From Gammaproteobacteria bacterium (GTDB lineage: Bacteria > Pseudomonadota > Gammaproteobacteria > Pseudomonadales > Azotimanducaceae), in NCBI GenBank assembly GCA_004357385.1, contig SMWF01000078.1, forward strand, positions 1 through 64,000: 64,000 nt of DNA, given 5' to 3'. The position numbers were made by a program, and so were the translations under genes. The notes below the pieces were generated by a model. The model did not search any database and was not told the DNA's origin. It was given only the letters and a program-made list of their open reading frames with translations. Shown piece after piece: positions 1 through 64,000 of the stretch. How positions within the stretch are numbered: position 1 is the stretch's first letter; each line of letters starts with the position of its first letter.

Positions 1-213
1 GCCCTCGGCGTGGAGCAGGGCACGCTCGCGCCGCGCCCGATCCTGAGACGTCACGTACAGGCGCTGCCCGTTGCGAAACTCGTGCTCGGTGCTGATGTGC
101 TCGCCACGAAACGGCGTGTTGTGCAGCACACGACCATCGCCCAGCGCGATGCCCTTGTGCATCACGAAACCTTTACGTCGCGAGACGATGTCGCCTGGAA
201 GATAGCTGCTCAT
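1..213 (-). CDS. LRAT/NlpC-P60-like domain protein, N-terminal part (cut by window edge)
   Basis: The gene enters from the left edge, so only about 71 N-terminal residues are visible. They begin with PGD, then a basic stretch, then HKGIALGDGRVLHN and a further His. A His followed by G-I-A-x-G-D-G-x-V-L-H is the look of the lecithin:retinol-acyltransferase-like branch of the NlpC/P60 thiol acyltransferase/peptidase fold, where the first His pairs with a downstream catalytic Cys. That Cys lies outside the window, so activity cannot be judged. An in-frame ATG at 225 would add four residues; neither start has a clear ribosome site. Confidence 0.55.
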   Translation of the reverse strand, partial: MSSYLPGDIVSRRKGFVMHKGIALGDGRVLHNTPFRGEHISTEHEFRNGQRLYVTSQDRARRERALLHAEG

Positions 214-342
214 CTGGAAATCCATATCAGTTCAACGTACCGCATACACTGGAGCATGCACAAAGCATTCCAGTTATACATCATTGATTTTATTGAACTA
301 TTTACGTCGTCCGTCGGTCAATTCGACCATGTATTGGCGAAA

Positions 343-684
343 TCAACGACTCACGTTGAGCATGAACCGAACCGTTGCAGCCAATTCCTCGTCGCTGCAC
401 TGCATGCACATTCCGCGAGGCGGCATGCCGGGCGGAATGCCCTGGATGGTGCTCTCGATCAGCGCATCCTCACCCTTTTCAATCCGAGGTGCCCAGGCCG
501 CCATATCGCCCATCCGCGGCGCACCCGCCGCACCCGAGGCATGGCACGAAAAACAGAACCGCTGATAAGTGAGCTGACCCGGCAGCTTTTCCGGCTTCAC
601 GCGTGCTTGCCGGTCGTCACTGGTGTTGCCGTCACCACAGCCCGCCAGCAACATCCAACAAACGAGCATCCATCTCACCTTCAA
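343..684 (-). CDS. Cytochrome c5-like monoheme lipoprotein
   Basis: 113 aa. The N-terminus is a short lipoprotein signal ending in LLAGC (Cys16 would be lipidated), so the protein should be membrane-anchored on the periplasmic side. The heme site is CFSCH (Cys44, Cys47, His48). The MPPRG segment (Met87) supplies a likely axial Met. The CMQC pair followed by SDEEL (Cys93/Cys96) is the extra disulfide signature of the cytochrome c5 family, small electron carriers feeding terminal oxidases or reductases. The start is a TTG overlapping the stop of the upstream amidase gene (TTGA), implying translational coupling. Confidence 0.85.
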   Translation of the reverse strand: MKVRWMLVCWMLLAGCGDGNTSDDRQARVKPEKLPGQLTYQRFCFSCHASGAAGAPRMGDMAAWAPRIEKGEDALIESTIQGIPPGMPPRGMCMQCSDEELAATVRFMLNVSR

Positions 685-1472
685 ACCGAGCTCTCCCAGG
701 TTTCGATTTCAAACTGATCGGCGTCGCGCCACGCCGGAAACGCGTCACGATGATCACGCAGGGCGACGGGATCGAGGCTCAAGGTCGCCACCTGAGCCTC
801 GTCACCCAGCTCGACGAGCGCATTGCCGAGAAAGTCGTAAGCACAGCTGTCGCCCGCGTAGCTGATCTGGTTGCCGTCGACCCCGGTGCGGTTGACGCCC
901 ACCGAGTAGCTCAGGTTTTCAATCGCCCGCGCCTTGAGCAGCGTTTGCCATGCAATGCGCCGGGCCGCCGGCCAGTTGGCAACGCACAACAACACGTCGT
1001 ACGCGTCCACGTTGCGCAACCAGACCGGAAAGCGTAGGTCGTAACAAACCAGCGGCAGAATGCGCCAACCGTCGAGTTCCAACACCGGTCGCGCCTGGCC
1101 TTCCCGGTAGTGCTGGTGTTCATCGGCCATGCGGAACAGATGGCGTTTGTCGTAATGCGTGATCGAGCCGTCCGGCCGGGCCCAGATGAACCGATTGTAA
1201 TACGCACCCTTCTCTTCGATCACCACGCTGCCGCACAGTATCTGGGCGCGTTGCGCGGCCCGTTCGCGCATCCACCCCACGGTCGGACCGTCCATGGGTT
1301 CCGCCACTTCGCGCGATGCCATGGTGAAGCCCGTGGAGAACATTTCGGGGAGCACCAGTACATCCGACTCACGCGACACGCCGTCGAACAACCCATCGAA
1401 CAATGCACGGTTGGCCGCCGGATCGTGCCAGTGGGTGGCGCACTGAAACAGACTCAACGTCAGAGCTTGCAC
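681..1472 (-). CDS. Omega-amidase, nitrilase superfamily (YafV-like)
   Basis: 263 aa, full length for the family. The carbon-nitrogen hydrolase triad is visible: Glu43 in LPEMFSTGF, Lys109 in YDKRHLF and Cys143 in LVCYDLRFPVW. The RFPVW context is characteristic of the YafV/Nit2 omega-amidases, which hydrolyse 2-oxoglutaramate and 2-oxosuccinamate left by glutamine-dependent transaminases. Its gene overlaps by 13 nt the aminotransferase gene upstream, which fits that pairing: the transaminase makes the keto-acid amide and this enzyme removes it. Confidence 0.88.
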   Translation of the reverse strand: MQALTLSLFQCATHWHDPAANRALFDGLFDGVSRESDVLVLPEMFSTGFTMASREVAEPMDGPTVGWMRERAAQRAQILCGSVVIEEKGAYYNRFIWARPDGSITHYDKRHLFRMADEHQHYREGQARPVLELDGWRILPLVCYDLRFPVWLRNVDAYDVLLCVANWPAARRIAWQTLLKARAIENLSYSVGVNRTGVDGNQISYAGDSCAYDFLGNALVELGDEAQVATLSLDPVALRDHRDAFPAWRDADQFEIETWESSV

Positions 1473-2614
1473 AGGATCTCCGCCGCCTTCGCAAGCGTGG
1501 CATCGTCCTTGGCGAAGCAGAAACGCAATACCTTGAGGTCTCGCTGTTCCTCCGGTGATGAATAGAACACCGAAATAGGAATGGACGCGACCCCGGCTTC
1601 CATAGTCAGCCGACGGGCGAGGTCTACGTCGGCTTCGTTACTGATCGCCCTGTAGTCCAGCAACTGAAAGTAGGTTCCGCCGCTCGGGCGGATACCGAAG
1701 CGGGAGCCATCCAACAGAGCGCAGAACAGGTCGCGTTTTCGTTGGTAGAAGTCCGGAAGCCCTAGCACATGCTGCGGGTGCGATGCCATATAGTCGGCAA
1801 GTCCATGCTGGATCGGGGTGTTCGATACGAAGTTTACGTACTGATGCACCTTGCGGAATTCTGTCATCAAGTCCTGGGGCGCAACACAGTAGCCCATCTT
1901 CCAACCCGTGGTGTGATAGGTCTTACCGAAGGACGACACGACCAGGCTGCGCTGGAACAGGTCCGGGTAGCGCAGCAGGCTCTGATGCGGCACGCCATCG
2001 AAGATGATGTGTTCATACACTTCGTCGGCCAGCAGGTAGATGTCCCGATCACCAAGCACCGACCGCAGCGCTTCGATATCGGCGCCCGTCCAGACACCCC
2101 CGCTGGGGTTGTGGGGCGTGTTGATGATGATCATCCGGGTCTTGTCGCTGAGGAGGTTCGCGACCCGATCCCAGTCCGGGGTGAACGTGGGCCTGAGCAA
2201 TGGGACGTGGCGGGTGATTCCACCGCACAGATCCACCGCCGGTTGATACGAGTCGTACACCGGGTCGAACACGATGACTTCGTCGCCTTCATGAACCAGC
2301 GCGGTGATCGCGCAGAACAACGCCACCGTCGCGCCCGAAGTGATGGTCACCTCGGACTCCGCGTCCACCTCGCAGTCGTACAGCGTGGCCACTTTCGTTG
2401 CGATCTGCTCGCGTAATTGCGGCAGCCCCGGCATCGGTGCGTACTGGTTGTAGCCATGGTTCAGATAGTAGGTGACACGCTCCAGCAACTCCGGCGGCCC
2501 GTCGAAGTCCGGATACCCCTGGGAAAGGTTGATCGCCCCGTGGTCCGCCGCCAGCTTGGACATGACGGTAAAGATGGTCGTGCCCACATCGGGCAGTTTG
2601 CTGGTCAACGGCAT
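1460..2614 (-). CDS. Methionine/glutamine-type class I aminotransferase (YbdL-like)
   Basis: 384 aa, PLP fold-type I. Visible landmarks are the NTPHNPSG loop (Asn169), LLADEVYEH (Asp197, Tyr200) and the PLP-binding Lys231 in SSFGKTYHTTGWKMGY. The sequence style (SQGYPDF, YNQYAPMPG) matches the YbdL/kynurenine-aminotransferase branch that transaminates 4-methylthio-2-oxobutyrate to methionine, the last step of methionine salvage. I chose ATG 2614 because the reading frame upstream of it runs through the divergent promoter and operator and does not resemble protein. It is co-transcribed with the omega-amidase and divergent from the regulator-ahcY operon, so it may share control by that operator. 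Confidence 0.87.
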   Translation of the reverse strand: MPLTSKLPDVGTTIFTVMSKLAADHGAINLSQGYPDFDGPPELLERVTYYLNHGYNQYAPMPGLPQLREQIATKVATLYDCEVDAESEVTITSGATVALFCAITALVHEGDEVIVFDPVYDSYQPAVDLCGGITRHVPLLRPTFTPDWDRVANLLSDKTRMIIINTPHNPSGGVWTGADIEALRSVLGDRDIYLLADEVYEHIIFDGVPHQSLLRYPDLFQRSLVVSSFGKTYHTTGWKMGYCVAPQDLMTEFRKVHQYVNFVSNTPIQHGLADYMASHPQHVLGLPDFYQRKRDLFCALLDGSRFGIRPSGGTYFQLLDYRAISNEADVDLARRLTMEAGVASIPISVFYSSPEEQRDLKVLRFCFAKDDATLAKAAEILCKL

Positions 2615-2647
2615 CGCGCGGATCTTCCCCGATTCACGGCCACTACA

Positions 2648-2671
2648 CAATATCAATATATTTTGATATTG
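2648..2671. promoter_or_regulatory. Palindromic operator between methionine aminotransferase and ArsR-methyltransferase/ahcY
   Basis: A perfect 9-bp inverted repeat, CAATATCAA and TTGATATTG, separated by 6 AT-only bases, lies in the AT-rich gap between divergent genes. Its size and symmetry suit a dimeric winged-helix repressor of the ArsR family, and the adjacent plus-strand gene encodes one. It overlaps the predicted -35 box of that gene, so binding should repress both the regulator-ahcY operon and possibly the divergent aminotransferase. The binding partner is an inference. Confidence 0.65.
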
Positions 2672-2691
2672 TTTTCCGCCCCTGTTAGCAT
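2663..2691 (+). promoter_or_regulatory. Sigma70-like promoter of regulator-ahcY operon
   Basis: TTGATA (2663-2668), a 17-bp spacer and TAGCAT (2686-2691) form a reasonable -35/-10 pair 28 bp before the ATG at 2719. The -35 box lies in the right half of the palindrome, the classical arrangement for repression. Confidence 0.45.
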
Positions 2692-2718
2692 GCGCCTCCG
2701 TCGGCTGAACCACCAGAG

Positions 2719-3678
2719 ATGGCAACGCCCGCAATCGACATCCCCCAGGAATTCACCGCTATTTCAAAGGCGGTGGCGGATCCGTTGCGTACGTCAATAC
2801 TACGGGCGCTGGCACGGGACTCCTTCGGGGTGCTCGAGCTGTGCCGGGTGTTCGACGTGGCTCAACCCGCGCTCAGCCATCACCTGAAGTTGCTGCTGAA
2901 TGCGCGTCTCGTGGCCAAGCGTCGAGAAGGAAACAGCATCTATTACCGGCGCTCCGCGACTCGCCCGGTGGGCTTGAGCAACTACGTAGCGACCATATTC
3001 GAGACCCTGGACGGGCTGCCGCCAGACCCGCTCCTGGAAATTGGCATCGCCAGGGTGCACCGCGAACGAAGCCGTTCCTCCGAGGCTTTTTTCGCCGACA
3101 ACGCCAAGCGCTTCCAGAATCAGCAGGCCCTCATCTGCGAACCCGCAACGTATGCCGACGCGGCCGTCGAGCTGCTGGACGATCTCCCGCGCGCCGCGCG
3201 CGTACTCGAAGTCGGCCCCGGTGACGGCGATCTGCTGATTCGGCTCGCGGCCCGATGCAATCACGTACACGCGATCGACAACGTACCGGCGATGCTCCAA
3301 CGTGCCCGAGAACGCATCGCCGCCGAAGCGCTCGGCAACGTCACATTGGAACTGGCGGACTTCGCCTCGCACGAGCGCGCCGATTACCAACTCATTGTCG
3401 CCGGGATGGTGGTGCACCACGCGCCGTCTCCGGCAGCGTTCTTCCAACACGCAGCCCAGCAATTGCTCGACGACGGAGCACTGTTGGTGATCGAGCTCTG
3501 CGAGCACGATCAGGACTGGGTCAAGGACGCCTGCGGCGACCTGTGGTTGGGATTCGAACCCGATCAGCTGGACGATTGGGCAAACCACGCCGGGCTGGTT
3601 TCCGGCGCGAGCCAGTACCTCGCGCAACGCAACGGTTTCCGAATTCAACTACGCAAGTACTACAAGTCTATCCATTAG
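2719..3678 (+). CDS. ArsR-family regulator fused to SAM-dependent methyltransferase
   Basis: 319 aa in two parts. Residues about 10-90 are an ArsR-type winged helix ([11 protein letters not shown], then [12 protein letters not shown] as recognition helix and a GNSIYYRR wing). Residues about 150-310 are a class I methyltransferase fold with motif [11 protein letters not shown] near 162-170. Such fusions next to SAM-cycle genes are thought to sense SAM or S-adenosylhomocysteine. The gene sits 11 nt upstream of ahcY and next to a palindrome, so it most likely autoregulates and controls S-adenosylhomocysteine clearance, as SahR-type regulators do. Whether the methyltransferase part is catalytic or only a ligand sensor cannot be told from sequence. 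Confidence 0.85.
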
Positions 3679-3689
3679 AAGGAGCCCTC

Positions 3690-5057
3690 ATGGCCCAACA
3701 GGACTACAAAGTCGCCGATATCGAGTTGGCCGAATTCGGCCGCAAGGAAATCCGTCTGGCGGAAGCCGAGATGCCCGCATTGATGTCACTGCGCCGTAAG
3801 TACAAGGGTGAGCAGCCCCTGGCGGGTGCGAAGATCATCGGTTGCATCCACATGACCGTGCAGACTGCGGTGCTGATCGAAACGCTAAGCGAACTCGGTG
3901 CCGAGGTCCGCTGGTCGTCGTGCAACATCTTCTCGACGCAGGATCACGCCGCTGCCGCGACGGCCGCCAGCGGCGTACCGGTGTTCGCCTGGAAAGGCGA
4001 AACCGATGAAGAGTACGAGTGGTGTCTGGAGCAGACGATCCTGAAGGACGGCAAACCGTGGGATGCCAACCTGCTGCTGGACGACGGCGGTGATCTGACC
4101 CTGATGATTCACCAGAAGTATCCCGAGATGCTCGAACGCATTCACGGCATCAGCGAAGAGACCACCACGGGAGTGCATCGCCTCTACGAGATGATGGCCG
4201 AGGATGAACTGAAGGTACCGGTCGTCAACGTCAACGATTCGGTGACGAAATCGAAAAACGACAACCGCTACGGCTGCCGGCACAGCCTGAACGACGCCAT
4301 CAAGCGCGGCACTGACATGCTGCTGGCCGGCAAGCGTGCGCTGGTGATCGGCTATGGCGACGTCGGCAAGGGATCGTGTCAGAGCCTGCGCCAGGAAAGC
4401 ATGATCGTGCGCGTGGTCGAGATCGACCCCATCTGTGCCATGCAGGCGTGCATGGACGGCTTTGAAGTGGTCTCGCCGTACCTCAACGGCGACAACACCG
4501 GTCGGATCGAGGACATCAATACGGTCCTCATGAGCGATACCGATCTGCTGGTGACCTGCACCGGCAACACCAATGTCTGCGACAGCGCGATGCTGAACTC
4601 CATCAAGCGTGGCGCCGTGGTCTGCAACATCGGCCACTTCGACAACGAAATCGACACGGTTTACATGCGCGAAAACTGGCGCTGGGACAAGGTCAAGGAT
4701 CAGGTCCATCAGATCTTCCGCAGCGACGACCCAGGCGACTACGTGATTCTCCTCTCCGAAGGACGGCTGGTGAATCTCGGCAATGCCATGGGTCATCCGT
4801 CGCGGGTGATGGACGGTTCATTCGCCAATCAGGTGCTCGCGCAGATGCACCTCTTCGAGCAGGGCTGGGCCAACCAGCCGGAAAATCAGCGCGCGCCGAT
4901 CACCATCGAAGTATTGCCGAAAAAGCTCGACGAAGAAGTCGCGCAACTGATGGTCGAAGGCTTCGGGGGTACCATCACCCGCTTGACGCCGGATCAGGCA
5001 AGTTACATCAACGTCGAGCAGATCGGGCCGTTCAAGCCGGACAGGTACAAGTACTGA
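3690..5057 (+). CDS. ahcY: S-adenosylhomocysteine hydrolase
   Basis: 455 aa. It hydrolyses S-adenosylhomocysteine to adenosine and homocysteine in the cytoplasm, relieving product inhibition of methyltransferases. Diagnostic stretches are [30 protein letters not shown] and the NAD-binding GYGDVGKG, with the C-terminal tyrosine-rich tail (PDRYKY). The open frame continues far upstream through the regulator gene, but ATG 3690 has the AGAAGGAG ribosome site and matches the family N-terminus ([17 protein letters not shown]). Second gene of the operon after the ArsR-methyltransferase fusion. Confidence 0.98.
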
Positions 5058-5062
5058 GAACG

Positions 5063-5470
5063 ATGATCAGGGCGCTCTGTATCGCGGTTGCGGTGCTGGC
5101 AGTTGGCTTCGCCGCCACTACCTACGTGGCGCTGGAACTGACCGAGGTGGCGACGGTGGAGACCGCCAGCTCCGATAGGAGCGGGCCGCGTCAGACCCGC
5201 GTCTGGTACGTCCAGCACGGCGATGCGCTCTATCTGGAGGCCGGCCACCCCGACAATCCCTGGGTGCGCGATCTGGAGCACATGCGGAGGCTAGCGCTTT
5301 CGGGCGAAGACATCGGCGGTGAGTATCTATTCCAGCAGAGTTCGAGCGCAGCCGACCATGAACGAATCCGGAAGATGATGCGCGGTAAATACGGTTGGCG
5401 TGACTGGTGGATCGGGGTCGTGTTCGACACTTCGCGATCACGACTCATCAAGCTCGAGTCCGCGAAGTAA
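5063..5470 (+). CDS. Membrane-anchored small protein, possible split-barrel (PNPOx-like) fold
   Basis: 135 aa, starting 5 nt after the ahcY stop, so probably in the same transcript. Residues 5-27 form one hydrophobic segment (signal anchor or uncleaved signal). The rest has the pattern TRVWYVQHGDALYLEAGHPDNPW, a charged middle and a WWIGVVFD-x-SRSRLIKLE ending. That resembles small deazaflavin/FMN-binding split-barrel proteins such as DUF2255, but I recognise no catalytic motif. Function unknown. Confidence 0.6.
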   Translation: MIRALCIAVAVLAVGFAATTYVALELTEVATVETASSDRSGPRQTRVWYVQHGDALYLEAGHPDNPWVRDLEHMRRLALSGEDIGGEYLFQQSSSAADHERIRKMMRGKYGWRDWWIGVVFDTSRSRLIKLESAK

Positions 5471-5562
5471 ATCCTGCGGTTTCGGGCTTATTCTGGGGCT
5501 GTGGGTAGCTATGTTTCTTGGCTGAAGAACGGCAAACTTCGCTAGCATCACTGGGCTAGCGT

Positions 5563-5892
5563 ATGAAGGACTCCACACTTGAGATCCTCGCTCCTCTCCT
5601 AAGCGATCTGCGGGCATATTCTGTTCTTGATGAGGTTCGACCCGCTGCCTTTCACCTTGGTGGTCGAGACTTCGTCCACTTCCACGAAACGCCCCAAGGT
5701 CCAGTCGCGGATGTTCGACTTTCCAGGGGCCGCGTACACATGCCAGTATCAACAGATTCGGAACAGGCAGAACTTCTGGAGCGTATTGAACGCCAACTTT
5801 CTTCTCTTGAATCACATGGTATTCGCAGGCGCCACGGGAAAAGGGGGCCAGGCATGAACGAGATGGATAACAAGACGATGAAGCGGCGCTAG
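5563..5892 (+). CDS. Small hypothetical protein, DUF5519-like
   Basis: 109 aa, no signal peptide. The core HFHETPQGPVADVRLSRGRV followed by an acidic helix (SEQAELLERIERQL) recalls the short DUF5519/'luciferase-like' family, whose role is unknown. The last 25 residues are basic and low in pattern. It is the first of a run of small orphan genes (5.5-8.7 kb) with less regular codon usage than the surrounding genes. Confidence 0.5.
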   Translation: MKDSTLEILAPLLSDLRAYSVLDEVRPAAFHLGGRDFVHFHETPQGPVADVRLSRGRVHMPVSTDSEQAELLERIERQLSSLESHGIRRRHGKRGPGMNEMDNKTMKRR

Positions 5893-5902
5893 GGTCTCTC
5901 CG

Positions 5903-6208
5903 ATGACCTACCGAGTTGAAATACGCTACTGCACCAAGTGCAAATGGTTGCTTCGATCTGCATGGATGGCACAAGAACTACTTTCCACATTTGAGGATGA
6001 CATTTCCGAAGTAGCCCTGGTACCAGGCGCCAACGCCGTATTCGAGATCAAAATCAATGGTAGTTTAATCTGGTCGCGCGAAAAGGATGGGGGCTTCCCT
6101 GAGATCAAGGTTCTCAAATCGCTCGTCCGGGATGTCGTGGCACCCAACAAGGATCTTGGCCACATAGACCGCAAGTTGGCGGAGTCTGGGAACGAAAACG
6201 ATGCCTAG
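5903..6208 (+). CDS. SelT/SelW/SelH (Rdx) family redox protein, Cys form
   Basis: 101 aa. The N-terminal RVEIRYCTKCKWLLR carries the Rdx redox motif C-T-K-C, where selenoprotein members have Sec in the second position. WMAQELLSTF, the VPG segment, and the C-terminal GGFPEIKVLKSLVRD with DLGH complete the family signature. The fold is thioredoxin-like; members are small thiol oxidoreductases of uncertain substrate. A different protein in this window (13508) appears to use Sec. Confidence 0.85.
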   Translation: MTYRVEIRYCTKCKWLLRSAWMAQELLSTFEDDISEVALVPGANAVFEIKINGSLIWSREKDGGFPEIKVLKSLVRDVVAPNKDLGHIDRKLAESGNENDA

Positions 6209-6287
6209 GCTCGACACGACGACGTAGCGGACAGAAGGGAACGGAACTGCTTGCTTGGCACGCGACTGCGGAACATGGGCATCAAAC

Positions 6288-6485
6288 GTGAAGATCGGAT
6301 CGATTGTCATCCACCGCACGAATTCGACAGAATGCTCGAATTCTGGCAACAGACCCTTCACTGAGGTAGATAGGCTCATCGACTTGGGAGCGAACCGGGA
6401 TCCGTGGAGGTACCCACCGGATGCAGACTTCATGGTGTTGGAGGATCCGGGCGGCAACCTCTTCTGGGTGGTGCAGAAATCCTAG
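6288..6485 (+). pseudogene. Decayed VOC (glyoxalase-like) gene
   Basis: The start (GTG 6288, VKIGSIVIH) and the end (WRYPPDADFMVLEDPGGNLFWVVQK) are recognisable as the two ends of a VOC-superfamily metalloenzyme. After codon 9 the expected continuation HEFDRMLEFWQQTLH is present but in a different frame, implying a 1-nt deletion; about 60 central codons are then missing before the frame is restored near EVDRLIDLGA. The product cannot fold as a VOC protein. No promoter seen. Confidence 0.75.
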
Positions 6486-6497
6486 ACGGAGGTATAC

Positions 6498-6851
6498 ATG
6501 AACAGAGATGAAATGGTTTCCGTTGCTGAAAGCTACATCACGGGACTTGGCTCGGGAGATTTCTCGGACGTGCCGTTCGCCGAGGACGTTTCCTACGAAA
6601 GCCCACTTACTCCGAGACTCCAAGGCCGGGAGGCAATCGATTTTCTCTCTGGGCTGTTCCCGCTGATGCGAGGTTCCGAGATTCTTCAGCACATCGTCGA
6701 AGGAGAATACATCGCCTCGCTGTTCATTCTCCATACGCCGAACGGGAAAACGCACGTATTCGATAAATTCCGTGTTGTCCAAGGCAAGCTGAAGGAAATA
6801 AATCCATACTACGATCCCACGGTCCTAAATGAAGCCGTTCGATCGCTATGA
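6498..6851 (+). CDS. SnoaL-like / NTF2-fold protein
   Basis: 117 aa. The N-terminal helix (VAESYITGLGSGDFSDVPFAEDVSY), the central LQGREAIDFLSGLFPLM and the ending KLKEINPYYDPT match the cone-shaped alpha+beta barrel of SnoaL-like and ketosteroid-isomerase-like proteins. Members act as isomerases, cyclases or ligand-binding proteins, so the substrate cannot be assigned. A GGAGG ribosome site precedes the ATG by 6-7 nt. Confidence 0.7.
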   Translation: MNRDEMVSVAESYITGLGSGDFSDVPFAEDVSYESPLTPRLQGREAIDFLSGLFPLMRGSEILQHIVEGEYIASLFILHTPNGKTHVFDKFRVVQGKLKEINPYYDPTVLNEAVRSL

Positions 6852-6858
6852 ATGGTTT

Positions 6859-6885
6859 GCCTAACAGTTCGTAACAGCGGACGCG
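6859..6885 (+). other. attC-like half site after SnoaL gene; no gene seen to 7088
   Basis: Just after the SnoaL stop, GCCTAAC (6859-6865, fitting RYYYAAC) is followed by AGTTCGTAACAGCGGACGC, which resembles the left arm of an integron cassette recombination site. No matching GTTRRRY right arm occurs in the next 200 bases, so at most it is a truncated site. The remaining interval to 7088 has no convincing coding pattern. Confidence 0.25.
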
Positions 6886-7088
6886 CCGTTGCAAACTCGC
6901 TGGGCAATACAACGCGATGGCTTCTACGCCTGCCGTGGTCTCAAAGGTCCAAGAACATCAGTCGCACGCATCCCTGTGCCAAACTCGAGCGAGCCCGATT
7001 GCGAGAGCGGCATACTACGTCCATCATCCGATCCGGACGATCCATCGAACTCCCCACCTGACCGTCACACCGACAAGGGGCACAGGCT

Positions 7089-7457
7089 ATGGCTCATCGA
7101 TCACGCGTTTGCGCAGTATTGTTCGACGTAGGCTCGGATTCCTACGAATCTGCTGCGCGGTTCTGGAGTGGCGCTCTGGGACGCACGCTCGCATTCGATC
7201 CGGATGAGAAATATACGGCGCTTCGCGGCGACCCGGACTACCTGATCCAGAATGCCGATCCCGGCCACGAGGGCGTCCACATCGACATCGAGACAGATGA
7301 CGTCGACGCAGAAGTAGCCAGGCTGGAGACACTGGGAGCTCGGAAACGCAACAAGGTCAAAGGCTGGTGGGTCATGATCGCGCCCGGTGGCAATCCGTTC
7401 TGCGTGGTACCCGTGCAAAGCAAAACCTGGCCCAAAGGCGCGCTCGAGTGGGAATAG
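7089..7457 (+). CDS. VOC family (glyoxalase/bleomycin-resistance-like) protein
   Basis: 122 aa, a two-module betaalphabetabetabeta VOC protein. Landmarks: FDVGSDSYESAARFWSGALG at the start (first module helix), VHIDIETDDVDAEVARLETLGA in the middle, and MIAPGGNPFCVVP, the usual C-terminal strand before the metal-ligand Glu position. Typical of small actinobacterial and proteobacterial VOC proteins with unknown small-molecule substrates. Intact, unlike the VOC remnant at 6288. Confidence 0.75.
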   Translation: MAHRSRVCAVLFDVGSDSYESAARFWSGALGRTLAFDPDEKYTALRGDPDYLIQNADPGHEGVHIDIETDDVDAEVARLETLGARKRNKVKGWWVMIAPGGNPFCVVPVQSKTWPKGALEWE

Positions 7458-7483
7458 GCAGTGGCGCTCGGGCGCATAGATAG

Positions 7484-7597
7484 TCATGGATTTTGCACGT
7501 GGCCCGCATTCACCAGTGTCTGTGTGGGTCCGTTCATCGGCAGTACATTCTTGCCGCCAACGTTGGTGCCGCGAAGCAGTGCAATCCAGGTAGTCAT
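7484..7597 (-). pseudogene. N-terminal remnant of a DUF1697 gene
   Basis: The 37-codon frame begins MTTWIALLRGTNVGGKNVLP, which is the conserved start of DUF1697 proteins (normally about 180 aa, opening with ALLRGINVGG). Coding similarity stops after about 30 residues (QTLVNAGHV) and a stop codon follows. The body of the gene is missing on both strands here. The rest of the 7458-7751 gap holds only a short tail-like frame (LDEIRKRMQQAS then stop, plus strand, about 7683-7724) and nothing else I can support. Confidence 0.6.
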
Positions 7598-7751
7598 TAG
7601 GTCCTCTATGGCGATCGACGAGCGATGGTGAACGACGATTCGCGTAATGTATGCCAACGGGGACTCACCGGCAGGATCTTTCGTTGGATGAGATCCGCAA
7701 GCGAATGCAGCAAGCGAGCTAAGGGGGTAACAACGTGCGTGTGACGCGACT

Positions 7752-8216
7752 ATGAAAGCAGCAATAGATCTAATGGAACTCGAATCGAAATCGGGCCAGC
7801 ACTTTCCTGAACCGTTCCGCAGTACCCTTGGGCCCTATGAAGGGAGAGCACTCGGGGACTATTTCGGCCTGACGCACTTCGGCGCGGCCGTGGACATCCT
7901 GCCCCCGAATTCTCAATCGGCGCTGCGCCATTGGCACACCAAGTCGGATGAGTTGGTCCTGATGCTCGAAGGCGAGCTGACCCTGATCACCGACGCTGGG
8001 GAAACGTTGCTCAAACCCGGGATGTGCGCCGGGTTCAAGGCGGGTGTGGACAATGGCCATCACCTGGTCAATCGTTCAACCTCGGCGGCAAAATTCTTAG
8101 TCATAGGAACGAGAATCACCGGCGATGAGGTTCACTACCCTGACGACGATTTTCAGTGGTTGGTTGAGAAAGACGGATCCTGGTGCGCGGCACGGAAAGA
8201 CGGAACCAGATACTGA
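7752..8216 (+). CDS. Single-domain cupin protein
   Basis: 154 aa. The cupin metal motifs are clear: motif 1 RHWHTKSDELVLMLEGELTL (two His, one Glu) and motif 2 PGMCAGFKAGVDNGHHLVN (the distal His). The fold is a small beta-barrel, likely binding Fe, Mn or Zn. The order and tail (DDDFQWLVEKDG) match uncharacterised cupins annotated as 'cupin domain-containing'. It is 15 nt upstream of the HEAT-repeat gene and may be co-transcribed. Confidence 0.8.
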   Translation: MKAAIDLMELESKSGQHFPEPFRSTLGPYEGRALGDYFGLTHFGAAVDILPPNSQSALRHWHTKSDELVLMLEGELTLITDAGETLLKPGMCAGFKAGVDNGHHLVNRSTSAAKFLVIGTRITGDEVHYPDDDFQWLVEKDGSWCAARKDGTRY

Positions 8217-8231
8217 ACCGGAGGTGCCTCG

Positions 8232-8657
8232 ATGAATCCATGGAACGAAGTAGTGGATAGCTTCAGGATAAGGTCGAAACGCTTCGAGGCGGCGAAGTTG
8301 ATCAGCGACGGACGCATCGGCGCTCGTGCCAACCGCGGCCGCATCCTTGCACAAGAGAAAATCGACGCGCTGATCTGGGGCCTGGGTCATGAGAGCCCCG
8401 TCGTTCGCCGCTGCTGCCTCGAATTCCTCGATCAACACCCGAATGACGCAGCAATTCTCCATATCGTCAACTGCCTGGACGATCCCGTCCCCCGGGTGCG
8501 CTGGCACGCGGTACACGCGCTGATGTGTGATGCATGCAAACCCGGAGCATCGTATCTGTCGGGAGATGCTCTGGATCGTGTTCGAGCGACGGCTGCCAGC
8601 GACCTTAATCCGAAGGTAAGACGTCAGGCGAAGCAGGGCCTCTATCTTAGCCGGTGA
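8232..8657 (+). CDS. HEAT-repeat domain protein
   Basis: 141 aa, all-helical. Two tandem HEAT-like repeats are visible: DALIWGLGHESPVVRRCCLEFLDQ and ILHIVNCLDDPVPRVRWHAVHAL, followed by a third weaker one ending DLNPKVRRQAKQGL. Such proteins are scaffolds or protein-interaction modules; no partner is evident. A GGAGG ribosome site precedes the ATG. Its 3' end overlaps the convergent PhyH gene by 11 nt. Confidence 0.75.
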   Translation: MNPWNEVVDSFRIRSKRFEAAKLISDGRIGARANRGRILAQEKIDALIWGLGHESPVVRRCCLEFLDQHPNDAAILHIVNCLDDPVPRVRWHAVHALMCDACKPGASYLSGDALDRVRATAASDLNPKVRRQAKQGLYLSR

Positions 8658-9516
8658 GTTCCGTTACGAACTCGTCCGGCCGGGGGCTGATGGTACCGTG
8701 CACGGAGCCCTCCACCATTCCGAGCGTAGCCCAGGTCTGAAAGCCCAGGATCGACAGCAGTTCAGGTGAGCACTTCGCGATGACTTCGGGCGCGAGCGAC
8801 AGGGTGAAATTCTCCTGCTGGCGCAGGAACGGCCGACAGAAATACGAAAGAATTCCCACCCGCGACTCGTCCGTGGTGTTCGCGCCGGTGCCGTGCCACA
8901 GCCGGCCATCGAAGACCATCGCCGTACCTGCCGGTCCGACCGCCGCAATCGAGCGCGCTGGGTCAACCGGTTCGGTCGGCGTTTCCTCTCGATGGCTGCC
9001 GGGCACGATCCGGGTCGCGCCGTTTTCCTCGGTAAAGTCGGTGAGCATCCACATGACGTTGGCCACGACCGGATAAGCGGTGCCCAGCGGCATGTAGCCC
9101 TGGTCTGAATGCAGCGCCATAGGCACACCTCCCGTGCCCGCGATGTTGGCGGTGAACGACGACAACAGCACATCATTGCCGAGCCGCTCGTCGCCCAGTA
9201 CATGTTTCATCAGCGTCTGCGTGAGATCTTTCATCACGATCGAGCGAAAAATCTCGCCTTTGTTGATCAGGTTCCAGATGCGCTGATTAGGGCCGTCCCG
9301 CCCGATCGATTCGCGCGACTGCGGCGTCCTGCCACTCCCATCCAAAAAGGCATGATCGCAGTCACGTTCACCAGCAGCCTGTGATTCGATTCTCGCCCTC
9401 GCCTCCGCGAGTTCCTCGGGTGAGAGCGCATCTGCGACGCGGGCGAAACCGTACTCGGCCAGGTTTGCTTTGGCTTCTTCGAGATCCGTGGTCAGCGGAG
9501 GAAGAAGATCGCCCAC
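8647..9516 (-). CDS. Phytanoyl-CoA dioxygenase (PhyH) family Fe(II)/2-oxoglutarate oxygenase
   Basis: 289 aa, about the family length. The iron site is HSDQGYMPLG (His and Asp of the HxD motif, near residues 136-138) with the distal His in LWHGTGANTT and a downstream Arg (ESRVGI) to bind 2-oxoglutarate. PhyH-type enzymes hydroxylate acyl chains or small metabolites. The GTG start lies 6 nt after the P450 stop, so the two oxygenases are translated from one mRNA, probably acting on the same substrate. Confidence 0.85.
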   Translation of the reverse strand: MGDLLPPLTTDLEEAKANLAEYGFARVADALSPEELAEARARIESQAAGERDCDHAFLDGSGRTPQSRESIGRDGPNQRIWNLINKGEIFRSIVMKDLTQTLMKHVLGDERLGNDVLLSSFTANIAGTGGVPMALHSDQGYMPLGTAYPVVANVMWMLTDFTEENGATRIVPGSHREETPTEPVDPARSIAAVGPAGTAMVFDGRLWHGTGANTTDESRVGILSYFCRPFLRQQENFTLSLAPEVIAKCSPELLSILGFQTWATLGMVEGSVHGTISPRPDEFVTELTG

Positions 9517-9522
9517 GGCCGG

Positions 9523-10809
9523 TCAGTTCCGCAGGTCGAAGCTGATGTACAACTCCGGCAGGTTACGCAGGATGAAGCTCGCTTCGGCTTCCGGGTCGGC
9601 GTGTCCCGGCGTGAGCTTGATGTTGTCCATGTGCTCGAGCAACGCTGGGAAACCAAGATTCAGCTCCTGACGGGCCAACGGCGCGCCGGGGCAATGATGC
9701 ACGCCGGAGCCGAATGCCATCTGCATGCCGGCCTTCTCGCGTTGCAGATCCACGGCGTCGGGATTCTCGAACTGGCGCTCGTCTCGATTCGCGGCACCGT
9801 AGCGCAACATGATCATCTCACCCTCCTTGAGCGGATAGCCGCCAAGTTCCGTGTCCTTGGTGACCAGTCGCGGCAGTCCCTGCACGGGCGCCTCCAGCCG
9901 CAACGCCTCCTCGACGAAGGTTTTAGTCAGCTTGGCGTCAGCACCGCGCAGCTGGTCCTGCAGTTCCGGATTCTGGACCAGCAGCAACATGCCCCAGCCG
10001 AACGTACTGGTGGTGGTTTCATGGCCCGCGACCAGGAACTGGTTGAGGATGCTCAGACATTCCCCGTGTGTAAGTAGCCGGTCTTCTTCCTCCAGTTTGC
10101 TGGTGCCAAGGATGGTGATCATGTCGTCCCGCGGATCTTGGCGCCGTTCCTCGATCACGCGCACGAGCATCTTCTGCAGATCGAGCGCGATCTGCGCCCG
10201 GCGGACCATTTCGTCCGGACCGATCGGTGTCAACCGCAACCCGGACGCCGCGGCGGTCGCCGCGTCGTAGAAGAATTCTCGATCTTCCTCGGGAATGCCG
10301 AGCCGATCCGAAATAATGCGCAGCGGCACCGGAAACCCGAACGCCTCCATGAAGTCGATCTCGGTCGCATCGCCCAGGCTCGCGATCGTTTCATCGATCA
10401 CCGCCTGAACGGCGGCTTCCTGGCTCTTGATCCGCGAGGCGGTGAACAGCTTGCTGACCAGTGAGCGGTACTTCGTGTGTTCCGGCTCATCGAGCGTGAG
10501 CATGGTCGGCGGCAGCACGATCATCTCTTCGTTGATGCGGACGAGCTCTTGCTGGACGTCCTCGGGTGCGGCCGCAAACTGCATCTGCTGGGCGCCACCG
10601 AGAAATTCGTCGAACTTGCTGGAATAGGTCTCGGTGTCTCGAATTGCTTCGCGCAGCAGGTCGTAGCGCGTCACCACGTGGATATTCATCCCAGGGGCCA
10701 AGTACACGGGGGCGTGATCGCGCAGCCGACCGTAGGCCTCCCAAGGATCCTTTAGGGTCGGCACGTCGAACAGTTGGATGTCCGAGAGATCTACGGCGCT
10801 GGTGCTCAT
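9523..10809 (-). CDS. Cytochrome P450
   Basis: 428 aa soluble bacterial P450. The I-helix oxygen-binding motif AGHETT is at 261-266, the ExxR pair is Glu301/Arg304, and the heme-binding loop FGSGVHHCPGAPLAR has Cys373 as thiolate ligand. I chose ATG 10809 (MSTSAVDLSDIQLFD); the longer frame upstream lacks family resemblance. No ferredoxin or reductase gene is nearby. It is the first gene of a two-gene unit with the PhyH oxygenase and diverges from a methyltransferase 62 bp away. Confidence 0.93.
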   Translation of the reverse strand: MSTSAVDLSDIQLFDVPTLKDPWEAYGRLRDHAPVYLAPGMNIHVVTRYDLLREAIRDTETYSSKFDEFLGGAQQMQFAAAPEDVQQELVRINEEMIVLPPTMLTLDEPEHTKYRSLVSKLFTASRIKSQEAAVQAVIDETIASLGDATEIDFMEAFGFPVPLRIISDRLGIPEEDREFFYDAATAAASGLRLTPIGPDEMVRRAQIALDLQKMLVRVIEERRQDPRDDMITILGTSKLEEEDRLLTHGECLSILNQFLVAGHETTTSTFGWGMLLLVQNPELQDQLRGADAKLTKTFVEEALRLEAPVQGLPRLVTKDTELGGYPLKEGEMIMLRYGAANRDERQFENPDAVDLQREKAGMQMAFGSGVHHCPGAPLARQELNLGFPALLEHMDNIKLTPGHADPEAEASFILRNLPELYISFDLRN

Positions 10810-10871
10810 GGTGAACTCCTCACAGTGTGCGTATTCTTCGACGTCGAGCCGCAAAGATAGCAAACCTGACG

Positions 10872-11657
10872 ATGGGCAACACCAGTGGAATTCCAGAGTA
10901 TCTGGCCGGGAACCGCGCAGCCTGGCAGGAAGCCGCCGCGGAATACGTCGCGCCCGCCGAGCAGAATTGGGGGGGTGAGCCGACCTGGGGAATCTGGGGT
11001 ATACCCGAGCAGGACCTGCGCCTGTTGCCCGACGACCTCACGGGGCAGCGTTGCATAGAGCTCGGGTGCGGTACCGGGTATGTCTCCGCATGGCTGGCCC
11101 GACGCGGCGGCGAACCCGTCGGCATCGACCCGACCCCGAATCAGCTGACAACCGCACGACGGATGCAGCACCGCATCGGACCCGAGTATCCGTTGATTGA
11201 AGGCTTCGCGGAGTGCCTGCCATTTCCAGACGACTGCTTCGACTTTGCAATATCCGAATACGGCGCGGCGTTGTGGGCGGACCCGTACCGGTGGATTCCG
11301 GAGGCGGCACGTGTGCTGAAGCCCGGGGCGCAGCTGGTGTTCTACACCAATGCCTCACTGGTCGTGCTTTGTACGCCGGACGACCCCGACGACGAGGAAC
11401 GACCGACTGAAGATCGTCTACTGCGCCCCTACCTGGGGATGCATCGAACGCAATGGAAGGACTCGCCCGGACAGACCGAATTCCACCTGCCCCATGGCAA
11501 GTGGATTGAATTGCTGCGCGACAACGGTTTCGAGGTGGAGCGCCTGCTTGAACTTGGCGCGCCACCGGGCGCAACGACCCGGTACCCCTGGGCTGACGCC
11601 CAATGGGCGCAATCCTGGCCCACCGAGGAAGCCTGGGTCGCCCGCCTGCGCGCATAG
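10872..11657 (+). CDS. Class I SAM-dependent methyltransferase
   Basis: 261 aa, UbiE/Methyltransf_11 type. Motif I is CIELGCGTGYVSAWLA (about 61-76), the acidic post-I strand PVGIDPTPNQ follows, and LPFPDDCFDFAISEYGAALWADP is motif II/III. The substrate is not evident. ATG 10872 was preferred over the upstream frame because the conserved start (IPEYLAGNRAAWQ) begins here. First of three plus-strand genes with the phosphatase and an aldo/keto reductase. Confidence 0.85.
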   Translation: MGNTSGIPEYLAGNRAAWQEAAAEYVAPAEQNWGGEPTWGIWGIPEQDLRLLPDDLTGQRCIELGCGTGYVSAWLARRGGEPVGIDPTPNQLTTARRMQHRIGPEYPLIEGFAECLPFPDDCFDFAISEYGAALWADPYRWIPEAARVLKPGAQLVFYTNASLVVLCTPDDPDDEERPTEDRLLRPYLGMHRTQWKDSPGQTEFHLPHGKWIELLRDNGFEVERLLELGAPPGATTRYPWADAQWAQSWPTEEAWVARLRA

Positions 11658-11689
11658 GACGCATAGCAAAGGGATCACAGGAAAAAGGG

Positions 11690-12412
11690 ATGTTCAAAGA
11701 ACCCGACCGACGCCGAATCTATCTGATGCGTCACGGTGAAGCCGCCTACCTCCGCGAGGATGGCACCGTCGTGGATGACACGCGCGTCGTCCCGTTGACC
11801 CCGTTCGGCCGTGACCAGGCGCACCGCCAGGCGGAGCTGCTCGCGGGCGTGGAGTTCGACCGGGCCGTCTGTTCCGGATTACCACGCACTCGGGAAACTG
11901 CCGGGATCGTGTTGCGTGGGCGCGATGGCCCAACCCTGGAGATCGTCGAGCCGCTGGAGGAAATCCAGGGCGGAGACCGACACGAACCGGAGGACCTGGG
12001 GGCGTGGATCCAACACATTGCCAACCCCTGGGCGGATGCCGCCAAACCCGGTGCGCGCTTCATCGGCGGGGAACTTTTCAGCGACTTTTCGGACCGGGTG
12101 ATTCCGGCGTTCCAGGCGCTGGTAGCCCAGCAGGACTGGCGCTGCCTGCTGCTGGTTCTGCACGGTGGGGTCAACCGGCTGCTGTTGAACCACGTAATGA
12201 ACCTGCCGCTGGGAGGCACCCTGACCGTCGAGCAGGACACCTGCTGCATCAACATCATCGATCTGGACATGGAAGATGGTGCGGTTGTGCGCTATCTGGT
12301 GCGGGCGATCAACATCACCGGCTACAATCTGAGCAAAGCCGGCATACACCTCACGGACATGGAGCGCGCCGCTAAGCGTATGGCAGCCCAGATCAGCTCT
12401 CGGCCAGAATGA
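11690..12412 (+). CDS. Histidine phosphatase superfamily (phosphoglycerate-mutase-like) protein
   Basis: 240 aa. The catalytic RHGE motif is in IYLMRHGEAAYL near residues 9-20 (phospho-accepting His). The second His is in LLVLHGGVNRLLL, and CSGLPRTRETA carries the conserved Arg. The long middle and the family branch suggest a broad-specificity phosphatase rather than glycolytic mutase. The ATG at 11690 follows GAAAAAGGG and gives the family N-terminus. Confidence 0.85.
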   Translation: MFKEPDRRRIYLMRHGEAAYLREDGTVVDDTRVVPLTPFGRDQAHRQAELLAGVEFDRAVCSGLPRTRETAGIVLRGRDGPTLEIVEPLEEIQGGDRHEPEDLGAWIQHIANPWADAAKPGARFIGGELFSDFSDRVIPAFQALVAQQDWRCLLLVLHGGVNRLLLNHVMNLPLGGTLTVEQDTCCINIIDLDMEDGAVVRYLVRAINITGYNLSKAGIHLTDMERAAKRMAAQISSRPE

Positions 12413-12463
12413 ACTGGTCGAATGGCGGACTGCCAGACTGCGGTGCTAAACAGGGGGAAGACT

Positions 12464-13441
12464 ATGAAATACGTCAATCTGGGTGAGACCGGCATCAGCG
12501 TCTCGCGACTCTGCCTCGGCATGATGACCTACGGCTCCACCGACTGGCGCGATTGGGTGCTGAACTACGACGACGCGCGACCGTTCGTCGAACGTGCTCT
12601 GGACGCCGGTATCAACTTCTTCGACACCGCCGACGTCTATTCCAACGGTGCTTCCGAGGAGGTGCTCGGACGCGCCCTCAAGGAGCTGAGTGTGGATCGC
12701 GACGATGTGGTAATCGCCACCAAGTGCTTCGGCGGAACCCACGACAGAAGCCGCAATCGCTGGGGCCTGTCACGCAAGAACGTCATCGCCTCGTGCGATG
12801 CATCCCTGGCACGTCTTGGTACGGACCATATCGACCTGTATCAGATTCACCGGTTCGATCCGAACACGCCCCTCGAAGAGACCATCGACGCCTTGGACAG
12901 CCTGGTTGAGTCCGGCAAGGTCCGCTACCTCGGCGCCTCCAGCATGTTCGCCTGGCAGATGGCGAAGTACCTGTTCACTCAGGATGCGCGCAGCCGTGCC
13001 CGATTCGTGAGCATGCAGAATCACTACAACCTCCTCTATCGCGAAGAGGAACGCGAGATGAATCCGCTCTGTGAGGACCAGGGGGTTGCGTTGATTCCCT
13101 GGAGCCCCTTGGCGCGCGGTTACCTGGCACGCACCGGCGAGACGTTGAAAGATACCGTGCGCGCCAATTCGGATGACTTCACCAATCTTCTGTATCGCGA
13201 TTCGGACATCGAAATCGTTGACCGCAACGCCGCAACCGCCGCCCGACTAGGGGTGAAACCAGCGCAGACGGCGCTCGCCTGGCTGCTGTCGAAACCCGCC
13301 GTGACAGCGCCGATCATTGGCGCCTCGAAACTGGAGCACCTAGACGACGCCATTGCCGCCGTCGAGGTGGAGCTTGCCGATGACGACATCGCGCAGCTGG
13401 AGGAGCTTTACCGGCCGCGCGCAGTCGCTGGGCACGCATAG
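12464..13441 (+). CDS. Aldo/keto reductase
   Basis: 325 aa. The TIM-barrel AKR tetrad is present: Asp54 and Tyr59 in NFFDTADVYS, Lys87 in VVIATKCFGG, and His in DLYQIHRFDP. C-terminal APIIGASKLEHLDDAI is the NADPH-binding end. It resembles the YajO/Gsy-type bacterial AKRs acting on aldehydes or sugars. Start ATG 12464 follows a GGGGGAAG ribosome site. Precedes the selenoprotein candidate by 66 nt. Confidence 0.9.
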   Translation: MKYVNLGETGISVSRLCLGMMTYGSTDWRDWVLNYDDARPFVERALDAGINFFDTADVYSNGASEEVLGRALKELSVDRDDVVIATKCFGGTHDRSRNRWGLSRKNVIASCDASLARLGTDHIDLYQIHRFDPNTPLEETIDALDSLVESGKVRYLGASSMFAWQMAKYLFTQDARSRARFVSMQNHYNLLYREEEREMNPLCEDQGVALIPWSPLARGYLARTGETLKDTVRANSDDFTNLLYRDSDIEIVDRNAATAARLGVKPAQTALAWLLSKPAVTAPIIGASKLEHLDDAIAAVEVELADDDIAQLEELYRPRAVAGHA

Positions 13442-13507
13442 CAGCCAATGAACGTCGAATGTTAGGCTAGCTCGTGAAGGGTGACTGCGCCGGGAGGAGG
13501 ACACGAC

Positions 13508-14605
13508 ATGTTACTGAATTCGTTGAGCGTCGATCGGGCCGAGTTCGAACGCGGAACCGGCTGGACGCTGAAGCCTGAAGGCGCCTGCAAGGGCGACGTC
13601 TGCATTCCGCTACCCGATCCCATGGCGGAGCAGATCGATGTAGAAGCGACCGCCAGCGCCATGGGTCTGCCACTGGTGGCCGCGCCCGAGCACAATCTCT
13701 GGGCGCTGGGTCCAGAGTCGATCGGCTCGCGCGCGCTGACCAGCGCCGAAGCGCCGAACCTGCGACTACCCGATCTCGAGGGCAACGAATTCGAGCTGTC
13801 CAGCCTGCGCGGACAGAAGATCGTGGTGTACGCCTGGGCGCCCTACTGAGGCTGCTCTCGATCCCTGCCCGTGTGGCAGGAATTACGCAACGAACTGCAT
13901 CCGAAAGGCCTGGAAATCGTCACCGTCGGCATGGACGCGCTGGGCGCGGACGGCTGTCGGGAGTTCATCGAGGCGGCAAAGCCGGAGCATCCTTCGCTGA
14001 TCGACCGGCATCACGTGCTGGCCGAGCTGTTCGGGGTGGTGAACATCCCACAGAGCATCTGGATCGACGAACAGGGAATGATCGTTCGGCCCGCCGAAAC
14101 GGCGCCGGAGCCCCCGGATCCCGACCGCGCACCGAGCATGGAACTGCCCGCCGAAATGCCGCAGCACTTCGTCGAGATGATGGGTGAAGCCGCTAAGATC
14201 CAGCAGGACCCGGAGTCCTACCATGCGGCGCTGCGTGACTGGGTCGAGAACGGCGCAGACAGCCAGTTTGCACTCTCGCCCGAAGCTGTCGTTGCACGTT
14301 CCCGACCCCGCAACGAAGAGATTTCCCGTGGCCATGCGCACTTCGAACTGGCTGCCCAGCTGGAGATCGACGGCCACCACGATGCGGCGATCGAGCACTT
14401 CAAAGACGCCCACCGCCTGGTTCCCGAAAGCTGGACGTTCCGTCGCCAGGCCTGGTCGTTGGAGCAACCCATCGAAGGACCGATGGCGCGTTTCTGGCAG
14501 GGGCCGTCGGATGAAGATCCTGGCAGCTGGCCCTACGCAGGAGACTGGGTCTCAGACATTCGTGCGGTCGGTGCGGAGAACTATAACGAGCCCTGGACAC
14601 CCTGA
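13508..14605 (+). CDS. Predicted selenoprotein: redoxin/thioredoxin-fold protein with in-frame TGA (Sec114)
   Basis: 365 residues if the TGA at 13847-13849 is read as selenocysteine. The frame is open on both sides of it, and the protein pattern continues without a break: VVYAWAPY, Sec114, GCSRSLPVWQELRNELHP. In redoxin/TlpA-like homologues this position is the attacking Cys of a W-x-x-C-G-C type active site; here it is U-G-C with Cys116 as resolving partner. Downstream are SLIDRHHVLAELFGVVNIPQSIWID (thioredoxin cis-Pro region) and a TPR-like helical tail (about 270-330). An N-terminal EGACKGDVC (Cys27/Cys32) is also conserved-looking. GGAGGA lies just before ATG 13508. A hairpin fitting the bacterial SECIS rules follows the TGA. 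The alternative, a nonsense mutation or sequencing error exactly at the catalytic position, is possible. Selenium-insertion genes are not in this window. Confidence 0.75.
13847..13880 (+). promoter_or_regulatory. Candidate bacterial SECIS element
   Basis: After the TGA (13847-13849), CCTGCC (13864-13869) pairs perfectly with GGCAGG (13875-13880) around a 5-nt loop CGTGT, 20 nt from the TGA. Three more pairs below one mismatch (13860-13862 with 13882-13884) extend the stem. A G within the first two loop bases and a loop 16-37 nt from the UGA are the published bacterial SECIS criteria as I recall them; both are met. Confidence 0.6.
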
Positions 14606-14613
14606 CCCGCGGG

Positions 14614-14815
14614 TCAGCGTTCGTCCAGCGCGAGTGCGGTGACGGCGAGGGCCGTCGCCGCGCGGTGTTCCTTGCGCACGGCGCTCCCAGCGGTTTGCCA
14701 AGCTCTCCGGCCAGCGTTTCAATCTGCATGGCGGTCAGGCCGAGGGCCTCGGCGGCAATCGAAAACGCTTCGACAGGCAGATTTCCCGGACCGCCATGCT
14801 GATGTCCTTGGCCAT
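14614..14815 (-). pseudogene. Small gene with two frameshifts
   Basis: The minus strand starts MAKDISMAVREICL, continues one frame over as VEAFSIAAEALGLTAMQIETLAGELGKPLG without the usual break in pattern, and ends in the third frame as VRKEHRAATALAVTALALDER then stop. Two single-base deletions, near 14770 and 14680, explain this; the repaired product would be about 67 aa, helical, of unknown family. Either a decayed gene or assembly errors. The same interval to 14940 holds the operator and promoter listed next, and nothing else. Confidence 0.45.
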
Positions 14816-14864
14816 AGCAGGACCCTCCTCTGTTTCAGCTTAATCTGCAGGCACCGGCCTGATT

Positions 14865-14900
14865 AGAACAATATATTTGTCTAGACAATAATATTGTTCT
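14865..14900. promoter_or_regulatory. 36-bp near-perfect palindromic operator
   Basis: Two 18-base halves match at 16 of 18 positions: outer arms AGAACAATAT/ATATTGTTCT and a perfect central TTGTCTAGACAA. It covers the whole promoter of the following ArsR-type gene, so it is best read as that regulator's own operator, perhaps binding two dimers. Confidence 0.65.
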
Positions 14901-14905
14901 ATAGT
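14877..14905 (+). promoter_or_regulatory. Promoter of ArsR regulator-SRPBCC operon
   Basis: TTGTCT (14877-14882), a 17-bp spacer and TATAGT (14900-14905), 35 bp before the ATG at 14941. The -35 box lies inside the central palindrome. Confidence 0.55.
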
Positions 14906-14940
14906 CAAAGCTCGTCAGCCGAAAATGTCCGGGACACCCG

Positions 14941-15519
14941 ATGCATCAAGCCGTCCACCGGCTCAGCGAGCCGCAACAGATTCAGGCGCTCGCCCACCCA
15001 CTGCGCCTCGACGTCATCGCCGCCCTGCGCGAACCCGACTCCGCGGCTGGTGTCGCCCGCCAGATCGGCCGACCCCGTCAGCAGGTCAACTACCATCTGA
15101 AAGAGCTGGCGCGTGTAGGGCTGGTGACGCCGGCCGGCGAACGGCGCAAGGGCAACTTCATCGAGCAGCTCTATCAGGCGGTAGCACGTCGCTTTGTCGT
15201 GTCGTCACGATTTACCTGGAACCAGGAACAGCTCGAAGCTACGTTGCGCGATCAGGTCGCACTGGCCCAGCTCACCGAACTGGGCGAACGGCTGCAACGC
15301 GATGCGGCCCGCCTGATCGACGCCGCCATGATGGACGGGACCGAGATTCCCAGCGTATCGGCCGTCGCCGAAGTGCGCTTCGAAAACGAAACCGCCCGAG
15401 CCCGGTTTCTCGAAGAATACATGGACGCGCTGCAGAAGCTGTTGAACAAACATGGCGGAACGAAGGGTGAGGCTTTCCGGGTCACGTTTGCGGCCTATCC
15501 GGAACTGGAGGACGCCTAA
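14941..15519 (+). CDS. ArsR-like winged-helix transcriptional regulator
   Basis: 192 aa. The N-terminal winged helix is clear (LAHPLRLDVIAALREPDSAAGVARQIG, then RPRQQVNYHLKELARVGLV and a basic GERRKGNF wing). The C-terminal 100 residues are helical, probably dimerising or ligand-binding. It sits downstream of a palindromic operator and overlaps the next gene by one base (TAATG), so it likely autoregulates itself and an SRPBCC partner. The inducer is unknown; the SRPBCC partner with a hydrophobic pocket suggests a lipid-like or aromatic ligand, which is inference. Confidence 0.85.
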   Translation: MHQAVHRLSEPQQIQALAHPLRLDVIAALREPDSAAGVARQIGRPRQQVNYHLKELARVGLVTPAGERRKGNFIEQLYQAVARRFVVSSRFTWNQEQLEATLRDQVALAQLTELGERLQRDAARLIDAAMMDGTEIPSVSAVAEVRFENETARARFLEEYMDALQKLLNKHGGTKGEAFRVTFAAYPELEDA

Positions 15520-16178
15520 TGGAAGATGGATTCGAAGCGACGTTCGTGGTGGACCTGGCGATTGATGAGGTGTGGGAGGCGATCACCTCCCCGTCGCCTC
15601 ACGTTGGCGCCGAAGCCGGGCCAATGCGCTACCTGATTGCAGGGTTCCCGGCGTTCGGTGCGGATCACGCACCGGGGACGCTGGCCACGGAACTGGAGGT
15701 GGACCCCGGCCGGTTACTGCGCGTGCACAAGGACGAGGAACCCTGTGCCGGCACGGAAATCGCCATCGTCCTGGAGAATGCCGAAACCGGCACCCGCGTG
15801 ACCGTCGTTCAATCGGGCTTCGGGCCGTGGCTGAAGAGCGTTCGCGACACCTTCGAGGCCCATTGGCTGCAGATCGTGCATGACTTGCGGCTGTTCATCG
15901 AACGCGGCATCCGGGTCCCGGGCACCGCCTGGGGCGCGGACCTCGGTGCTACGACCAAACAGCACCCGTTGGGGTTGGAGATTACGGCAGTGACCCAGGG
16001 TGCCTACGCCGAGCGCCTGGAAATGCAGCCCGGCGATCTGCTGTTGACCCTGCGCAACATCCGGGTACACGACATCCAGCAACTCTGGACGATTCTCGCG
16101 CTTTCGACGCCTGGCGACGAGACCGAGGCAAGCTGGGCACGAGGTCGTGACGTGCTGTCAGCCAGCGCTACGCTTTAA
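15519..16178 (+). CDS. SRPBCC (AHSA1-like) domain fused to PDZ-like domain
   Basis: 219 aa. Residues 1-130 follow the START/SRPBCC pattern (FEATFVVDLAIDEVWEAITSP at the start, then EIAIVLENAETGTRVTVVQSGFG and the long terminal helix HWLQIVHDLRLFIERG). Residues about 140-205 look like a PDZ domain: PLGLEITAVTQGAYAERLEMQPGDLLL. A ligand-pocket domain joined to a PDZ module is unusual. Translation is coupled to the ArsR regulator by TAATG, as in many ArsR/SRPBCC pairs. Confidence 0.8.
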   Translation: MEDGFEATFVVDLAIDEVWEAITSPSPHVGAEAGPMRYLIAGFPAFGADHAPGTLATELEVDPGRLLRVHKDEEPCAGTEIAIVLENAETGTRVTVVQSGFGPWLKSVRDTFEAHWLQIVHDLRLFIERGIRVPGTAWGADLGATTKQHPLGLEITAVTQGAYAERLEMQPGDLLLTLRNIRVHDIQQLWTILALSTPGDETEASWARGRDVLSASATL

Positions 16179-16287
16179 CGCGTAGCGAAAGCGCCGCAAA
16201 GCCAAAGGGCGGCAACGTGACGAGACCGCCGGTTTCGGTCTCTGCCAAGGGATCGAACGCCTCGGCCTGCACGACATCCGGCTCCAT
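16168..16287 (-). other. Short ORF downstream of SDR gene, possible gene remnant
   Basis: 39 codons from ATG 16287: the sequence ends GGLVTLPPFGFAALSLR plus a basic tail, which reads like the last beta-strands of a larger enzyme (glycosidase C-terminal domains often look like this). It is in a different frame from the SDR gene ending at 16295 and overlaps the convergent SRPBCC-PDZ gene. No ribosome site. Coding status doubtful. Confidence 0.25.
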
Positions 16288-16294
16288 GGGGTCG

Positions 16295-16978
16295 TCACGT
16301 CGTGGTGACCCAACCACCTGAAAACGGGACGACCTGACCCACGATGAAATTGCTCTTGTCCGAGGCGAGGAACAGCGCCAGTTCCGCGCTCTCCCAACTT
16401 TCGGCGACCCGTCTGCTGGGTACATTACGCGCCAGATGTTTCTGGAATCGTTCCGAAGCGACCAGATCGTCGGGGTAATATGCTTCGTTGCTCACGTAAT
16501 TCTGCGCGATCGCATTGATCTGCACGTTGCCCGCCGCAAACTCCAGTCCAGCGGCGCGAACGAAGGCATTCTGGGCGCCACGCGCTGCGCAGTAGGCCGC
16601 GGAACCCGGAATGCCACGCAGTGGTGCGGCACTGGTCACCGCCACGATCTTGCCGCCGCCGCGCGCTTCCATCGCCGGCGCGGCGGCGCGAACCAACCAC
16701 ATCAACGGATCCACCATGGTCGCGAACAGCGCCCGCCAACGATCATCGTCGATGTCGGCGACCGGCGTACTGGTCGGATCGCGGGCCAGATTCGCGATCA
16801 CAACGTCCAGGTCACCCGCTTCTTCCAACATTGTCGCGACCTGCGCCGCGCTGTGGATGACGCCGTTCACCCGCGTGACCTGCGCGCCCTCCGCTTCGAA
16901 CAGCTCGGCGACGGCCGGGCCCATGTAATCCTCGGCCTGGGTCACCAGCACCCGCCGGCCTTCCATTCGATTACCCAT
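16295..16978 (-). CDS. Halohydrin dehalogenase-like short-chain dehydrogenase superfamily protein
   Basis: 227 aa SDR fold, but the cofactor glycine motif is replaced and the catalytic Lys is Arg. Thr13-x4-Tyr18-x-Gly20 (TQAEDYMG) matches the halide-pocket motif T-x4-F/Y-x-G, and Ser116-x12-Tyr129-x3-Arg133 matches the S-Y-R triad, both diagnostic for halohydrin dehalogenases. The stretch QNYVSNEAYYPDDL also resembles that family. These enzymes close vicinal haloalcohols to epoxides and catalyse the reverse ring opening with halide, cyanide or azide. Natural substrate unknown. Next to an aldo/keto reductase in the same direction. Confidence 0.75.
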   Translation of the reverse strand: MGNRMEGRRVLVTQAEDYMGPAVAELFEAEGAQVTRVNGVIHSAAQVATMLEEAGDLDVVIANLARDPTSTPVADIDDDRWRALFATMVDPLMWLVRAAAPAMEARGGGKIVAVTSAAPLRGIPGSAAYCAARGAQNAFVRAAGLEFAAGNVQINAIAQNYVSNEAYYPDDLVASERFQKHLARNVPSRRVAESWESAELALFLASDKSNFIVGQVVPFSGGWVTTT

Positions 16979-17022
16979 CCTCCACTCCTTCGATCCGTCA
17001 GCGAGGTCCGTTAGCTGATCCG

Positions 17023-18030
17023 TCAGTGTTGAACGACCCGCCCCTTCATCCAGTTGTTGCTGTCGTGAAAATCGGCGACCACGTTGCCCGGATGAACGAG
17101 TGCATCGAACAGTGGTCGATCCTCATCGGCCAGCGTCATCTCGAGAACCGGCAGCGCATCTTCGAGGTGTTCGAGGGTTCGCGGTCCGTAGATGGGGGCG
17201 GTGACCAGCGGCTGATCCTTGACCCATAGCAACGCAAGCGCAGCGGTGGAGAGCTGGCGCTCGGCGGCCATGCGCGCAACCTCCGCCACTACTTCCAGGC
17301 CCCTGGGCGTCACGCGCGTTTCGAATCGTGCACCCCAGCGGTCCGCCCGGGAACCGTCGGGCTTGAGGTTGTCCGCTGTGTAGCGGCCGGTCAATACGCC
17401 GCCGGCGACCGGGGACCACGGCAGCACTGCGAGATCGTAGCGCTCGCACAGAGGGAGCAGCTCGTTTTCGATGCGCCGATCGAGCAGGTTGTAGGGGGGC
17501 TGCTCGCTGACATAGCGATTCAAGTGCAGCTTCTCGCTGATCGCCAACGCTTCCATCACCACCCAGGCCGGGTGCGTGCTGGCACCGATGTAGCGCACCT
17601 TGCCGGCGCTAATCAGGTCATCGAATGCGCGCAGCGTCTCATCCTGAGGGATGTCCAACGCGGCACGATGCAATTGATACAGGTCGATGTGCTCGACCTC
17701 GAGCCGACGCAGTGATGCTTCGCAGGCCTCGATGATGTGCAGGCGCGACCCGCCGCGTTGGTTCGGCCCCGGCCCCATCGGGCTGAATACCTTGGTAGCC
17801 AGCACCACGTCGTTGCGCGCACCGCTCAGGCGCAATGCCTTGCCGACGATGCGCTCGCTCTCCCCGGCGTTGTAGACATTTGCGGTATCGATGAAGTTGA
17901 TACCCGCGGCCAGTGACCGCTCCACGATAGCAATGGACTCAGACTCGTCGGTCGGCCCACCAAAGTTCATGGTGCCCAGGCACAGCGGAGAAACCATCAC
18001 TCCGCTCCGGCCCAATCGTCGGTATTGCAT
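17023..18030 (-). CDS. Aldo/keto reductase (YajO/Tas-like)
   Basis: 335 aa. The tetrad is Asp48/Tyr53 (NFIDTANVYNAGESE), Lys80 (VVLATKVF) and the His in DLYQLHRA. NADPH site near the end: APIYGPRTLEHLEDAL. Full length. It lies upstream of the halohydrin-dehalogenase-like gene with a 44-nt gap and could supply or consume its carbonyl partner compound, but this is only context. Confidence 0.9.
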   Translation of the reverse strand: MQYRRLGRSGVMVSPLCLGTMNFGGPTDESESIAIVERSLAAGINFIDTANVYNAGESERIVGKALRLSGARNDVVLATKVFSPMGPGPNQRGGSRLHIIEACEASLRRLEVEHIDLYQLHRAALDIPQDETLRAFDDLISAGKVRYIGASTHPAWVVMEALAISEKLHLNRYVSEQPPYNLLDRRIENELLPLCERYDLAVLPWSPVAGGVLTGRYTADNLKPDGSRADRWGARFETRVTPRGLEVVAEVARMAAERQLSTAALALLWVKDQPLVTAPIYGPRTLEHLEDALPVLEMTLADEDRPLFDALVHPGNVVADFHDSNNWMKGRVVQH

Positions 18031-18144
18031 CTACTCTCCCCGGCCCCGCAACGCGCGCATCGCGTCAAAGATCGCTATTCTGTGCGCATCCGTGGGCCAC
18101 TTACAACGCGATGAAACGGTTCGAGGCATTGACCGTCGCCAGAC

Positions 18145-19074
18145 ATGACTGACCACGCCTCATTGATGCGCAACCTGATCGGCAAGCGCCTGCTGATCGT
18201 GACCGGTAAGGGTGGGGTCGGCAAGAGCACCATCGCCGCAGCGTTAGCCGCCGAAGCCGCGCGTCGCGGCCGACGCGTCCTGCTCGCCAGCCACACGCGC
18301 ATCGAGGGCCCGCATCCCTGCTTCGGAACCACCATGTCCTACAAACCCGTGCGCCTGACGGAGAATCTGTACCTGTCCAGAATCGACGCCCGGGATGCTC
18401 TGAAAGAATACGTGCACCGGACCCTGCCACTGGGCCAGTTTTACGACTGGTTTCTGGACGGCAAAGCGTTCGCCCATTTCACTGAAGCCACGCCGGGATT
18501 CGACGATCTGTTGTGTCTGGGCAAGGTCTACGATCATGTCACGGGGCCCGACGCGTTCGACCTGGTGGTGCTCGACGCCCCGTCGACCGGTCACGCTGCG
18601 CTGATGCTGCGCGTCCCGGCAGTGACCTGTGCCGCGGTGGCCACGGGACCCTTACACCACAACGCGCTGAAGATTCGATTGTTGCTGGAGGGCTCACGTA
18701 CCGAGGTCGTGCTCGTCGCTCTGCCGGAGGAGATGGCATTGCGCGAGGCCCAGGAATTGGGCGACCACATCACGACCGAGCTCGACATGTCGGTAGCGGC
18801 GTTGGTCCTGAACCGCATCGTGCCACCGCGGTTCGACGACTCGGAAATCGATGCCTTGAGTGCACTGCCAGAGGGCTCACCCGCACTGCAGCGAATCACC
18901 CGTGCCGCCCGCGAGCGCCACGCCCTGGCGGTGCTTCAAGCTCGCTATGAAACGACCTTCGGCCCGGCCGCGCCACGGCTACGGGTACCCCACATCATTC
19001 AACAGCAGTTCGACGGGCCGGCACTGGTCGACCGGGTCGCGGATCATCTGTCCGAAAGAAATCCCGACGGATGA
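18145..19074 (+). CDS. ArsA/Get3-like anion-transporting ATPase, first of pair
   Basis: 309 aa P-loop ATPase of the SIMIBI class. Deviant Walker A GKGGVGKST near residues 21-29, switch region VVLDAPSTGHAA, and NRI for guanine/adenine contact. No arsenite-binding Cys cluster is apparent, so this is unlikely to be an arsenite pump. Members in this arrangement (two consecutive single-domain ArsA proteins) are common in bacteria without arsenic genes and are unassigned. Stop overlaps the start of the second copy by ATGA. Confidence 0.85.
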   Translation: MTDHASLMRNLIGKRLLIVTGKGGVGKSTIAAALAAEAARRGRRVLLASHTRIEGPHPCFGTTMSYKPVRLTENLYLSRIDARDALKEYVHRTLPLGQFYDWFLDGKAFAHFTEATPGFDDLLCLGKVYDHVTGPDAFDLVVLDAPSTGHAALMLRVPAVTCAAVATGPLHHNALKIRLLLEGSRTEVVLVALPEEMALREAQELGDHITTELDMSVAALVLNRIVPPRFDDSEIDALSALPEGSPALQRITRAARERHALAVLQARYETTFGPAAPRLRVPHIIQQQFDGPALVDRVADHLSERNPDG

Positions 19075-20207
19075 ACGACCCGACCGCGTTCGACCCGCTG
19101 CCCCTGGTGCGCGATGCGCGGCTGATCGTCTGCTGCGGCAGTGGCGGAGTCGGCAAAACCACCATGGCCGCAGCATTAGCCGTGCTGGCTGCCCGGCAGG
19201 GGCGCCGCGCGCTCGTGCTGACGATCGATCCGGCCCGGCGGCTCGCCCAGGCGTTGGGTCTGGAGACTCTCAGTCACGAGCCACAGCAGATTGCGCTGCA
19301 AGCCCCGGGAACGCTGGCTGCGATGATGCTGGACAGTAAGCACACCTTCGACGGCCTGATCGAAAAATACACGCCGAGCGCGGAGGTACGGGACGCCATA
19401 TTTGGCAATGCCTACTACCAGCACCTGTCCACCTCGCTCGCGGGTTCGCGGGAATTCATGGCGATGGAGAAGGTCTACGAGCTTGCCCAGGATGGCCGCT
19501 ATGATCTCCTGATCGTGGATACGCCGCCGGCGCAGCACGCGCTCGACTTTCTCGACGCCCCACAGCGGCTTCTCGATCTGTTTGACGGGGCTTTCGTCAA
19601 GCTCCTGGTGCAGCCCTACCGGATGGCCGGGCGTCTCGGGTTTGAGGTCTTCCGCCGCTCATCCGATCGCTTCCTGAAGGTGTTCGAAAAGTTGACCGGC
19701 TACGAGGTGCTGGCTGATCTGTCGAATTTCTTCCTGGCTTTTTCGGGCATGTTCGATGGCTTCAAGGAGCGATCGCGGCAGGTCATGCGGATGCTGCGCC
19801 AATCAGATACCAGTTTCGTCCTGATCTGCGCACCGGAATCAGGCAGCCTCAGCCAGATCGACGGCTTCTTCAAACGGCTGAACGACGACGACCTGCCGAT
19901 CGGCGGATTGATCGTTAATCGGGTGCATCGGGCCGAAGCGATCGATGATCCGGCCAGCTACAGGCTATCAGCCGGGGACCTCGAACTGCTGGCGGAGATT
20001 CCGGGCCATCCGGACAAGCGGCCGCTGGTCGAGCGCCTGACAGAAACCTATCGCGACCACGTGATGCTGGCGGTGCTGGATCAGGCGGCGATCGCATCGA
20101 CGCAGATTGCGGTCACGACCCCAGTGATCACGATCCCGCACTTCAACCGGGATCTACACAGTATCGAGGACCTGGAAGCGGTCGCTGGCGTACTCGAGGG
20201 TCATTGA
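19071..20207 (+). CDS. ArsA/Get3-like ATPase, second of pair
   Basis: 378 aa. Walker A GSGGVGKTT near residue 23-31, the signature TIDPARRLAQALGL, switch II VDTPPAQHALDFLD, and a long helical insertion (about 170-240) typical of Get3/ArsA client-binding subdomains. Together the two genes probably give a heterodimer. The role is unknown; membrane-protein or lipid-protein targeting is possible by analogy to Get3. Ends 7 nt inside the convergent epimerase gene, at the border of the sphingolipid locus. Confidence 0.87.
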   Translation: MNDPTAFDPLPLVRDARLIVCCGSGGVGKTTMAAALAVLAARQGRRALVLTIDPARRLAQALGLETLSHEPQQIALQAPGTLAAMMLDSKHTFDGLIEKYTPSAEVRDAIFGNAYYQHLSTSLAGSREFMAMEKVYELAQDGRYDLLIVDTPPAQHALDFLDAPQRLLDLFDGAFVKLLVQPYRMAGRLGFEVFRRSSDRFLKVFEKLTGYEVLADLSNFFLAFSGMFDGFKERSRQVMRMLRQSDTSFVLICAPESGSLSQIDGFFKRLNDDDLPIGGLIVNRVHRAEAIDDPASYRLSAGDLELLAEIPGHPDKRPLVERLTETYRDHVMLAVLDQAAIASTQIAVTTPVITIPHFNRDLHSIEDLEAVAGVLEGH

Positions 20208-21115
20208 GCGGCAAACGTGCGCGCCAGACCATCGGCCAGGCCGATGCACGGCTGCCAGCCAAGCAGAGGCTTTAGCCGCTGGTCGCGAACGACCCAATCC
20301 TCGTGAAACAGCTCGCGCAGTTTGCCCGGGGTCAACATCGGCGCGCGAGGGGTCAGCCAACCGAGCACGAGGTTAGCGTAGCCAGGGATCAACATCAGGC
20401 CATGAGGCAGCGGTAGCTTCACGATCCGGCGCCCGAACAACGCACTCACCACACCGATGACTTCGTCCCAGTTGTACCCTCCAGGCATGCCGTCATCCAG
20501 TTCGAACACGCCCGACGCCGCCGGCGCGCCAAGCCAACCGAGCATCGCATCGACCAGATCGTCGACGTAGATCAGCGAAAAACGGCCCGCGTGGCCCGGC
20601 ACGGTCGCCAATCCACGCCGCATGCCATCGAGGGTTGGGCGGAGCTCCTTGTCTCCCGGGCCGTACACGGCCGGTGCCCGGTACGCACTCCACTGAAGGT
20701 CGTCCGTTGCCTCGAGAATCTGTTCCGCGGCGCGTTTGCTGCGCGCGTAGTGGGATAGTTGTGGCTCCCGCGCGGTCAACGACGACAGCAACAGAATGCG
20801 CGGTTTCGTCGGGCAACGCCGCGCGGCTTCGGCAACGGCCGCTGTGCCAATCACATTGACGCCCTCGAAGTCGGCATAACGCGCGCCCCGCACCGCGCCC
20901 GCACAGTGGATCAGCGCATCGGCATCCGCCAGCAGTCGGTCCAAGCCGGCGGGATCGTCCAGGGCAGTGAGCAGCCATTCGACACCCTCGGCGGCCGCCA
21001 TCGGGCGACGGGTGAGCGCCCGGATTCGATGGCCCTCCTCACCGAGACGTTGCAGCAACCGGCAACCGATGAAGCCGGTGGCTCCGGTGACGGCGACAAG
21101 CTGGGATTTCTGCAT
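20201..21115 (-). CDS. NAD-dependent epimerase/dehydratase, candidate ceramide reductase (CerR-like)
   Basis: 304 aa extended SDR. NAD motif GATGFIGCRLL near residues 10-20; catalytic Ser (LLLSSLTA) and Tyr-x3-Lys in HYARSKRAAE. In Caulobacter an enzyme of this family encoded beside the serine palmitoyltransferase reduces the 3-keto group of the sphingoid intermediate. The position next to a fatty acyl-AMP ligase and in a locus with SPT and ACP supports the same role here; the sequence alone would only give 'epimerase family'. 42 nt downstream of the ligase gene, same direction. Confidence 0.8.
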   Translation of the reverse strand: MQKSQLVAVTGATGFIGCRLLQRLGEEGHRIRALTRRPMAAAEGVEWLLTALDDPAGLDRLLADADALIHCAGAVRGARYADFEGVNVIGTAAVAEAARRCPTKPRILLLSSLTAREPQLSHYARSKRAAEQILEATDDLQWSAYRAPAVYGPGDKELRPTLDGMRRGLATVPGHAGRFSLIYVDDLVDAMLGWLGAPAASGVFELDDGMPGGYNWDEVIGVVSALFGRRIVKLPLPHGLMLIPGYANLVLGWLTPRAPMLTPGKLRELFHEDWVVRDQRLKPLLGWQPCIGLADGLARTFAAQ

Positions 21116-21157
21116 GGGCTCCTCGGGGACCGGAGCCGGGAGGGAAGGCCGGCCCGA

Positions 21158-22930
21158 TCAGGAAGACATGGCGCGCAACAGGTGCTCGCCTTGAGAGCCC
21201 AGCGAGGCTGTATAGTCGCGTTTCGCCTTGGATCGAGACGGCTTACCCGACGACGTCCGCGGCAAGGCGTGTGCATCCACCAGCTCTACCTCGCAGTCGA
21301 TGCTGAACTCCGCTCGAATGTTGGACTGAATCCGTTGTTGAAGGTCATCGCGTCGCTTGGGATTGCACTCACGGCACTGGATGAGCATGACTGCCCGCTC
21401 GCCCATTCCGTTATCCATCGAGAACGCCATGGCATCGCCGGTTCTCACGCCAGGCTGGCGCTCCGCCACGTATTCCAGGTCGTGGGGCCAGAAATTGCGG
21501 CCATTGACGATGATGATGTCCTTCTCCCGGCCGGTCACGACCAATCGGCCCGATACGGTGTAGCCAAGATCACCGGTGTTCAACCAGCCATCTTCGGTAA
21601 GCACCTCCGCCGTCGCGACCGGCTCGTCGAGATACCCCTGCATCACGCTATCTGTTTTCACCCAGACCGTCCCTATCTCACGGTCGCGCAAGCGTCGCCC
21701 GTCCTGATCCTGTATCTGCAGCCGGATACCCGGCAAAGGCGCACCGCAATCAACAAATTCCCGCACCGCCAGGCGGCCACGGTTGGCCTCCGACACTTCG
21801 GCTGCAAAGCGCTCGTCAACACAGCGATCGCGGTCGACGTGGTCGACAGCCGCACCGATGCCGCGTTGCCCGAAGCTGATCGCGAGGCCCACCTCGGCCA
21901 TGCCGTAACACGGCAGGAACGATTCGCGCTGGAAGCCACTGCCCTGGACCGCATCGACGAACGCGTTCAACGCATCCGGGCGAATCATTTCCGCTCCGAC
22001 GCCCGCCACGCGCCACTTGTCGAGCTTGAACTTGCCACCGTTACCGGTCCGCAAGCGGCGCGCGCACAATTCGTAACCAAAGGGCGGTCCGAACGAAATC
22101 GTTGCCTGGGTCCGGTCCATGAGGGTCAACCACAGGCGCGGACGCATCGCAAACTCGCGGGTGCCAAGGTAGGCAACGGGCACCTGCGCGGCGACCGGCA
22201 CCAGCAGTTTCCCGACCAATCCCATGTCGTGATAGAACGGTAGCCAGGAGAAGAAGCGATCATCGGGCGTCAGGCCCAGGCCATCGCGGATGATCGCTTC
22301 CAGATTGCACATGACGGCGCGCTGGGTGATGACCGCGCCCCGCGCCACCCGCGTACTACCCGACGTGTACTGCACGTACGCCACATCATCGCGGTGTACG
22401 ATCGGCAACGCCCCTTCGATCGGATCGACTCGATCGAACTCGTCCACGGTGCCGACAAACTCGAGGTCGAGGGTGCGCGATGCGTCGCGCAACAGATCGA
22501 TGAATTCCTCGGTCGCGAATGCCGCACGCGATTTGGAACTTTCGATCAGGAAGTTGAGTTGTTGGAGGTAGCTGTCCTTGCCGCCCAGGGTAACCGTCGC
22601 AGGCATGGGCACGGGCACGAGACCCGCGTACTGACAGGCGAAAAACATCATCGCGAATTCCGGCCGCGTTTCCGCGACGATCGCAATGCGTTCGCCTTTA
22701 CTGACGTTCAAAGCAAGTAACCGACGCGCGATGGACTGTGCCCGTTCCCTGAGTTCCTGGTATCTCAGTTCCCGGTATGCATCGCCACGACCATCGAAAA
22801 ATGTCATGCCATGCACGCCAAGGGCCGCATGATCCAACGCTTCAGTTAGGGAGGAAAAATCCCCTGGTCGCCAATTTTTGTCTTCTGTTACCTGTTCTAC
22901 GTTATGGGCTGACCCATCTATCACAAACAC
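21158..22930 (-). CDS. Fatty acyl-AMP ligase / acyl-ACP synthetase
   Basis: 590 aa ANL-superfamily enzyme without a carrier domain. Landmarks: YVQYTSGSTRVARGAV (AMP/P-loop motif), WLPFYHDMGLVGKLL (typical of FAAL rather than FACL), NTGDLGY, and DIIIVNGRNFWPHDLE near the C-terminus. FAALs activate fatty acids as acyl-AMP and load them on an acyl carrier protein. In sphingolipid loci this type feeds the dedicated ACP used by serine palmitoyltransferase; that ACP is encoded at 35132. GTG start; the 180 bp to the divergent acyltransferase gene must hold both promoters. Confidence 0.87.
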   Translation of the reverse strand: MFVIDGSAHNVEQVTEDKNWRPGDFSSLTEALDHAALGVHGMTFFDGRGDAYRELRYQELRERAQSIARRLLALNVSKGERIAIVAETRPEFAMMFFACQYAGLVPVPMPATVTLGGKDSYLQQLNFLIESSKSRAAFATEEFIDLLRDASRTLDLEFVGTVDEFDRVDPIEGALPIVHRDDVAYVQYTSGSTRVARGAVITQRAVMCNLEAIIRDGLGLTPDDRFFSWLPFYHDMGLVGKLLVPVAAQVPVAYLGTREFAMRPRLWLTLMDRTQATISFGPPFGYELCARRLRTGNGGKFKLDKWRVAGVGAEMIRPDALNAFVDAVQGSGFQRESFLPCYGMAEVGLAISFGQRGIGAAVDHVDRDRCVDERFAAEVSEANRGRLAVREFVDCGAPLPGIRLQIQDQDGRRLRDREIGTVWVKTDSVMQGYLDEPVATAEVLTEDGWLNTGDLGYTVSGRLVVTGREKDIIIVNGRNFWPHDLEYVAERQPGVRTGDAMAFSMDNGMGERAVMLIQCRECNPKRRDDLQQRIQSNIRAEFSIDCEVELVDAHALPRTSSGKPSRSKAKRDYTASLGSQGEHLLRAMSS

Positions 22931-23110
22931 ACACTCAAGTTGTTATATTTAGAGACTTCCCGCGACACACACGCTGCGGGCACCTCTTCCCCTGAGACCA
23001 ACCGGATTAATCAGATAATTCGGCTGTTACTTGAGCTCTATCCGCCCCTTAAGGAGCTATAATTTTCGCCGGCTATTATACCGATGGGACCTAAGAGGTA
23101 AATCGTTACT

Positions 23111-24238
23111 TTGGGCATCAAAATTGAACCCGTTCGCACTCCGAAGGATCGTAAGCGGTTCATACGGGTCCCTTGGCACGTCTACGAGCGCGATTCCAAT
23201 TGGGTGCCACCCCTGCGAATCGACCGCCAACAGCACCTTTCGCCGAAAGCGCCGCATTTTCAGCACCTGGACTGGCAAGGTTGGATCGCCACTCGGGACA
23301 AGCAGCCGGTCGGCCGGATAAGCGCTCAGATCGACCGTTTGTGCAGCGAGGTTGGCCGCCCGGAACTCGGCTATTTCGGCATGCTCGAGGCCATTGACGA
23401 CGCGGACGTGTTCGGAGCGCTGTTCGACGTGGCCGAAGGCTGGCTCAAGGAACAGGGCAAAACGACCATCGCCGGTCCCTTCAATCTGAACATCAATCAA
23501 GACATCGGATTACTCATCGATGGCTTCGACACCCCGCCCTACTTCCTGATGCCCCACGGTCAGCCCTACTACGATGGGCACGTAGGCCGACTCGGCTACG
23601 AGAAAGCGGTCGATCTGCTCGCCTACGAAATCGACCCCGATTTCGAGCTGCCCAGGGTCATGCGCGCCATTCAGAACCGCCTGAAGGAGCGTATTTCGAT
23701 TCGCTACCTCGACCGCAAACACATCGACCGCGACCTCGAAATCATGCGCGACATTTTCAACGATGCATGGTCGAAGAACTGGGGCTTTGTGCCGTTCACC
23801 GAAGAGGAATTTCGGGCGATCGGGCGCGAGATGTTGCTGGTGGTGAAGGATGACTTCATCACGATCGCCGACTACGACGGCCGGCCCTGTGCGTTCCTCG
23901 TCGTGCTGCCCAACCTCAACGAAGCGATTCACGACCTGAACGGCCGGCTGACGCCATTTGGCTGGCTGAAACTGCTGTGGCGACTGAAGGTCCGCTATCC
24001 ACGCAGCGGACGCGTGCCGCTGATGGGCGTCCGTCGCGAGTATCACAACACCCGCCTCGGGCCCGGGCTGGCGATTGCCGTGATCGAGGTCGGCCGGGCC
24101 GCGAGCGTGAAGGCCGGGATCAAGAGCCTGGAAATGTCCTGGATCCTCGAGACCAACCAGGGCATGCGCAACATCATCGACGCCATCGGCGGCGTCGAAA
24201 ACAAACGTTACCGCATGTACGAAAAACAGCTCATCTGA
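23111..24238 (+). CDS. GNAT-like acyltransferase, candidate bacterial ceramide synthase
   Basis: 375 aa. The N-terminus (RTPKDRKRFIRVPWHVYERDS) and the core FNLNINQDIGLLIDGF, LPNLNEAIHDLNGRL and MGVRREYHNTRLGPGLA match the long GNAT-like family that includes the Caulobacter ceramide synthase bCerS, unrelated to eukaryotic CerS. It would N-acylate the sphingoid base with acyl-CoA. Starts with TTG and only a weak AGAGG upstream; a TATAAT box at 23058-23063 lies before it. Function assigned from family and locus together. Confidence 0.78.
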   Translation: MGIKIEPVRTPKDRKRFIRVPWHVYERDSNWVPPLRIDRQQHLSPKAPHFQHLDWQGWIATRDKQPVGRISAQIDRLCSEVGRPELGYFGMLEAIDDADVFGALFDVAEGWLKEQGKTTIAGPFNLNINQDIGLLIDGFDTPPYFLMPHGQPYYDGHVGRLGYEKAVDLLAYEIDPDFELPRVMRAIQNRLKERISIRYLDRKHIDRDLEIMRDIFNDAWSKNWGFVPFTEEEFRAIGREMLLVVKDDFITIADYDGRPCAFLVVLPNLNEAIHDLNGRLTPFGWLKLLWRLKVRYPRSGRVPLMGVRREYHNTRLGPGLAIAVIEVGRAASVKAGIKSLEMSWILETNQGMRNIIDAIGGVENKRYRMYEKQLI

Positions 24239-24253
24239 ACCGACTCTGAACTG

Positions 24254-25042
24254 ATGAACAGTAATGCGCCCAGCCTCGTGCTGTTGGCCGGCGACCGCGG
24301 CGGAACCGACCCCCTGGCTGGCTACCACGGCGTTTCGAGCAAGGCGCTGGTACCCATTGACGGCGAGCCCATCATTCTGCGGGTCATGCGGACACTCGAA
24401 GAATCGACATTCCGGGAACGCCTGCTCATTGGGCCGCGTCGGGAAACCCTCGACGGGGCACCCGAGCTTCGCGCGCAAATCGATGCGCAAGGCTGGCGCT
24501 GGTTGCCCCCAGCGGCTTCGCCTGCCGCAAGCGTCGCGACGGCCCTTACCCAGGTTGAACACGCGGCAGGGGTGCTGGTCACCACGGCAGACCACGGACT
24601 GCTGAGCGCATCGCTGGTCGACGAGTTCCGCACTGCTGCTACCGCCACCGGCGCGGCCCTGGCGATCGGTTTCGTCCGCCATCGGGACGTAATGACAGCC
24701 TTCCCCAATGGACGACGCACGGGCTGGGGATTTGCGGACGACCGCTACTGTGGCTGCAACCTGTACTTCTTCGCCCGCACCGAAGCAAAGGCCGTGGCGG
24801 AGCTCTGGTGCACCCTCGAGAGCGAGCGCAAGAAACCGTGGAAAGTTATCCGGCTGCTGGGAGCCGGCGCGCTGTTGAAGTTTCTCACCCGTCGTCTGAC
24901 GCTGAGCGATGCCCTGGGCCTCCTCGGCGCGCGCGCCGGCGCAGACATTGCACCGGTACTGCTATCGAACCCAGCGGCTGCGATCGACGTCGACAGCATC
25001 GCCGACTGGCAATTGGTCGACCGCCTGATCAGGGCCGGCTGA
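24254..25042 (+). CDS. NTP-transferase (MobA-like) domain protein
   Basis: 262 aa. The N-terminal SLVLLAGDRGGTDPLA and SSKALVPIDGEPIILRVMRTL is a nucleotide-sugar-pyrophosphorylase-like start with the Lys of the K-x-L/V-x-P motif; TTADHGLLS holds the metal Asp. The C-terminal 100 residues (KPWKVIRLLGAGALLKFLTRRLTL) are basic/amphipathic and probably touch the membrane. Similar genes lie in the Caulobacter ceramide-phosphoglycerate region, where they help make the headgroup. 15 nt after the acyltransferase gene; 14-nt convergent overlap with the phosphatase. Confidence 0.72.
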   Translation: MNSNAPSLVLLAGDRGGTDPLAGYHGVSSKALVPIDGEPIILRVMRTLEESTFRERLLIGPRRETLDGAPELRAQIDAQGWRWLPPAASPAASVATALTQVEHAAGVLVTTADHGLLSASLVDEFRTAATATGAALAIGFVRHRDVMTAFPNGRRTGWGFADDRYCGCNLYFFARTEAKAVAELWCTLESERKKPWKVIRLLGAGALLKFLTRRLTLSDALGLLGARAGADIAPVLLSNPAAAIDVDSIADWQLVDRLIRAG

Positions 25043-25919
25043 GTTCGAATTCACGGCATTCCTGTGCAACCACCTTGCCCGCCCGGTGCGCGTACTCACT
25101 GACTTCAACACGCCAACCGCTGCCCGTTCGGCTGATCCGGTAGCCGTTGTAGCCGCCGCGACCCAGTCCCACCAGCGATGCCGACGGCGCTGCAACAACC
25201 ACCATGTCGCCCTGGGAGGTGGAAACCACATCGATCCTGCGTTTGTGGCCATGTCCGTGCACCACCAGTTCGGCCCCCTGACGCTGCAGGACACGCAACA
25301 GCGCCGCGGCGTCCGTCAGCCGTTTGCGCCATCGGTGTCCCCGCGGCAATGGGGAATGATGAATCAGGACCAGCCGGAACAGGCCACGCTGACGCGCCTG
25401 ATCGAGCAGCACCGCAATCCGCTGGCGCTGCTCTTCACCGATCCGGCCGGTGGCGAACAGCGGCGCGCTGGGAACCGCTGAGTCCAAGCCGATGATCGCC
25501 ACGCTGTCGCGGACCCGTAAACTCGGAAACATCGGTTCGCTCGCGATACGCGAATCATCTCCCGCGAGGTACTCCGACCAGCACCCCACCGTTTCACTCC
25601 AATCGGCCCGCACGTAACGGTCATGATTGCCAGGTATGACAGTGACCTCGTCCGCTTTGCCGAGGGAGCGCAACCAGGCGGCAGCGGCCCGGCACTCAGC
25701 AGGCAGGCCCACATGCGTGAGATCGCCGGTCACGGTGATGTGATCGAACCCGCGCGCTTGGATATCGGTCACCACATCGGCGAGCACGCCCGGACTGTGC
25801 ACGAACCGGCGATGACGGCGCCAGGACAGGTAGCCGAGCATGCGTTTGTTGAACAACGGCCGCCAACCGGCGCCCTCGAGGGAGGTAAGGTGAGGATCGG
25901 AAAGCTGCGCGATGCGGAA
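25029..25919 (-). CDS. Calcineurin-like metallophosphoesterase, start unresolved
   Basis: The metal motifs are FRIAQLSDPHLTSL (D-x-H), ITVTGDLTH (G-D), VIPGNHD (G-N-H-D) and two later His motifs (LIHHSPLP, VVHGHGHKR). The first motif lies upstream of the only conventional start (TTG 25856), which would delete two metal ligands, so coding must reach at least 25919. From there to the in-frame stop (about 26000) there is no ATG, GTG, TTG or CTG. Either a rare start codon or a base error/frameshift is involved. Likely dephosphorylates a lipid or nucleotide intermediate of the surrounding locus, which is inference. Confidence 0.75.
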   Translation of the reverse strand, partial: FRIAQLSDPHLTSLEGAGWRPLFNKRMLGYLSWRRHRRFVHSPGVLADVVTDIQARGFDHITVTGDLTHVGLPAECRAAAAWLRSLGKADEVTVIPGNHDRYVRADWSETVGCWSEYLAGDDSRIASEPMFPSLRVRDSVAIIGLDSAVPSAPLFATGRIGEEQRQRIAVLLDQARQRGLFRLVLIHHSPLPRGHRWRKRLTDAAALLRVLQRQGAELVVHGHGHKRRIDVVSTSQGDMVVVAAPSASLVGLGRGGYNGYRISRTGSGWRVEVSEYAHRAGKVVAQECREFELSRP

Positions 25920-26022
25920 GCTGTGGGAGTGGGTGTCGGTGTCGATGGCTACCGATCCATGGGAACTGGATATCCGAGGCTTGTTAACATAGCCCGCTGT
26001 TCAGCGCCAGCCGGAGTGTCGG

Positions 26023-27012
26023 GTGCCCATCGCGGTCATCAGCAATCTCAACAGCCACCGCAACCAACGCCTGGCCGGCCCGGTGCGCGCGCTGCTCGAG
26101 ACCAGCCCCGAGGTCATACATGTCGAATCCCGGGATCCGAGCGAACTTCCGGCGCTGCTCGACGCGCTGCGCCGTCAAGGAGTCAGCCATCTGGCGGTCA
26201 ACGGTGGCGATGGTACCGCCCAGCACACGCTCACCGCCCTGTTGAATGGAGCCTGGCCAGACCCACCGACGCTGGCGGTGCTCCCCGGTGGTACCACCAA
26301 CATGACTGCGCACGACCTCAATGGGGGCAAGCTCGGACTGCTCCCGGCGCTACGCGCCTTCCTGGCTGCAGCACGACGCGCCACCCCGCCCAGGCTCATG
26401 CCAGAGACAAGACGCATCATTCGTGTGCAATGCGACGGCCACGACGATCAGTACGGATTCTGCTTCGGCTTGGGCGCCATCGTGCGCGGCATTCGCTACT
26501 GCCACGAGCGGGTGTATCAAATGCGGCTTCCCAACGAACTCGCCCCGGGTGCCGCGATGCTGCGCGCGTTCTATGGAATCGCGCGACGCGAGCCCGTGTT
26601 CGCGGAAGGGTTGCCCGTGACGCTCCGTTACGCCGATGGCGAGTCCGGTGCCCAGAGCGAACAGCTGGATACGAGCTTCATGTGCATCTCCACCCTGCGG
26701 CGCTTGTTTCTCGGCATGACGCCATTCTGGGGTTCAGGCACCGGTGACCTCGCGATGACCATCGTCCGGGAGAAGCCGGAACGTCTCCTGCGCACGCTGC
26801 CCGCCCTGCTGCGCGGTCGGCCCACCCGACACCTGACGACGGGCAACGGCTACACCAGCCGGCGACTCGATTGCCTGCAGATCGAAAGCGACGGTGAGTA
26901 CATGCTGGACGGTGAAGTTTTTCCGGTCGCCGACAGTCCGCTGAAACTCGACGCCGTCACCCTACCGATTCTGGCGTTGGCAACGACACCCGGCGAACCC
27001 AGCGCCCGGTGA
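26023..27012 (+). CDS. Diacylglycerol-kinase-family lipid kinase, candidate ceramide kinase (CpgB-like)
   Basis: 329 aa. The DAGK catalytic domain is recognised by VISNLNSHRNQR at the start, VNGGDGTAQHTL (ATP-binding GGDGT, residues 61-65) and LPGGTTNMTAHDL. The second half is the beta-sandwich domain ending DGEYMLDGEVFPV, a standard DAGK feature. In Caulobacter a kinase of this family phosphorylates ceramide en route to ceramide phosphoglycerate. GTG start; it overlaps the next gene by 4 nt (GTGA), so the two are coupled. Confidence 0.82.
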   Translation: MPIAVISNLNSHRNQRLAGPVRALLETSPEVIHVESRDPSELPALLDALRRQGVSHLAVNGGDGTAQHTLTALLNGAWPDPPTLAVLPGGTTNMTAHDLNGGKLGLLPALRAFLAAARRATPPRLMPETRRIIRVQCDGHDDQYGFCFGLGAIVRGIRYCHERVYQMRLPNELAPGAAMLRAFYGIARREPVFAEGLPVTLRYADGESGAQSEQLDTSFMCISTLRRLFLGMTPFWGSGTGDLAMTIVREKPERLLRTLPALLRGRPTRHLTTGNGYTSRRLDCLQIESDGEYMLDGEVFPVADSPLKLDAVTLPILALATTPGEPSAR

Positions 27013-27929
27013 ACGATCTTGCGGACATCCTGAGGCGCGAGACAGATCGGGAGTTGCCCCGCGCCGTGGCACGGATGAGCGACATTGCCCGAACGCGGTT
27101 CGGTGCCGCGGTCGACGGCGTGCTGTTCTACGGCTCATGCCGGCGCCAGGATGATCCGGACGGTCTGTACGATCTTTACGTCCTGCTGGCTGACTATCGT
27201 TCACTACCAACGCTCGAGGCCTGGCTGGCCCGCATCCTGCCGCCGAATGTGTACTACCTCGAATACGGCAATGGCAGCGCGCGCCGGCGGGCCAAATGTA
27301 CGGTCATCTCACTACGTGATTTCGAGCGCGGCACCTCCAGACTCTGGTTTCATTCTTACTTGTGGGGCCGTTTCTGCCAACCGGTCAGCCTCGCTTATGC
27401 TCGCGATGACCGCATAGAGCAGCGAATCCTGGGCTGTCTCGCCAATGCGGCGCGAACCTTTCTGTCCCGAACGGCGGGGCTGGCGCCCGCGCAGCCAACG
27501 ACCGCAGATCTCTGGTCCACGGGGTTGCGTGCGAGCTACGCCGCCGAGTTGCGCAACGAAGCGCCGAATCGTGCGGATCATCTGTTCGACAGCCATGCGC
27601 ATCAGCTGGACGCGGTCACCCGCGCAGCCGGGTTGGCCGAGCTTCGCGCCCAGCCGGATGGGGTGCGTTGGACGGTCGAGCTCAGTGCGACGGCACGACG
27701 CATCACCCGGTGGAGCTGGGCCGTGCGCACGATCCAGGGCAAGCTGCTGTCGCTCGCCCGGATTTTCAAAGCCTGGTACACCTTCGACGGCGGGCTCGAC
27801 TACATCGTCTGGAAGCTCGCGCGGCACAGCGATCGGGAGATCGTCATTCCGGATCGCGTGCGCCGCCAACCCTGGTTGTACCTGTGGGGTTTTTTCTGGC
27901 GGTTGTACCGGGAAGGTGTGTTTCGCTGA
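27009..27929 (+). CDS. Nucleotidyltransferase-like protein of sphingolipid locus
   Basis: 306 aa. Residues about 30-60 read VDGVLFYGSCRRQDDPDGLYDLYVLL, the GS-x10-D-x-D/Y pattern of minimal nucleotidyltransferases, although the first Asp pair is altered. The remainder is mixed and ends with a basic, tryptophan-rich segment (WLYLWGFFWRLYREG) likely associated with the membrane. The 4-nt overlap with the lipid kinase suggests it acts on the phosphorylated lipid, as Cpg proteins do. I cannot name the reaction. Confidence 0.7.
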   Translation: MNDLADILRRETDRELPRAVARMSDIARTRFGAAVDGVLFYGSCRRQDDPDGLYDLYVLLADYRSLPTLEAWLARILPPNVYYLEYGNGSARRRAKCTVISLRDFERGTSRLWFHSYLWGRFCQPVSLAYARDDRIEQRILGCLANAARTFLSRTAGLAPAQPTTADLWSTGLRASYAAELRNEAPNRADHLFDSHAHQLDAVTRAAGLAELRAQPDGVRWTVELSATARRITRWSWAVRTIQGKLLSLARIFKAWYTFDGGLDYIVWKLARHSDREIVIPDRVRRQPWLYLWGFFWRLYREGVFR

Positions 27930-27944
27930 CCAGCGTACTGTCAG

Positions 27945-28667
27945 CTAGAACCACTCGACCTTTTTGCCCACCACTTTGTCCCGAATCGACCAGAACAGGC
28001 TCTTCGGGTTGATCACCGCAACGAATATCCTGCGCATCCGGTCCGCCGGGCAATTGATCGGCTTGACGCCGTGCCAGCCATGGTCGCTGCGCGAGATTAT
28101 CACGCTGCGATTGCCCAGGGTCTCCACCGTCCTGAAGCCGTCGAAATCCTCAAAGTCCGGCGCCGAGTTGCGATCGAGCCGCCCGCCATCATCGAACAGC
28201 AGCGTCTCGCCGCCCCACGCCGGATCCCAATCCTGCTCGGTGTTCAGGTAGAACAGGTGCGAGCCATACTCGCGCCGGGCATCCGTGTGCGGCGAAATCG
28301 AGCAACCATTCGGCGTGTAATGCCAGTGAAAGCGAAATTGGAGCGGGCCCGAGTCGAACAGACGCCGCAGGCCATCGCGATACCCGTCGCCACGCAACTC
28401 GTCGATGAACGCTTGCCAGGGTTCGGGCAGGTGCACGCCGCTGGTGTATTCGAGCGAGTAGCGATCGTGCGGCTTCTGTCCGGCCCGGCGCCGATAGCCG
28501 AAACTTTCGGTGAAGCCCGCAACGTCCGGCATGTCGGCGACCAACGCCGCAAATCCTTCATCCGTTATCAGCCCTAACGGGTTCGCCGAAGGGTATGGCC
28601 AGGCGCTGCGGAACTCTGCTGGATCGAGCGCATGCAACTTATCGACGTCGAGTAGTGCGTTCATCAT
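27945..28667 (-). CDS. 2-oxoglutarate/Fe(II) oxygenase
   Basis: About 240 aa. The iron triad is His134/Asp136 (SPHTDARRE) and His206 (HGWHGV), with Arg219 or 220 for 2-oxoglutarate (numbering from the longest frame). FHWHYTPNG precedes the site. In this locus a lipid hydroxylase that makes 2-hydroxy or phyto-type ceramides is an attractive guess, not proven. I prefer ATG 28667 to the TTG at 28688 because TTG would overlap the upstream stop and lacks family resemblance; a TGAGG sits before it. Coupled to the upstream transferase. Confidence 0.8.
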   Translation of the reverse strand: MMNALLDVDKLHALDPAEFRSAWPYPSANPLGLITDEGFAALVADMPDVAGFTESFGYRRRAGQKPHDRYSLEYTSGVHLPEPWQAFIDELRGDGYRDGLRRLFDSGPLQFRFHWHYTPNGCSISPHTDARREYGSHLFYLNTEQDWDPAWGGETLLFDDGGRLDRNSAPDFEDFDGFRTVETLGNRSVIISRSDHGWHGVKPINCPADRMRRIFVAVINPKSLFWSIRDKVVGKKVEWF

Positions 28668-28677
28668 CAGCGGGGCC

Positions 28678-29580
28678 TCAATGGACAAGCGCCGGCGTGC
28701 GATCGATCACTTCGAGCGCATCCTGACGAACATGGCTGAGAGCCATCTCGTTGCGCACTACGGCCTCATCAATCACATCATTTTCCAGACACTCTTTCAG
28801 CAGGCCGAAGAAAAACTGCTCCTGCCGGATATCGGGATGACGCGCGTAGCGACCCAGCAGCGCGTACTCGCCCAACCAGCGGTTCTTCAGTTTCACCAGG
28901 CTGCCTACGATCGGCACGTTCTTCAGCTTGTCTGCCGGTGTGTAGTCGACCTTCAGCCCGGTCTTCCAGGGCTGCGTGCGACGTTTGGTGTTGTGCAACA
29001 ACCGGGTGTTGTCATCCAGGTGATCGAAATCGTTCCATTCACTACCGAAATATCCGACGTTCTGCTCGGGCTCATAGGCGAGGCATATCCAGCGCTTGTA
29101 GTCTCGATCGAAGGAAAACAATTCCCCGAATTCCCGCTCGGCGTCCCAATGCGTCAGTTTCGCGCAATCGAGCAGCATCACGCTGGTGGCGACGCAGAAT
29201 TTCCGCTTCTCGGGTTTCGAGCGATGCCGCCCCATGACGGCGGTGCCCTGCATGTCCTTGGTCAGCAGTTCATGGATGTCCCGCACGGCAAAGATGTCGG
29301 GATCCATGATCACCGCACGGCCTTCATAGCCCATCAGCTTGGGTGGCATGAAACGCAGCGGCGTGAAGGACTGCAGATCGTCCATCCGCCAGATCCGGGT
29401 ACCCCCACCCCGCAGGAATGCCTGACCCTCACGGTCGGCCAGAAAGGCGTGATCGCGGGTGTGGATGAACTGCACGTCGAACTCGTCCGCGTGGGTTGAG
29501 TTGCGCTTGAGGGAATAAGCGGACACCAGCGCGCCAAGCCACTGACGTTCGTTGGTATGGATGAATACGCAGTCGTTCAC
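28678..29580 (-). CDS. GT8-like nucleotide-diphospho-sugar transferase, copy A
   Basis: 300 aa. The start DCVFIHTNERQWLGALVSAYSL and the metal-binding DPD in GRAVIMDPDIFAV are characteristic of GT8-type (glycogenin-like) transferases; later LDCAKLTHW, WNDFDHLDDNTRLLH and WKTG complete the pattern. About half of its residues match the divergent copy at 29746. Likely transfers a sugar to a lipid or LPS acceptor on the cytoplasmic face. GTG start; followed directly by the 2-oxoglutarate oxygenase. Confidence 0.78.
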   Translation of the reverse strand: MNDCVFIHTNERQWLGALVSAYSLKRNSTHADEFDVQFIHTRDHAFLADREGQAFLRGGGTRIWRMDDLQSFTPLRFMPPKLMGYEGRAVIMDPDIFAVRDIHELLTKDMQGTAVMGRHRSKPEKRKFCVATSVMLLDCAKLTHWDAEREFGELFSFDRDYKRWICLAYEPEQNVGYFGSEWNDFDHLDDNTRLLHNTKRRTQPWKTGLKVDYTPADKLKNVPIVGSLVKLKNRWLGEYALLGRYARHPDIRQEQFFFGLLKECLENDVIDEAVVRNEMALSHVRQDALEVIDRTPALVH

Positions 29581-29745
29581 TTAGGTTCTGGTGTTGCGCA
29601 GGCGCGCCGTGCGCAATTTGGCCCGGTTGAAAGCACGGCGGCTAGTCTACGTTCGAAATGCAGCGCGTCAACCGCGGCAACCCCTGTCCCTGGTGTTATC
29701 CAACCCAGGTGTGTACTCGCAGCGATGCCGTTAAAATGTGCTGCC

Positions 29746-30681
29746 ATGAACGCGTGTGTCTTCATTCATACCAATCACAAACAGATGCTCGGGGCACTGG
29801 TGGCCCAGCATGCGCTGCGGCGCAGTTCGACCCACAACGACCAGTTCGACGTCCGCATCATCGACAGCGCGCAGTTCGGGTTTCTGGCGGAATTGGATGG
29901 TCAGTCGTATCTACGCGATGGGGTGAAGCGGGTCTGGTTGTACGATGACCTGCAGTCGTTCACGCCACTGCGCTTCATGCCGCCAGAACTGATGGGCTAT
30001 GAAGGCCGTGCGGTGATCATGGACCCCGACATTTTTGCCGTCGCCGACATCTGGGAGCTGTTGTCGCGTGATATGGGCGGTAACAGCATCCTCTGCCGGG
30101 CCCGGTCAGGACCGAAGGGCCTGGTCGACAAATGTCTGGCGTCGAGCGTGATGTTGCTGGATTGCGCGAAACTGACCCATTGGCGCTGCGAGGACCAGTT
30201 CCGGTCGATGTTCGCCGGCGAGCTCGATTATCACGACTGGGTCTGCCTGAAGACCGAGGATCGCGCCACCATCGGACCGCTGGAACATCAGTGGAACGAC
30301 TTCGATCGGTTCACGACCGAGACGAAGCTGCTGCATACCACGCGGCGTAAAACGCAACCCTGGAAATCGGGCCTGCCGATCGACTGGCGCCCGGCGGAGC
30401 GGTTTCGGCTGTTTCCGCCGATCGGCTGGCTGATGCGGGCACGGCGCCGGCTATTCGGCGAGTACGGCCTGCTGGGTCACTACAAATCACATCCTGATCA
30501 GAACCAGGAGAATCTGTTCTTCGGCCTGCTCAAGGAATGCCTCGACCAGGGTTCGATCAACGAAGCGATGCTGCGCGACGAGATGGCCCTGAACCACGTG
30601 CGTCACGATGCCTTGGAGGTGCTCGACCGCGCACCCACGCTGGCGCCGCCGGGAGATCCGCCACTGGCACTCGCCACCTAG
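29746..30681 (+). CDS. GT8-like nucleotide-diphospho-sugar transferase, copy B
   Basis: 311 aa, paralogue of the gene at 28678 in the opposite direction. ACVFIHTNHKQMLGAL, DLQSFTPLRFMPPELMGYEGR and the DPD motif (Asp93/Asp95, VIMDPDIFAV) are shared almost word for word, as is the ending NEAMLRDEMALNHVRHDALEV. The divergence in the basic middle (RRLFGEYGLLGHYKSHP) may set the acceptor. ATG 29746 was preferred; the open frame upstream is just the intergenic region. The pair suggests two successive similar sugar additions. Confidence 0.78.
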   Translation: MNACVFIHTNHKQMLGALVAQHALRRSSTHNDQFDVRIIDSAQFGFLAELDGQSYLRDGVKRVWLYDDLQSFTPLRFMPPELMGYEGRAVIMDPDIFAVADIWELLSRDMGGNSILCRARSGPKGLVDKCLASSVMLLDCAKLTHWRCEDQFRSMFAGELDYHDWVCLKTEDRATIGPLEHQWNDFDRFTTETKLLHTTRRKTQPWKSGLPIDWRPAERFRLFPPIGWLMRARRRLFGEYGLLGHYKSHPDQNQENLFFGLLKECLDQGSINEAMLRDEMALNHVRHDALEVLDRAPTLAPPGDPPLALAT

Positions 30682-30700
30682 GGAGCAAAGATCTCTGCTT

Positions 30701-31777
30701 CTAGTCTGCAAGCAGCGTTCGCACCGCAGCGACCGCGCGGCCGGTATCGTCCCCGGCGTCTGGGGTCGGCTCGAACCACTCGGGGGCCTCGTTCAGCCAG
30801 CGGGCTCGCTGGTCTGCAACGAGTCGTTGGTTGATCGCGCGAACGTCACGGCGCATGCGCCGCGGCCCAATCGCGTTGGCGACCCGGTGCACCAGAGGTC
30901 GCCAGCGATAACTCTTGATCTTCAGCCACCAGGGGCGGCCCTCCCGGGGCGCCACATCGACCATGAACACCGGCTTGCCCGTGGCACACGCCTCCCCAAG
31001 CATCGACATGCTCTCGGCCGTGACGACAAAGCAGTCGCCGCTGGCCAGATAGGCCTGGTAGGGGTTCTCGACACCCGCCAGGTGCCAGTCAAAGAATTCC
31101 AGTTCTCCGGCCCAGGCCTCGCGCAGGCGACGTTGCAACGCGGTGATGAAGCGAGGCGGCGTCCGCGCGCTGGTGCTGACCAGCAGCGTCCCCGTGGTTC
31201 CAACGAACAACCGGGTCACGGCACTGGCCATTGAACGAGCGAGCGCCCGGGTAAACACATGCGGCCCACTGTTGCCGCCCACCAGCATGACGATCCGGGG
31301 CGCCGGCAAGCGCGTGTAACGTTCGATACCCGGCGCTTCGCGAGCAGCATCTTCGGCCAGCGGCAGGGTAACCGTCAGCACGTTCGAAAACTCGGCGAGC
31401 GGATACTGCGGGGTGCTGATAATCAGATCGAAGCGCTTCGGGTGCGACCAGGGACGGCCGATGTGGACGAGCCGTGTCCGACCATCCGAACGTGCCCGAA
31501 TCCAGCGCGCGACCAGCTCGTTGCGGCGCCCGCCGGTGATCACAAGGTCCGGCCACGGCGGCGTCAACTCGGCGCGCGAGGACCGCGTCAGTCCGGCCAG
31601 CGTAGGTCGCGGTGCGGCATGCAGTAACAATTCCCAGGATTCGAATGTCAGGTTTTTGGTAAGCGCGGGAACACCCAGACCCTCCACCAGGGCCCGCATC
31701 TGCGCATAGTCTCCTGCCTTCGGGCCTTTCAACACCCAGATTAGTGGGTCGTTGCCGGGCTCATCCCGATCGATCAC
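30701..31777 (-). CDS. ELM1/GtrOC1-family putative glycosyltransferase, copy A
   Basis: 358 aa. The N-terminus IWVLKGPKAGDYAQMRALVEGLG, the middle PDLVITGGRRNELVARWI and HIGRPWSHPKRFDLIISTPQY, and the end VTAESMSMLGEACATGKPVFMVD are the 'mitochondrial fission ELM1 family' signature. These proteins have a GT-B fold and are thought to be sugar transferases. A second member is at 34063 with the LptFG-like pair between them. GTG start. Confidence 0.8.
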   Translation of the reverse strand: MIDRDEPGNDPLIWVLKGPKAGDYAQMRALVEGLGVPALTKNLTFESWELLLHAAPRPTLAGLTRSSRAELTPPWPDLVITGGRRNELVARWIRARSDGRTRLVHIGRPWSHPKRFDLIISTPQYPLAEFSNVLTVTLPLAEDAAREAPGIERYTRLPAPRIVMLVGGNSGPHVFTRALARSMASAVTRLFVGTTGTLLVSTSARTPPRFITALQRRLREAWAGELEFFDWHLAGVENPYQAYLASGDCFVVTAESMSMLGEACATGKPVFMVDVAPREGRPWWLKIKSYRWRPLVHRVANAIGPRRMRRDVRAINQRLVADQRARWLNEAPEWFEPTPDAGDDTGRAVAAVRTLLAD

Positions 31778-31909
31778 TTGTCTGTTCTCCGCAGCGTTTG
31801 AGTTGGCCTGGGGGGCCTATTAGACTCGCCAGCGGCAGCACGGCCCCAGCCTCCAATCCCCAAGGATTATGAAACAGCAGCCAGGGACACGCTACGTGGC
31901 GATTCGCAC

Positions 31910-32974
31910 ATGATCGACCGGTACGTGTTTCGACTGGTGATCATTCCAAGCCTCGCCGGGTTCGGGTTGCTGTTGTTGCTGGTGACCGCGTTCAACGCAG
32001 GCGAGTTGCTGCGCGACCCCGCCGTTTCCCAATTTCCCGCGAGCTACCTGATCGAGATGCTGCTGATGCGGGACATCATTGCGAGTGAGGTGCTGCTACC
32101 CACCGCAATCTACGTCGGCCTCCTGGTGACGATGATTCACTGGCATCGAGACCGCGAAGCCTGGGCATTCTACGCCGCCGGGGTAACTCCCGGTCGTCTG
32201 GCCCGCCCCATCATCATCATCAGTTGTACCCTGGCCCTGATCATTGCCTTGCTGTCACTGGTCGTCCGACCCTGGGCCTATGCCCAGACCTACGCTCTGG
32301 ACAACGCGGCACTGCACCTGAGCACCGACGTCATGCTGCCCCACCAGTTCTATAGCTGGAGCGACCAGCTGGTCATCAGCGCCGCCGAAATTGATCACGA
32401 CACCGGCGAAATGCGCCGTGTTTTCGCCCAGGACAGGGGACCTGCGGGCGTACGAATCATTCGCGCGGCGCGGGGCCGGATCCTTGCCCCGGACACGGAC
32501 CGGCGCCAGCGCATCGAGTTGAGTCACGGCACCAGCTACTGGGTAGAACACAGCCGCGAGGGGGACCGCGGTACGCGCTTCGAACGCCTCGTGTATGTGT
32601 CCCCGCCCCTGCAAGAAAACGATCCGCAGTCCAAGCGCCGCGCGCGTCCCACCCGCGCGCTGTTCGGGGCGACCCAACCCAAGGAGGTCGCTGAGCTGCA
32701 ATGGCGCCTGTCGATGCCATGGCTGGCGCTGTTCGTCACCCTGCTGGGGGGAGAGCTGACCCGCGCGCTTCCCGGATCCAACGTGTACGCCCGCTACCTT
32801 CTTGGTATCGGGATGTACGCCGTGGTCTTCAACGTCGCAGCGATTGGCCGAACCTGGGTCGAAAACGGTCAGGTCGCGCCGATGCCCGGCATGTACTGGG
32901 TGCCGGCATTGACCGCCGCAGCGTACCTGGTGCTGCGCCGCTTGCCGCGCCTGAGCCTCGCGCGACCCACATGA
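31910..32974 (+). CDS. LptF/YjgP-family permease, sphingolipid-locus paralogue
   Basis: 354 aa with the LptF/G topology: two or three N-terminal membrane helices (VIIPSLAGFGLLLLLVTAF, MLLMRDIIASEVLLPTAIYVGL, PIIIISCTLALIIALLSLVV), a periplasmic beta-jellyroll (about 130-250), and three C-terminal helices. Canonical LptF forms the ABC permease that extracts LPS. This copy lies beside lipid-modifying genes rather than in the usual lptFG location near pepA, so it may export the sphingolipid. Overlaps its LptG-like partner by ATGA; no ABC ATPase is nearby, so it may borrow LptB. Confidence 0.85.
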   Translation: MIDRYVFRLVIIPSLAGFGLLLLLVTAFNAGELLRDPAVSQFPASYLIEMLLMRDIIASEVLLPTAIYVGLLVTMIHWHRDREAWAFYAAGVTPGRLARPIIIISCTLALIIALLSLVVRPWAYAQTYALDNAALHLSTDVMLPHQFYSWSDQLVISAAEIDHDTGEMRRVFAQDRGPAGVRIIRAARGRILAPDTDRRQRIELSHGTSYWVEHSREGDRGTRFERLVYVSPPLQENDPQSKRRARPTRALFGATQPKEVAELQWRLSMPWLALFVTLLGGELTRALPGSNVYARYLLGIGMYAVVFNVAAIGRTWVENGQVAPMPGMYWVPALTAAAYLVLRRLPRLSLARPT

Positions 32975-34035
32975 ACCTGCTGACCCGCCATCTTGCCGCC
33001 GAACTGGCACGCAGCTATCTGATCGTCGGCGCGGCATTGCTGGTGTTGTTCGATCTGATCGCATTTCTCGAAGAAGCTCAGGACATCGGTGACGGCCACT
33101 ACCAGACGCTGAACGCACTGGTTTACGTGCTGATGAGCAGCCCCGCGCGTTTGATCGATCTGACACCTTTCGTGTGTCTACTCGCGGCGTTGCTTGGACT
33201 CAGCCAGTTCAATCGGACCAGCGAACTGACGGCGGTCCGCTCGGCCGGCGTCTCGCCACCGCAGATGGCGTTAGTAACGATCCTGCTGGCATTGGGTTAC
33301 GTCGTGCCGGTCGCCGGCCTCGATTGGGCCGCGCGGTCCATGTACCAGGACGCGATCCTGGACCGCATGCACGCCACCTCGGCGAGTGGCAATGCGTTGC
33401 GCGGCCGAGGATTCTGGACGGTGCGCCACGATACCTACGTGCATGTATCGGAGTTCGACCTGTCTCAGCAACCGAAAGGGATTCGCGTTTTCGAGTTTGA
33501 CGAAAATGCCAATCTGATTCGCTACCTCAGCGCTCGCTATGCAGACGTGCTGGTCTCCGATCAATGGCAACTGCACGACGTCGTTGAGAAAGTGGTAACC
33601 ACCGGCAAGGAGATTCGCACCGAGACGCTTGCCGAACGCCCCTGGACCCCTATCTGGGACCCGACCATCGACATGTACGAACTGCCCGACAACAGTCTAT
33701 CGCTGCCACAACTCCGGTCCCGCATCGGCTACCAGGAAAACGTGAAGCAATCGGTGACCTCACTGGAGATCGAGTTGTGGAATCGAGCGGCGCTGCCCAT
33801 CAGCGGGCTGATCTTCACGCTGTTCGCAATCCCGTTCGCGTTGAAACCCAAACCCCGGGGCGGCATCGCAGGGCAGATCGCACTCGGCTGCATGCTCGCG
33901 CTGTTGATTTACCTTGGCCAGCAGCTACTGATCAACGCCGGTGTGCTGCTAGGTTTGCCCCCCGCGCTGGCGGTGGCGCTGCCCGCCCTCGCGGTCCTCG
34001 CCATCGGGCTGATGATGATCCGTCGCACGGCCTGA
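32971..34035 (+). CDS. LptG/YjgQ-family permease, sphingolipid-locus paralogue
   Basis: 354 aa. N-terminal ELARSYLIVGAALLVLFDLIAFLEE and LIDLTPFVCLLAALLGLSQFNRTSEL (the coupling-helix region with SELTAVRSAG) are typical LptG; C-terminal ALPISGLIFTLFAIPFALKP also. The periplasmic jellyroll is about 95-270. Starts within the stop of the LptF-like gene (ATGA), so a stoichiometric heterodimer is expected. Assignment to sphingolipid transport is from context. Confidence 0.87.
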   Translation: MNLLTRHLAAELARSYLIVGAALLVLFDLIAFLEEAQDIGDGHYQTLNALVYVLMSSPARLIDLTPFVCLLAALLGLSQFNRTSELTAVRSAGVSPPQMALVTILLALGYVVPVAGLDWAARSMYQDAILDRMHATSASGNALRGRGFWTVRHDTYVHVSEFDLSQQPKGIRVFEFDENANLIRYLSARYADVLVSDQWQLHDVVEKVVTTGKEIRTETLAERPWTPIWDPTIDMYELPDNSLSLPQLRSRIGYQENVKQSVTSLEIELWNRAALPISGLIFTLFAIPFALKPKPRGGIAGQIALGCMLALLIYLGQQLLINAGVLLGLPPALAVALPALAVLAIGLMMIRRTA

Positions 34036-34062
34036 ACCCCGCACGCGTTCCACCTTATCCCA

Positions 34063-35106
34063 CTATCGCTCGAGCAACCCCAATACGCGCGACACCGTCG
34101 CTTGAATCTCCGGTTCAGGATCCGTCGGTGCGGCGGTTGCCTCGCTTCCCAGCCATGCGCCGAAGCCTTCCTCGACATAGCGCCGGTGAAACAGGCCCAG
34201 GTCCCGGGACAGCCGCTGCGGTCCGAGCTTCATCATCGCGCCGTAGACGCGCGACTTAAGCGTCGCATCGACCGGCGACCCTGCAAGATCGAACAGATAG
34301 ACCGGTTTGCCCGCACCTACGGCTTCGCTGAGCATCGCGATGCTGTCTGACGTCACCACCAGCCGATCCGCGTGCGCCAGCAGGCCGTAATACGGATTTT
34401 CTTCATCATCTTCTCGCCACCGATAAACGTGCGCGTCGGGCGCAAGCAACCGCTCGAGCTCGTCCACCGCCGTGGCACGCGTACGGGCGCTGGTGGTCGC
34501 CAGAATCGAGCCATCCATGCTGCGCGCCAACGCGTTCAACGCACCCGCAAGGCGTCTCGCCGCGCGTTCGCCAAACGCCAGCGGTCCGCTGTCGCCGCCG
34601 ATCAGCACCCCGATCAAGGGCCGTCGAAATCCGGCGAAGAACTCCTCCCATCTTCGCTTGGCTTCCGCGAGCCGCGCGGATGTCACACCGTGTTGCGTCA
34701 TCAGATTGTGGACGATGTTCGGCTCGCGCGGCAGGCGGTACTGCGGTGTGGTGATCACCAGATCGAAGTGGCGGCGCGGCGCCCAGGTGCGACCCAGGAA
34801 GACCAGCCGCGTACGACCCCCGCTCTGAGCCTGAATCCACCGGCACACCGGTTCGTTCTTCACCCCGGCGGAAATGATCAGCGTCGGCCAGGGCGGTCCC
34901 GGCAGGCTGGCGGCGTCGATTCCGGCGGTGCTGACACGGCGCGCCAGGCCCACGGGGCCGGCCCAACGATTGTACGTTAACTTTTTGATTTCAAGGGGTA
35001 ATTCAAGACGCGTCGAAAGGCCGAGAATCTGCGAACTCTCGCCGGCCCGATAGCTTACGACGGCCCAGACTGAGCTCTGCTGCGCGTAATCTGTATAATC
35101 GCTCAC
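34063..35106 (-). CDS. ELM1/GtrOC1-family putative glycosyltransferase, copy B
   Basis: 347 aa. VWAVVSYRAGESSQILGLSTRL at the start, PTLIISAGVKNEPVCRWI, FLGRTWAPRRHFDLVITTPQY, GGDSGPLAFG, and VTSDSIAMLSEAVGAGKPVYLFD match copy A at 30701 position by position, with overall modest identity. The core GGxSGP and E-A-x-x-x-GKP motifs of the family are both present. GTG start, 26 bp from the divergent ACP gene, so the two must share a compact promoter region. Confidence 0.8.
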   Translation of the reverse strand: MSDYTDYAQQSSVWAVVSYRAGESSQILGLSTRLELPLEIKKLTYNRWAGPVGLARRVSTAGIDAASLPGPPWPTLIISAGVKNEPVCRWIQAQSGGRTRLVFLGRTWAPRRHFDLVITTPQYRLPREPNIVHNLMTQHGVTSARLAEAKRRWEEFFAGFRRPLIGVLIGGDSGPLAFGERAARRLAGALNALARSMDGSILATTSARTRATAVDELERLLAPDAHVYRWREDDEENPYYGLLAHADRLVVTSDSIAMLSEAVGAGKPVYLFDLAGSPVDATLKSRVYGAMMKLGPQRLSRDLGLFHRRYVEEGFGAWLGSEATAAPTDPEPEIQATVSRVLGLLER

Positions 35107-35131
35107 CGCTCTGCCAGGTGTGAATTAAACA

Positions 35132-35380
35132 ATGACCTCCCACCAGGAATATGCTGACCGGTTGATTACTCTTGTCAACCAAGTCCTTGGTACCGAAACC
35201 TCGCTGGTCGGCGACAGCGACCTCGTCGACGATGTCGGCTTGTCCTCAGTGCAGATCATGGAACTGATCGAAAACGTCGAAGACGAGTTCGAGATTGCGT
35301 TCCCGCTGAACGATCTCGCCAACGTCCGCACGCTGGATGATCTGGTCCGGGAACTGACCCGGCACGTCGACACGCAATGA
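35132..35380 (+). CDS. Acyl carrier protein dedicated to serine palmitoyltransferase
   Basis: 82 aa four-helix ACP. The phosphopantetheine Ser is Ser39 in VGLSSVQIMELI, where the usual Asp before it is Ser. DEFEIAFPLNDLANVRTLDDL is the conserved helix II-III region. In bacteria with sphingolipids such an ACP is encoded directly before SPT and carries the acyl substrate supplied by the acyl-AMP ligase. Its stop overlaps the SPT start by ATGA, a strong functional link. Confidence 0.9.
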   Translation: MTSHQEYADRLITLVNQVLGTETSLVGDSDLVDDVGLSSVQIMELIENVEDEFEIAFPLNDLANVRTLDDLVRELTRHVDTQ

Positions 35381-36567
35381 GCCTGATCGCAAGACGATTG
35401 GCCGCACACAAGCCACCCTGGCGCGATAACGACACACTCGGCACCACCATCCAGATCGACGGCGAGCCGCTCACCGGCGTCGTCAACGGCCACACCGTGG
35501 TATTGGCCGGTACCAACAACTACCTCGGTTTGACCTTCCACCCGGATTGCATTCGAGCAGCCAACGAAGCGGCCATCCACTACGGAACCGGGACCACGGG
35601 ATCGCGCGTGGCCAACGGCACCTATCCGGCCCATGCCCAGCTGGAAGAGGAGCTACGCGACTTCTACGGCGCCCGCTCGGCCATGGTGTTCACCACGGGC
35701 TACCAGGCGAATCTCGGAATCATCTCGGGGATCGCCGATCGCGACAGTATGATTCTGTTGGACGCGGAGTCTCATGCGAGCATCTACGACGGGGCCACCC
35801 TTAGTGGCGCGCAGACCTATCGGTTCAAACACAATGATCCCGCCGATCTGGACAAAAAGCTCGGCCGCCTCGGCAACGGGGCTGGCAATGCGCTGGTGAT
35901 CACCGAGGGTATCTACAGCATGCTCGGCGACACCGCACCGCTGAAAGAGATCTGCGAAGTATGCAAGGCCCACGACGCGGGGCTCATTCTAGACGAGGCA
36001 CATTCGTTCGGCGTGTTGGGGGCCACGGGTCGTGGATTGGCCGAGCGAGAGGGCGTCGAGGACATGATCGACATCATCATCGGCACCTTCAGCAAGAGCC
36101 TGGGTTGCGTCGGCGGCTATGCAGTCAGCCGGACGCACGATCTCGACAGCCTGCGCGTGGTCGCACGCTCCTACGTCTTCTCCGCCTCGGCCGCCCCATC
36201 GGTGGTGGCCTCGGCGCGCGCCGCGCTGGCGGTGCTGCGCGCCAATCCCGGCTTGAAAGAGCAACTGCTCGACCACGCCAAGCGGGTATACGCGGCACTC
36301 GACCAGCTCGGCTTCGTGGTCGGCCCGGAGATCAGCCCGGTGGTCGGCGTGGTCATCAAAGAGGCCGAAACGACACTCGAGGCCTGGCGCTTTCTGCTGA
36401 ACCGCGGCGTCTACGTGAACCTGGTCGCGCCGCCCGGATCGCCTGGCAACTACTGTCTGTTGCGCTGCAGCCTGAGCGCCGCGCACACCACCGATCAGAT
36501 CGGCACGATCATCGAGGGGTTCCAGTCGCTCGCAGAATCAGGAATTCTCGCCGCAGACATGCGCTAA
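35377..36567 (+). CDS. spt: Alpha-oxoamine synthase, serine palmitoyltransferase type
   Basis: 396 aa PLP enzyme of the SPT/KBL/BioF family. PLP Lys240 in GTFSKSLGCVGGY, Asp206/His209 in ILDEAHSFGVLG, His133 in ESHASIYDG that stacks on PLP, and the AGTNNYLGL N-terminal signature. It would condense serine with acyl-ACP to 3-ketosphinganine, the first step of sphingolipid synthesis. BioF or KBL are alternatives from sequence alone, but the coupled ACP, ligase, reductase and ceramide-synthase-like genes favour SPT. ACP-dependent synthases are the rule when ACP is fused or overlapped. Confidence 0.82.
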   Translation: MSLIARRLAAHKPPWRDNDTLGTTIQIDGEPLTGVVNGHTVVLAGTNNYLGLTFHPDCIRAANEAAIHYGTGTTGSRVANGTYPAHAQLEEELRDFYGARSAMVFTTGYQANLGIISGIADRDSMILLDAESHASIYDGATLSGAQTYRFKHNDPADLDKKLGRLGNGAGNALVITEGIYSMLGDTAPLKEICEVCKAHDAGLILDEAHSFGVLGATGRGLAEREGVEDMIDIIIGTFSKSLGCVGGYAVSRTHDLDSLRVVARSYVFSASAAPSVVASARAALAVLRANPGLKEQLLDHAKRVYAALDQLGFVVGPEISPVVGVVIKEAETTLEAWRFLLNRGVYVNLVAPPGSPGNYCLLRCSLSAAHTTDQIGTIIEGFQSLAESGILAADMR

Positions 36568-36587
36568 CCCGCCAGTCAGCCCGCTAT

Positions 36588-36650
36588 CAGTGAGCCAGCG
36601 CCGCGAATCTCTGGCGGACCTCGACACAGTGAGCCAGCGCCGCAAATCTC
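36588..36650 (+). repeat. Tandem direct repeat after spt (two 24-bp copies)
   Basis: CAGTGAGCCAGCGCCGC-R-AATCTC occurs at 36588-36611 and 36627-36650, differing by one base, spaced 15 bp. A third, degenerate copy is at 37286. Intergenic; no coding or hairpin role seen. Confidence 0.7.
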
Positions 36651-36717
36651 AAGCGAAGCCAACCCTCTCGAGCGCGTCAAAAGAGCAGCACGATGCCGAA
36701 TGCTCGACCAACCGCAA

Positions 36718-37191
36718 TTAGTAAACCCCGCCGAGCTTGGAGTGGTCCCAGCTCACGTAGCTCTCGGGCGTGAATTTGATGACCACGCGCTTCGGCGCCG
36801 TACCGGACATCGCTTCGATCAGCGTTTCACGCTGGGCCGGATCCACTTCCTGGCCACGCGTGTTGATGTTCAACAAGGTGTTCTGGACTGTTTCGAGATC
36901 GTCGATGACCTCCGCTGTCGCGTAGATCATCACGCTCTTCAGCTCGGCGTACTCCACACCCGACTCGACCAGCAGCGTCGCTTTGGAATCGCGCTTGTAG
37001 TTCAGCACCTTCTGCGATTTGCGAAAGGTCGTGCAGTAAACGCAGTCGTCCTCGGCGCGGTAAAACCACATCGGCATCGGGTGCGGATAGCCGTCACGGC
37101 CGTTGGAGACGATGATGATCGTCTTCGCAGAATCGATGAAATCCCGGCGTTCAGCTTCGTTGAGTTCGATGGACTCTCTGCGTGACGGCAT
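36718..37191 (-). CDS. Pyridoxamine 5'-phosphate oxidase-like (split-barrel) flavoprotein
   Basis: 157 aa. KTIIIVSNGRDGYPHPMPMWFYRAED and the strand CVYCTTFRKSQKVLNYKRDS define the FMN/F420-binding split barrel of the PNPOx-like family; ends VVIKFTPESYVSWDHSKLGG, common in 'PPOX class' proteins. Such proteins bind FMN, F420 or heme and reduce small molecules. No partner gene. Sits between the sphingolipid locus and tesB, oriented against both. Confidence 0.8.
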   Translation of the reverse strand: MPSRRESIELNEAERRDFIDSAKTIIIVSNGRDGYPHPMPMWFYRAEDDCVYCTTFRKSQKVLNYKRDSKATLLVESGVEYAELKSVMIYATAEVIDDLETVQNTLLNINTRGQEVDPAQRETLIEAMSGTAPKRVVIKFTPESYVSWDHSKLGGVY

Positions 37192-37285
37192 GGGTGGTCT
37201 CCTTACTACGGTCCGTTTGAATTCTTCACATTGTCCCTTCGCCCCTACTCCACGTCTATAATGCCGCGCCTCGCGGCCAGCACAT

Positions 37286-37323
37286 CAGTGAGCTTGCGCT
37301 GCAAAGGCCAAACGAAGCCAACC
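37286..37323 (+). repeat. Third, degenerate copy of the spt-downstream repeat
   Basis: CAGTGAGCTTGCGCTGCAAA matches the 36588/36627 copies except for a few transitions, and the shared flank CGAAGCCAACC follows both this copy and the 36627 copy. It lies in the tesB upstream region (37192-37364), which otherwise shows nothing definite. Confidence 0.5.
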
Positions 37324-37364
37324 AACCAGAGTGCCCCCAAAGAGAACCACGAACCTAGAATTCC

Positions 37365-38243
37365 ATGGAAAAGCAATTAAGAGACTTGATCAGACTGCTG
37401 GATCTCGAGGAGATCGAGCAAAACCACTACCGCGGTCTGAGTCCCAAGGAGGGCTGGCAACGCGTCTACGGCGGGCAGGTGATCGGCCAGGCGCTGGTCG
37501 CCGCCTCGCGGACCGTTGAGGAAGATCGCCACGCGCACTCGCTGCACGGTTACTTCCTGCGCGCCGGCGATACCACGATTCCGATCCTGTACGTGGTCGA
37601 TCGAATCCGAGACGGCAAGAGTTTCACCACCCGCCGGGTGGTCGCCGTGCAGCACGGAAAGGCCATCTTCAACATGTCGATCTCCTTTCAGGTTGCCGAA
37701 GAGGGCTTGAGCCATCAGTTCGACGCACCCCGGGTCGAGCCGCCCGAGGCTCTCGAGGACGAGGTGACGATCCGCAAGCGTCAGGCGGCCCAACTGCCCG
37801 AGGAGTTCCAGGAACATTTCACCCGCGAGCGGCCCATCGAGGTGCGTCCGATCGATCCCGTCGATCTGTTCGATCCCAAACCGCACAAGCCAGAACAGAT
37901 GTGTTGGATGCGCACCCGCGACACGCTGTCAGACGACCCGCGTCTGCACCAGTGCGTATTGGCATACCTCTCCGACTGGACCCTGCTCGACACCTCGGCG
38001 CTGCCGCACGCCGTGTCTTTTACTCAGGACAACCTGCAGATGGCGAGCCTGGACCATGCCATGTGGTTCCACCGGCCCTTTCGAGCGGACGACTGGTTGC
38101 TCTATGTCCAGGACAGTCCCAGTGCCAGCGGCGCTCGCGGATTCAATCGCGGTCTGATCTACGATCGCGCAGGCGCGCTGGTGGCGTCGGTAGCCCAGGA
38201 AGGATTGATGAGGCTCCATCCGAAAACGCCTCAAACCTCATAA
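37365..38243 (+). CDS. tesB: Acyl-CoA thioesterase II
   Basis: 292 aa double-hotdog thioesterase. Family marks: VYGGQVIGQALVAASRTV (first hotdog, 24-45), HSLHGYFLRAGD, and the second-half catalytic Asp-Gln-Thr region as LLDTSALPHA plus LDHAMWFHRPFRADDWLLY. Hydrolyses medium/long acyl-CoA to free acid. May replenish free fatty acids for the acyl-AMP ligase of the neighbouring locus, or simply act in beta-oxidation. ATG with no strong ribosome site. Confidence 0.93.
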   Translation: MEKQLRDLIRLLDLEEIEQNHYRGLSPKEGWQRVYGGQVIGQALVAASRTVEEDRHAHSLHGYFLRAGDTTIPILYVVDRIRDGKSFTTRRVVAVQHGKAIFNMSISFQVAEEGLSHQFDAPRVEPPEALEDEVTIRKRQAAQLPEEFQEHFTRERPIEVRPIDPVDLFDPKPHKPEQMCWMRTRDTLSDDPRLHQCVLAYLSDWTLLDTSALPHAVSFTQDNLQMASLDHAMWFHRPFRADDWLLYVQDSPSASGARGFNRGLIYDRAGALVASVAQEGLMRLHPKTPQTS

Positions 38244-38379
38244 CTAATTGATTCACAACGGTTCTCTCACCAACGGGTGACGCGTCCGGGTATACAAGGA
38301 CCGGGCAGACCGGGATAATACGCCGCTTTGCCCGGACGCTGGCTCGCGCTGCGCACCACGGGCTGACGGGGGACACTAC

Positions 38380-39321
38380 GTGGCAGACATCGGGCAGATC
38401 GCCGCATCGGTAGATTCGCTGAAAGAACATCTGGGGATTCACCACTACATCTGCAGCGACCAGATTGCCACTGCGGTCTATCTGGCTTTCCATCTCAAAA
38501 AACCGGTACTGATCGAAGGGCCGCCGGGCGTCGGTAAAACGGAGCTGGCGAAGACCACCGCCGAGATGTTCGAACTGCCGCTGATCCGCTTGCAGTGCTA
38601 CGAGGGGCTCGACGAGGCCAAAGCGCTGTACGAATGGAAGTATGGCAAGCAACTGCTCTATACCCAGGTTCTGAAAGAGACCCTCGAAGAGGTGCTGCAG
38701 GGCGCCAAGGGTTTCGCCCAGTCGATCGAACGGCTGCACGAATTTGGCGACATCTTTTTCTCCGAGGAGTTTCTCGAACCGCGCCCTCTGCTGAAGGCGT
38801 TGCGCGAGGAACACGGGTGTGTGCTGCTGATCGATGAAGTCGACAAGTCCGACCACGAGTTCGAAGCGCTGCTCCTGGAGATTCTGTCGGATTACCAGGT
38901 CTCGATTCCTGAAATCGGCACCATCAAAGCGACCCACGAGCCGCCCATTGTGTTTCTGACCAGCAACAACACCCGGGAAATTTCCGACGCGCTCAAACGA
39001 CGCTGCCTGCACTTGTATATCCCGTTTCCCGATGTCGAGCTCGAACAGCGCATCATTCATGCCCGGGTTCCCGAGATTCCACCTGAGCTGCGAAAACAGC
39101 TGGTGGCCTTCATCCACGAGCTCCGCGACCTGGACCTGAAGAAATCGCCGGCGATCAGCGAAACCATCGATTGGGCGCGCACCCTGTTGCTGCTGCACAC
39201 CGACCGGCTCGACCCGAAGCTCGTTCGCGATACGTTGAACGTAATCCTCAAGTTCCAGGAAGACATCGAAAACGTCGAAACGGAGCTGACTACGTTAACC
39301 AGCAAAGCCGTCAAATCTTAG
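38380..39321 (+). CDS. MoxR-family AAA+ ATPase
   Basis: 313 aa. Walker A GPPGVGKTELAKT, Walker B VLLIDEVDKSD, sensor 1 FLTSNNTRE and arginine-finger region DALKRRCLHLYI. MoxR ATPases partner with VWA proteins to insert metals or remodel complexes; this one is next to a CoxE-type VWA gene (16-nt gap), like CoxD/CoxE. GTG start fits the family N-terminus. The client is unknown. Confidence 0.9.
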   Translation: MADIGQIAASVDSLKEHLGIHHYICSDQIATAVYLAFHLKKPVLIEGPPGVGKTELAKTTAEMFELPLIRLQCYEGLDEAKALYEWKYGKQLLYTQVLKETLEEVLQGAKGFAQSIERLHEFGDIFFSEEFLEPRPLLKALREEHGCVLLIDEVDKSDHEFEALLLEILSDYQVSIPEIGTIKATHEPPIVFLTSNNTREISDALKRRCLHLYIPFPDVELEQRIIHARVPEIPPELRKQLVAFIHELRDLDLKKSPAISETIDWARTLLLLHTDRLDPKLVRDTLNVILKFQEDIENVETELTTLTSKAVKS

Positions 39322-39337
39322 CCTGCGCAATTCCCGG

Positions 39338-40861
39338 ATGGACCGCACCCTCTCCAATTTCATTCGAGCGCTACGCAACGCAGAGGTGAGGGTTTCCACG
39401 GCCGAAACGCTCGATGCGTTCAACACCGTGCAACTGGTGGGCTACCGGGACCGGAACTTTCTGAAGCGCGCCCTGTCGCTGGTGCTGCCGAAGACCGCCG
39501 ACGAGAAGGAAGCCTTCGACGATTGCTTCGAGCAGTTCTTCTCGTTCAAGAAATTCGACGACGATGCCACCGCGGCCAACGAAGGTGCCGGGGCGGGTGA
39601 TGCGGAAGGCGGCGGCGAGCATGCGGACACGGGCGAAGCCGCTGAATCCGCGGAAGGAGCCGAAGGTCCCGAAGGTTCCGAAGGTTCCGAAGGTCGCCGG
39701 GGATCGGGCGGGGGCGAAGGCGGCCGCAAAAGAAAATCCAAGACCGCATTCGGGCCCGAAGCCGAAGAAGAGGAACTGGGCGCCGGCGCCATGGCCGACG
39801 CCCGGTCCGAACTCGGCCAGCTGCTGATGAACGACGATCGCACCGCACTCAGCATGGCCATGTCGGCGGCCGGTCAGGAAGTCAACGTGCAGGAGATCAT
39901 GGTGTTCACCCAGAAGGGGTTGTACACCCGCCGGATCATGGAGGTGATGGGTCTGGCTGAGATGCAGCGCGAAATGATCGACCTGCGTCAGAGCACGGAA
40001 ACGCCCGACCGACGTCTGGCGCAGGAACTCAAGCGGCGCCGCGAATGGCTCCGGGAACACGTTCGTGACTATGTCGAGCAGCAGTTTCTGTTGCATGCGG
40101 ACGTCACCGGTCGGCGGTTGCGCGAAGAGCTGTTGCGCAAGGTCAAACTGTCCAACGTTGAGCACCGCAACTTCCGCTTGATTCAGGAAGTCGTGTTCCG
40201 CATGGCCAAGCGTCTGGTGGCATTGCACTCGCGCCGTAGAAAGGTCTTCAAACGCGGACAACTCAACGTGCCGCGCACCTTGCGCCACAATATGGCTTAC
40301 GACGGCGCGATCTTCGATCTGCGCTGGAAGTCCGTGAAGATCGATCGGCCCAAGGTGTTCGCAATCTGCGATGTCAGCGGCTCGGTCGCCAACTACGCGC
40401 GGTTCATGCTGATGTTTCTGTACAGCCTCGAAGACGTGATGCCAAAAGTACGCTCATTCGCGTTTTCCTCCGATCTGGCCGAGGTCACCGAGTTGTTCGA
40501 TCGCAACAACATAGAAGATGCGATCGCCAAGACCCTGCGCGATTACGCGGGTGGCTCAACTGACTACGGCCAGGCCTTCGAAGACTTCAAGAGGAACTGT
40601 CTCGACGACGTGGACAATCGCACCACCATCATCATCCTGGGGGATGCGCGCAACAACTACGGCGACCCGAAGGCCGAGATCCTCAAGGAAATGTACGATC
40701 GCTGTAAGCGTTTGATCTGGCTGAATCCCGAATCACGCAATACCTGGAACGTCGGCGATGCAGAAATGCGCCGCTACAGCGCCTACTGCCACCAGGTCGA
40801 GGAGTGCAACAGCCTCATGCATTTGGAACGCATAGTCGGTAATCTGTTGCGCAGCGTCTAG
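39338..40861 (+). CDS. CoxE-like von Willebrand factor A domain protein
   Basis: 507 aa. N-terminal helical domain (1-75), an acidic low-complexity Gly/Glu/Ser linker (about 80-135, coded by a 9-nt repeat), helical middle, and a C-terminal VWA domain with MIDAS motif CDVSGSVANYARF and later GGSTDYG and ILGDARNNYGD. Metal-ion-dependent partner of the upstream MoxR ATPase. Such pairs assist metalloenzyme maturation, but no obvious client enzyme lies in the window. Confidence 0.87.
   Translation: MDRTLSNFIRALRNAEVRVSTAETLDAFNTVQLVGYRDRNFLKRALSLVLPKTADEKEAFDDCFEQFFSFKKFDDDATAANEGAGAGDAEGGGEHADTGEAAESAEGAEGPEGSEGSEGRRGSGGGEGGRKRKSKTAFGPEAEEEELGAGAMADARSELGQLLMNDDRTALSMAMSAAGQEVNVQEIMVFTQKGLYTRRIMEVMGLAEMQREMIDLRQSTETPDRRLAQELKRRREWLREHVRDYVEQQFLLHADVTGRRLREELLRKVKLSNVEHRNFRLIQEVVFRMAKRLVALHSRRRKVFKRGQLNVPRTLRHNMAYDGAIFDLRWKSVKIDRPKVFAICDVSGSVANYARFMLMFLYSLEDVMPKVRSFAFSSDLAEVTELFDRNNIEDAIAKTLRDYAGGSTDYGQAFEDFKRNCLDDVDNRTTIIILGDARNNYGDPKAEILKEMYDRCKRLIWLNPESRNTWNVGDAEMRRYSAYCHQVEECNSLMHLERIVGNLLRSV
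39662..39697 (+). repeat. 9-nt in-frame tandem repeat in VWA gene
   Basis: Four units of GAAGGTTCC (first and last degenerate) encode Glu-Gly-Ser/Pro in the acidic linker. It is a likely slippage site; length changes in steps of 9 nt keep the frame. Confidence 0.6.
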
Positions 40862-40880
40862 CAGATCCCGATCGGTCCAC

Positions 40881-42578
40881 ATGAGCGAAGTCATCACCGA
40901 CTCAGGCGATTCGTTTACCCGCAGCGCGGGTCGCCAACTGCTCCTGCTTGGCTTGCTCGGCGTCGCAGGATTCGCTCTGCTGATGCTGGTGCTCGGCTGG
41001 CTGTCAGGGCTGACCGGATCGAGTAGCGGCAGCGCCGACGCGGTCGACGCGGCCACCGGCACCATCACGCTGTCACTCTCCGGCGAACCGCCCCAGCTCG
41101 ACAGCACGCGCATGACCGACCAGGTTAGCGGGCATGTGATGGGCCACATCATGGAAGGGCTGTTGCGCTACGACGCGCAGAACCGCCTTGTTCCGGGCGT
41201 TGCCGAGCGCTGGGAGATCACGCCGGAAGATGCGATCTTCCACCTGCGCGACAACGCCCGCTGGAGCGACGGCTCCGCGGTAACAGCAGCGGATTTCGTT
41301 TTTTCGTGGCGCCGGACCGTAACCCCCTCCACCGCCTCGGAATACGCCTTCATCATGTTCCCGATCAAGAATGCCGAGGCGATCAGCAACGGCAAACTCC
41401 ACCCGGACCAGCTCGGTGTCCGCGCGGTGGATCCGCGCACCCTGGAGGTTACCTTCGAGCGGCCCGTGTCCTACTTCGACAAGCTGATGGCGTTCTCCAC
41501 CTATCTGCCTATTCGGGAAGCGTTCTTCAACTCCCGCAACGGCCGCTACGGCGCAGATGCGGAAGACCTGCTCTACAACGGGCCATTCACCATGACCCGT
41601 TGGGTACACGGCGCGCACATTCGCTTCGAGAAGAACGAGCTGTATTGGGACAAGGATCGAATCCGCCTCAACGTCATCGACATGCCTTACATCACCTCCG
41701 ACAGCAACGCCGTGCTGAACCTGTTCAAGGACGGCAAGATCGCCGTGGCCGGCCTGGATGCCGAGACCCTGGACAACGCCCTGGAGCAACGCTGGCACCT
41801 GAATCGCTTCAACGATGGCTCGGTGTTCTTCCTCGAATTCAACCACCGCCCGGAACGCCTCACCCACAACCTGAACCTGCGCAAGGCCCTGCAGCTGGTG
41901 ACCGATCCAGGTGAGTTGGTGTTCAAGGTTATGAAGCTGCCCGGCAATCTGCCCGGCGAATCTCTGTTCCCGGTCTGGCTGCGCGGCGTCGATGGGCCGT
42001 TTCGGCAGGAGTATCCCGCTCCCCAGCACCGCGTCGACTTCGATGCGGCACGCCGGCACCTGGAACTGGCCAAGCAGGAACTCGGCCTTGCCGAGATGCC
42101 CGCCCTGGTTATGCTGACGGGCGACAACCCGATCTCCAATAAGCAGTCCGAGTACTTCCAGAACGTCTTCAAGAAGACGCTCGGAATCGATGTGAAGATC
42201 GACAAGCAGATCTTCAAACAACGGCTGGCGAAGATGACCTCCGGGCAATTCGATATGGTGATGGCCGGGTGGGGGCCGGACTTCGATGACCCGCTCACCT
42301 TCGGCGATCTGTTCTCGTCCTGGAATGCCAACAACCGCGGGCGGTACAACAATCCCGAACTCGACCGCCAGGTACGCATCGCGCAAGCATCGTTGGATCC
42401 GAAAACACGTATGGATGCGTTTGCTGAGATTCAGCGGATCATTTACGAAGATGCGGTGATCCTGACCCATTACGAGCGCGGCGTGGTATATGTGCGTGAC
42501 CCGCGCCTCCAGGGAGTGGTGCGCCGCGCGGTCGGTACAGATCCCGACTACACCAACGCGTCCATCGTGGACAGTTGA
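40881..42578 (+). CDS. oppA: Peptide ABC transporter substrate-binding protein
   Basis: 565 aa, SBP family 5. Instead of a lipobox the N-terminus has one hydrophobic segment (about 19-45, LLLLGLLGVAGFALLMLVLGWL), so it is probably membrane-tethered. Then GTITLSLSGEPPQLDSTRMTD, WSDGSAVTAADFVFSWRR and the closing YNNPELDRQVRIAQ, all diagnostic of OppA/DppA. First gene of a five-gene operon (40881-46981). Binds oligopeptides in the periplasm. Confidence 0.93.
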   Translation: MSEVITDSGDSFTRSAGRQLLLLGLLGVAGFALLMLVLGWLSGLTGSSSGSADAVDAATGTITLSLSGEPPQLDSTRMTDQVSGHVMGHIMEGLLRYDAQNRLVPGVAERWEITPEDAIFHLRDNARWSDGSAVTAADFVFSWRRTVTPSTASEYAFIMFPIKNAEAISNGKLHPDQLGVRAVDPRTLEVTFERPVSYFDKLMAFSTYLPIREAFFNSRNGRYGADAEDLLYNGPFTMTRWVHGAHIRFEKNELYWDKDRIRLNVIDMPYITSDSNAVLNLFKDGKIAVAGLDAETLDNALEQRWHLNRFNDGSVFFLEFNHRPERLTHNLNLRKALQLVTDPGELVFKVMKLPGNLPGESLFPVWLRGVDGPFRQEYPAPQHRVDFDAARRHLELAKQELGLAEMPALVMLTGDNPISNKQSEYFQNVFKKTLGIDVKIDKQIFKQRLAKMTSGQFDMVMAGWGPDFDDPLTFGDLFSSWNANNRGRYNNPELDRQVRIAQASLDPKTRMDAFAEIQRIIYEDAVILTHYERGVVYVRDPRLQGVVRRAVGTDPDYTNASIVDS

Positions 42579-42585
42579 CCGGCGC

Positions 42586-43518
42586 GTGCTGGCGTACACC
42601 CTCAAACGACTGGTGCAGGGCGTCATCACCGTGTGGTTCATCGCCACGGCAACCTTTATCGCGATGCACAACGTCCCCGGTGATCCGCTGTCCAACGACA
42701 AGGCGGTGAGTCCGGAAATTCGCAAGAACCTGGAAGAGAAGTACGGGCTCGACAAGCCTGTCATGGAACAATATCTGATCTACATGGGGAACATGCTGGA
42801 AGGCGACTTCGGGATCTCGTTCACCCAGCAGAATCGCCGCGTCAACGACATCATCCGCGAACACTTCCCGGTATCCGCCATTCTCGGGATACTGGCGATC
42901 GTATTTGCCGCACTCGGCGGCATTCTCTGGGGCGCCCTGACGGCGCTATACCGGAACAAGCTGCCCGACGTGATCATCATGTTCCTGGTCATTCTGGGTA
43001 TCTCGGTGCCGAGTTTCGTGTTCGCGGCGCTTGGACAGCTGACCCTGGTCAACGTGAACGCTCTGCTCGGATTCACGCTGCTGCCCGTCGCGGGCTGGGG
43101 CAGCGTCGGGCACATGATCGTGCCATCGCTGGTGCTGGGTCTCGGCACCATGGCGTTCCTGACCCGCCTGATGCGCTCATCGATGCTGGAGGTGGTGACG
43201 TCGGACTACGTGCGCACCGCCCGGTCGAAGGGATTGCCGCCGACCCGAATCTTTCTCAAGCATCAGCTGCGCAACGCCGTCCTGCCCGTGATCACGGTAC
43301 TGGGTCCATCCATCGCTGCGATCACCACCGGCGGCTTCGTCGTGGAACTGGTGTTCGCCATTCCGGGCCTCGGGCGCTACTTCGTGCAGGCGGTTCAGCA
43401 GCTCGACTACACGGTGATCATGGGCACGACCGTGTTTTACGGCGCGTTTCTGGTGTTCATGGTGATCCTCGTAGATCTCATCTATGGGTGGGTGGACCCG
43501 CGGGTGAGGTTGGAGTAA
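42586..43518 (+). CDS. oppB: Peptide ABC transporter permease
   Basis: 310 aa, six transmembrane helices. Start GTG 42586 gives the usual YTLKRLVQGVITVWFIATATFI first helix; the longer frame overlaps oppA. EAA-loop region VRTARSKGLPPTRIFLKHQLRNAVLP contacts the ATPase. Family: BPD_transp_1. Paired with the permease at 43522. Confidence 0.94.
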   Translation: MLAYTLKRLVQGVITVWFIATATFIAMHNVPGDPLSNDKAVSPEIRKNLEEKYGLDKPVMEQYLIYMGNMLEGDFGISFTQQNRRVNDIIREHFPVSAILGILAIVFAALGGILWGALTALYRNKLPDVIIMFLVILGISVPSFVFAALGQLTLVNVNALLGFTLLPVAGWGSVGHMIVPSLVLGLGTMAFLTRLMRSSMLEVVTSDYVRTARSKGLPPTRIFLKHQLRNAVLPVITVLGPSIAAITTGGFVVELVFAIPGLGRYFVQAVQQLDYTVIMGTTVFYGAFLVFMVILVDLIYGWVDPRVRLE

Positions 43519-43521
43519 CCA

Positions 43522-44913
43522 ATGACCGAAGCCAGCTTCAACGTCAGCGACTTCGAACCGGTGAGCGGCGCGCGCGAAGTTCAGAGGATCTCGCGGCCGT
43601 CACTGTCCTACTGGCAGGACGCCTGGATCCGCTTGAAGGCGAACCGACGCGCACTGATTTCGCTTTACATCGTCATCGGATTGCTCAGCTTCACGTTGCT
43701 GGGGCCCCTGTTGTGGACCGTGGATCCTGCCGCACAGGACCTCGATCAGGTCAGTCAGCCGCCGGGCGCGGACCGTGGCGCAACGATTGTCGGACCGTTC
43801 CAACCGTGGGAAGGAGCAACCGCAAACGCGCAGGTAAGCGGCCAGGAAGGTGCCCCCGCAGAAATACGGCTCGCCGAGCCGGCCACTACACAGGCCGTCC
43901 GATTGCTGTGGGATCCGGTGCTCGACGCCGCCGGGTACCGCGTCTACCGAAACGTGTTTCCCGCCGAGGAAGGCAGGGCCCTCGGGCTGCCCCTGGCGGA
44001 GATTCTGAGCCCAGACCGGGTCAGCTTTGAAGACCGACTCGACCTCGAAGCACGGACTTACTATTACTCCGTGGTGGCGCTGGACCCGATTGGGGAGGAA
44101 TTCCCCGACTTTACGTCCCTGCCCGTCAAAGTCATCCGGGTCATTACCGCGGAGCAGGCGGTCGAGCGCGGCCTGGCCAAACCCGGTGCGTTGAAACCCG
44201 GCGACCAGGTGCAATTGAAGCTGCATCCATTTGGCACCGATTATCTTGGACGCGACCTGTTGGCCCGGCTGATGTTCGGCGCTCAGGTATCGCTGTTCAT
44301 CGGCATCGTCGCGCCCATGCTGTTCGTGCTGGCCGGCATTCTGTTCGGCAGTACCGCCGGATTTCTGGGCGGCCGGACCGACCAGGCGATGATGCGTTTC
44401 GCCGATTTCGTGGTCGCTTTGCCGTTCCTGCTGTTCATGATTCTGTTCAAGATCGCCTTCGGCATCGGCCCGGGCGAGAGCGGAATCCTGCCGATGCTGC
44501 TCGCCCTGGTACTGCTCAGCTGGCCGGCTACCGCCCGATTGGTGCGTGGCCAGATACTGCAGATCCGCCAGGAAGGTTATATCAGCGCATCCCAACTGCT
44601 CGGGGCCAAGACATACTATCTGGTGTTGCGGCACATGATTCCGAACACCATGGGGGTGATTCTCGTCACGCTCACCTTCGCCGTGCCGAGCGCGATCTTC
44701 ACCGAAGCATTCCTGTCATTCATCGGCATGGGCGTGGCGCCGCCGATACCGTCCTGGGGCAGCATGTGCAACGAGGGCATCAAGACGATGCTCAGCCATC
44801 CCCACGAGCTGATCTTTCCCGCCGTGTTCATCAGCATCACGGTGCTGGCGTTCAACCTGCTCGGCGACGGTTTGCGCGACGCACTGGATGCGCGCATGAG
44901 GTCCACGGAATGA
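43522..44913 (+). CDS. oppC: Peptide ABC transporter permease with inserted fibronectin-III-like domain
   Basis: 463 aa against about 300 for normal OppC. Membrane helix 1 is at 46-66. An insertion of roughly 150 residues follows in what should be the first periplasmic loop; its 121-208 part has the fibronectin III pattern (VRLLWDPVLDAAGYRVYRN near 127-144 and RTYYYSVVALDP near 178-189). The rest is standard: FGTDYLGRDLLARL, helices, and the EAA loop QEGYISASQLLGAKTYYLVLRH. The extra domain likely meets OppA or peptidoglycan; speculation. Confidence 0.92.
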   Translation: MTEASFNVSDFEPVSGAREVQRISRPSLSYWQDAWIRLKANRRALISLYIVIGLLSFTLLGPLLWTVDPAAQDLDQVSQPPGADRGATIVGPFQPWEGATANAQVSGQEGAPAEIRLAEPATTQAVRLLWDPVLDAAGYRVYRNVFPAEEGRALGLPLAEILSPDRVSFEDRLDLEARTYYYSVVALDPIGEEFPDFTSLPVKVIRVITAEQAVERGLAKPGALKPGDQVQLKLHPFGTDYLGRDLLARLMFGAQVSLFIGIVAPMLFVLAGILFGSTAGFLGGRTDQAMMRFADFVVALPFLLFMILFKIAFGIGPGESGILPMLLALVLLSWPATARLVRGQILQIRQEGYISASQLLGAKTYYLVLRHMIPNTMGVILVTLTFAVPSAIFTEAFLSFIGMGVAPPIPSWGSMCNEGIKTMLSHPHELIFPAVFISITVLAFNLLGDGLRDALDARMRSTE

Positions 44914-46019
44914 CAGAAGCCGCGAGCGACCCCAGGACGGGGCCCCGAACCGGTCCACAGGCAGCCGCGCCGATACTGTCCGTGCGTGATCTGCGCGTCG
45001 AGTTCGACACCTACGGCGGTACCGTACATGCGGTACGCGGCGTCAGCTTCGACGTTTTCCAGGGGAAGACCCTGGCGATCGTGGGCGAGTCGGGCTGCGG
45101 GAAATCCGTCTCCGTGCAAAGCATCATGGGTCTGATCCCGATGCCTCCTGGTCGGATCACCAGCGGCACCGCGATGCTTCGGGTAGCAGAAGGCGAGGGC
45201 CAGGACATCCTGCGCAACAAGCGGATCGACGGTGAGGACATTCGCGGCGGCAGGATCGGCATGATCTTTCAGGATCCGATGACCTCGTTGAATCCGACCA
45301 TGCGCATCGGTGACCAGATCGCCGAAACGCTGACGGTTCACCGCGGTTACAGCAAAGCAAACGCAAATGCGCGGGCGGTGGAACTGCTCGATATGACCCG
45401 CATACCGGATGCGAGCCATCGGGCTCGGCAATATCCCTTCGAGTTCTCGGGCGGCATGCTGCAGCGATCCATGATCGCCATGGCGCTCGCCTGCGAACCC
45501 TCGATTCTGATTGCTGACGAGCCGACGACGGCGCTCGACGTCACCATTCAGGCGCAGATTCTCGACCTGATGGTGGATCTGCAGCGGGACAAACAGATGG
45601 CGATCATCCTGATCACCCATGATCTGGGCGTAGTCGCGCGCATGGCTGACGAAGTGGTGGTGATGTACGCTGGCGAAGTGGTGGAGCGCGGTACCGCGGA
45701 CGACATTTTCTATCGTTCTGCACACCCATACACCCTGGGTTTGCGCGCCGCCATGCCCACCAACCAACGCAGCGAAATCGACGGACCGGCCCAGACCCTG
45801 ACGCCCATTGACGGCAGCCCTCCAGATCTGTTTCACCCACCCACGGGCTGCGGCTACTTCGCGCGTTGTCCCCACGCCATGAACCTGTGCGAGCACCGCC
45901 ACCCCCAGAATTTTGAACTCGGGGACGATCATCAATCACGCTGCTGGCTGCAGCATGAGGCCTCACCGCGGACGATCGACTCGCTGTATATTCCCCATCA
46001 ACAAGCGACGCCGCCATGA
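44910..46019 (+). CDS. oppD: Peptide ABC transporter ATPase
   Basis: 369 aa. Walker A GESGCGKSVSVQ, signature FSGGMLQRSMIAMAL, Walker B ILIADEPTTALDVT, switch His in ILITHDLGVVA, and the OppD/F C-terminal Cys cluster (GCGYFARCPHAMNLCEH) that binds an Fe-S or zinc site. ATG 44910 overlaps the oppC stop (ATGA); N-terminal 15 residues are Pro/Gly-rich. Confidence 0.95.
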   Translation: MTEAASDPRTGPRTGPQAAAPILSVRDLRVEFDTYGGTVHAVRGVSFDVFQGKTLAIVGESGCGKSVSVQSIMGLIPMPPGRITSGTAMLRVAEGEGQDILRNKRIDGEDIRGGRIGMIFQDPMTSLNPTMRIGDQIAETLTVHRGYSKANANARAVELLDMTRIPDASHRARQYPFEFSGGMLQRSMIAMALACEPSILIADEPTTALDVTIQAQILDLMVDLQRDKQMAIILITHDLGVVARMADEVVVMYAGEVVERGTADDIFYRSAHPYTLGLRAAMPTNQRSEIDGPAQTLTPIDGSPPDLFHPPTGCGYFARCPHAMNLCEHRHPQNFELGDDHQSRCWLQHEASPRTIDSLYIPHQQATPP

Positions 46020-46981
46020 CCGCCCTGGTCGAAGCACGTCGGCTGACCAAGCATTTCGAGATCGGCCGGAACCAGACGGTGCACGCGGTGGACGACGTGT
46101 CGCTGTCCATCGACGCCGAAGAGATCGTCGGCCTGGTCGGTGAAAGCGGTTCCGGGAAGTCGACCTTCGGCAAGACCCTGGTCGGTCTGCATAATCGAAC
46201 GTCGGGCGAGGCGTTCTATCGAGGTGAACTGTTGCCTCCGAAGTATCGACCGGCTGATTTTCAGCGCCACGCGAAACACATGCAGATGATCTTCCAGGAC
46301 CCCTACTCTTCGCTGAACCCACGCATGACGGTCGGCGAAATCGTCGGCGAGGGCCTCCGGCTGCACAGTAACCTCAGCTCCACCGGCGTGCGTGAGCGGG
46401 TGGCCGACTGGCTGCACAGGGTCGGCCTGCAATCCGACCATATGTCGCGCTATCCCCATGAGTTCTCAGGTGGGCAACGGCAGCGGATCGGCGTGGCCAG
46501 GGCCTTGATCCTGGAACCCGAGTTCGTGGTCTGCGACGAACCGATCTCGGCGCTGGACGTGTCTGTACAGGCTCAGGTCGTGAACCTGCTGGACGAGCTG
46601 AAACGCTCCATGGGCCTGACCCTGCTGTTCATCGCCCACGACCTGTCGATGGTGCGCTACGTGTCCGATCGCATGGCGGTCATGTACCTGGGCTCGCTGG
46701 TCGAAATCGGGCCCGCCAACGACGTGTTCTTCGAGCCCAAACACCCCTACACACAATTGTTGGTGAGCTCAAACCCTGAACCGGATCCTGTAACCGAAAG
46801 AGCCCGGGGTCCCACGGAGATGCATGGGGAGATTCCTTCCTCGATCAACATTCCACCCGGCTGCCGGTTCGCCGGTCGTTGTCCGAAGGTGATGGATGTG
46901 TGCCGGGAAACCACGCCCACGATGCTTCCCCTGCGCGACGTCGGCTCGGATCGCGCGGTCGCCTGCCACCTTTACTCCTGA
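46016..46981 (+). CDS. oppF: Peptide ABC transporter ATPase
   Basis: 321 aa. Walker A GESGSGKSTFGKTL, signature FSGGQRQRIGVARALI, Walker B VVCDEPISALDVSVQ, switch FIAHDLSMV, and the C-terminal cluster GCRFAGRCPKVMDVCRE. Heterodimerises with the upstream ATPase. The stop overlaps the convergent NUDIX gene by 10 nt. Confidence 0.95.
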   Translation: MTALVEARRLTKHFEIGRNQTVHAVDDVSLSIDAEEIVGLVGESGSGKSTFGKTLVGLHNRTSGEAFYRGELLPPKYRPADFQRHAKHMQMIFQDPYSSLNPRMTVGEIVGEGLRLHSNLSSTGVRERVADWLHRVGLQSDHMSRYPHEFSGGQRQRIGVARALILEPEFVVCDEPISALDVSVQAQVVNLLDELKRSMGLTLLFIAHDLSMVRYVSDRMAVMYLGSLVEIGPANDVFFEPKHPYTQLLVSSNPEPDPVTERARGPTEMHGEIPSSINIPPGCRFAGRCPKVMDVCRETTPTMLPLRDVGSDRAVACHLYS

Positions 46982-47526
46982 GACGGGTACCACGAAGTCC
47001 GGACTTTGTGCGCCATTCGCAGCACCGACCATTCGCGACTGAACGACTCGAGCTCCCCTTCACCCACCCACGCCAGTTCGTGTGATTCATTGCTGACAGC
47101 GAACGTTTCAGCCCCCGACACCTGAAGCAGATACCGAACATCGAAATGAAAGTGAGCCAGTTGGGTGCCGCGCGCAGGAATCTGATGGATGTCCAGATCC
47201 AGGATCGCGCGATCGAGCGCGCCAACGGCCAGGCCGGATTCCTCATGAGCTTCGCGCAATGCGACCGCAAGCGTGTCGGGATCGCCATCGCTGTGGCCAC
47301 CCAGTTGCAGCCACTTGTCGAGCTTCCGGTGATGGGTCAACAGAGCTCGAACTCCCGCGCCGTCAAGCAGCCACGCTGAGCCTGTGATGTGTCCTGACCA
47401 GCAGTCGTTGTGGAAGCACCGCGGTTCGTCCCGAACGAAGGCCTCGAACCTGTCCACGACATCAGCTTCATCGGGGTAGCGGTTTCGGTAGACGGCGAGG
47501 GCAGCGAGTATCGGCTGGCGATGCAT
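46972..47526 (-). CDS. NUDIX hydrolase
   Basis: 184 aa. The Nudix box is GGHSDGDPDTLAVALREAHEESGL (GX5EX7REUXEEXGU with a Gly-Gly start; the first Glu position is Asp). The upstream HNDCWSGHITGSAWLLD is typical of the YjaD-like/ADP-ribose subgroup that carries an N-terminal extension. Hydrolyses a nucleoside-diphosphate derivative. I took ATG 47526 instead of the TTG nine codons upstream. Divergent by 41 bp from the ABM gene. Confidence 0.85.
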   Translation of the reverse strand: MHRQPILAALAVYRNRYPDEADVVDRFEAFVRDEPRCFHNDCWSGHITGSAWLLDGAGVRALLTHHRKLDKWLQLGGHSDGDPDTLAVALREAHEESGLAVGALDRAILDLDIHQIPARGTQLAHFHFDVRYLLQVSGAETFAVSNESHELAWVGEGELESFSREWSVLRMAHKVRTSWYPSQE

Positions 47527-47567
47527 GACGCTATCATGCCATTCCTCTACCAAGCCGGGAGAAGCCC

Positions 47568-47855
47568 ATGCTCGCAGTCATCGCCAAGCTGAACGTCAAG
47601 GAAGGCAAGGAGGCGGAAGTCGAAGCCGTCATGCTGGAGCTGGCGGCCCAGGTACGCGCTAACGAACCCGGGAACGAGCTGTATACCCTGGTCAAAGACG
47701 ACGAGGACGGCAGCTACTACGTGATGGAGCTGTACACCGACGCAGACGCAATGGCGGCCCATGGTGAGAGCGAGCACTTCAAAGCCGCGGGACCTAAGTT
47801 CGGCGGGTTGATGGGCGGACCGCCCGAGATCAAGCGCTGCACGGTCGTCGGCTAA
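47568..47855 (+). CDS. ABM/YgiN-like monooxygenase family protein
   Basis: 95 aa ferredoxin-like dimeric alpha+beta barrel. [44 protein letters not shown] and [14 protein letters not shown] match the antibiotic biosynthesis monooxygenase fold. Members oxidise quinols or related phenolics or just scavenge reactive species. Convergent overlap of 4 nt with cobT. Confidence 0.8.
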
Positions 47856-49666
47856 GAACCATCCACATCAAACAGAGATGCGAGCTGCTCGGTCATGGCA
47901 CCGCCGAGCTGTTCGGCATCGGTGATGGTTACCGCGCGCTGGTAGTGGTGCGTGACATCGTGACCGATGCCAATCGCAATCAACTCGACCGGTGACTGGG
48001 TTTCGATCATCTCGATCGCATACTTCAGATGCTGCTCGAGATAGTTACTTGGATTAACCAGCAGGGTCGAGTTGTCCACCGGCAATCCGTCTGAGATCAC
48101 CATCAGCACTTTGCGCTGCTCCTGACGAATGACCAGGCGGTTGTGGGCCCAGATGAGGCCTTCGCCGTCGATGTTCTCCTTCAACAGTTCCTCGCGCATC
48201 ATCAGACCCAGATTGCGCCGGCTTCGCCGCCACGGATCATCCGCACCCTTGTAGATGATGTGCCGCAGATCATTCAGGCGACCTGGGTTCGACGGCTTGC
48301 CCGCTTGAATCCACTGTTCCCGGGACTGCCCGCCACGCCAGGCTCTGGTCGTGAAACCGAGTATCTCGACCTTTACCGAACAGCGCTCCAGTGTCCGCCC
48401 GAGAATATCGCCGCACATCGCCGCAATGGTAATCGACCGGCCGCGCATCGAGCCGGAGCTATCGATCAACATGGTCACGACCGTGTCGCGGAAGGTGGTC
48501 TCCTTCTCCTGCTTGTAGACAAGCGGGTTCGTGGGATCGACCACCACCGATGCAAGCCGCCCACTGTCGAGGATGCCTTCTTCGAGGTCGAACTCCCAGG
48601 AACGGTTCTGTTTCGCCTGCAGGCGGCGCTGCAGCCGGTTGGCGAGTCTCGACGTTGCATGTTGCAGAGAAACCAGTTGCTGATCCAGCAGCGCCCGCAG
48701 CCGGATCAGCTCGGCCGCGTCACACAGATCTTCCGCCTTGATGATCTCGTCGAACTCGGTGGTGTAAGCGGAGTAATTGACATCCATCCGGATCCGACCG
48801 GAGTCGTCTGACATCAGGTTGGGCGCTTCATCAGGATCGGCTTCGCTGCCCATCTCGCTGAGATCCATATCGGCTTCCATCTGCATGGCAGCAGACTCGC
48901 CGTCCGCGTCCTCCTCGGACATGGCGTCTTCGTCCAGGACGACGTCTTCTGGACTCAGCTCTGCATCCGAAGTTGCCGACTCATCGACCGTCTCGGCATC
49001 CTGATCGTTCTCGTCGAGTTCCGCCGACTCGTCCATCTCATGGGCAAAGCCAAGATCCGCGAGAATCTCCCGGCAGACGTTGGCGAAGCTCTGCTGGTCT
49101 TCCACGCATTCTCTGAGCGACTCGATGTCGCCACCGGCACGTTCCTCGATGTAATCGCGCCAGTATCGGAGCACGTTTTCCGCTGACGGAGGCAACTCCC
49201 GGCCGGTGAGCTTCTGGCGCACCATCAATCCGACTGCAACGCTAAGGGGCGCTTCCGTCTCGGTGGTAATGGTGTCGAAGGCCGCTTCCTGGCACTGGGA
49301 TTCCAGCGATGCGTCGAGGTTCTGGGCGACGCCATGCATGCGCAGCGATCCTAGCGAGGCGATGCGTGCATCCTCGATCCACTGGAACATCTCCTGCGCC
49401 GCGCCGCTGCGCGGTGACCGGCGCCGATGCAGCGCGGCGTCGTGATAGCGCATCTTCAGGGCGAACTCGTCGCCCACTCCGCGAACCGCGTCGACCTCGT
49501 GCGACGCGCAACCGACCACGGGCAGCGGCACCCGAACATGATTGCCCGAAGACGTCGGGGCGCCCTGCCCAAAACTCACGTCCAACTCGTCGTTGCCGGA
49601 CAGCGCACGCATGGTGGCCGTCATGGCCCGCTTGAACGGTTCCAGCGGATGTTCCTGATCGGTCAC
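47852..49666 (-). CDS. cobT: Cobaltochelatase-like VWA subunit CobT
   Basis: 604 aa. N-terminal CobT domain ([14 protein letters not shown] to DYIEERAGG), an acidic linker (about 215-290, rich in Asp/Glu/Ser), and a C-terminal VWA domain with [18 protein letters not shown]. CobT with CobS forms the AAA+/VWA motor of aerobic cobaltochelatase. No cobN is present here, so either the large subunit is elsewhere or the pair serves another metal or enzyme. GTG start. Confidence 0.9.
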
Positions 49667-49693
49667 AACTTTTTCCGCGTCAGATCGTCCGCG

Positions 49694-50692
49694 TCAGGAC
49701 GCCTTCAGGATCAAACCCCGAGTGGCTTCCCCGAGATCTTCGCCCAGGCAACGCTGGTAATACTCGGACACGATGGGCCGTTCCAGCTCGTCGCACTTGT
49801 TGAGGAACGACAGCCGGAAGGCGAAGCCGATATCGCCGAAGATCTCAGCGTTCTCAGCCCAGGTGATCACGGTCCGCGGCGACATCACAACGGAAATGTC
49901 GCCGTTGATGAAGCCGCGTCGGCTGAGATCCGCAACAGCCACCATACTGGAGATCAGCTTGCGACCTTCATCGGTCTGCCACTTCGGTTCTTTGCCCAGG
50001 ACAATCTCAACTTCGGCTTCATGTTCGAGGTAGTTGAGCGTCGTGACGATGTTCCAGCGGTCCATCTGACCCTGGTTGATCTGCTGGGTGCCGTGGTACA
50101 GCCCGGTGGTGTCGCCCAGGCCAATGGTGTTGGTCGTCGAGAACAGCCGAAATGCAGGATGCGGGGTGATGATCCTGTTCTGATCAAGCAGCGTCAGCTT
50201 GCCGTCGGTTTCCAGGACGCGCTGGATGACGAACATGACGTCAGGGCGACCGGCATCGTACTCATCGAACACCAGCACGGTTGGGTGTTGGATGGCCCAG
50301 GGCAGGATGCCTTCTCTGAACTCGGTGACCTGCTGGCCGTCCTGCAGCACGATGGCGTCCTTGCCGACCAGATCGATCCGGCTGATGTGGCCGTCGAGGT
50401 TCACCCGGATGCATGGCCAGTTCAGGCGCGCAGCAATCTGCTCGATGTGGGTGGATTTCCCAGTCCCGTGATAGCCCTGGATCATCACGCGGCGGTTGTG
50501 CGCAAATCCGGCCGCAATGGCCATGGTGGTTTCCGGATCGAACCGGTACGCCTTGTCGATCTCGGGAACGTATGGGGTACGATCGCTGAAGGCAGGCACT
50601 TCGAAGTCGTGGTCCACGCCAAACAGGTCCCGCACATTTGCCGTGACGTCGGGTAACATGTCGGGCGACAAGCCGGATTCGTGAACGTTCAT
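49694..50692 (-). CDS. cobS: Cobaltochelatase-like AAA+ subunit CobS
   Basis: 332 aa. [26 protein letters not shown] start, Walker [15 protein letters not shown], Walker [10 protein letters not shown] and sensor [18 protein letters not shown], all CobS-specific. Together with CobT it should form an ATP-driven ring. 27 nt upstream of cobT in the same transcript. Confidence 0.93.
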
Positions 50693-50827
50693 AAGTGTCC
50701 GTCTATCTCAACTAAGCGACAACGAGGAGTGGACAACCGGAGGGATCTGACCCCCTCTAACTCATTGAACTGCATCGAATCGCGTATTTAACCACTAACC
50801 GCCCGCGTAACGAAGCAGGGGAATCCC

Positions 50828-51376
50828 TTGGCAACATTGTTGCTGGTCCGTCACGGGAAAGCCGCGGCCGGGTTCGGCGCACATCTCGACCCGGGCCTGG
50901 ACGATCTCGGCAGGCGACAGGCGGCAGCGACCGCCCGTGTGCTCGCCCCGCACGGCCCTCTTCAGATCTACTCCAGCCCCCTCGCCCGTGCACGGGAGAC
51001 CGCGTCTCCCCTGACCGAACGCTGGGGCAGCGAACCCATCATCGAGCCGCGCGTATCCGAGATCCCGGCGCCCACCGATGACCTGCGCGAGCGTAGCGCC
51101 TGGCTGGCGACGGTGATGCCGCAGCGCTGGGAGAATCTCGACCAGCGGCTGCACCTGTGGCGTCAGGCGTTGCTCGACTGCCTGCTCGACATGCAGGATG
51201 ACAGCGTAGTGTTCTGTCACTTCATCGCCATCAACGTGGCCGTGGGCGCAGCTACGCGCGACGACCGAATGATCTGCTTTCGCCCCGACAACGGTTCCGT
51301 CACCCGGCTCGCCAATCATGACGGCAACCTCCGTCTGATCGAACTCGGTCGCGAGGCCGAGACCCACGTGAACTGA
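50828..51376 (+). CDS. SixA-like histidine phosphatase
   Basis: 182 aa. Catalytic RHGKAAAGF near residues 8-16 (the RHG motif), SSPLARARETASPL with the conserved Arg, and VFCHFIAINVAVG where the second His is in CHF. Short form of the branch with SixA/CobC-like proteins; adjacency to cobS may hint at CobC-like activity, weakly. TTG start preceded by a weak AGCAGGGG. Upstream 50693-50827 and downstream 51377-51603 show no coding pattern or clear promoter. Confidence 0.8.
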   Translation: MATLLLVRHGKAAAGFGAHLDPGLDDLGRRQAAATARVLAPHGPLQIYSSPLARARETASPLTERWGSEPIIEPRVSEIPAPTDDLRERSAWLATVMPQRWENLDQRLHLWRQALLDCLLDMQDDSVVFCHFIAINVAVGAATRDDRMICFRPDNGSVTRLANHDGNLRLIELGREAETHVN

Positions 51377-51603
51377 CGCTAACTTTTGGTCTAATTGACC
51401 ATCATCTTGAGGTTGGCTGCAGAAATGGAAATCACCGCCACACACTCAAGACAAAATATCGAACGATTTCAATAGGCTATAGATTCTACGGAACCTGGCA
51501 CGATAGTTGTACTGCCAAAGGGCATGGCATTGCTGACTCGAAGAAGACTTGCCGGGATGGGGATCCAACGACAACAGAAGAATAATCCGCTCGGAGGTGC
51601 GCG

Positions 51604-54600
51604 GTGATCCGCCTGCTTGCCGAGCACCGGGTGGCCGCCAACCTGGCCATGATCATGATGACGCTCGCCGGCCTCTGGGCCATCAAGAGCATTCCGTCGT
51701 CGCTGGATCCGCCCATGGCGTTGCCGCTGATCTTCGTCGAAGTGGAATGGCGGGGGGCCGCTGCGGAAGACATCGAAGAACTAGTCACCACGCCGATCGA
51801 ACAGCAGCTCAGGACGCTCAACTCACTCCGCGAACTGACCTCCCGGACCAACAACGGCAACGTGCAGATCCGGGTGATGTTCGACTACGACGCCGACATG
51901 GTGGTCGCCCTCGATCAGGTCAAGCAGCGCGTGGCGAATATCCGCAACCTGCCACTGGACATCGAGCCACCGACCGTTCGCCGTTGGATCGATATGGAAC
52001 CCATCGCCGCCGTACTGGTCACCGGTCCGGACGACATCAACGAGCTGATTCCCCTGGTCCGCGCGCTCGAGAAAGATCTGCTGAGCCGCGGCATCGAAGG
52101 CGTGCTTTACGACGGTCTCCCCGAAGAGGAGATCGCGCTGCTGATTGGTGGCCAGCGATTGCACGAGCTTGGTCTGACCATGGACGAACTCGCCGCCGAG
52201 GTGGCTCGCGTCAGCCGGAACGTACCCGCCGGCACCGTGGGCCGGGGCCAGGGGTCTCGGCAATTGCGCAGCCTCGATCAGCAACGCGACCCGTTGAGCT
52301 TCGAGCAGCTGTACATCCGCAACGTCGATCAACTGATCCGACTGGGAAATATCGCCGAGGTGGTGCAACGCCCCAGGGATGGTCAGCCCATCGTCACACA
52401 GAACGGCCAGCCAGCCATCGAAATGATCCTGTGGCGCAGCACTGACTCGGATGCCTGGCAAGCGGAACAAGTGCTCAAGACCTGGCTCGCAGAAGTACGT
52501 CCGACACTGCCCGAGGGCGTGGAGCTGACGCTTTACAACAACGTCTGGGACCTGCTGGGAGCGCAGCTCGGCATGATCGTGAAGAACGGCTTGACCGGTC
52601 TGCTCCTGGTGGTACTGACGTTATTCGCGTTTCTTCCCGTACGGGTCGGCTGGTGGGTTACGGTCGGCATTCCGGTGAGCTTCATGCTCGCGCTGGCCCT
52701 GTTCTACAGCGTGTTCGGCTACGGCGTCAGCATCATTGCGCTGATCGGCTTCATCATGGCGCTGGGTATCGTTGTCGACGACGCAATTGTAGTGGGCGAG
52801 GATGCGGTCACCCAGTTCGAGTCCGGCAAGTCGCCGGTCGACGCCGCCGTCGCCGGGGCGCAGCGCATGTGGGTTCCGGTAGTGACGTCGTCCCTGACCA
52901 CCCTGGCCGCGTTTCTGCCACTGATCCTGGTCGGCGGGCGGCTGGGCGCAAGCGTGCTGGCGCTACCGACGGTGCTGCTGTGCGTCATCCTGGCGTCACT
53001 GATCGAGTGCTTCGCCGTGCTGCCCGGCCACCTCAAGTCTGCTTTCGAACGCCAGCAGGCCGGTTCGGTATCCAAGTTCCGACAGCGCTTCGATGCCGCC
53101 TTCACCCGCCTTCGCCGGGAACGATTCGAACCGTTGGTACGACGTGCCCTGGACTACCCCGGCGCCACCGTGTGCGCCGCCCTCGGCGCCATGATCTGCG
53201 CGTTCAGTCTGGTCGCATCACAACATGTCGGCATCGCGTTCGTCATGGGATTCGACCTCCAGAGCTTGAGCGCCAACGTCGAGTTCAGCGCGTCGGCCAG
53301 TGATGCCCAGAAGCAGCACTTCATCGACGAACTCGAAGCCGGCCTCGAACGGGTGAATCGGGAACACGACTACGCCAACGTGCAAAGCTGGGTGACCAAG
53401 TACAACCTGGCTGAGTTCAACAAAGAGCAGGAGACCGGCGTTCAGTACGCGTCGATCGATGCGCCCTACGCGTTAGAGGAAGCACGCACACTCGCGCCGA
53501 CGGAGTTCGTCGAGGCGTGGCGCAGCTACGTCAACCAGCCACCCTATGTAGAGCAACTGCTGCTTGCGGTGGAAGGCGGCGCGAACAATGGCCAATCGGA
53601 TATCGCGCTCGCACTGAGAGGGACATCCATCGAGCAGCTCCGACAGGGCGCGGATCTGCTGAAGGCAGAGCTGGCGGGATACCCGGGTGTATCCAACGTC
53701 ACCGACGATCTACCTTACGGCAAGGAGCAACTGATCTACCGCCTCACGCCCACGGGTCGCACACTTGGACTCACCAGCGAGAGTCTCGGCAGCCAGTTGC
53801 GGTCCGCTTACAACGGCCGCCTGGTGCAGATCTTCAATCAGAACAACTCGGAACTCGAAGTCAGGGTCATGCTGCCGGACGCGGAGCGCGACAATCTCGC
53901 GTCGTTGCAACAGTTTCCGATCCGCACGCCGGACGGAACGTTCGTACCGCTGGCCAACGTCGCAACCCTGCACAACCGGCGCGGCATCGACGTGATCCGT
54001 CACCAGGACTCCGAAATGGCCATTCGGATCTATGCCGATGTGGATGAAGAAGCCAACAACGCGATCTCCATCGTGGCCGACCTCGAAGAGAATCGCCTGG
54101 CCCCGATCCTGGAGCGCTACGACCTGACGTTCGGACTGTCGGGCAAGTCGCGCCAGGACCAGGTGATGCTCGAGGTCATGGGGGTTGGAGCCGTACTGAG
54201 TCTGATCCTTATCTACCTGATTCTTGCCTGGGTATTCGCCTCCTACCTGTGGCCACTCGCCATCATGACGGCCATCCCATTCGGTTTGACCGGCGCGATT
54301 GTCGGACACTGGCTGCTCGGTATGGACATTGGCGCCATGTCCCTGCTCGCATTCTTTTCGCTTACCGGGATCGTGGTCAACGACTCAATCGTGTTGATCA
54401 GCTTCGTCAAGCGCAGCGTCGAAGCCGGTACGCAGATCAAACAGGCATTGTTCGAAGCTATCAGCGCACGCTTTCGAGCGGTAATTCTCACGTCGCTCAC
54501 AACCATTGCAGGGTTGCTGCCACTGATCTTCGAGTCCTCGACCATGGCCATGTACATCACGCCTATCGCAGTCACCATCTGCTTCGGTCTGGGGTTCTCG

Positions 54601-54726
54601 ACGTTGCTGGTCCTGCTGGTCATCCCAGCGCTCGTGCTGCTGCTGGAGCAGCTCAAGATCAATCTCGGGGACGCGGTTGCGCGCCTGCTAGCGCGCGCGC
54701 GGCCATCTCAAGGAGCAAACGCATGA
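51604..54726 (+). CDS. RND-family efflux permease
   Basis: 1040 aa, 12 membrane helices. Asp pair in helix 4 (MALGIVVDDAIVVGEDA), TGIVVNDSIVLI in the second half, and GGRLGASVLALP. Two periplasmic porter loops of about 300 residues. It resembles the AcrB/MdtBC-type 'hydrophobe/amphiphile' pumps. Start GTG 51604 after CGGAGGTG. Overlaps the following membrane-fusion gene by ATGA; the usual order is the reverse. No outer-membrane TolC gene nearby. Confidence 0.92.
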   Translation: MIRLLAEHRVAANLAMIMMTLAGLWAIKSIPSSLDPPMALPLIFVEVEWRGAAAEDIEELVTTPIEQQLRTLNSLRELTSRTNNGNVQIRVMFDYDADMVVALDQVKQRVANIRNLPLDIEPPTVRRWIDMEPIAAVLVTGPDDINELIPLVRALEKDLLSRGIEGVLYDGLPEEEIALLIGGQRLHELGLTMDELAAEVARVSRNVPAGTVGRGQGSRQLRSLDQQRDPLSFEQLYIRNVDQLIRLGNIAEVVQRPRDGQPIVTQNGQPAIEMILWRSTDSDAWQAEQVLKTWLAEVRPTLPEGVELTLYNNVWDLLGAQLGMIVKNGLTGLLLVVLTLFAFLPVRVGWWVTVGIPVSFMLALALFYSVFGYGVSIIALIGFIMALGIVVDDAIVVGEDAVTQFESGKSPVDAAVAGAQRMWVPVVTSSLTTLAAFLPLILVGGRLGASVLALPTVLLCVILASLIECFAVLPGHLKSAFERQQAGSVSKFRQRFDAAFTRLRRERFEPLVRRALDYPGATVCAALGAMICAFSLVASQHVGIAFVMGFDLQSLSANVEFSASASDAQKQHFIDELEAGLERVNREHDYANVQSWVTKYNLAEFNKEQETGVQYASIDAPYALEEARTLAPTEFVEAWRSYVNQPPYVEQLLLAVEGGANNGQSDIALALRGTSIEQLRQGADLLKAELAGYPGVSNVTDDLPYGKEQLIYRLTPTGRTLGLTSESLGSQLRSAYNGRLVQIFNQNNSELEVRVMLPDAERDNLASLQQFPIRTPDGTFVPLANVATLHNRRGIDVIRHQDSEMAIRIYADVDEEANNAISIVADLEENRLAPILERYDLTFGLSGKSRQDQVMLEVMGVGAVLSLILIYLILAWVFASYLWPLAIMTAIPFGLTGAIVGHWLLGMDIGAMSLLAFFSLTGIVVNDSIVLISFVKRSVEAGTQIKQALFEAISARFRAVILTSLTTIAGLLPLIFESSTMAMYITPIAVTICFGLGFSTLLVLLVIPALVLLLEQLKINLGDAVARLLARARPSQGANA

Positions 54727-56027
54727 CGTCAACCAGAACGCTGAGCGAGATCGTGAGTTCTCTGCGGCGGCGTCCCCGGCTGCGCAGAGCCGCCGTCGGC
54801 ATCGGTTTTCTTGCAGTGTCGGCGCTTGCCAGCGTATCGATCTTCGCGACCGCGCCCAACGCGGTGCCCGAAACGCCCCGGGAGCGGGCGTGGCCCGTCT
54901 CGGTGATGATCGCGGAACCGGCCATGTTGAGCCCGAAGTTCTCGAGCTACGGGCGCGTGGAGTCATCGCGCCAGAGCCGAATCCGTACCAATCTGATCGC
55001 AGAGATCGCCCAGGTCCACGTGCGCGAAGGGGAGTGGGTGGCGGCCGGTGACGTACTGGTTGAGCTGCGCCGTGACGGGTTGGAGCTTACCGAGCGGCGG
55101 CGTGCCGCGGAACTCGACCAGGAGCGTGCGAATCTCAATTCTATTTCCATGGCCTTGAATCTGATCGAAAAGTCCTCCGAACATTTCGTGGCCATGCACC
55201 GAATATCGCAGACCAAACTCGAGCGACACGAAGGCCTCTTCGAGCGTCGCATGATCTCCCGTTCATTGCTCGACGACGTGCTGCAGCAAACCAGTGCTGC
55301 CAGCATCGAGTATCAGCGGCATCTGCGGGAGCTGGCGGACTTCCCGAATCAGCTGAGCGCCCAGCGGGCGCGGGTCGCCAAGGCCGAGGCGCTGCTCGAC
55401 CAGGCGCGGCTCGACCTGGATCATGCGACGATTCGCGCGCCCTTCTCCGGACCGGTGATATCGGTCGACGCATCGCCGGGTGACTACAGCGCCAGCGGCG
55501 CAGTGCTGGTCGAGGTGGCAGATGCCTCGGGATTCGAGGTGCGCGCACCCATTCCGGACACCTACCGGGCGCGCGTCCGGCGATATCTGCGCGCCGGTCA
55601 GCCGGTCACGGCCGCTGCGATGATCGGCGGCGTGCAGACTGCACTTCTGCTCACGCGCTTCGCCGGGAACGTCCGCGCAGGCCACAGTGGCAGCGACGCG
55701 TTCTTCGAGATCAATGCGGCGGCGGGTTCAGCCCCGCCGGAAGTCGGCCGGGTCGTGAACCTGACGATTACGCTGCCGCCCGAGGCCAACCTCGTCGCCC
55801 TGCCCGTGCAATCGATCTACGAAAACGACCGCATCTACCAGGTGCACAACAGTCGTCTGAAAGCGCTGACGGTGGAACGCCTCGGTGATCATCAGACCCA
55901 GGCCGGCGAGTATCGAATTCTGGTACGGTCCAGCGAACTCGAAGCCGGCCTGTCGATCCTGACCACTCAACTGCCGAAAGCGATCTCCGGTCTGCTGGTA
56001 CGGCCGATTGGAGCGGTCGATGGCTAG
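54723..56027 (+). CDS. RND efflux membrane-fusion protein
   Basis: 434 aa. One N-terminal membrane segment (VGIGFLAVSALASVSIF, about 26-42), then biotinyl-lipoyl half (RIRTNLIAEIAQVHVREGEWVAAGDVL), an alpha-hairpin (about 120-220), second lipoyl half (DHATIRAPFSGPV), and beta-barrel/membrane-proximal parts. Typical periplasmic adaptor. ATG 54723 lies inside the permease stop. The 3' end overlaps holA by 4 nt. Confidence 0.9.
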   Translation: MTSTRTLSEIVSSLRRRPRLRRAAVGIGFLAVSALASVSIFATAPNAVPETPRERAWPVSVMIAEPAMLSPKFSSYGRVESSRQSRIRTNLIAEIAQVHVREGEWVAAGDVLVELRRDGLELTERRRAAELDQERANLNSISMALNLIEKSSEHFVAMHRISQTKLERHEGLFERRMISRSLLDDVLQQTSAASIEYQRHLRELADFPNQLSAQRARVAKAEALLDQARLDLDHATIRAPFSGPVISVDASPGDYSASGAVLVEVADASGFEVRAPIPDTYRARVRRYLRAGQPVTAAAMIGGVQTALLLTRFAGNVRAGHSGSDAFFEINAAAGSAPPEVGRVVNLTITLPPEANLVALPVQSIYENDRIYQVHNSRLKALTVERLGDHQTQAGEYRILVRSSELEAGLSILTTQLPKAISGLLVRPIGAVDG

Positions 56028-57010
56028 GGAGTGTCAGTCAGCAGGAGCCGAACGCCCGCCAGGCGCAACAGCAGTAACTCCAGCGTGCGCCAGGGGTCTC
56101 CTTCGCGCAGCCCTTTGACGCGCTGATCCACCAGTGCCGAATCGATGAGCAACTGCTCGAGTTCGGCACGCCCGAGACGCCGCCCGGCGTCTCGCAGCAA
56201 ACGCTCGCGCTGCTTCGGGAGCCCGCGTCGGGGCCCCTCGATCAGTTGGCGTAGCTGGCTGACGAACGACCCGTGGGCGGCCAGGGGTTGTATTCCTTCC
56301 TGGCGCAGCACCGAAATGATGTGCCTCACCCGGCCTGGTTGCCCCGCCAATGCGGCATCCGTCAGGTCGAAGGCATCGTAGTGTGAGGCGTCCAGCACGG
56401 CGTCCTGCAGCGCGGCCAGCGAGACCGGCATCGTGAGCTCCAGCAGCTTCAGCTTCTCGATTTCCTGCACGGCGGCCAGCAGATTGCCTTCCATTCGCTC
56501 ACTGAAAAAGGTGAGCGCGTCTCGATCCAGCGTGATTCCGGCGCGTTCGCAGCGCCGCGACAGCCAACGCGGCATTTCGGCCACATCGACCGGCCACACC
56601 TGCACCACGCCGGCACTCTTTTGAAATGCCTTGAACCACGCAGTATTGCGCTGCCGGGAGTCCAGGCGCTCGGTGCGCACAAGCAGCAACGCATCCTCGA
56701 CAGGAGCTTCCAGGTACGCGCGCAATGCATCGGATGCCGCGCGATCGAACTGCTTTGGCGTCAGACGCAGATCCAACAGGCGGCGTTCGGAAAATAGTGA
56801 CATGTTGGCGGCGCTGTTCCGCAATTCAGCCCAGCTGAACCCCGAATCGACGTGCATCACCTGGCGTTCGGCGTAGCCCTGGCCGCGCGCCGCAGCAATC
56901 ACCTCGTCACAGGCCTCCTGAACCAGTAGCGGCTCGCCCCCACAGATCAGGTAAACGGGCGCCAGCGGTCCCTCGAGGTGCGCCGGAAGCTCTTCAGGCC
57001 GGATCTGCAT
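56024..57010 (-). CDS. holA: DNA polymerase III delta subunit
   Basis: 328 aa. Opens MQIRPEELPAHLEGPLAPVYLICGGEPLLVQEA, the HolA hallmark; QRNTAWFKAFQKS and SERMEGNLLAAVQEIEKL follow. The delta subunit opens the beta clamp during clamp loading. ATG 57010 overlaps the lptE end by 17 nt. Last gene of the operon. Confidence 0.95.
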   Translation of the reverse strand: MQIRPEELPAHLEGPLAPVYLICGGEPLLVQEACDEVIAAARGQGYAERQVMHVDSGFSWAELRNSAANMSLFSERRLLDLRLTPKQFDRAASDALRAYLEAPVEDALLLVRTERLDSRQRNTAWFKAFQKSAGVVQVWPVDVAEMPRWLSRRCERAGITLDRDALTFFSERMEGNLLAAVQEIEKLKLLELTMPVSLAALQDAVLDASHYDAFDLTDAALAGQPGRVRHIISVLRQEGIQPLAAHGSFVSQLRQLIEGPRRGLPKQRERLLRDAGRRLGRAELEQLLIDSALVDQRVKGLREGDPWRTLELLLLRLAGVRLLLTDTP

Positions 57011-57551
57011 GCGTGGTTGCCTCCGGGGTGCTCGCCCGGCTACGAGTCGCCGTGTCGAGACTGCGCAGGATCTGCTGCACCAGATCCTGTTCCATCTCGC
57101 CCCGCAGCAACGCCTGCTCTTCGCTGCTGCCCACGATGTTGTTGCGGTCGAGCCGGTACGTCCGGGCCACGCGAATCGAGCGTTCTTCGACGAGCAACGT
57201 CTGGACAGGTTCGGTATCGGCACCTGCCGGTTCCTGAGCAACTATGCGATAACGAATCTCGAGCGAGATTTCGTACTCGGCGGTCCGTACCCGTTCCGTG
57301 ACCGAGATGCTGCGCCGGTTGTCACGCTGAGCCGTCAGATCGATGACGACATCCGCCGCAGACCGATCCGTAACGACTTCGACGCCGGCGAATCCAAGCG
57401 AACGTGCCAGCTGACGCTCGATGGTGACAGCGCGCACAGAGCTGACATACACGCGTTCGAAATTCGCGCTCAGTTCGTTGCCACGCAGGTGGAAACCGCA
57501 GCCGGCCAGCACCCATAGCATGACTATCGCCCCGGGCGCTGCGCGCTTCAT
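56994..57551 (-). CDS. lptE: LPS-assembly lipoprotein LptE
   Basis: 185 aa. Lipobox VLAGC (Cys18), then GFHLRGNELSANFERVYVSS and GFAGVEVVTDRSAADVVIDL, typical RlpB/LptE. It plugs the LptD barrel in the outer membrane during LPS insertion. In the same operon as lnt, which finishes its lipidation. Start ATG overlaps the leuS end by 4 nt. Confidence 0.92.
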   Translation of the reverse strand: MKRAAPGAIVMLWVLAGCGFHLRGNELSANFERVYVSSVRAVTIERQLARSLGFAGVEVVTDRSAADVVIDLTAQRDNRRSISVTERVRTAEYEISLEIRYRIVAQEPAGADTEPVQTLLVEERSIRVARTYRLDRNNIVGSSEEQALLRGEMEQDLVQQILRSLDTATRSRASTPEATTHADPA

Positions 57552-59983
57552 CCGACCACGAAGTTGATCAGTTTCCCGGGAACATAGATCGTCTTACGAA
57601 CGGTCTTGCCCTTGAGGAACCGGCTGACATTGTCGTTGCCAAGGGCCGCCTGAGTAACGGTTTCCTCATCGGCGTCGGCCGCGACCTGAACCTGCCCGCG
57701 AACTTTGCCCTGTACCTGCACGACGATCTCCAAGCGCTCTTCGACCAGCTTCGCTGGATCGTAACTCGGCCACTCGGCCGATTCGAACACACTGTCTTTG
57801 TAGCCAAGCCGCTGGTACAACTCTTCGGCAATGTGTGGCGCAAAGGGCGCGATCATCACCACCAGTGGTTCCACTTCACCTCGCGCCGCGATGCGGCCAC
57901 CCGCCCGCACTACGTTCAGGTACTCCATCATTGCCGCGATCGCCGTGTTGTACTGAAGGGCCGGTAGTTGTTCGGACACCTGGCGAATCGTCTGGTGAAG
58001 TTTGCGCTCGACCCGTGCGTCGGGCGACCGGTCCTCCGCCTGCACCACGCTCTGCCAGAGCCGGGAAAGGAAGCTGTGTGGCCCGTGCAGACCCTGCTCC
58101 CGGTAGTCGCCACCCTGTTCGAAGGGTCCGAGGAACATCAGAAACACCCGCAACGTATCCGCCCCGAACTGATCGATGATGCTGTCCGGAACGACGACGG
58201 TGCCCCGGCTCTTCGACATCTTCGAGCCTTCGTTGATGATCAGGCCGTGCGCCCGGAAGCGGCTGAAGGGCTCATCGAAATCAATGTGTCCGAGGTCGTG
58301 CAGCGCCATGGTGATGAACCGCGCGTACATCAGATGCAGCACCGCGTGCTCATGGCCACCGATGTAAGTATCCACCGGCAACCACTTGGCCGTCAGCTCG
58401 GGGTCGAAGGGAACGTCGTTCAGCTCGGCACTCGGATAGCGAATAAAGTACCAGGCCGAGTCGAGAAACGTGTCCGACACGTCGGTTTCGCGGCGCGCAG
58501 CGCCGCCGCAATCGGGGCATTGCGTTTCGTACCATTCCTTGAGCCGCGCCAGCGGGCTGACTCCCGAGTCGTCCGGCTTAAAATCTTCGAGGCGCGGCAG
58601 CAGTACCGGGAGTTCATTCACCGGGACCGGAACGGGACCGCAGGCGTCACAATGAATGATCGGGATCGGCGGGCCCCAGTAGCGCTGCCGGGACACGCAC
58701 CAGTCGTGCAGGCGATAGTTTATCTTGGCTTCGGCCCGGCCCTCGTCTGCCAACTGTTCGACGATGGCGCGTTTAGCCGCGTCCACCGACAAGCCATCGA
58801 AGTCGCCGGAGTTGACCAGCACGCCATCACCGGTGTACGCCTCGTCGAGCACGGTCGATGCATCGTCGCCGGGCGCCGCAATGACCCGGACAATCGGCAG
58901 ATCGAACGCCGCAGCGAAGCCGAAATCCCGCTCGTCGTGACCCGGGACGGCCATGATTGCGCCCGTGCCGTAGGCCATCAGCACGTAATCCGCAATCCAG
59001 ACCGGGATCGGCTGATGCGTCACCGGATTGATGCAATACCCACCGGTGAATACGCCGGTTTTGTCCTTGTCGATTTTCTGGCGTTCGATCAGATCGCGGC
59101 TGGCAACCTCCGCGCGGTACGCATCGACGGCGACGCGTTGCTCGTCCGTGGTCAACACGTCCACCAGATCGTGCTCTGGTGCCAGCACCATATAGGTTGC
59201 ACCGAACAGGGTATCCGGTCGGGTAGTAAACACCGGCAGTGTCTGGGCTGCGTCCTGAACCGCGAATTGCACTTCAGCGCCTTCGCTGCGGCCAATCCAG
59301 TTGGCCTGGGCCTTGCGCGTGGCGTCAGACCAGTCGAGCCCTTCGATGTTATCCAACAGGCGCCCGGCATAACGCGTGATGTTGAAGAACCATTGCAGGA
59401 ACTCGCGCTGTTCGACCTGCGTATCGCAGCGCTCGCACACACCCTGAATGACCTGCTCGTTGGCCAGCACCGTTTTACAGGAGGGACACCAGTTGACCGG
59501 CGCCTTGCGCTGCTCCGCGAGTCCGCCCTTGAACAGTTCCAGGAAGATCCACTGGGTCCACTTGTAATACTCGGGTTGCGTGGTGTCCACGGCATGGTCC
59601 CAATCGAACATGCCACCCATGCGCTTCAACTGACGGGTAAAGTTAGCGACATTCCGTGGAATCAGCTCATTGGGATTGGTGCCCACCTTGAGCGCGTAGT
59701 TTTCCGAATGAATGCCGAACGCATCGAAGCCAATCGGCTCAAACACGTCGCGACCAAGCAGCCGCTGGTAGCGGCCATGGACGTCGGCGCCGGTGAACGC
59801 AAAGATGTTGCCGATGTGCAGCCCTTCGGCCGACGGGTAGGGGAACATCATCAGGTTGAAGAATGGATCCTTCGCCGTGCGCAGGTCCTGGGTGGTGAAC
59901 GTATTAGTCCCATGCTCAGCCCATTCCGCCTGCCATTTTTCCTCAATGGCGATCGGGTCGTAGCGTTCGAATTCCGTACTCAT
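57548..59983 (-). CDS. leuS: Leucyl-tRNA synthetase of a non-gammaproteobacterial type
   Basis: 811 aa; class Ia. The HIGH motif is HIGN (56-59, PYPSAEGLHIGN) and the KMSKS loop is at 588. Editing domain VFTTRPDTLFGATYMVLAPEHDL is present. Gammaproteobacterial LeuRS is about 860 aa with SGRLHMGH and KGLV spacing; this protein instead reads GFDAFGIHSENYALKVGTNP, QLKRMGGMFDWDH and KMSKSRGTVVVPD, a pattern I associate with Gemmatimonadota/Chloroflexota-type LeuRS. The operon position between lptE and lnt is the native one, so an in-place replacement is likely. ATG 59983 chosen over the long upstream frame inside lnt. Confidence 0.96.
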   Translation of the reverse strand: MSTEFERYDPIAIEEKWQAEWAEHGTNTFTTQDLRTAKDPFFNLMMFPYPSAEGLHIGNIFAFTGADVHGRYQRLLGRDVFEPIGFDAFGIHSENYALKVGTNPNELIPRNVANFTRQLKRMGGMFDWDHAVDTTQPEYYKWTQWIFLELFKGGLAEQRKAPVNWCPSCKTVLANEQVIQGVCERCDTQVEQREFLQWFFNITRYAGRLLDNIEGLDWSDATRKAQANWIGRSEGAEVQFAVQDAAQTLPVFTTRPDTLFGATYMVLAPEHDLVDVLTTDEQRVAVDAYRAEVASRDLIERQKIDKDKTGVFTGGYCINPVTHQPIPVWIADYVLMAYGTGAIMAVPGHDERDFGFAAAFDLPIVRVIAAPGDDASTVLDEAYTGDGVLVNSGDFDGLSVDAAKRAIVEQLADEGRAEAKINYRLHDWCVSRQRYWGPPIPIIHCDACGPVPVPVNELPVLLPRLEDFKPDDSGVSPLARLKEWYETQCPDCGGAARRETDVSDTFLDSAWYFIRYPSAELNDVPFDPELTAKWLPVDTYIGGHEHAVLHLMYARFITMALHDLGHIDFDEPFSRFRAHGLIINEGSKMSKSRGTVVVPDSIIDQFGADTLRVFLMFLGPFEQGGDYREQGLHGPHSFLSRLWQSVVQAEDRSPDARVERKLHQTIRQVSEQLPALQYNTAIAAMMEYLNVVRAGGRIAARGEVEPLVVMIAPFAPHIAEELYQRLGYKDSVFESAEWPSYDPAKLVEERLEIVVQVQGKVRGQVQVAADADEETVTQAALGNDNVSRFLKGKTVRKTIYVPGKLINFVVG

Positions 59984-59991
59984 CAGATTCG

Positions 59992-61527
59992 TCAAGTGCG
60001 TCGAAAAAAAGGTCGCAAGGATACCACCCGAACAAGTGTACCGGCGAGGATCAGCGCCAGCCCGACCAGCAACGGTAGATGACCATACCGGCCAAATGGC
60101 GTGGTGCCGTTCATTGCCGTGAAGTGTCCTTCGAGAACCCCGGTCTCGAACTGGGGCAACTCGGCGCGCACCGTACCGTGTGCATCGATGATCGCCGTGA
60201 CCCCATTGTTGGTCGCCCGCAACACCCATCGGCCGTTCTCGCGCGCGCGCATGCGCGCCATCTGCACGTGCTGCAGCGGTCCGGTCGAATTACCGAACCA
60301 GGAGTCGTTGCTGATGGTCACCAACACATCCGCCTCGCGCGCGCTGCGCCGCACCAGATCGGGATAGACGATTTCGTAGCAGATCGCCATTGCCACGCCC
60401 CAGGGCCCAGCGCGCAGCAATGGCTGATTCTCAGGGCCCGGTTCGGTCCGCGACATCGGCAGGTTGAAGAATTCAATGACCCCGCGCAGCAGGCCCGCCA
60501 GTGGAACGTACTCGCCGAATGGCACCAGACGCTGCTTCACGTAGCGACCCTCGCCGTTGCCAAGGGCCACCGCCGTGTTCCGGAACACGCCGTCGCTGGC
60601 AGGCGCACCCGGACTGATTTCATAGGCCGGTACGCCGAGGATCAGGGTGGCACCGCCCGCCCGCGCCCGCCGATCCATCTCTGCGAGGTAGTCGACCGCC
60701 TGGCGCTGGAAAATCGTGATAGCCGCTTCCGGCCAGATCACCAGATCGTTGTCCCAATGCCCGGCGGTCAGCCGTCGGTGCCGATCCAGGATCATGCCGA
60801 TGCTGTCCATGCGCCATTTGATGTCCTGCCCGATGTTGCTCTGGACCAATGCCACCCGACCCGAATCACCTGTCTCGACCCATTGCTTCGACTGGAGTGG
60901 CCAGGCCACAAGCCACGGAAGCAGCGCCAGGGTCACGCCCACCAGACGTTTGCGCCATCCAATCGTTTCCAGCACGGCAACGACGAACGCCACTGAGAAG
61001 ACCGAGGCGAAACCCACCAGCAAGACTCCACCCACCGGGGCCAACGCCCCCAGCGGGTCGTCAATGTGGGCATAGCCAATGAACAGCCACGGAAATCCGG
61101 TCAGCACCCATGTCAGGAGCCATTCAGTCAATGTCCAGGTGGCTGCAAACGCAAAGCCATCGGCCAATGGCCGCGCCGTGCGCAGCCAGCGACCATAGAC
61201 CCAGCCCTGCAACGATGAGAACAACGCCAGTCCGGCGACGAACAGCAGCACCAGGAAACCCGCCAGTGCGGGGGTCGCGTGGCCGTAATCGTGAATACTG
61301 ACGTAGATCCACGACACGCCAGCCGCGTACTTCCCCACGCCGTACCACCAACCGAGCATGGCGGTACTGTGCGGCAGTGCCCTGTTCAGTACCCACAACA
61401 GCGCGCCCGCCGACGCAGGCGCGAGCAGCCAGTAATCGAAGGGAGCAAGCGCAAAGGGCAGCGCCGCACCCGCGAGCAAAGCTGCCCAGAACGCCGGCGG
61501 GAAAATCCGCGCTGTGAGGCCCCGCAT
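59992..61527 (-). CDS. lnt: Apolipoprotein N-acyltransferase
   Basis: 511 aa. About eight membrane helices in the first 210 residues, then a nitrilase-like domain with Glu (DLVIWPEAAI), Lys (RYVKQRLVPFGEYVPL) and Cys (AMAICYEIVYPDL) as the catalytic triad. Adds the third acyl chain to lipoproteins on the periplasmic side of the inner membrane; needed for LptE. In its usual operon. Start ATG 61527. Confidence 0.95.
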   Translation of the reverse strand: MRGLTARIFPPAFWAALLAGAALPFALAPFDYWLLAPASAGALLWVLNRALPHSTAMLGWWYGVGKYAAGVSWIYVSIHDYGHATPALAGFLVLLFVAGLALFSSLQGWVYGRWLRTARPLADGFAFAATWTLTEWLLTWVLTGFPWLFIGYAHIDDPLGALAPVGGVLLVGFASVFSVAFVVAVLETIGWRKRLVGVTLALLPWLVAWPLQSKQWVETGDSGRVALVQSNIGQDIKWRMDSIGMILDRHRRLTAGHWDNDLVIWPEAAITIFQRQAVDYLAEMDRRARAGGATLILGVPAYEISPGAPASDGVFRNTAVALGNGEGRYVKQRLVPFGEYVPLAGLLRGVIEFFNLPMSRTEPGPENQPLLRAGPWGVAMAICYEIVYPDLVRRSAREADVLVTISNDSWFGNSTGPLQHVQMARMRARENGRWVLRATNNGVTAIIDAHGTVRAELPQFETGVLEGHFTAMNGTTPFGRYGHLPLLVGLALILAGTLVRVVSLRPFFRRT

Positions 61528-61564
61528 CGCTAGCGGACGGGCACCCTGGGAGTAGGAAAATCGC

Positions 61565-62413
61565 TCACGCGTCGCGTTCCAGGCGCGTCATGTGCAACAG
61601 TCGAATGCGACGGCTGTCGGCGGCGAGCACCCGGAACTGGAAGTCACCGAAGCGGCCCGTCTCCTCCCGCGTCGGCAAGTGACCGATCTGCTTCAACAGG
61701 ACCCCGCCAATGGTATCGAACTCATTAGCGTCGAAATCGGTGTCGAAATACTCGTTGAACTCGTCGATGGGAGTCGTTGCCTTGACCGTGAAGTTGCGCG
61801 CATCCAGCTCCTTGATGAAGCTTTCTTCGTCGACATCGTACTCATCCTCGATGTCCCCGACGATCTGCTCCACCACATCCTCGATGGTGATCGCCCCTGA
61901 GACGTGACCGTATTCATCGACCACCACCGCCATGTGATTGCGCGTACTGCGAAACTCCTGCAGCAGCACGTTCAAGCGTTTGCTCTCCGGAACCACCGTC
62001 GCCGGCCGTATGCAATCCTTGATGTCGAAGTCGTCCCAGTCGTCCTGAAGCAGCAGCGGCAACAGATCCTTGGCATGCAGAATGCCCTTGACGTCATCGA
62101 GGTCATCACCGATGACCGGAAAGCGCGAGTGTTTGGAGTTGATGATCACCGGCAGAAACTCTTCGAGCCGCGTATCGGCGCACACCGTGACCAGCTGCGA
62201 CCGGGGGATCATGATGTCGCGGGCGTGCATATCCGACATGGTCAGCGCGCCGAATATGATGTTCAGAACCTCGCCGTCGACCAGTTGGCGGTCGGCGGCA
62301 TCCCGCACCATCTCCATGAGATCCTTGCGATCCGAGGGTTCGCCGCTGAACAGATCAGTGACGCGTCCCAGCCATGAGCGTACGCCACCGTCGCCGCGAT
62401 CGGGTTCGCTCAT
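61565..62413 (-). CDS. corC: CorC/HlyC-family CBS-domain protein
   Basis: 282 aa. No DUF21 membrane part, so the short CorC/YbeX form: two CBS domains (DIMIPRSQLVTVCADTRLEEF; IRPATVVPESKRLNVLLQEF, ending VVDEYGHVSGAITIED) and a C-terminal CorC_HlyC domain. Linked to Mg2+/Co2+ homeostasis and ribosome biogenesis. Directly adjoins ybeY (no gap). Confidence 0.95.
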   Translation of the reverse strand: MSEPDRGDGGVRSWLGRVTDLFSGEPSDRKDLMEMVRDAADRQLVDGEVLNIIFGALTMSDMHARDIMIPRSQLVTVCADTRLEEFLPVIINSKHSRFPVIGDDLDDVKGILHAKDLLPLLLQDDWDDFDIKDCIRPATVVPESKRLNVLLQEFRSTRNHMAVVVDEYGHVSGAITIEDVVEQIVGDIEDEYDVDEESFIKELDARNFTVKATTPIDEFNEYFDTDFDANEFDTIGGVLLKQIGHLPTREETGRFGDFQFRVLAADSRRIRLLHMTRLERDA

Positions 62414-62911
62414 CTAGGGGTCCGCAGCCTGCGGTTGCCGGTAGGGGTTCGGGATTCCCAAACGCTCCAGGACGTCGATCTCTCGACCTTCCATTGTGCG
62501 CGCCTCATCCTCCGATTCATGATCATACCCCAAAAGATGCAGCACACCATGCACCACCAGATGTGCCCAGTGATCGTTCACCGCCTTATGTTGTTGCTGT
62601 GATTCGCGCACCACGATCGGCGCGCACAACAGGATATCGCCGAGGGGTGCGAGTTCCGCCGGCAGCCCTTCCTGATCCGCCGCGAACGACAGAACATTGG
62701 TGGCTCGATCGATTCCCCGGTAGCGCGCATTGAGCTTGCGCCCCTCCTCCTCATCCACGATCCGCACACAGATGTGCCCGCCAGGTTGACCTTCCGATGC
62801 GAGCGTTGCCGCCGCCCAGGCGCACAGCTGCCGTCGGCCCGGCAACGGCCGATGGCCGCTGGCAAACTGGACGTCGATGCAGGCCGAGGGATCAGCGCCC
62901 GTGTCGCTCAT
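62414..62911 (-). CDS. ybeY: Endoribonuclease YbeY
   Basis: 165 aa. The zinc site HLVVHGVLHLLGYDHESEDE (three His, H-x3-H-x5-H) is intact. Processes 16S rRNA 3' end and takes part in 70S quality control. ATG 62911 (MSDTGADPSACID) is preferred since the longer frame lies inside phoH. Overlaps phoH by 20 nt. Confidence 0.96.
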   Translation of the reverse strand: MSDTGADPSACIDVQFASGHRPLPGRRQLCAWAAATLASEGQPGGHICVRIVDEEEGRKLNARYRGIDRATNVLSFAADQEGLPAELAPLGDILLCAPIVVRESQQQHKAVNDHWAHLVVHGVLHLLGYDHESEDEARTMEGREIDVLERLGIPNPYRQPQAADP

Positions 62912-63926
62912 CAGTTCCTGAATCCGACCCCCGAGACGCTTCGACAACGTCATTGACGGCGTACGCTTCGACGATGCGCTGCACCAGCGGATGGCGAACG
63001 ACGTCTTTAGAGCCAAACCGCGTGAACGAGAGACCGTTCACCTCCCGCAGAATATCGATGACGTGGATCAATCCCGAACGGCTGCCGCGCGGCAAATCGA
63101 TCTGCGTGATGTCGCCGGTAATCACCGCTGTCGAGCCAAAGCCGATTCGCGTCAGAAACATCTTCATCTGTGCGGCCGTCGTGTTCTGACTTTCATCGAG
63201 AATGATGAAGGCGTTGTTCAACGTGCGGCCGCGCATATAGGCAAGCGGCGCGACCTCGATGATGTTGCGTTCGATGTACTTGTGGACCCGCTCGACGCCC
63301 ATCATTTCGTACAACGCGTCGTACAACGGGCGCAGGTAGGGGTCTATCTTCTGTGCCAGATCACCCGGCAGAAAGCCCAGCTTCTCACCGGCCTCAACCG
63401 CCGGTCGGACCAGCAGTATCCGATTGACCCGCTGGCCTTCCAGCGCGGCCACGGCGCAGGCGACTGCCAGATAGGTCTTGCCGGTACCGGCCGGTCCGAC
63501 GCCGAAACTGATATCCGTGGTCTGAATTGCCTGGACGTAACTGATTTGATTCGCGCCGCGCGGCTTGATGGTTTTGCGCCGGGTACGAATGATGTTTTCC
63601 TCCGGCTCCGCGGTCGGGTTCAGCAACGCTTCAACGCCAGACTCCTGCAGATAAAGGTGAATGGCCTGGGAATCGAGCGGCTCGTCTCGCGCATCTTCAT
63701 AGAGCCGTTTCAGCAACGCTTCACACACTTCGACGTTGGACTGAAGACCCGACAGCTGGAACTCGTTGCCCCGGTTGCGCACCTGGATACCCAGCCGATC
63801 TTCGAGGTACTTGAGATTCTGATCGAACGGCCCGCACAGAGCGGCCAGGCGGGTGGATTCGTTCGGCTCGAGGACGACGTTTGCAGTATGCGCTGCGACC
63901 GGATTGGCGATGTCGTTCAAATTCAC
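62892..63926 (-). CDS. phoH: PhoH-family ATPase (YbeZ)
   Basis: 344 aa. Walker A GPAGTGKTYLAV, Walker B FIILDESQNTT, RLAALCGPFDQNLKYLEDRLGI N-terminal KH-like part. YbeZ cooperates with YbeY in rRNA maturation. GTG start; first gene of the seven-gene operon to holA. Confidence 0.95.
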   Translation of the reverse strand: MNLNDIANPVAAHTANVVLEPNESTRLAALCGPFDQNLKYLEDRLGIQVRNRGNEFQLSGLQSNVEVCEALLKRLYEDARDEPLDSQAIHLYLQESGVEALLNPTAEPEENIIRTRRKTIKPRGANQISYVQAIQTTDISFGVGPAGTGKTYLAVACAVAALEGQRVNRILLVRPAVEAGEKLGFLPGDLAQKIDPYLRPLYDALYEMMGVERVHKYIERNIIEVAPLAYMRGRTLNNAFIILDESQNTTAAQMKMFLTRIGFGSTAVITGDITQIDLPRGSRSGLIHVIDILREVNGLSFTRFGSKDVVRHPLVQRIVEAYAVNDVVEASRGSDSGTDERHGR

Positions 63927-63947
63927 ACCGAATCGAGTGAAGGCTCT

Positions 63948-63975
63948 AGGATATCCGGGCGACCGACCCTGTCAA
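63948..63975 (-). promoter_or_regulatory. Sigma70 promoter of phoH-holA operon
   Basis: On the minus strand TTGACA (63970-63975), a 16-bp spacer and TATCCT (63948-63953) precede the phoH GTG by about 22 bp. The -35 is a perfect consensus. Nothing else identifiable to the window end. Confidence 0.65.
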
Positions 63976-64000
63976 ACGAAGTTTTCACGCCTGAGGCCAG

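Follow-up and report, generated by a model that had tools for sequence, protein, structure and literature searches.

We find that one gene on the forward strand of a 64,000-nucleotide stretch of DNA (the window) almost certainly encodes a selenoprotein, a reading about as firm as sequence allows, and that its product, judged by its profile match, is a member of the NF041054 (WAxxUGC_long) family. We consider the joint claim, selenocysteine (Sec) insertion together with membership of this family, very probable. The codon, the hairpin, and the decoding machinery are all present in the DNA, and from them we infer that Sec is inserted. UGC selenoproteins of this kind have been catalogued since 2008, and the gene is a further member rather than a discovery. 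Gene callers split such genes or lose the active site, so correction of the annotation is useful here.

Results

A single reading frame continues across an in-frame TGA

The gene is a single frame broken by one TGA at codon 114 (Table 1). The first-pass annotation had proposed that two open frames read as one protein across this codon, and the two are indeed in the same phase, with the frame from ATG 13508 to the TGA in phase with the one that opens at GTG 13871 and closes with the TGA at 14603-14605. The read-through product has 365 aa, with AWAPYUGCSRSLPVWQEL surrounding residue 114 (the join reads AWAPY-U-GCSRSLPVWQEL). This joined protein matches the curated family end to end, scoring 513.8 bits against NCBIfam NF041054 with residues 1-362 on positions 1-351 of the 354-position profile (the curated whole-protein cut-off is 300 bits), and it contains the WAxxUGC motif as WAPYUGC (residues 110-116). 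The Pfam models AhpC-TSA and Redoxin exceed their cut-offs for the joined protein only and for neither half alone. Direct reading gave a strong Shine-Dalgarno-like sequence before ATG 13508 and none upstream of GTG 13871 (CTCGATCCCTGCCC), in agreement with the earlier claim that the downstream half has no ribosome site of its own. Elsewhere in the 64,000-nt window, Rfam at gathering thresholds returned no match, no tRNA gene was found, and the only further candidates from a scan for redox genes broken by a TGA were short, chance-like frames.

Table 1. Coordinates of the gene and its features, as positions in the window
Feature	Position	Strand	Basis
Complete selenoprotein gene, taking the in-frame TGA as Sec; terminates at TGA 14603-14605	13508..14605	+	NF041054, 513.8 bits
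Shine-Dalgarno-like GGGAGGAGG	13492..13500	+	Read directly
In-frame TGA at codon 114, the predicted Sec position in WAxxUGC	13847..13849	+	TGA also in 40 homologues, TGC in one
Invariant N-terminal CxxxxC (C27, C32) within GWxxKPEGxCxxxxCxP	13586..13603	+	30 aligned sequences
ResA/TlpA-like thioredoxin fold (AhpC-TSA/Redoxin), ~residues 78-198	13739..14101	+	Pfam, ResA structures, model
Predicted bacterial SECIS hairpin with a CGTGT loop on a 6-bp stem	13864..13880	+	Folding, conservation in homologues
TPR-like helical C-terminal region, ~residues 273-316	14324..14455	+	Pfam below cut-off, profile matches, model helices

The TGA codon is retained across homologues

A sample of 299 genomes from the phylum yielded only one further good member (G139), and the search was for this reason shifted to close relatives; the homologues finally used came from relatives of the host genome and from Acidimicrobiia and Chloroflexi MAGs. 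The codon at residue 114 was readable in 42 genes, the one in the window included, and was TGA in 41, TGC in one, and nothing else in any, so that every readable gene has Sec (TGA) or Cys at this column, the outcome for which the first-pass annotation had looked. The 40 homologues that keep TGA are ~29-72% identical, and this retention of Sec in an unstudied family suggests that its chemistry benefits from selenium in place of sulfur. The TGA had also been said to fall where homologues have the attacking Cys, and its position matches the first Cys of a ResA-like CxxC. Where dS was unsaturated, dN/dS was 0.1-0.35 both upstream and downstream of the TGA, and this purifying selection on both sides argues that the downstream part belongs to a living protein.

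Several individual genes deserve mention. The TGC gene (L088:3033-4052, in G301:C130) is a natural Cys form, with the motif WASWCGC and the hairpin lost; the same genome also carries a Sec form and selB, providing a ready Sec/Cys pair for comparison. A second, distant paralogue in the host's own genome (L062:5957-6865; G000:C72:20465-21409) carries the motif WASWUGC, with TGA as the U codon, and has a separate hairpin with the loop at 21 nt; it scores 254.5 bits against NF041054, under the cut-off, and may represent a subfamily without a model of its own. Two family copies (L095 in G317:C80 and L096 in G312:C224) contain TGA plus an internal TAG or TAA and are possibly decaying copies or frameshifted assemblies.

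A SECIS-like hairpin is conserved downstream of the TGA

The hairpin pairs CCTGCC (13864-13869) with GGCAGG (13875-13880) around the loop CGTGT (13870-13874). The published bSECIS rule (PMC13188914) calls for a loop of 3-9 nt with a G in its first two positions, a stem of 4-16 bp, a loop 16-37 nt from the UGA, and an MFE <= -7.5, and the hairpin satisfies it with a 6-bp stem that starts 14 nt after the TGA, a loop at 20 nt, and an MFE of -9.3 kcal/mol; stem, loop, distances, and bacterial SECIS geometry are exactly as first described. By chance, counting the two strands of the window together, 6.6% of TGA triplets have such a hairpin downstream, and for the single gene it is unremarkable against synonymous shuffles (P = 0.435). 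Of the 31 genes whose stem includes a Leu codon, 30 form the complete set of six pairs, compared with a mean of 11.4 and a maximum of 18 among 2000 shuffles that preserve protein and codon usage. The first base of this Leu codon and the third base of the Gln codon covary through synonymous, compensatory changes (25 CTG-CAG, 4 TTG-CAA, 1 TTG-CAG, and 0 CTG-CAA; Fisher p = 1.8e-4, uncorrected for relatedness of the sequences), and the hairpin is absent from the Cys homologue. We conclude that what the hairpin contributes to the predicted Sec reading lies in its conservation across homologues and not in the single gene.

Ten further genes (L083-L087, L089-L092, and L097) are of a Val type, in which DVPVW or DVSVW replaces DLPVW. 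They keep the loop CGTGT at equal distance, with a stem that is mostly single-bulged on the 3' side, and this bulged stem is a natural SECIS variant.

The host genome carries the selenocysteine machinery

The first-pass annotation had proposed a search of the genome for selA, selB, selC, and selD, and all four are present in the host assembly (3.47 Mb, 142 contigs, 92.7% complete). The genes for tRNA-Sec (71.2 bits; anticodon TCA by ARAGORN), SelB (406 bits), and SelA (548 bits) are adjacent on contig C91, and SelD matches occur on contigs C22 and C114. The match on C114 (L019/L066, G000:C114:3862-4764) sits inside a 745-residue open frame that is possibly a fusion such as Ndh-SelD, fusions of which type are described in PMC2398784.

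Among 58 genomes (the host's own and its relatives), the family occurs in 21 of 36 with selB and in 1 of 22 lacking it (p = 2.4e-5, uncorrected for relatedness). When the test is restricted to the taxonomic family f1, the association loses significance (p = 0.14) because nearly all of its members carry selB. One MAG of 91% completeness in ~550 contigs (G315) has TGA-type family genes, and neither selB nor tRNA-Sec was found in it, an exception most likely due to incomplete assembly.

Alternative readings of the TGA

Were the TGA a genuine stop, the locus would hold two genes or a pseudogene, with the downstream part restarted at GTG 13871 or dead, and this is how a gene caller splits the frame. 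No ribosome site precedes that GTG, however, and a product restarted there would have an incomplete redoxin fold and no Cys116; the downstream half is under purifying selection, and 40 homologues share the TGA, leaving this reading highly improbable. We give just as little credence to selenium-free decoding of the TGA as Trp, Cys, or another residue, whether through code reassignment or through suppression by a near-cognate tRNA. The TGC homologue indicates that Cys is tolerated at residue 114, but the genome has the full Sec set, including a tRNA-Sec with anticodon TCA, the hairpin is conserved and covarying, and the gene's own final stop is also TGA, which makes general reassignment unlikely. 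Sequencing or assembly error is very unlikely, and the least probable of the three, because the 40 homologues share the TGA, among them the own-genome paralogue G000:C72, even though a single base separates TGA from TGC or TGT.

Structure and proposed activity

In the AlphaFold model (pLDDT 93.9), a ResA/TlpA-like thioredoxin fold lies between an N-terminal part and a TPR-like tail made of helices. Comparison with ResA-like structures gave a best Z of 14.1 and an rmsd of 2.2 over 139 residues. For the tail, Pfam TPR falls below cut-off, while profile matches to TPR chains and the helices of the model point to a TPR-like region. The N-terminal 75 residues are barely covered by the comparison, with no solved structure for them among the matches listed. 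An alignment of 30 sequences shows no variation at Cys27, Cys32, or Cys116, and none at residue 114 beyond the Sec/Cys exchange. Sec114 aligns with the first Cys of a ResA-like CxxC, for example CGPC in L063 of the same genome, and the second Cys lies at +2 rather than +3 of residue 114; the centre is thus UxC, not the CxxC active site of ResA/TlpA, in a thioredoxin-like fold.

Under the selenoprotein reading, SelB with Sec-tRNA-Sec would recognise the hairpin downstream of UGA 13847 and insert selenocysteine at residue 114. Sec114 would then be the attacking residue, placed as the first CxxC Cys of ResA/TlpA, and Cys116 would be the resolving residue, forming a U-G-C selenenylsulfide with it. 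Fold and motif make a thiol/selenol oxidoreductase activity quite probable, likely the reduction of disulfides or peroxides. The protein is probably cytoplasmic because no signal peptide is evident. When seven window neighbours were sought around 18 homologues, no neighbour was consistently conserved and the only matches were a few to distant superfamily members, so this context does not point to a pathway. As a guess, the Cys27/Cys32 pair may relay electrons to or from the UGC centre, an idea we hold only tentatively, and the TPR-like tail may dock a partner protein. It is possible, though we think it rather unlikely, that long-form members work as a redox relay of three parts, in which an N-terminal domain with the invariant CxxxxC shuttles electrons to the unusually short-spaced UGC centre and a TPR-like tail docks one specific partner; if true, this would be a selenoenzyme activity so far undescribed.

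Discussion

The closest known counterpart is the 'ResA-like WAxxUGC motif-containing protein' of NF041054, a curated NCBI model for the long form, with which the gene shares a whole-length match, the motif WAPYUGC, and length (354 positions), and from which we found no difference. Zhang and Gladyshev listed a 'Prx-like (UGC-containing)' group in 2008 (pfam00578, motif UGC, 46 sequences with Sec and 855 with Cys; PMC2398784, Table 2), which, compared by description rather than by sequence, shares the Pfam domain and the UGC motif. A 2026 catalogue (PMC13188914) has an entry for a 'UGC-containing TlpA disulfide reductase family protein', citing the 2008 work and a 2016 survey; the main text of the 2016 survey PMC5029168 makes no mention of UGC, and the names WAxxUGC and NF041054 were not found in the literature searched. 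ResA, TlpA, and CcmG have the thioredoxin fold in common with this protein (Z 11-14 over ~135 residues) and an equally placed attacking residue. The protein studied here differs from them in a predicted Sec for Cys, in UxC for CxxC (a loop one residue shorter), in the absence of an evident signal peptide or membrane anchor, and in its additional N- and C-terminal parts.
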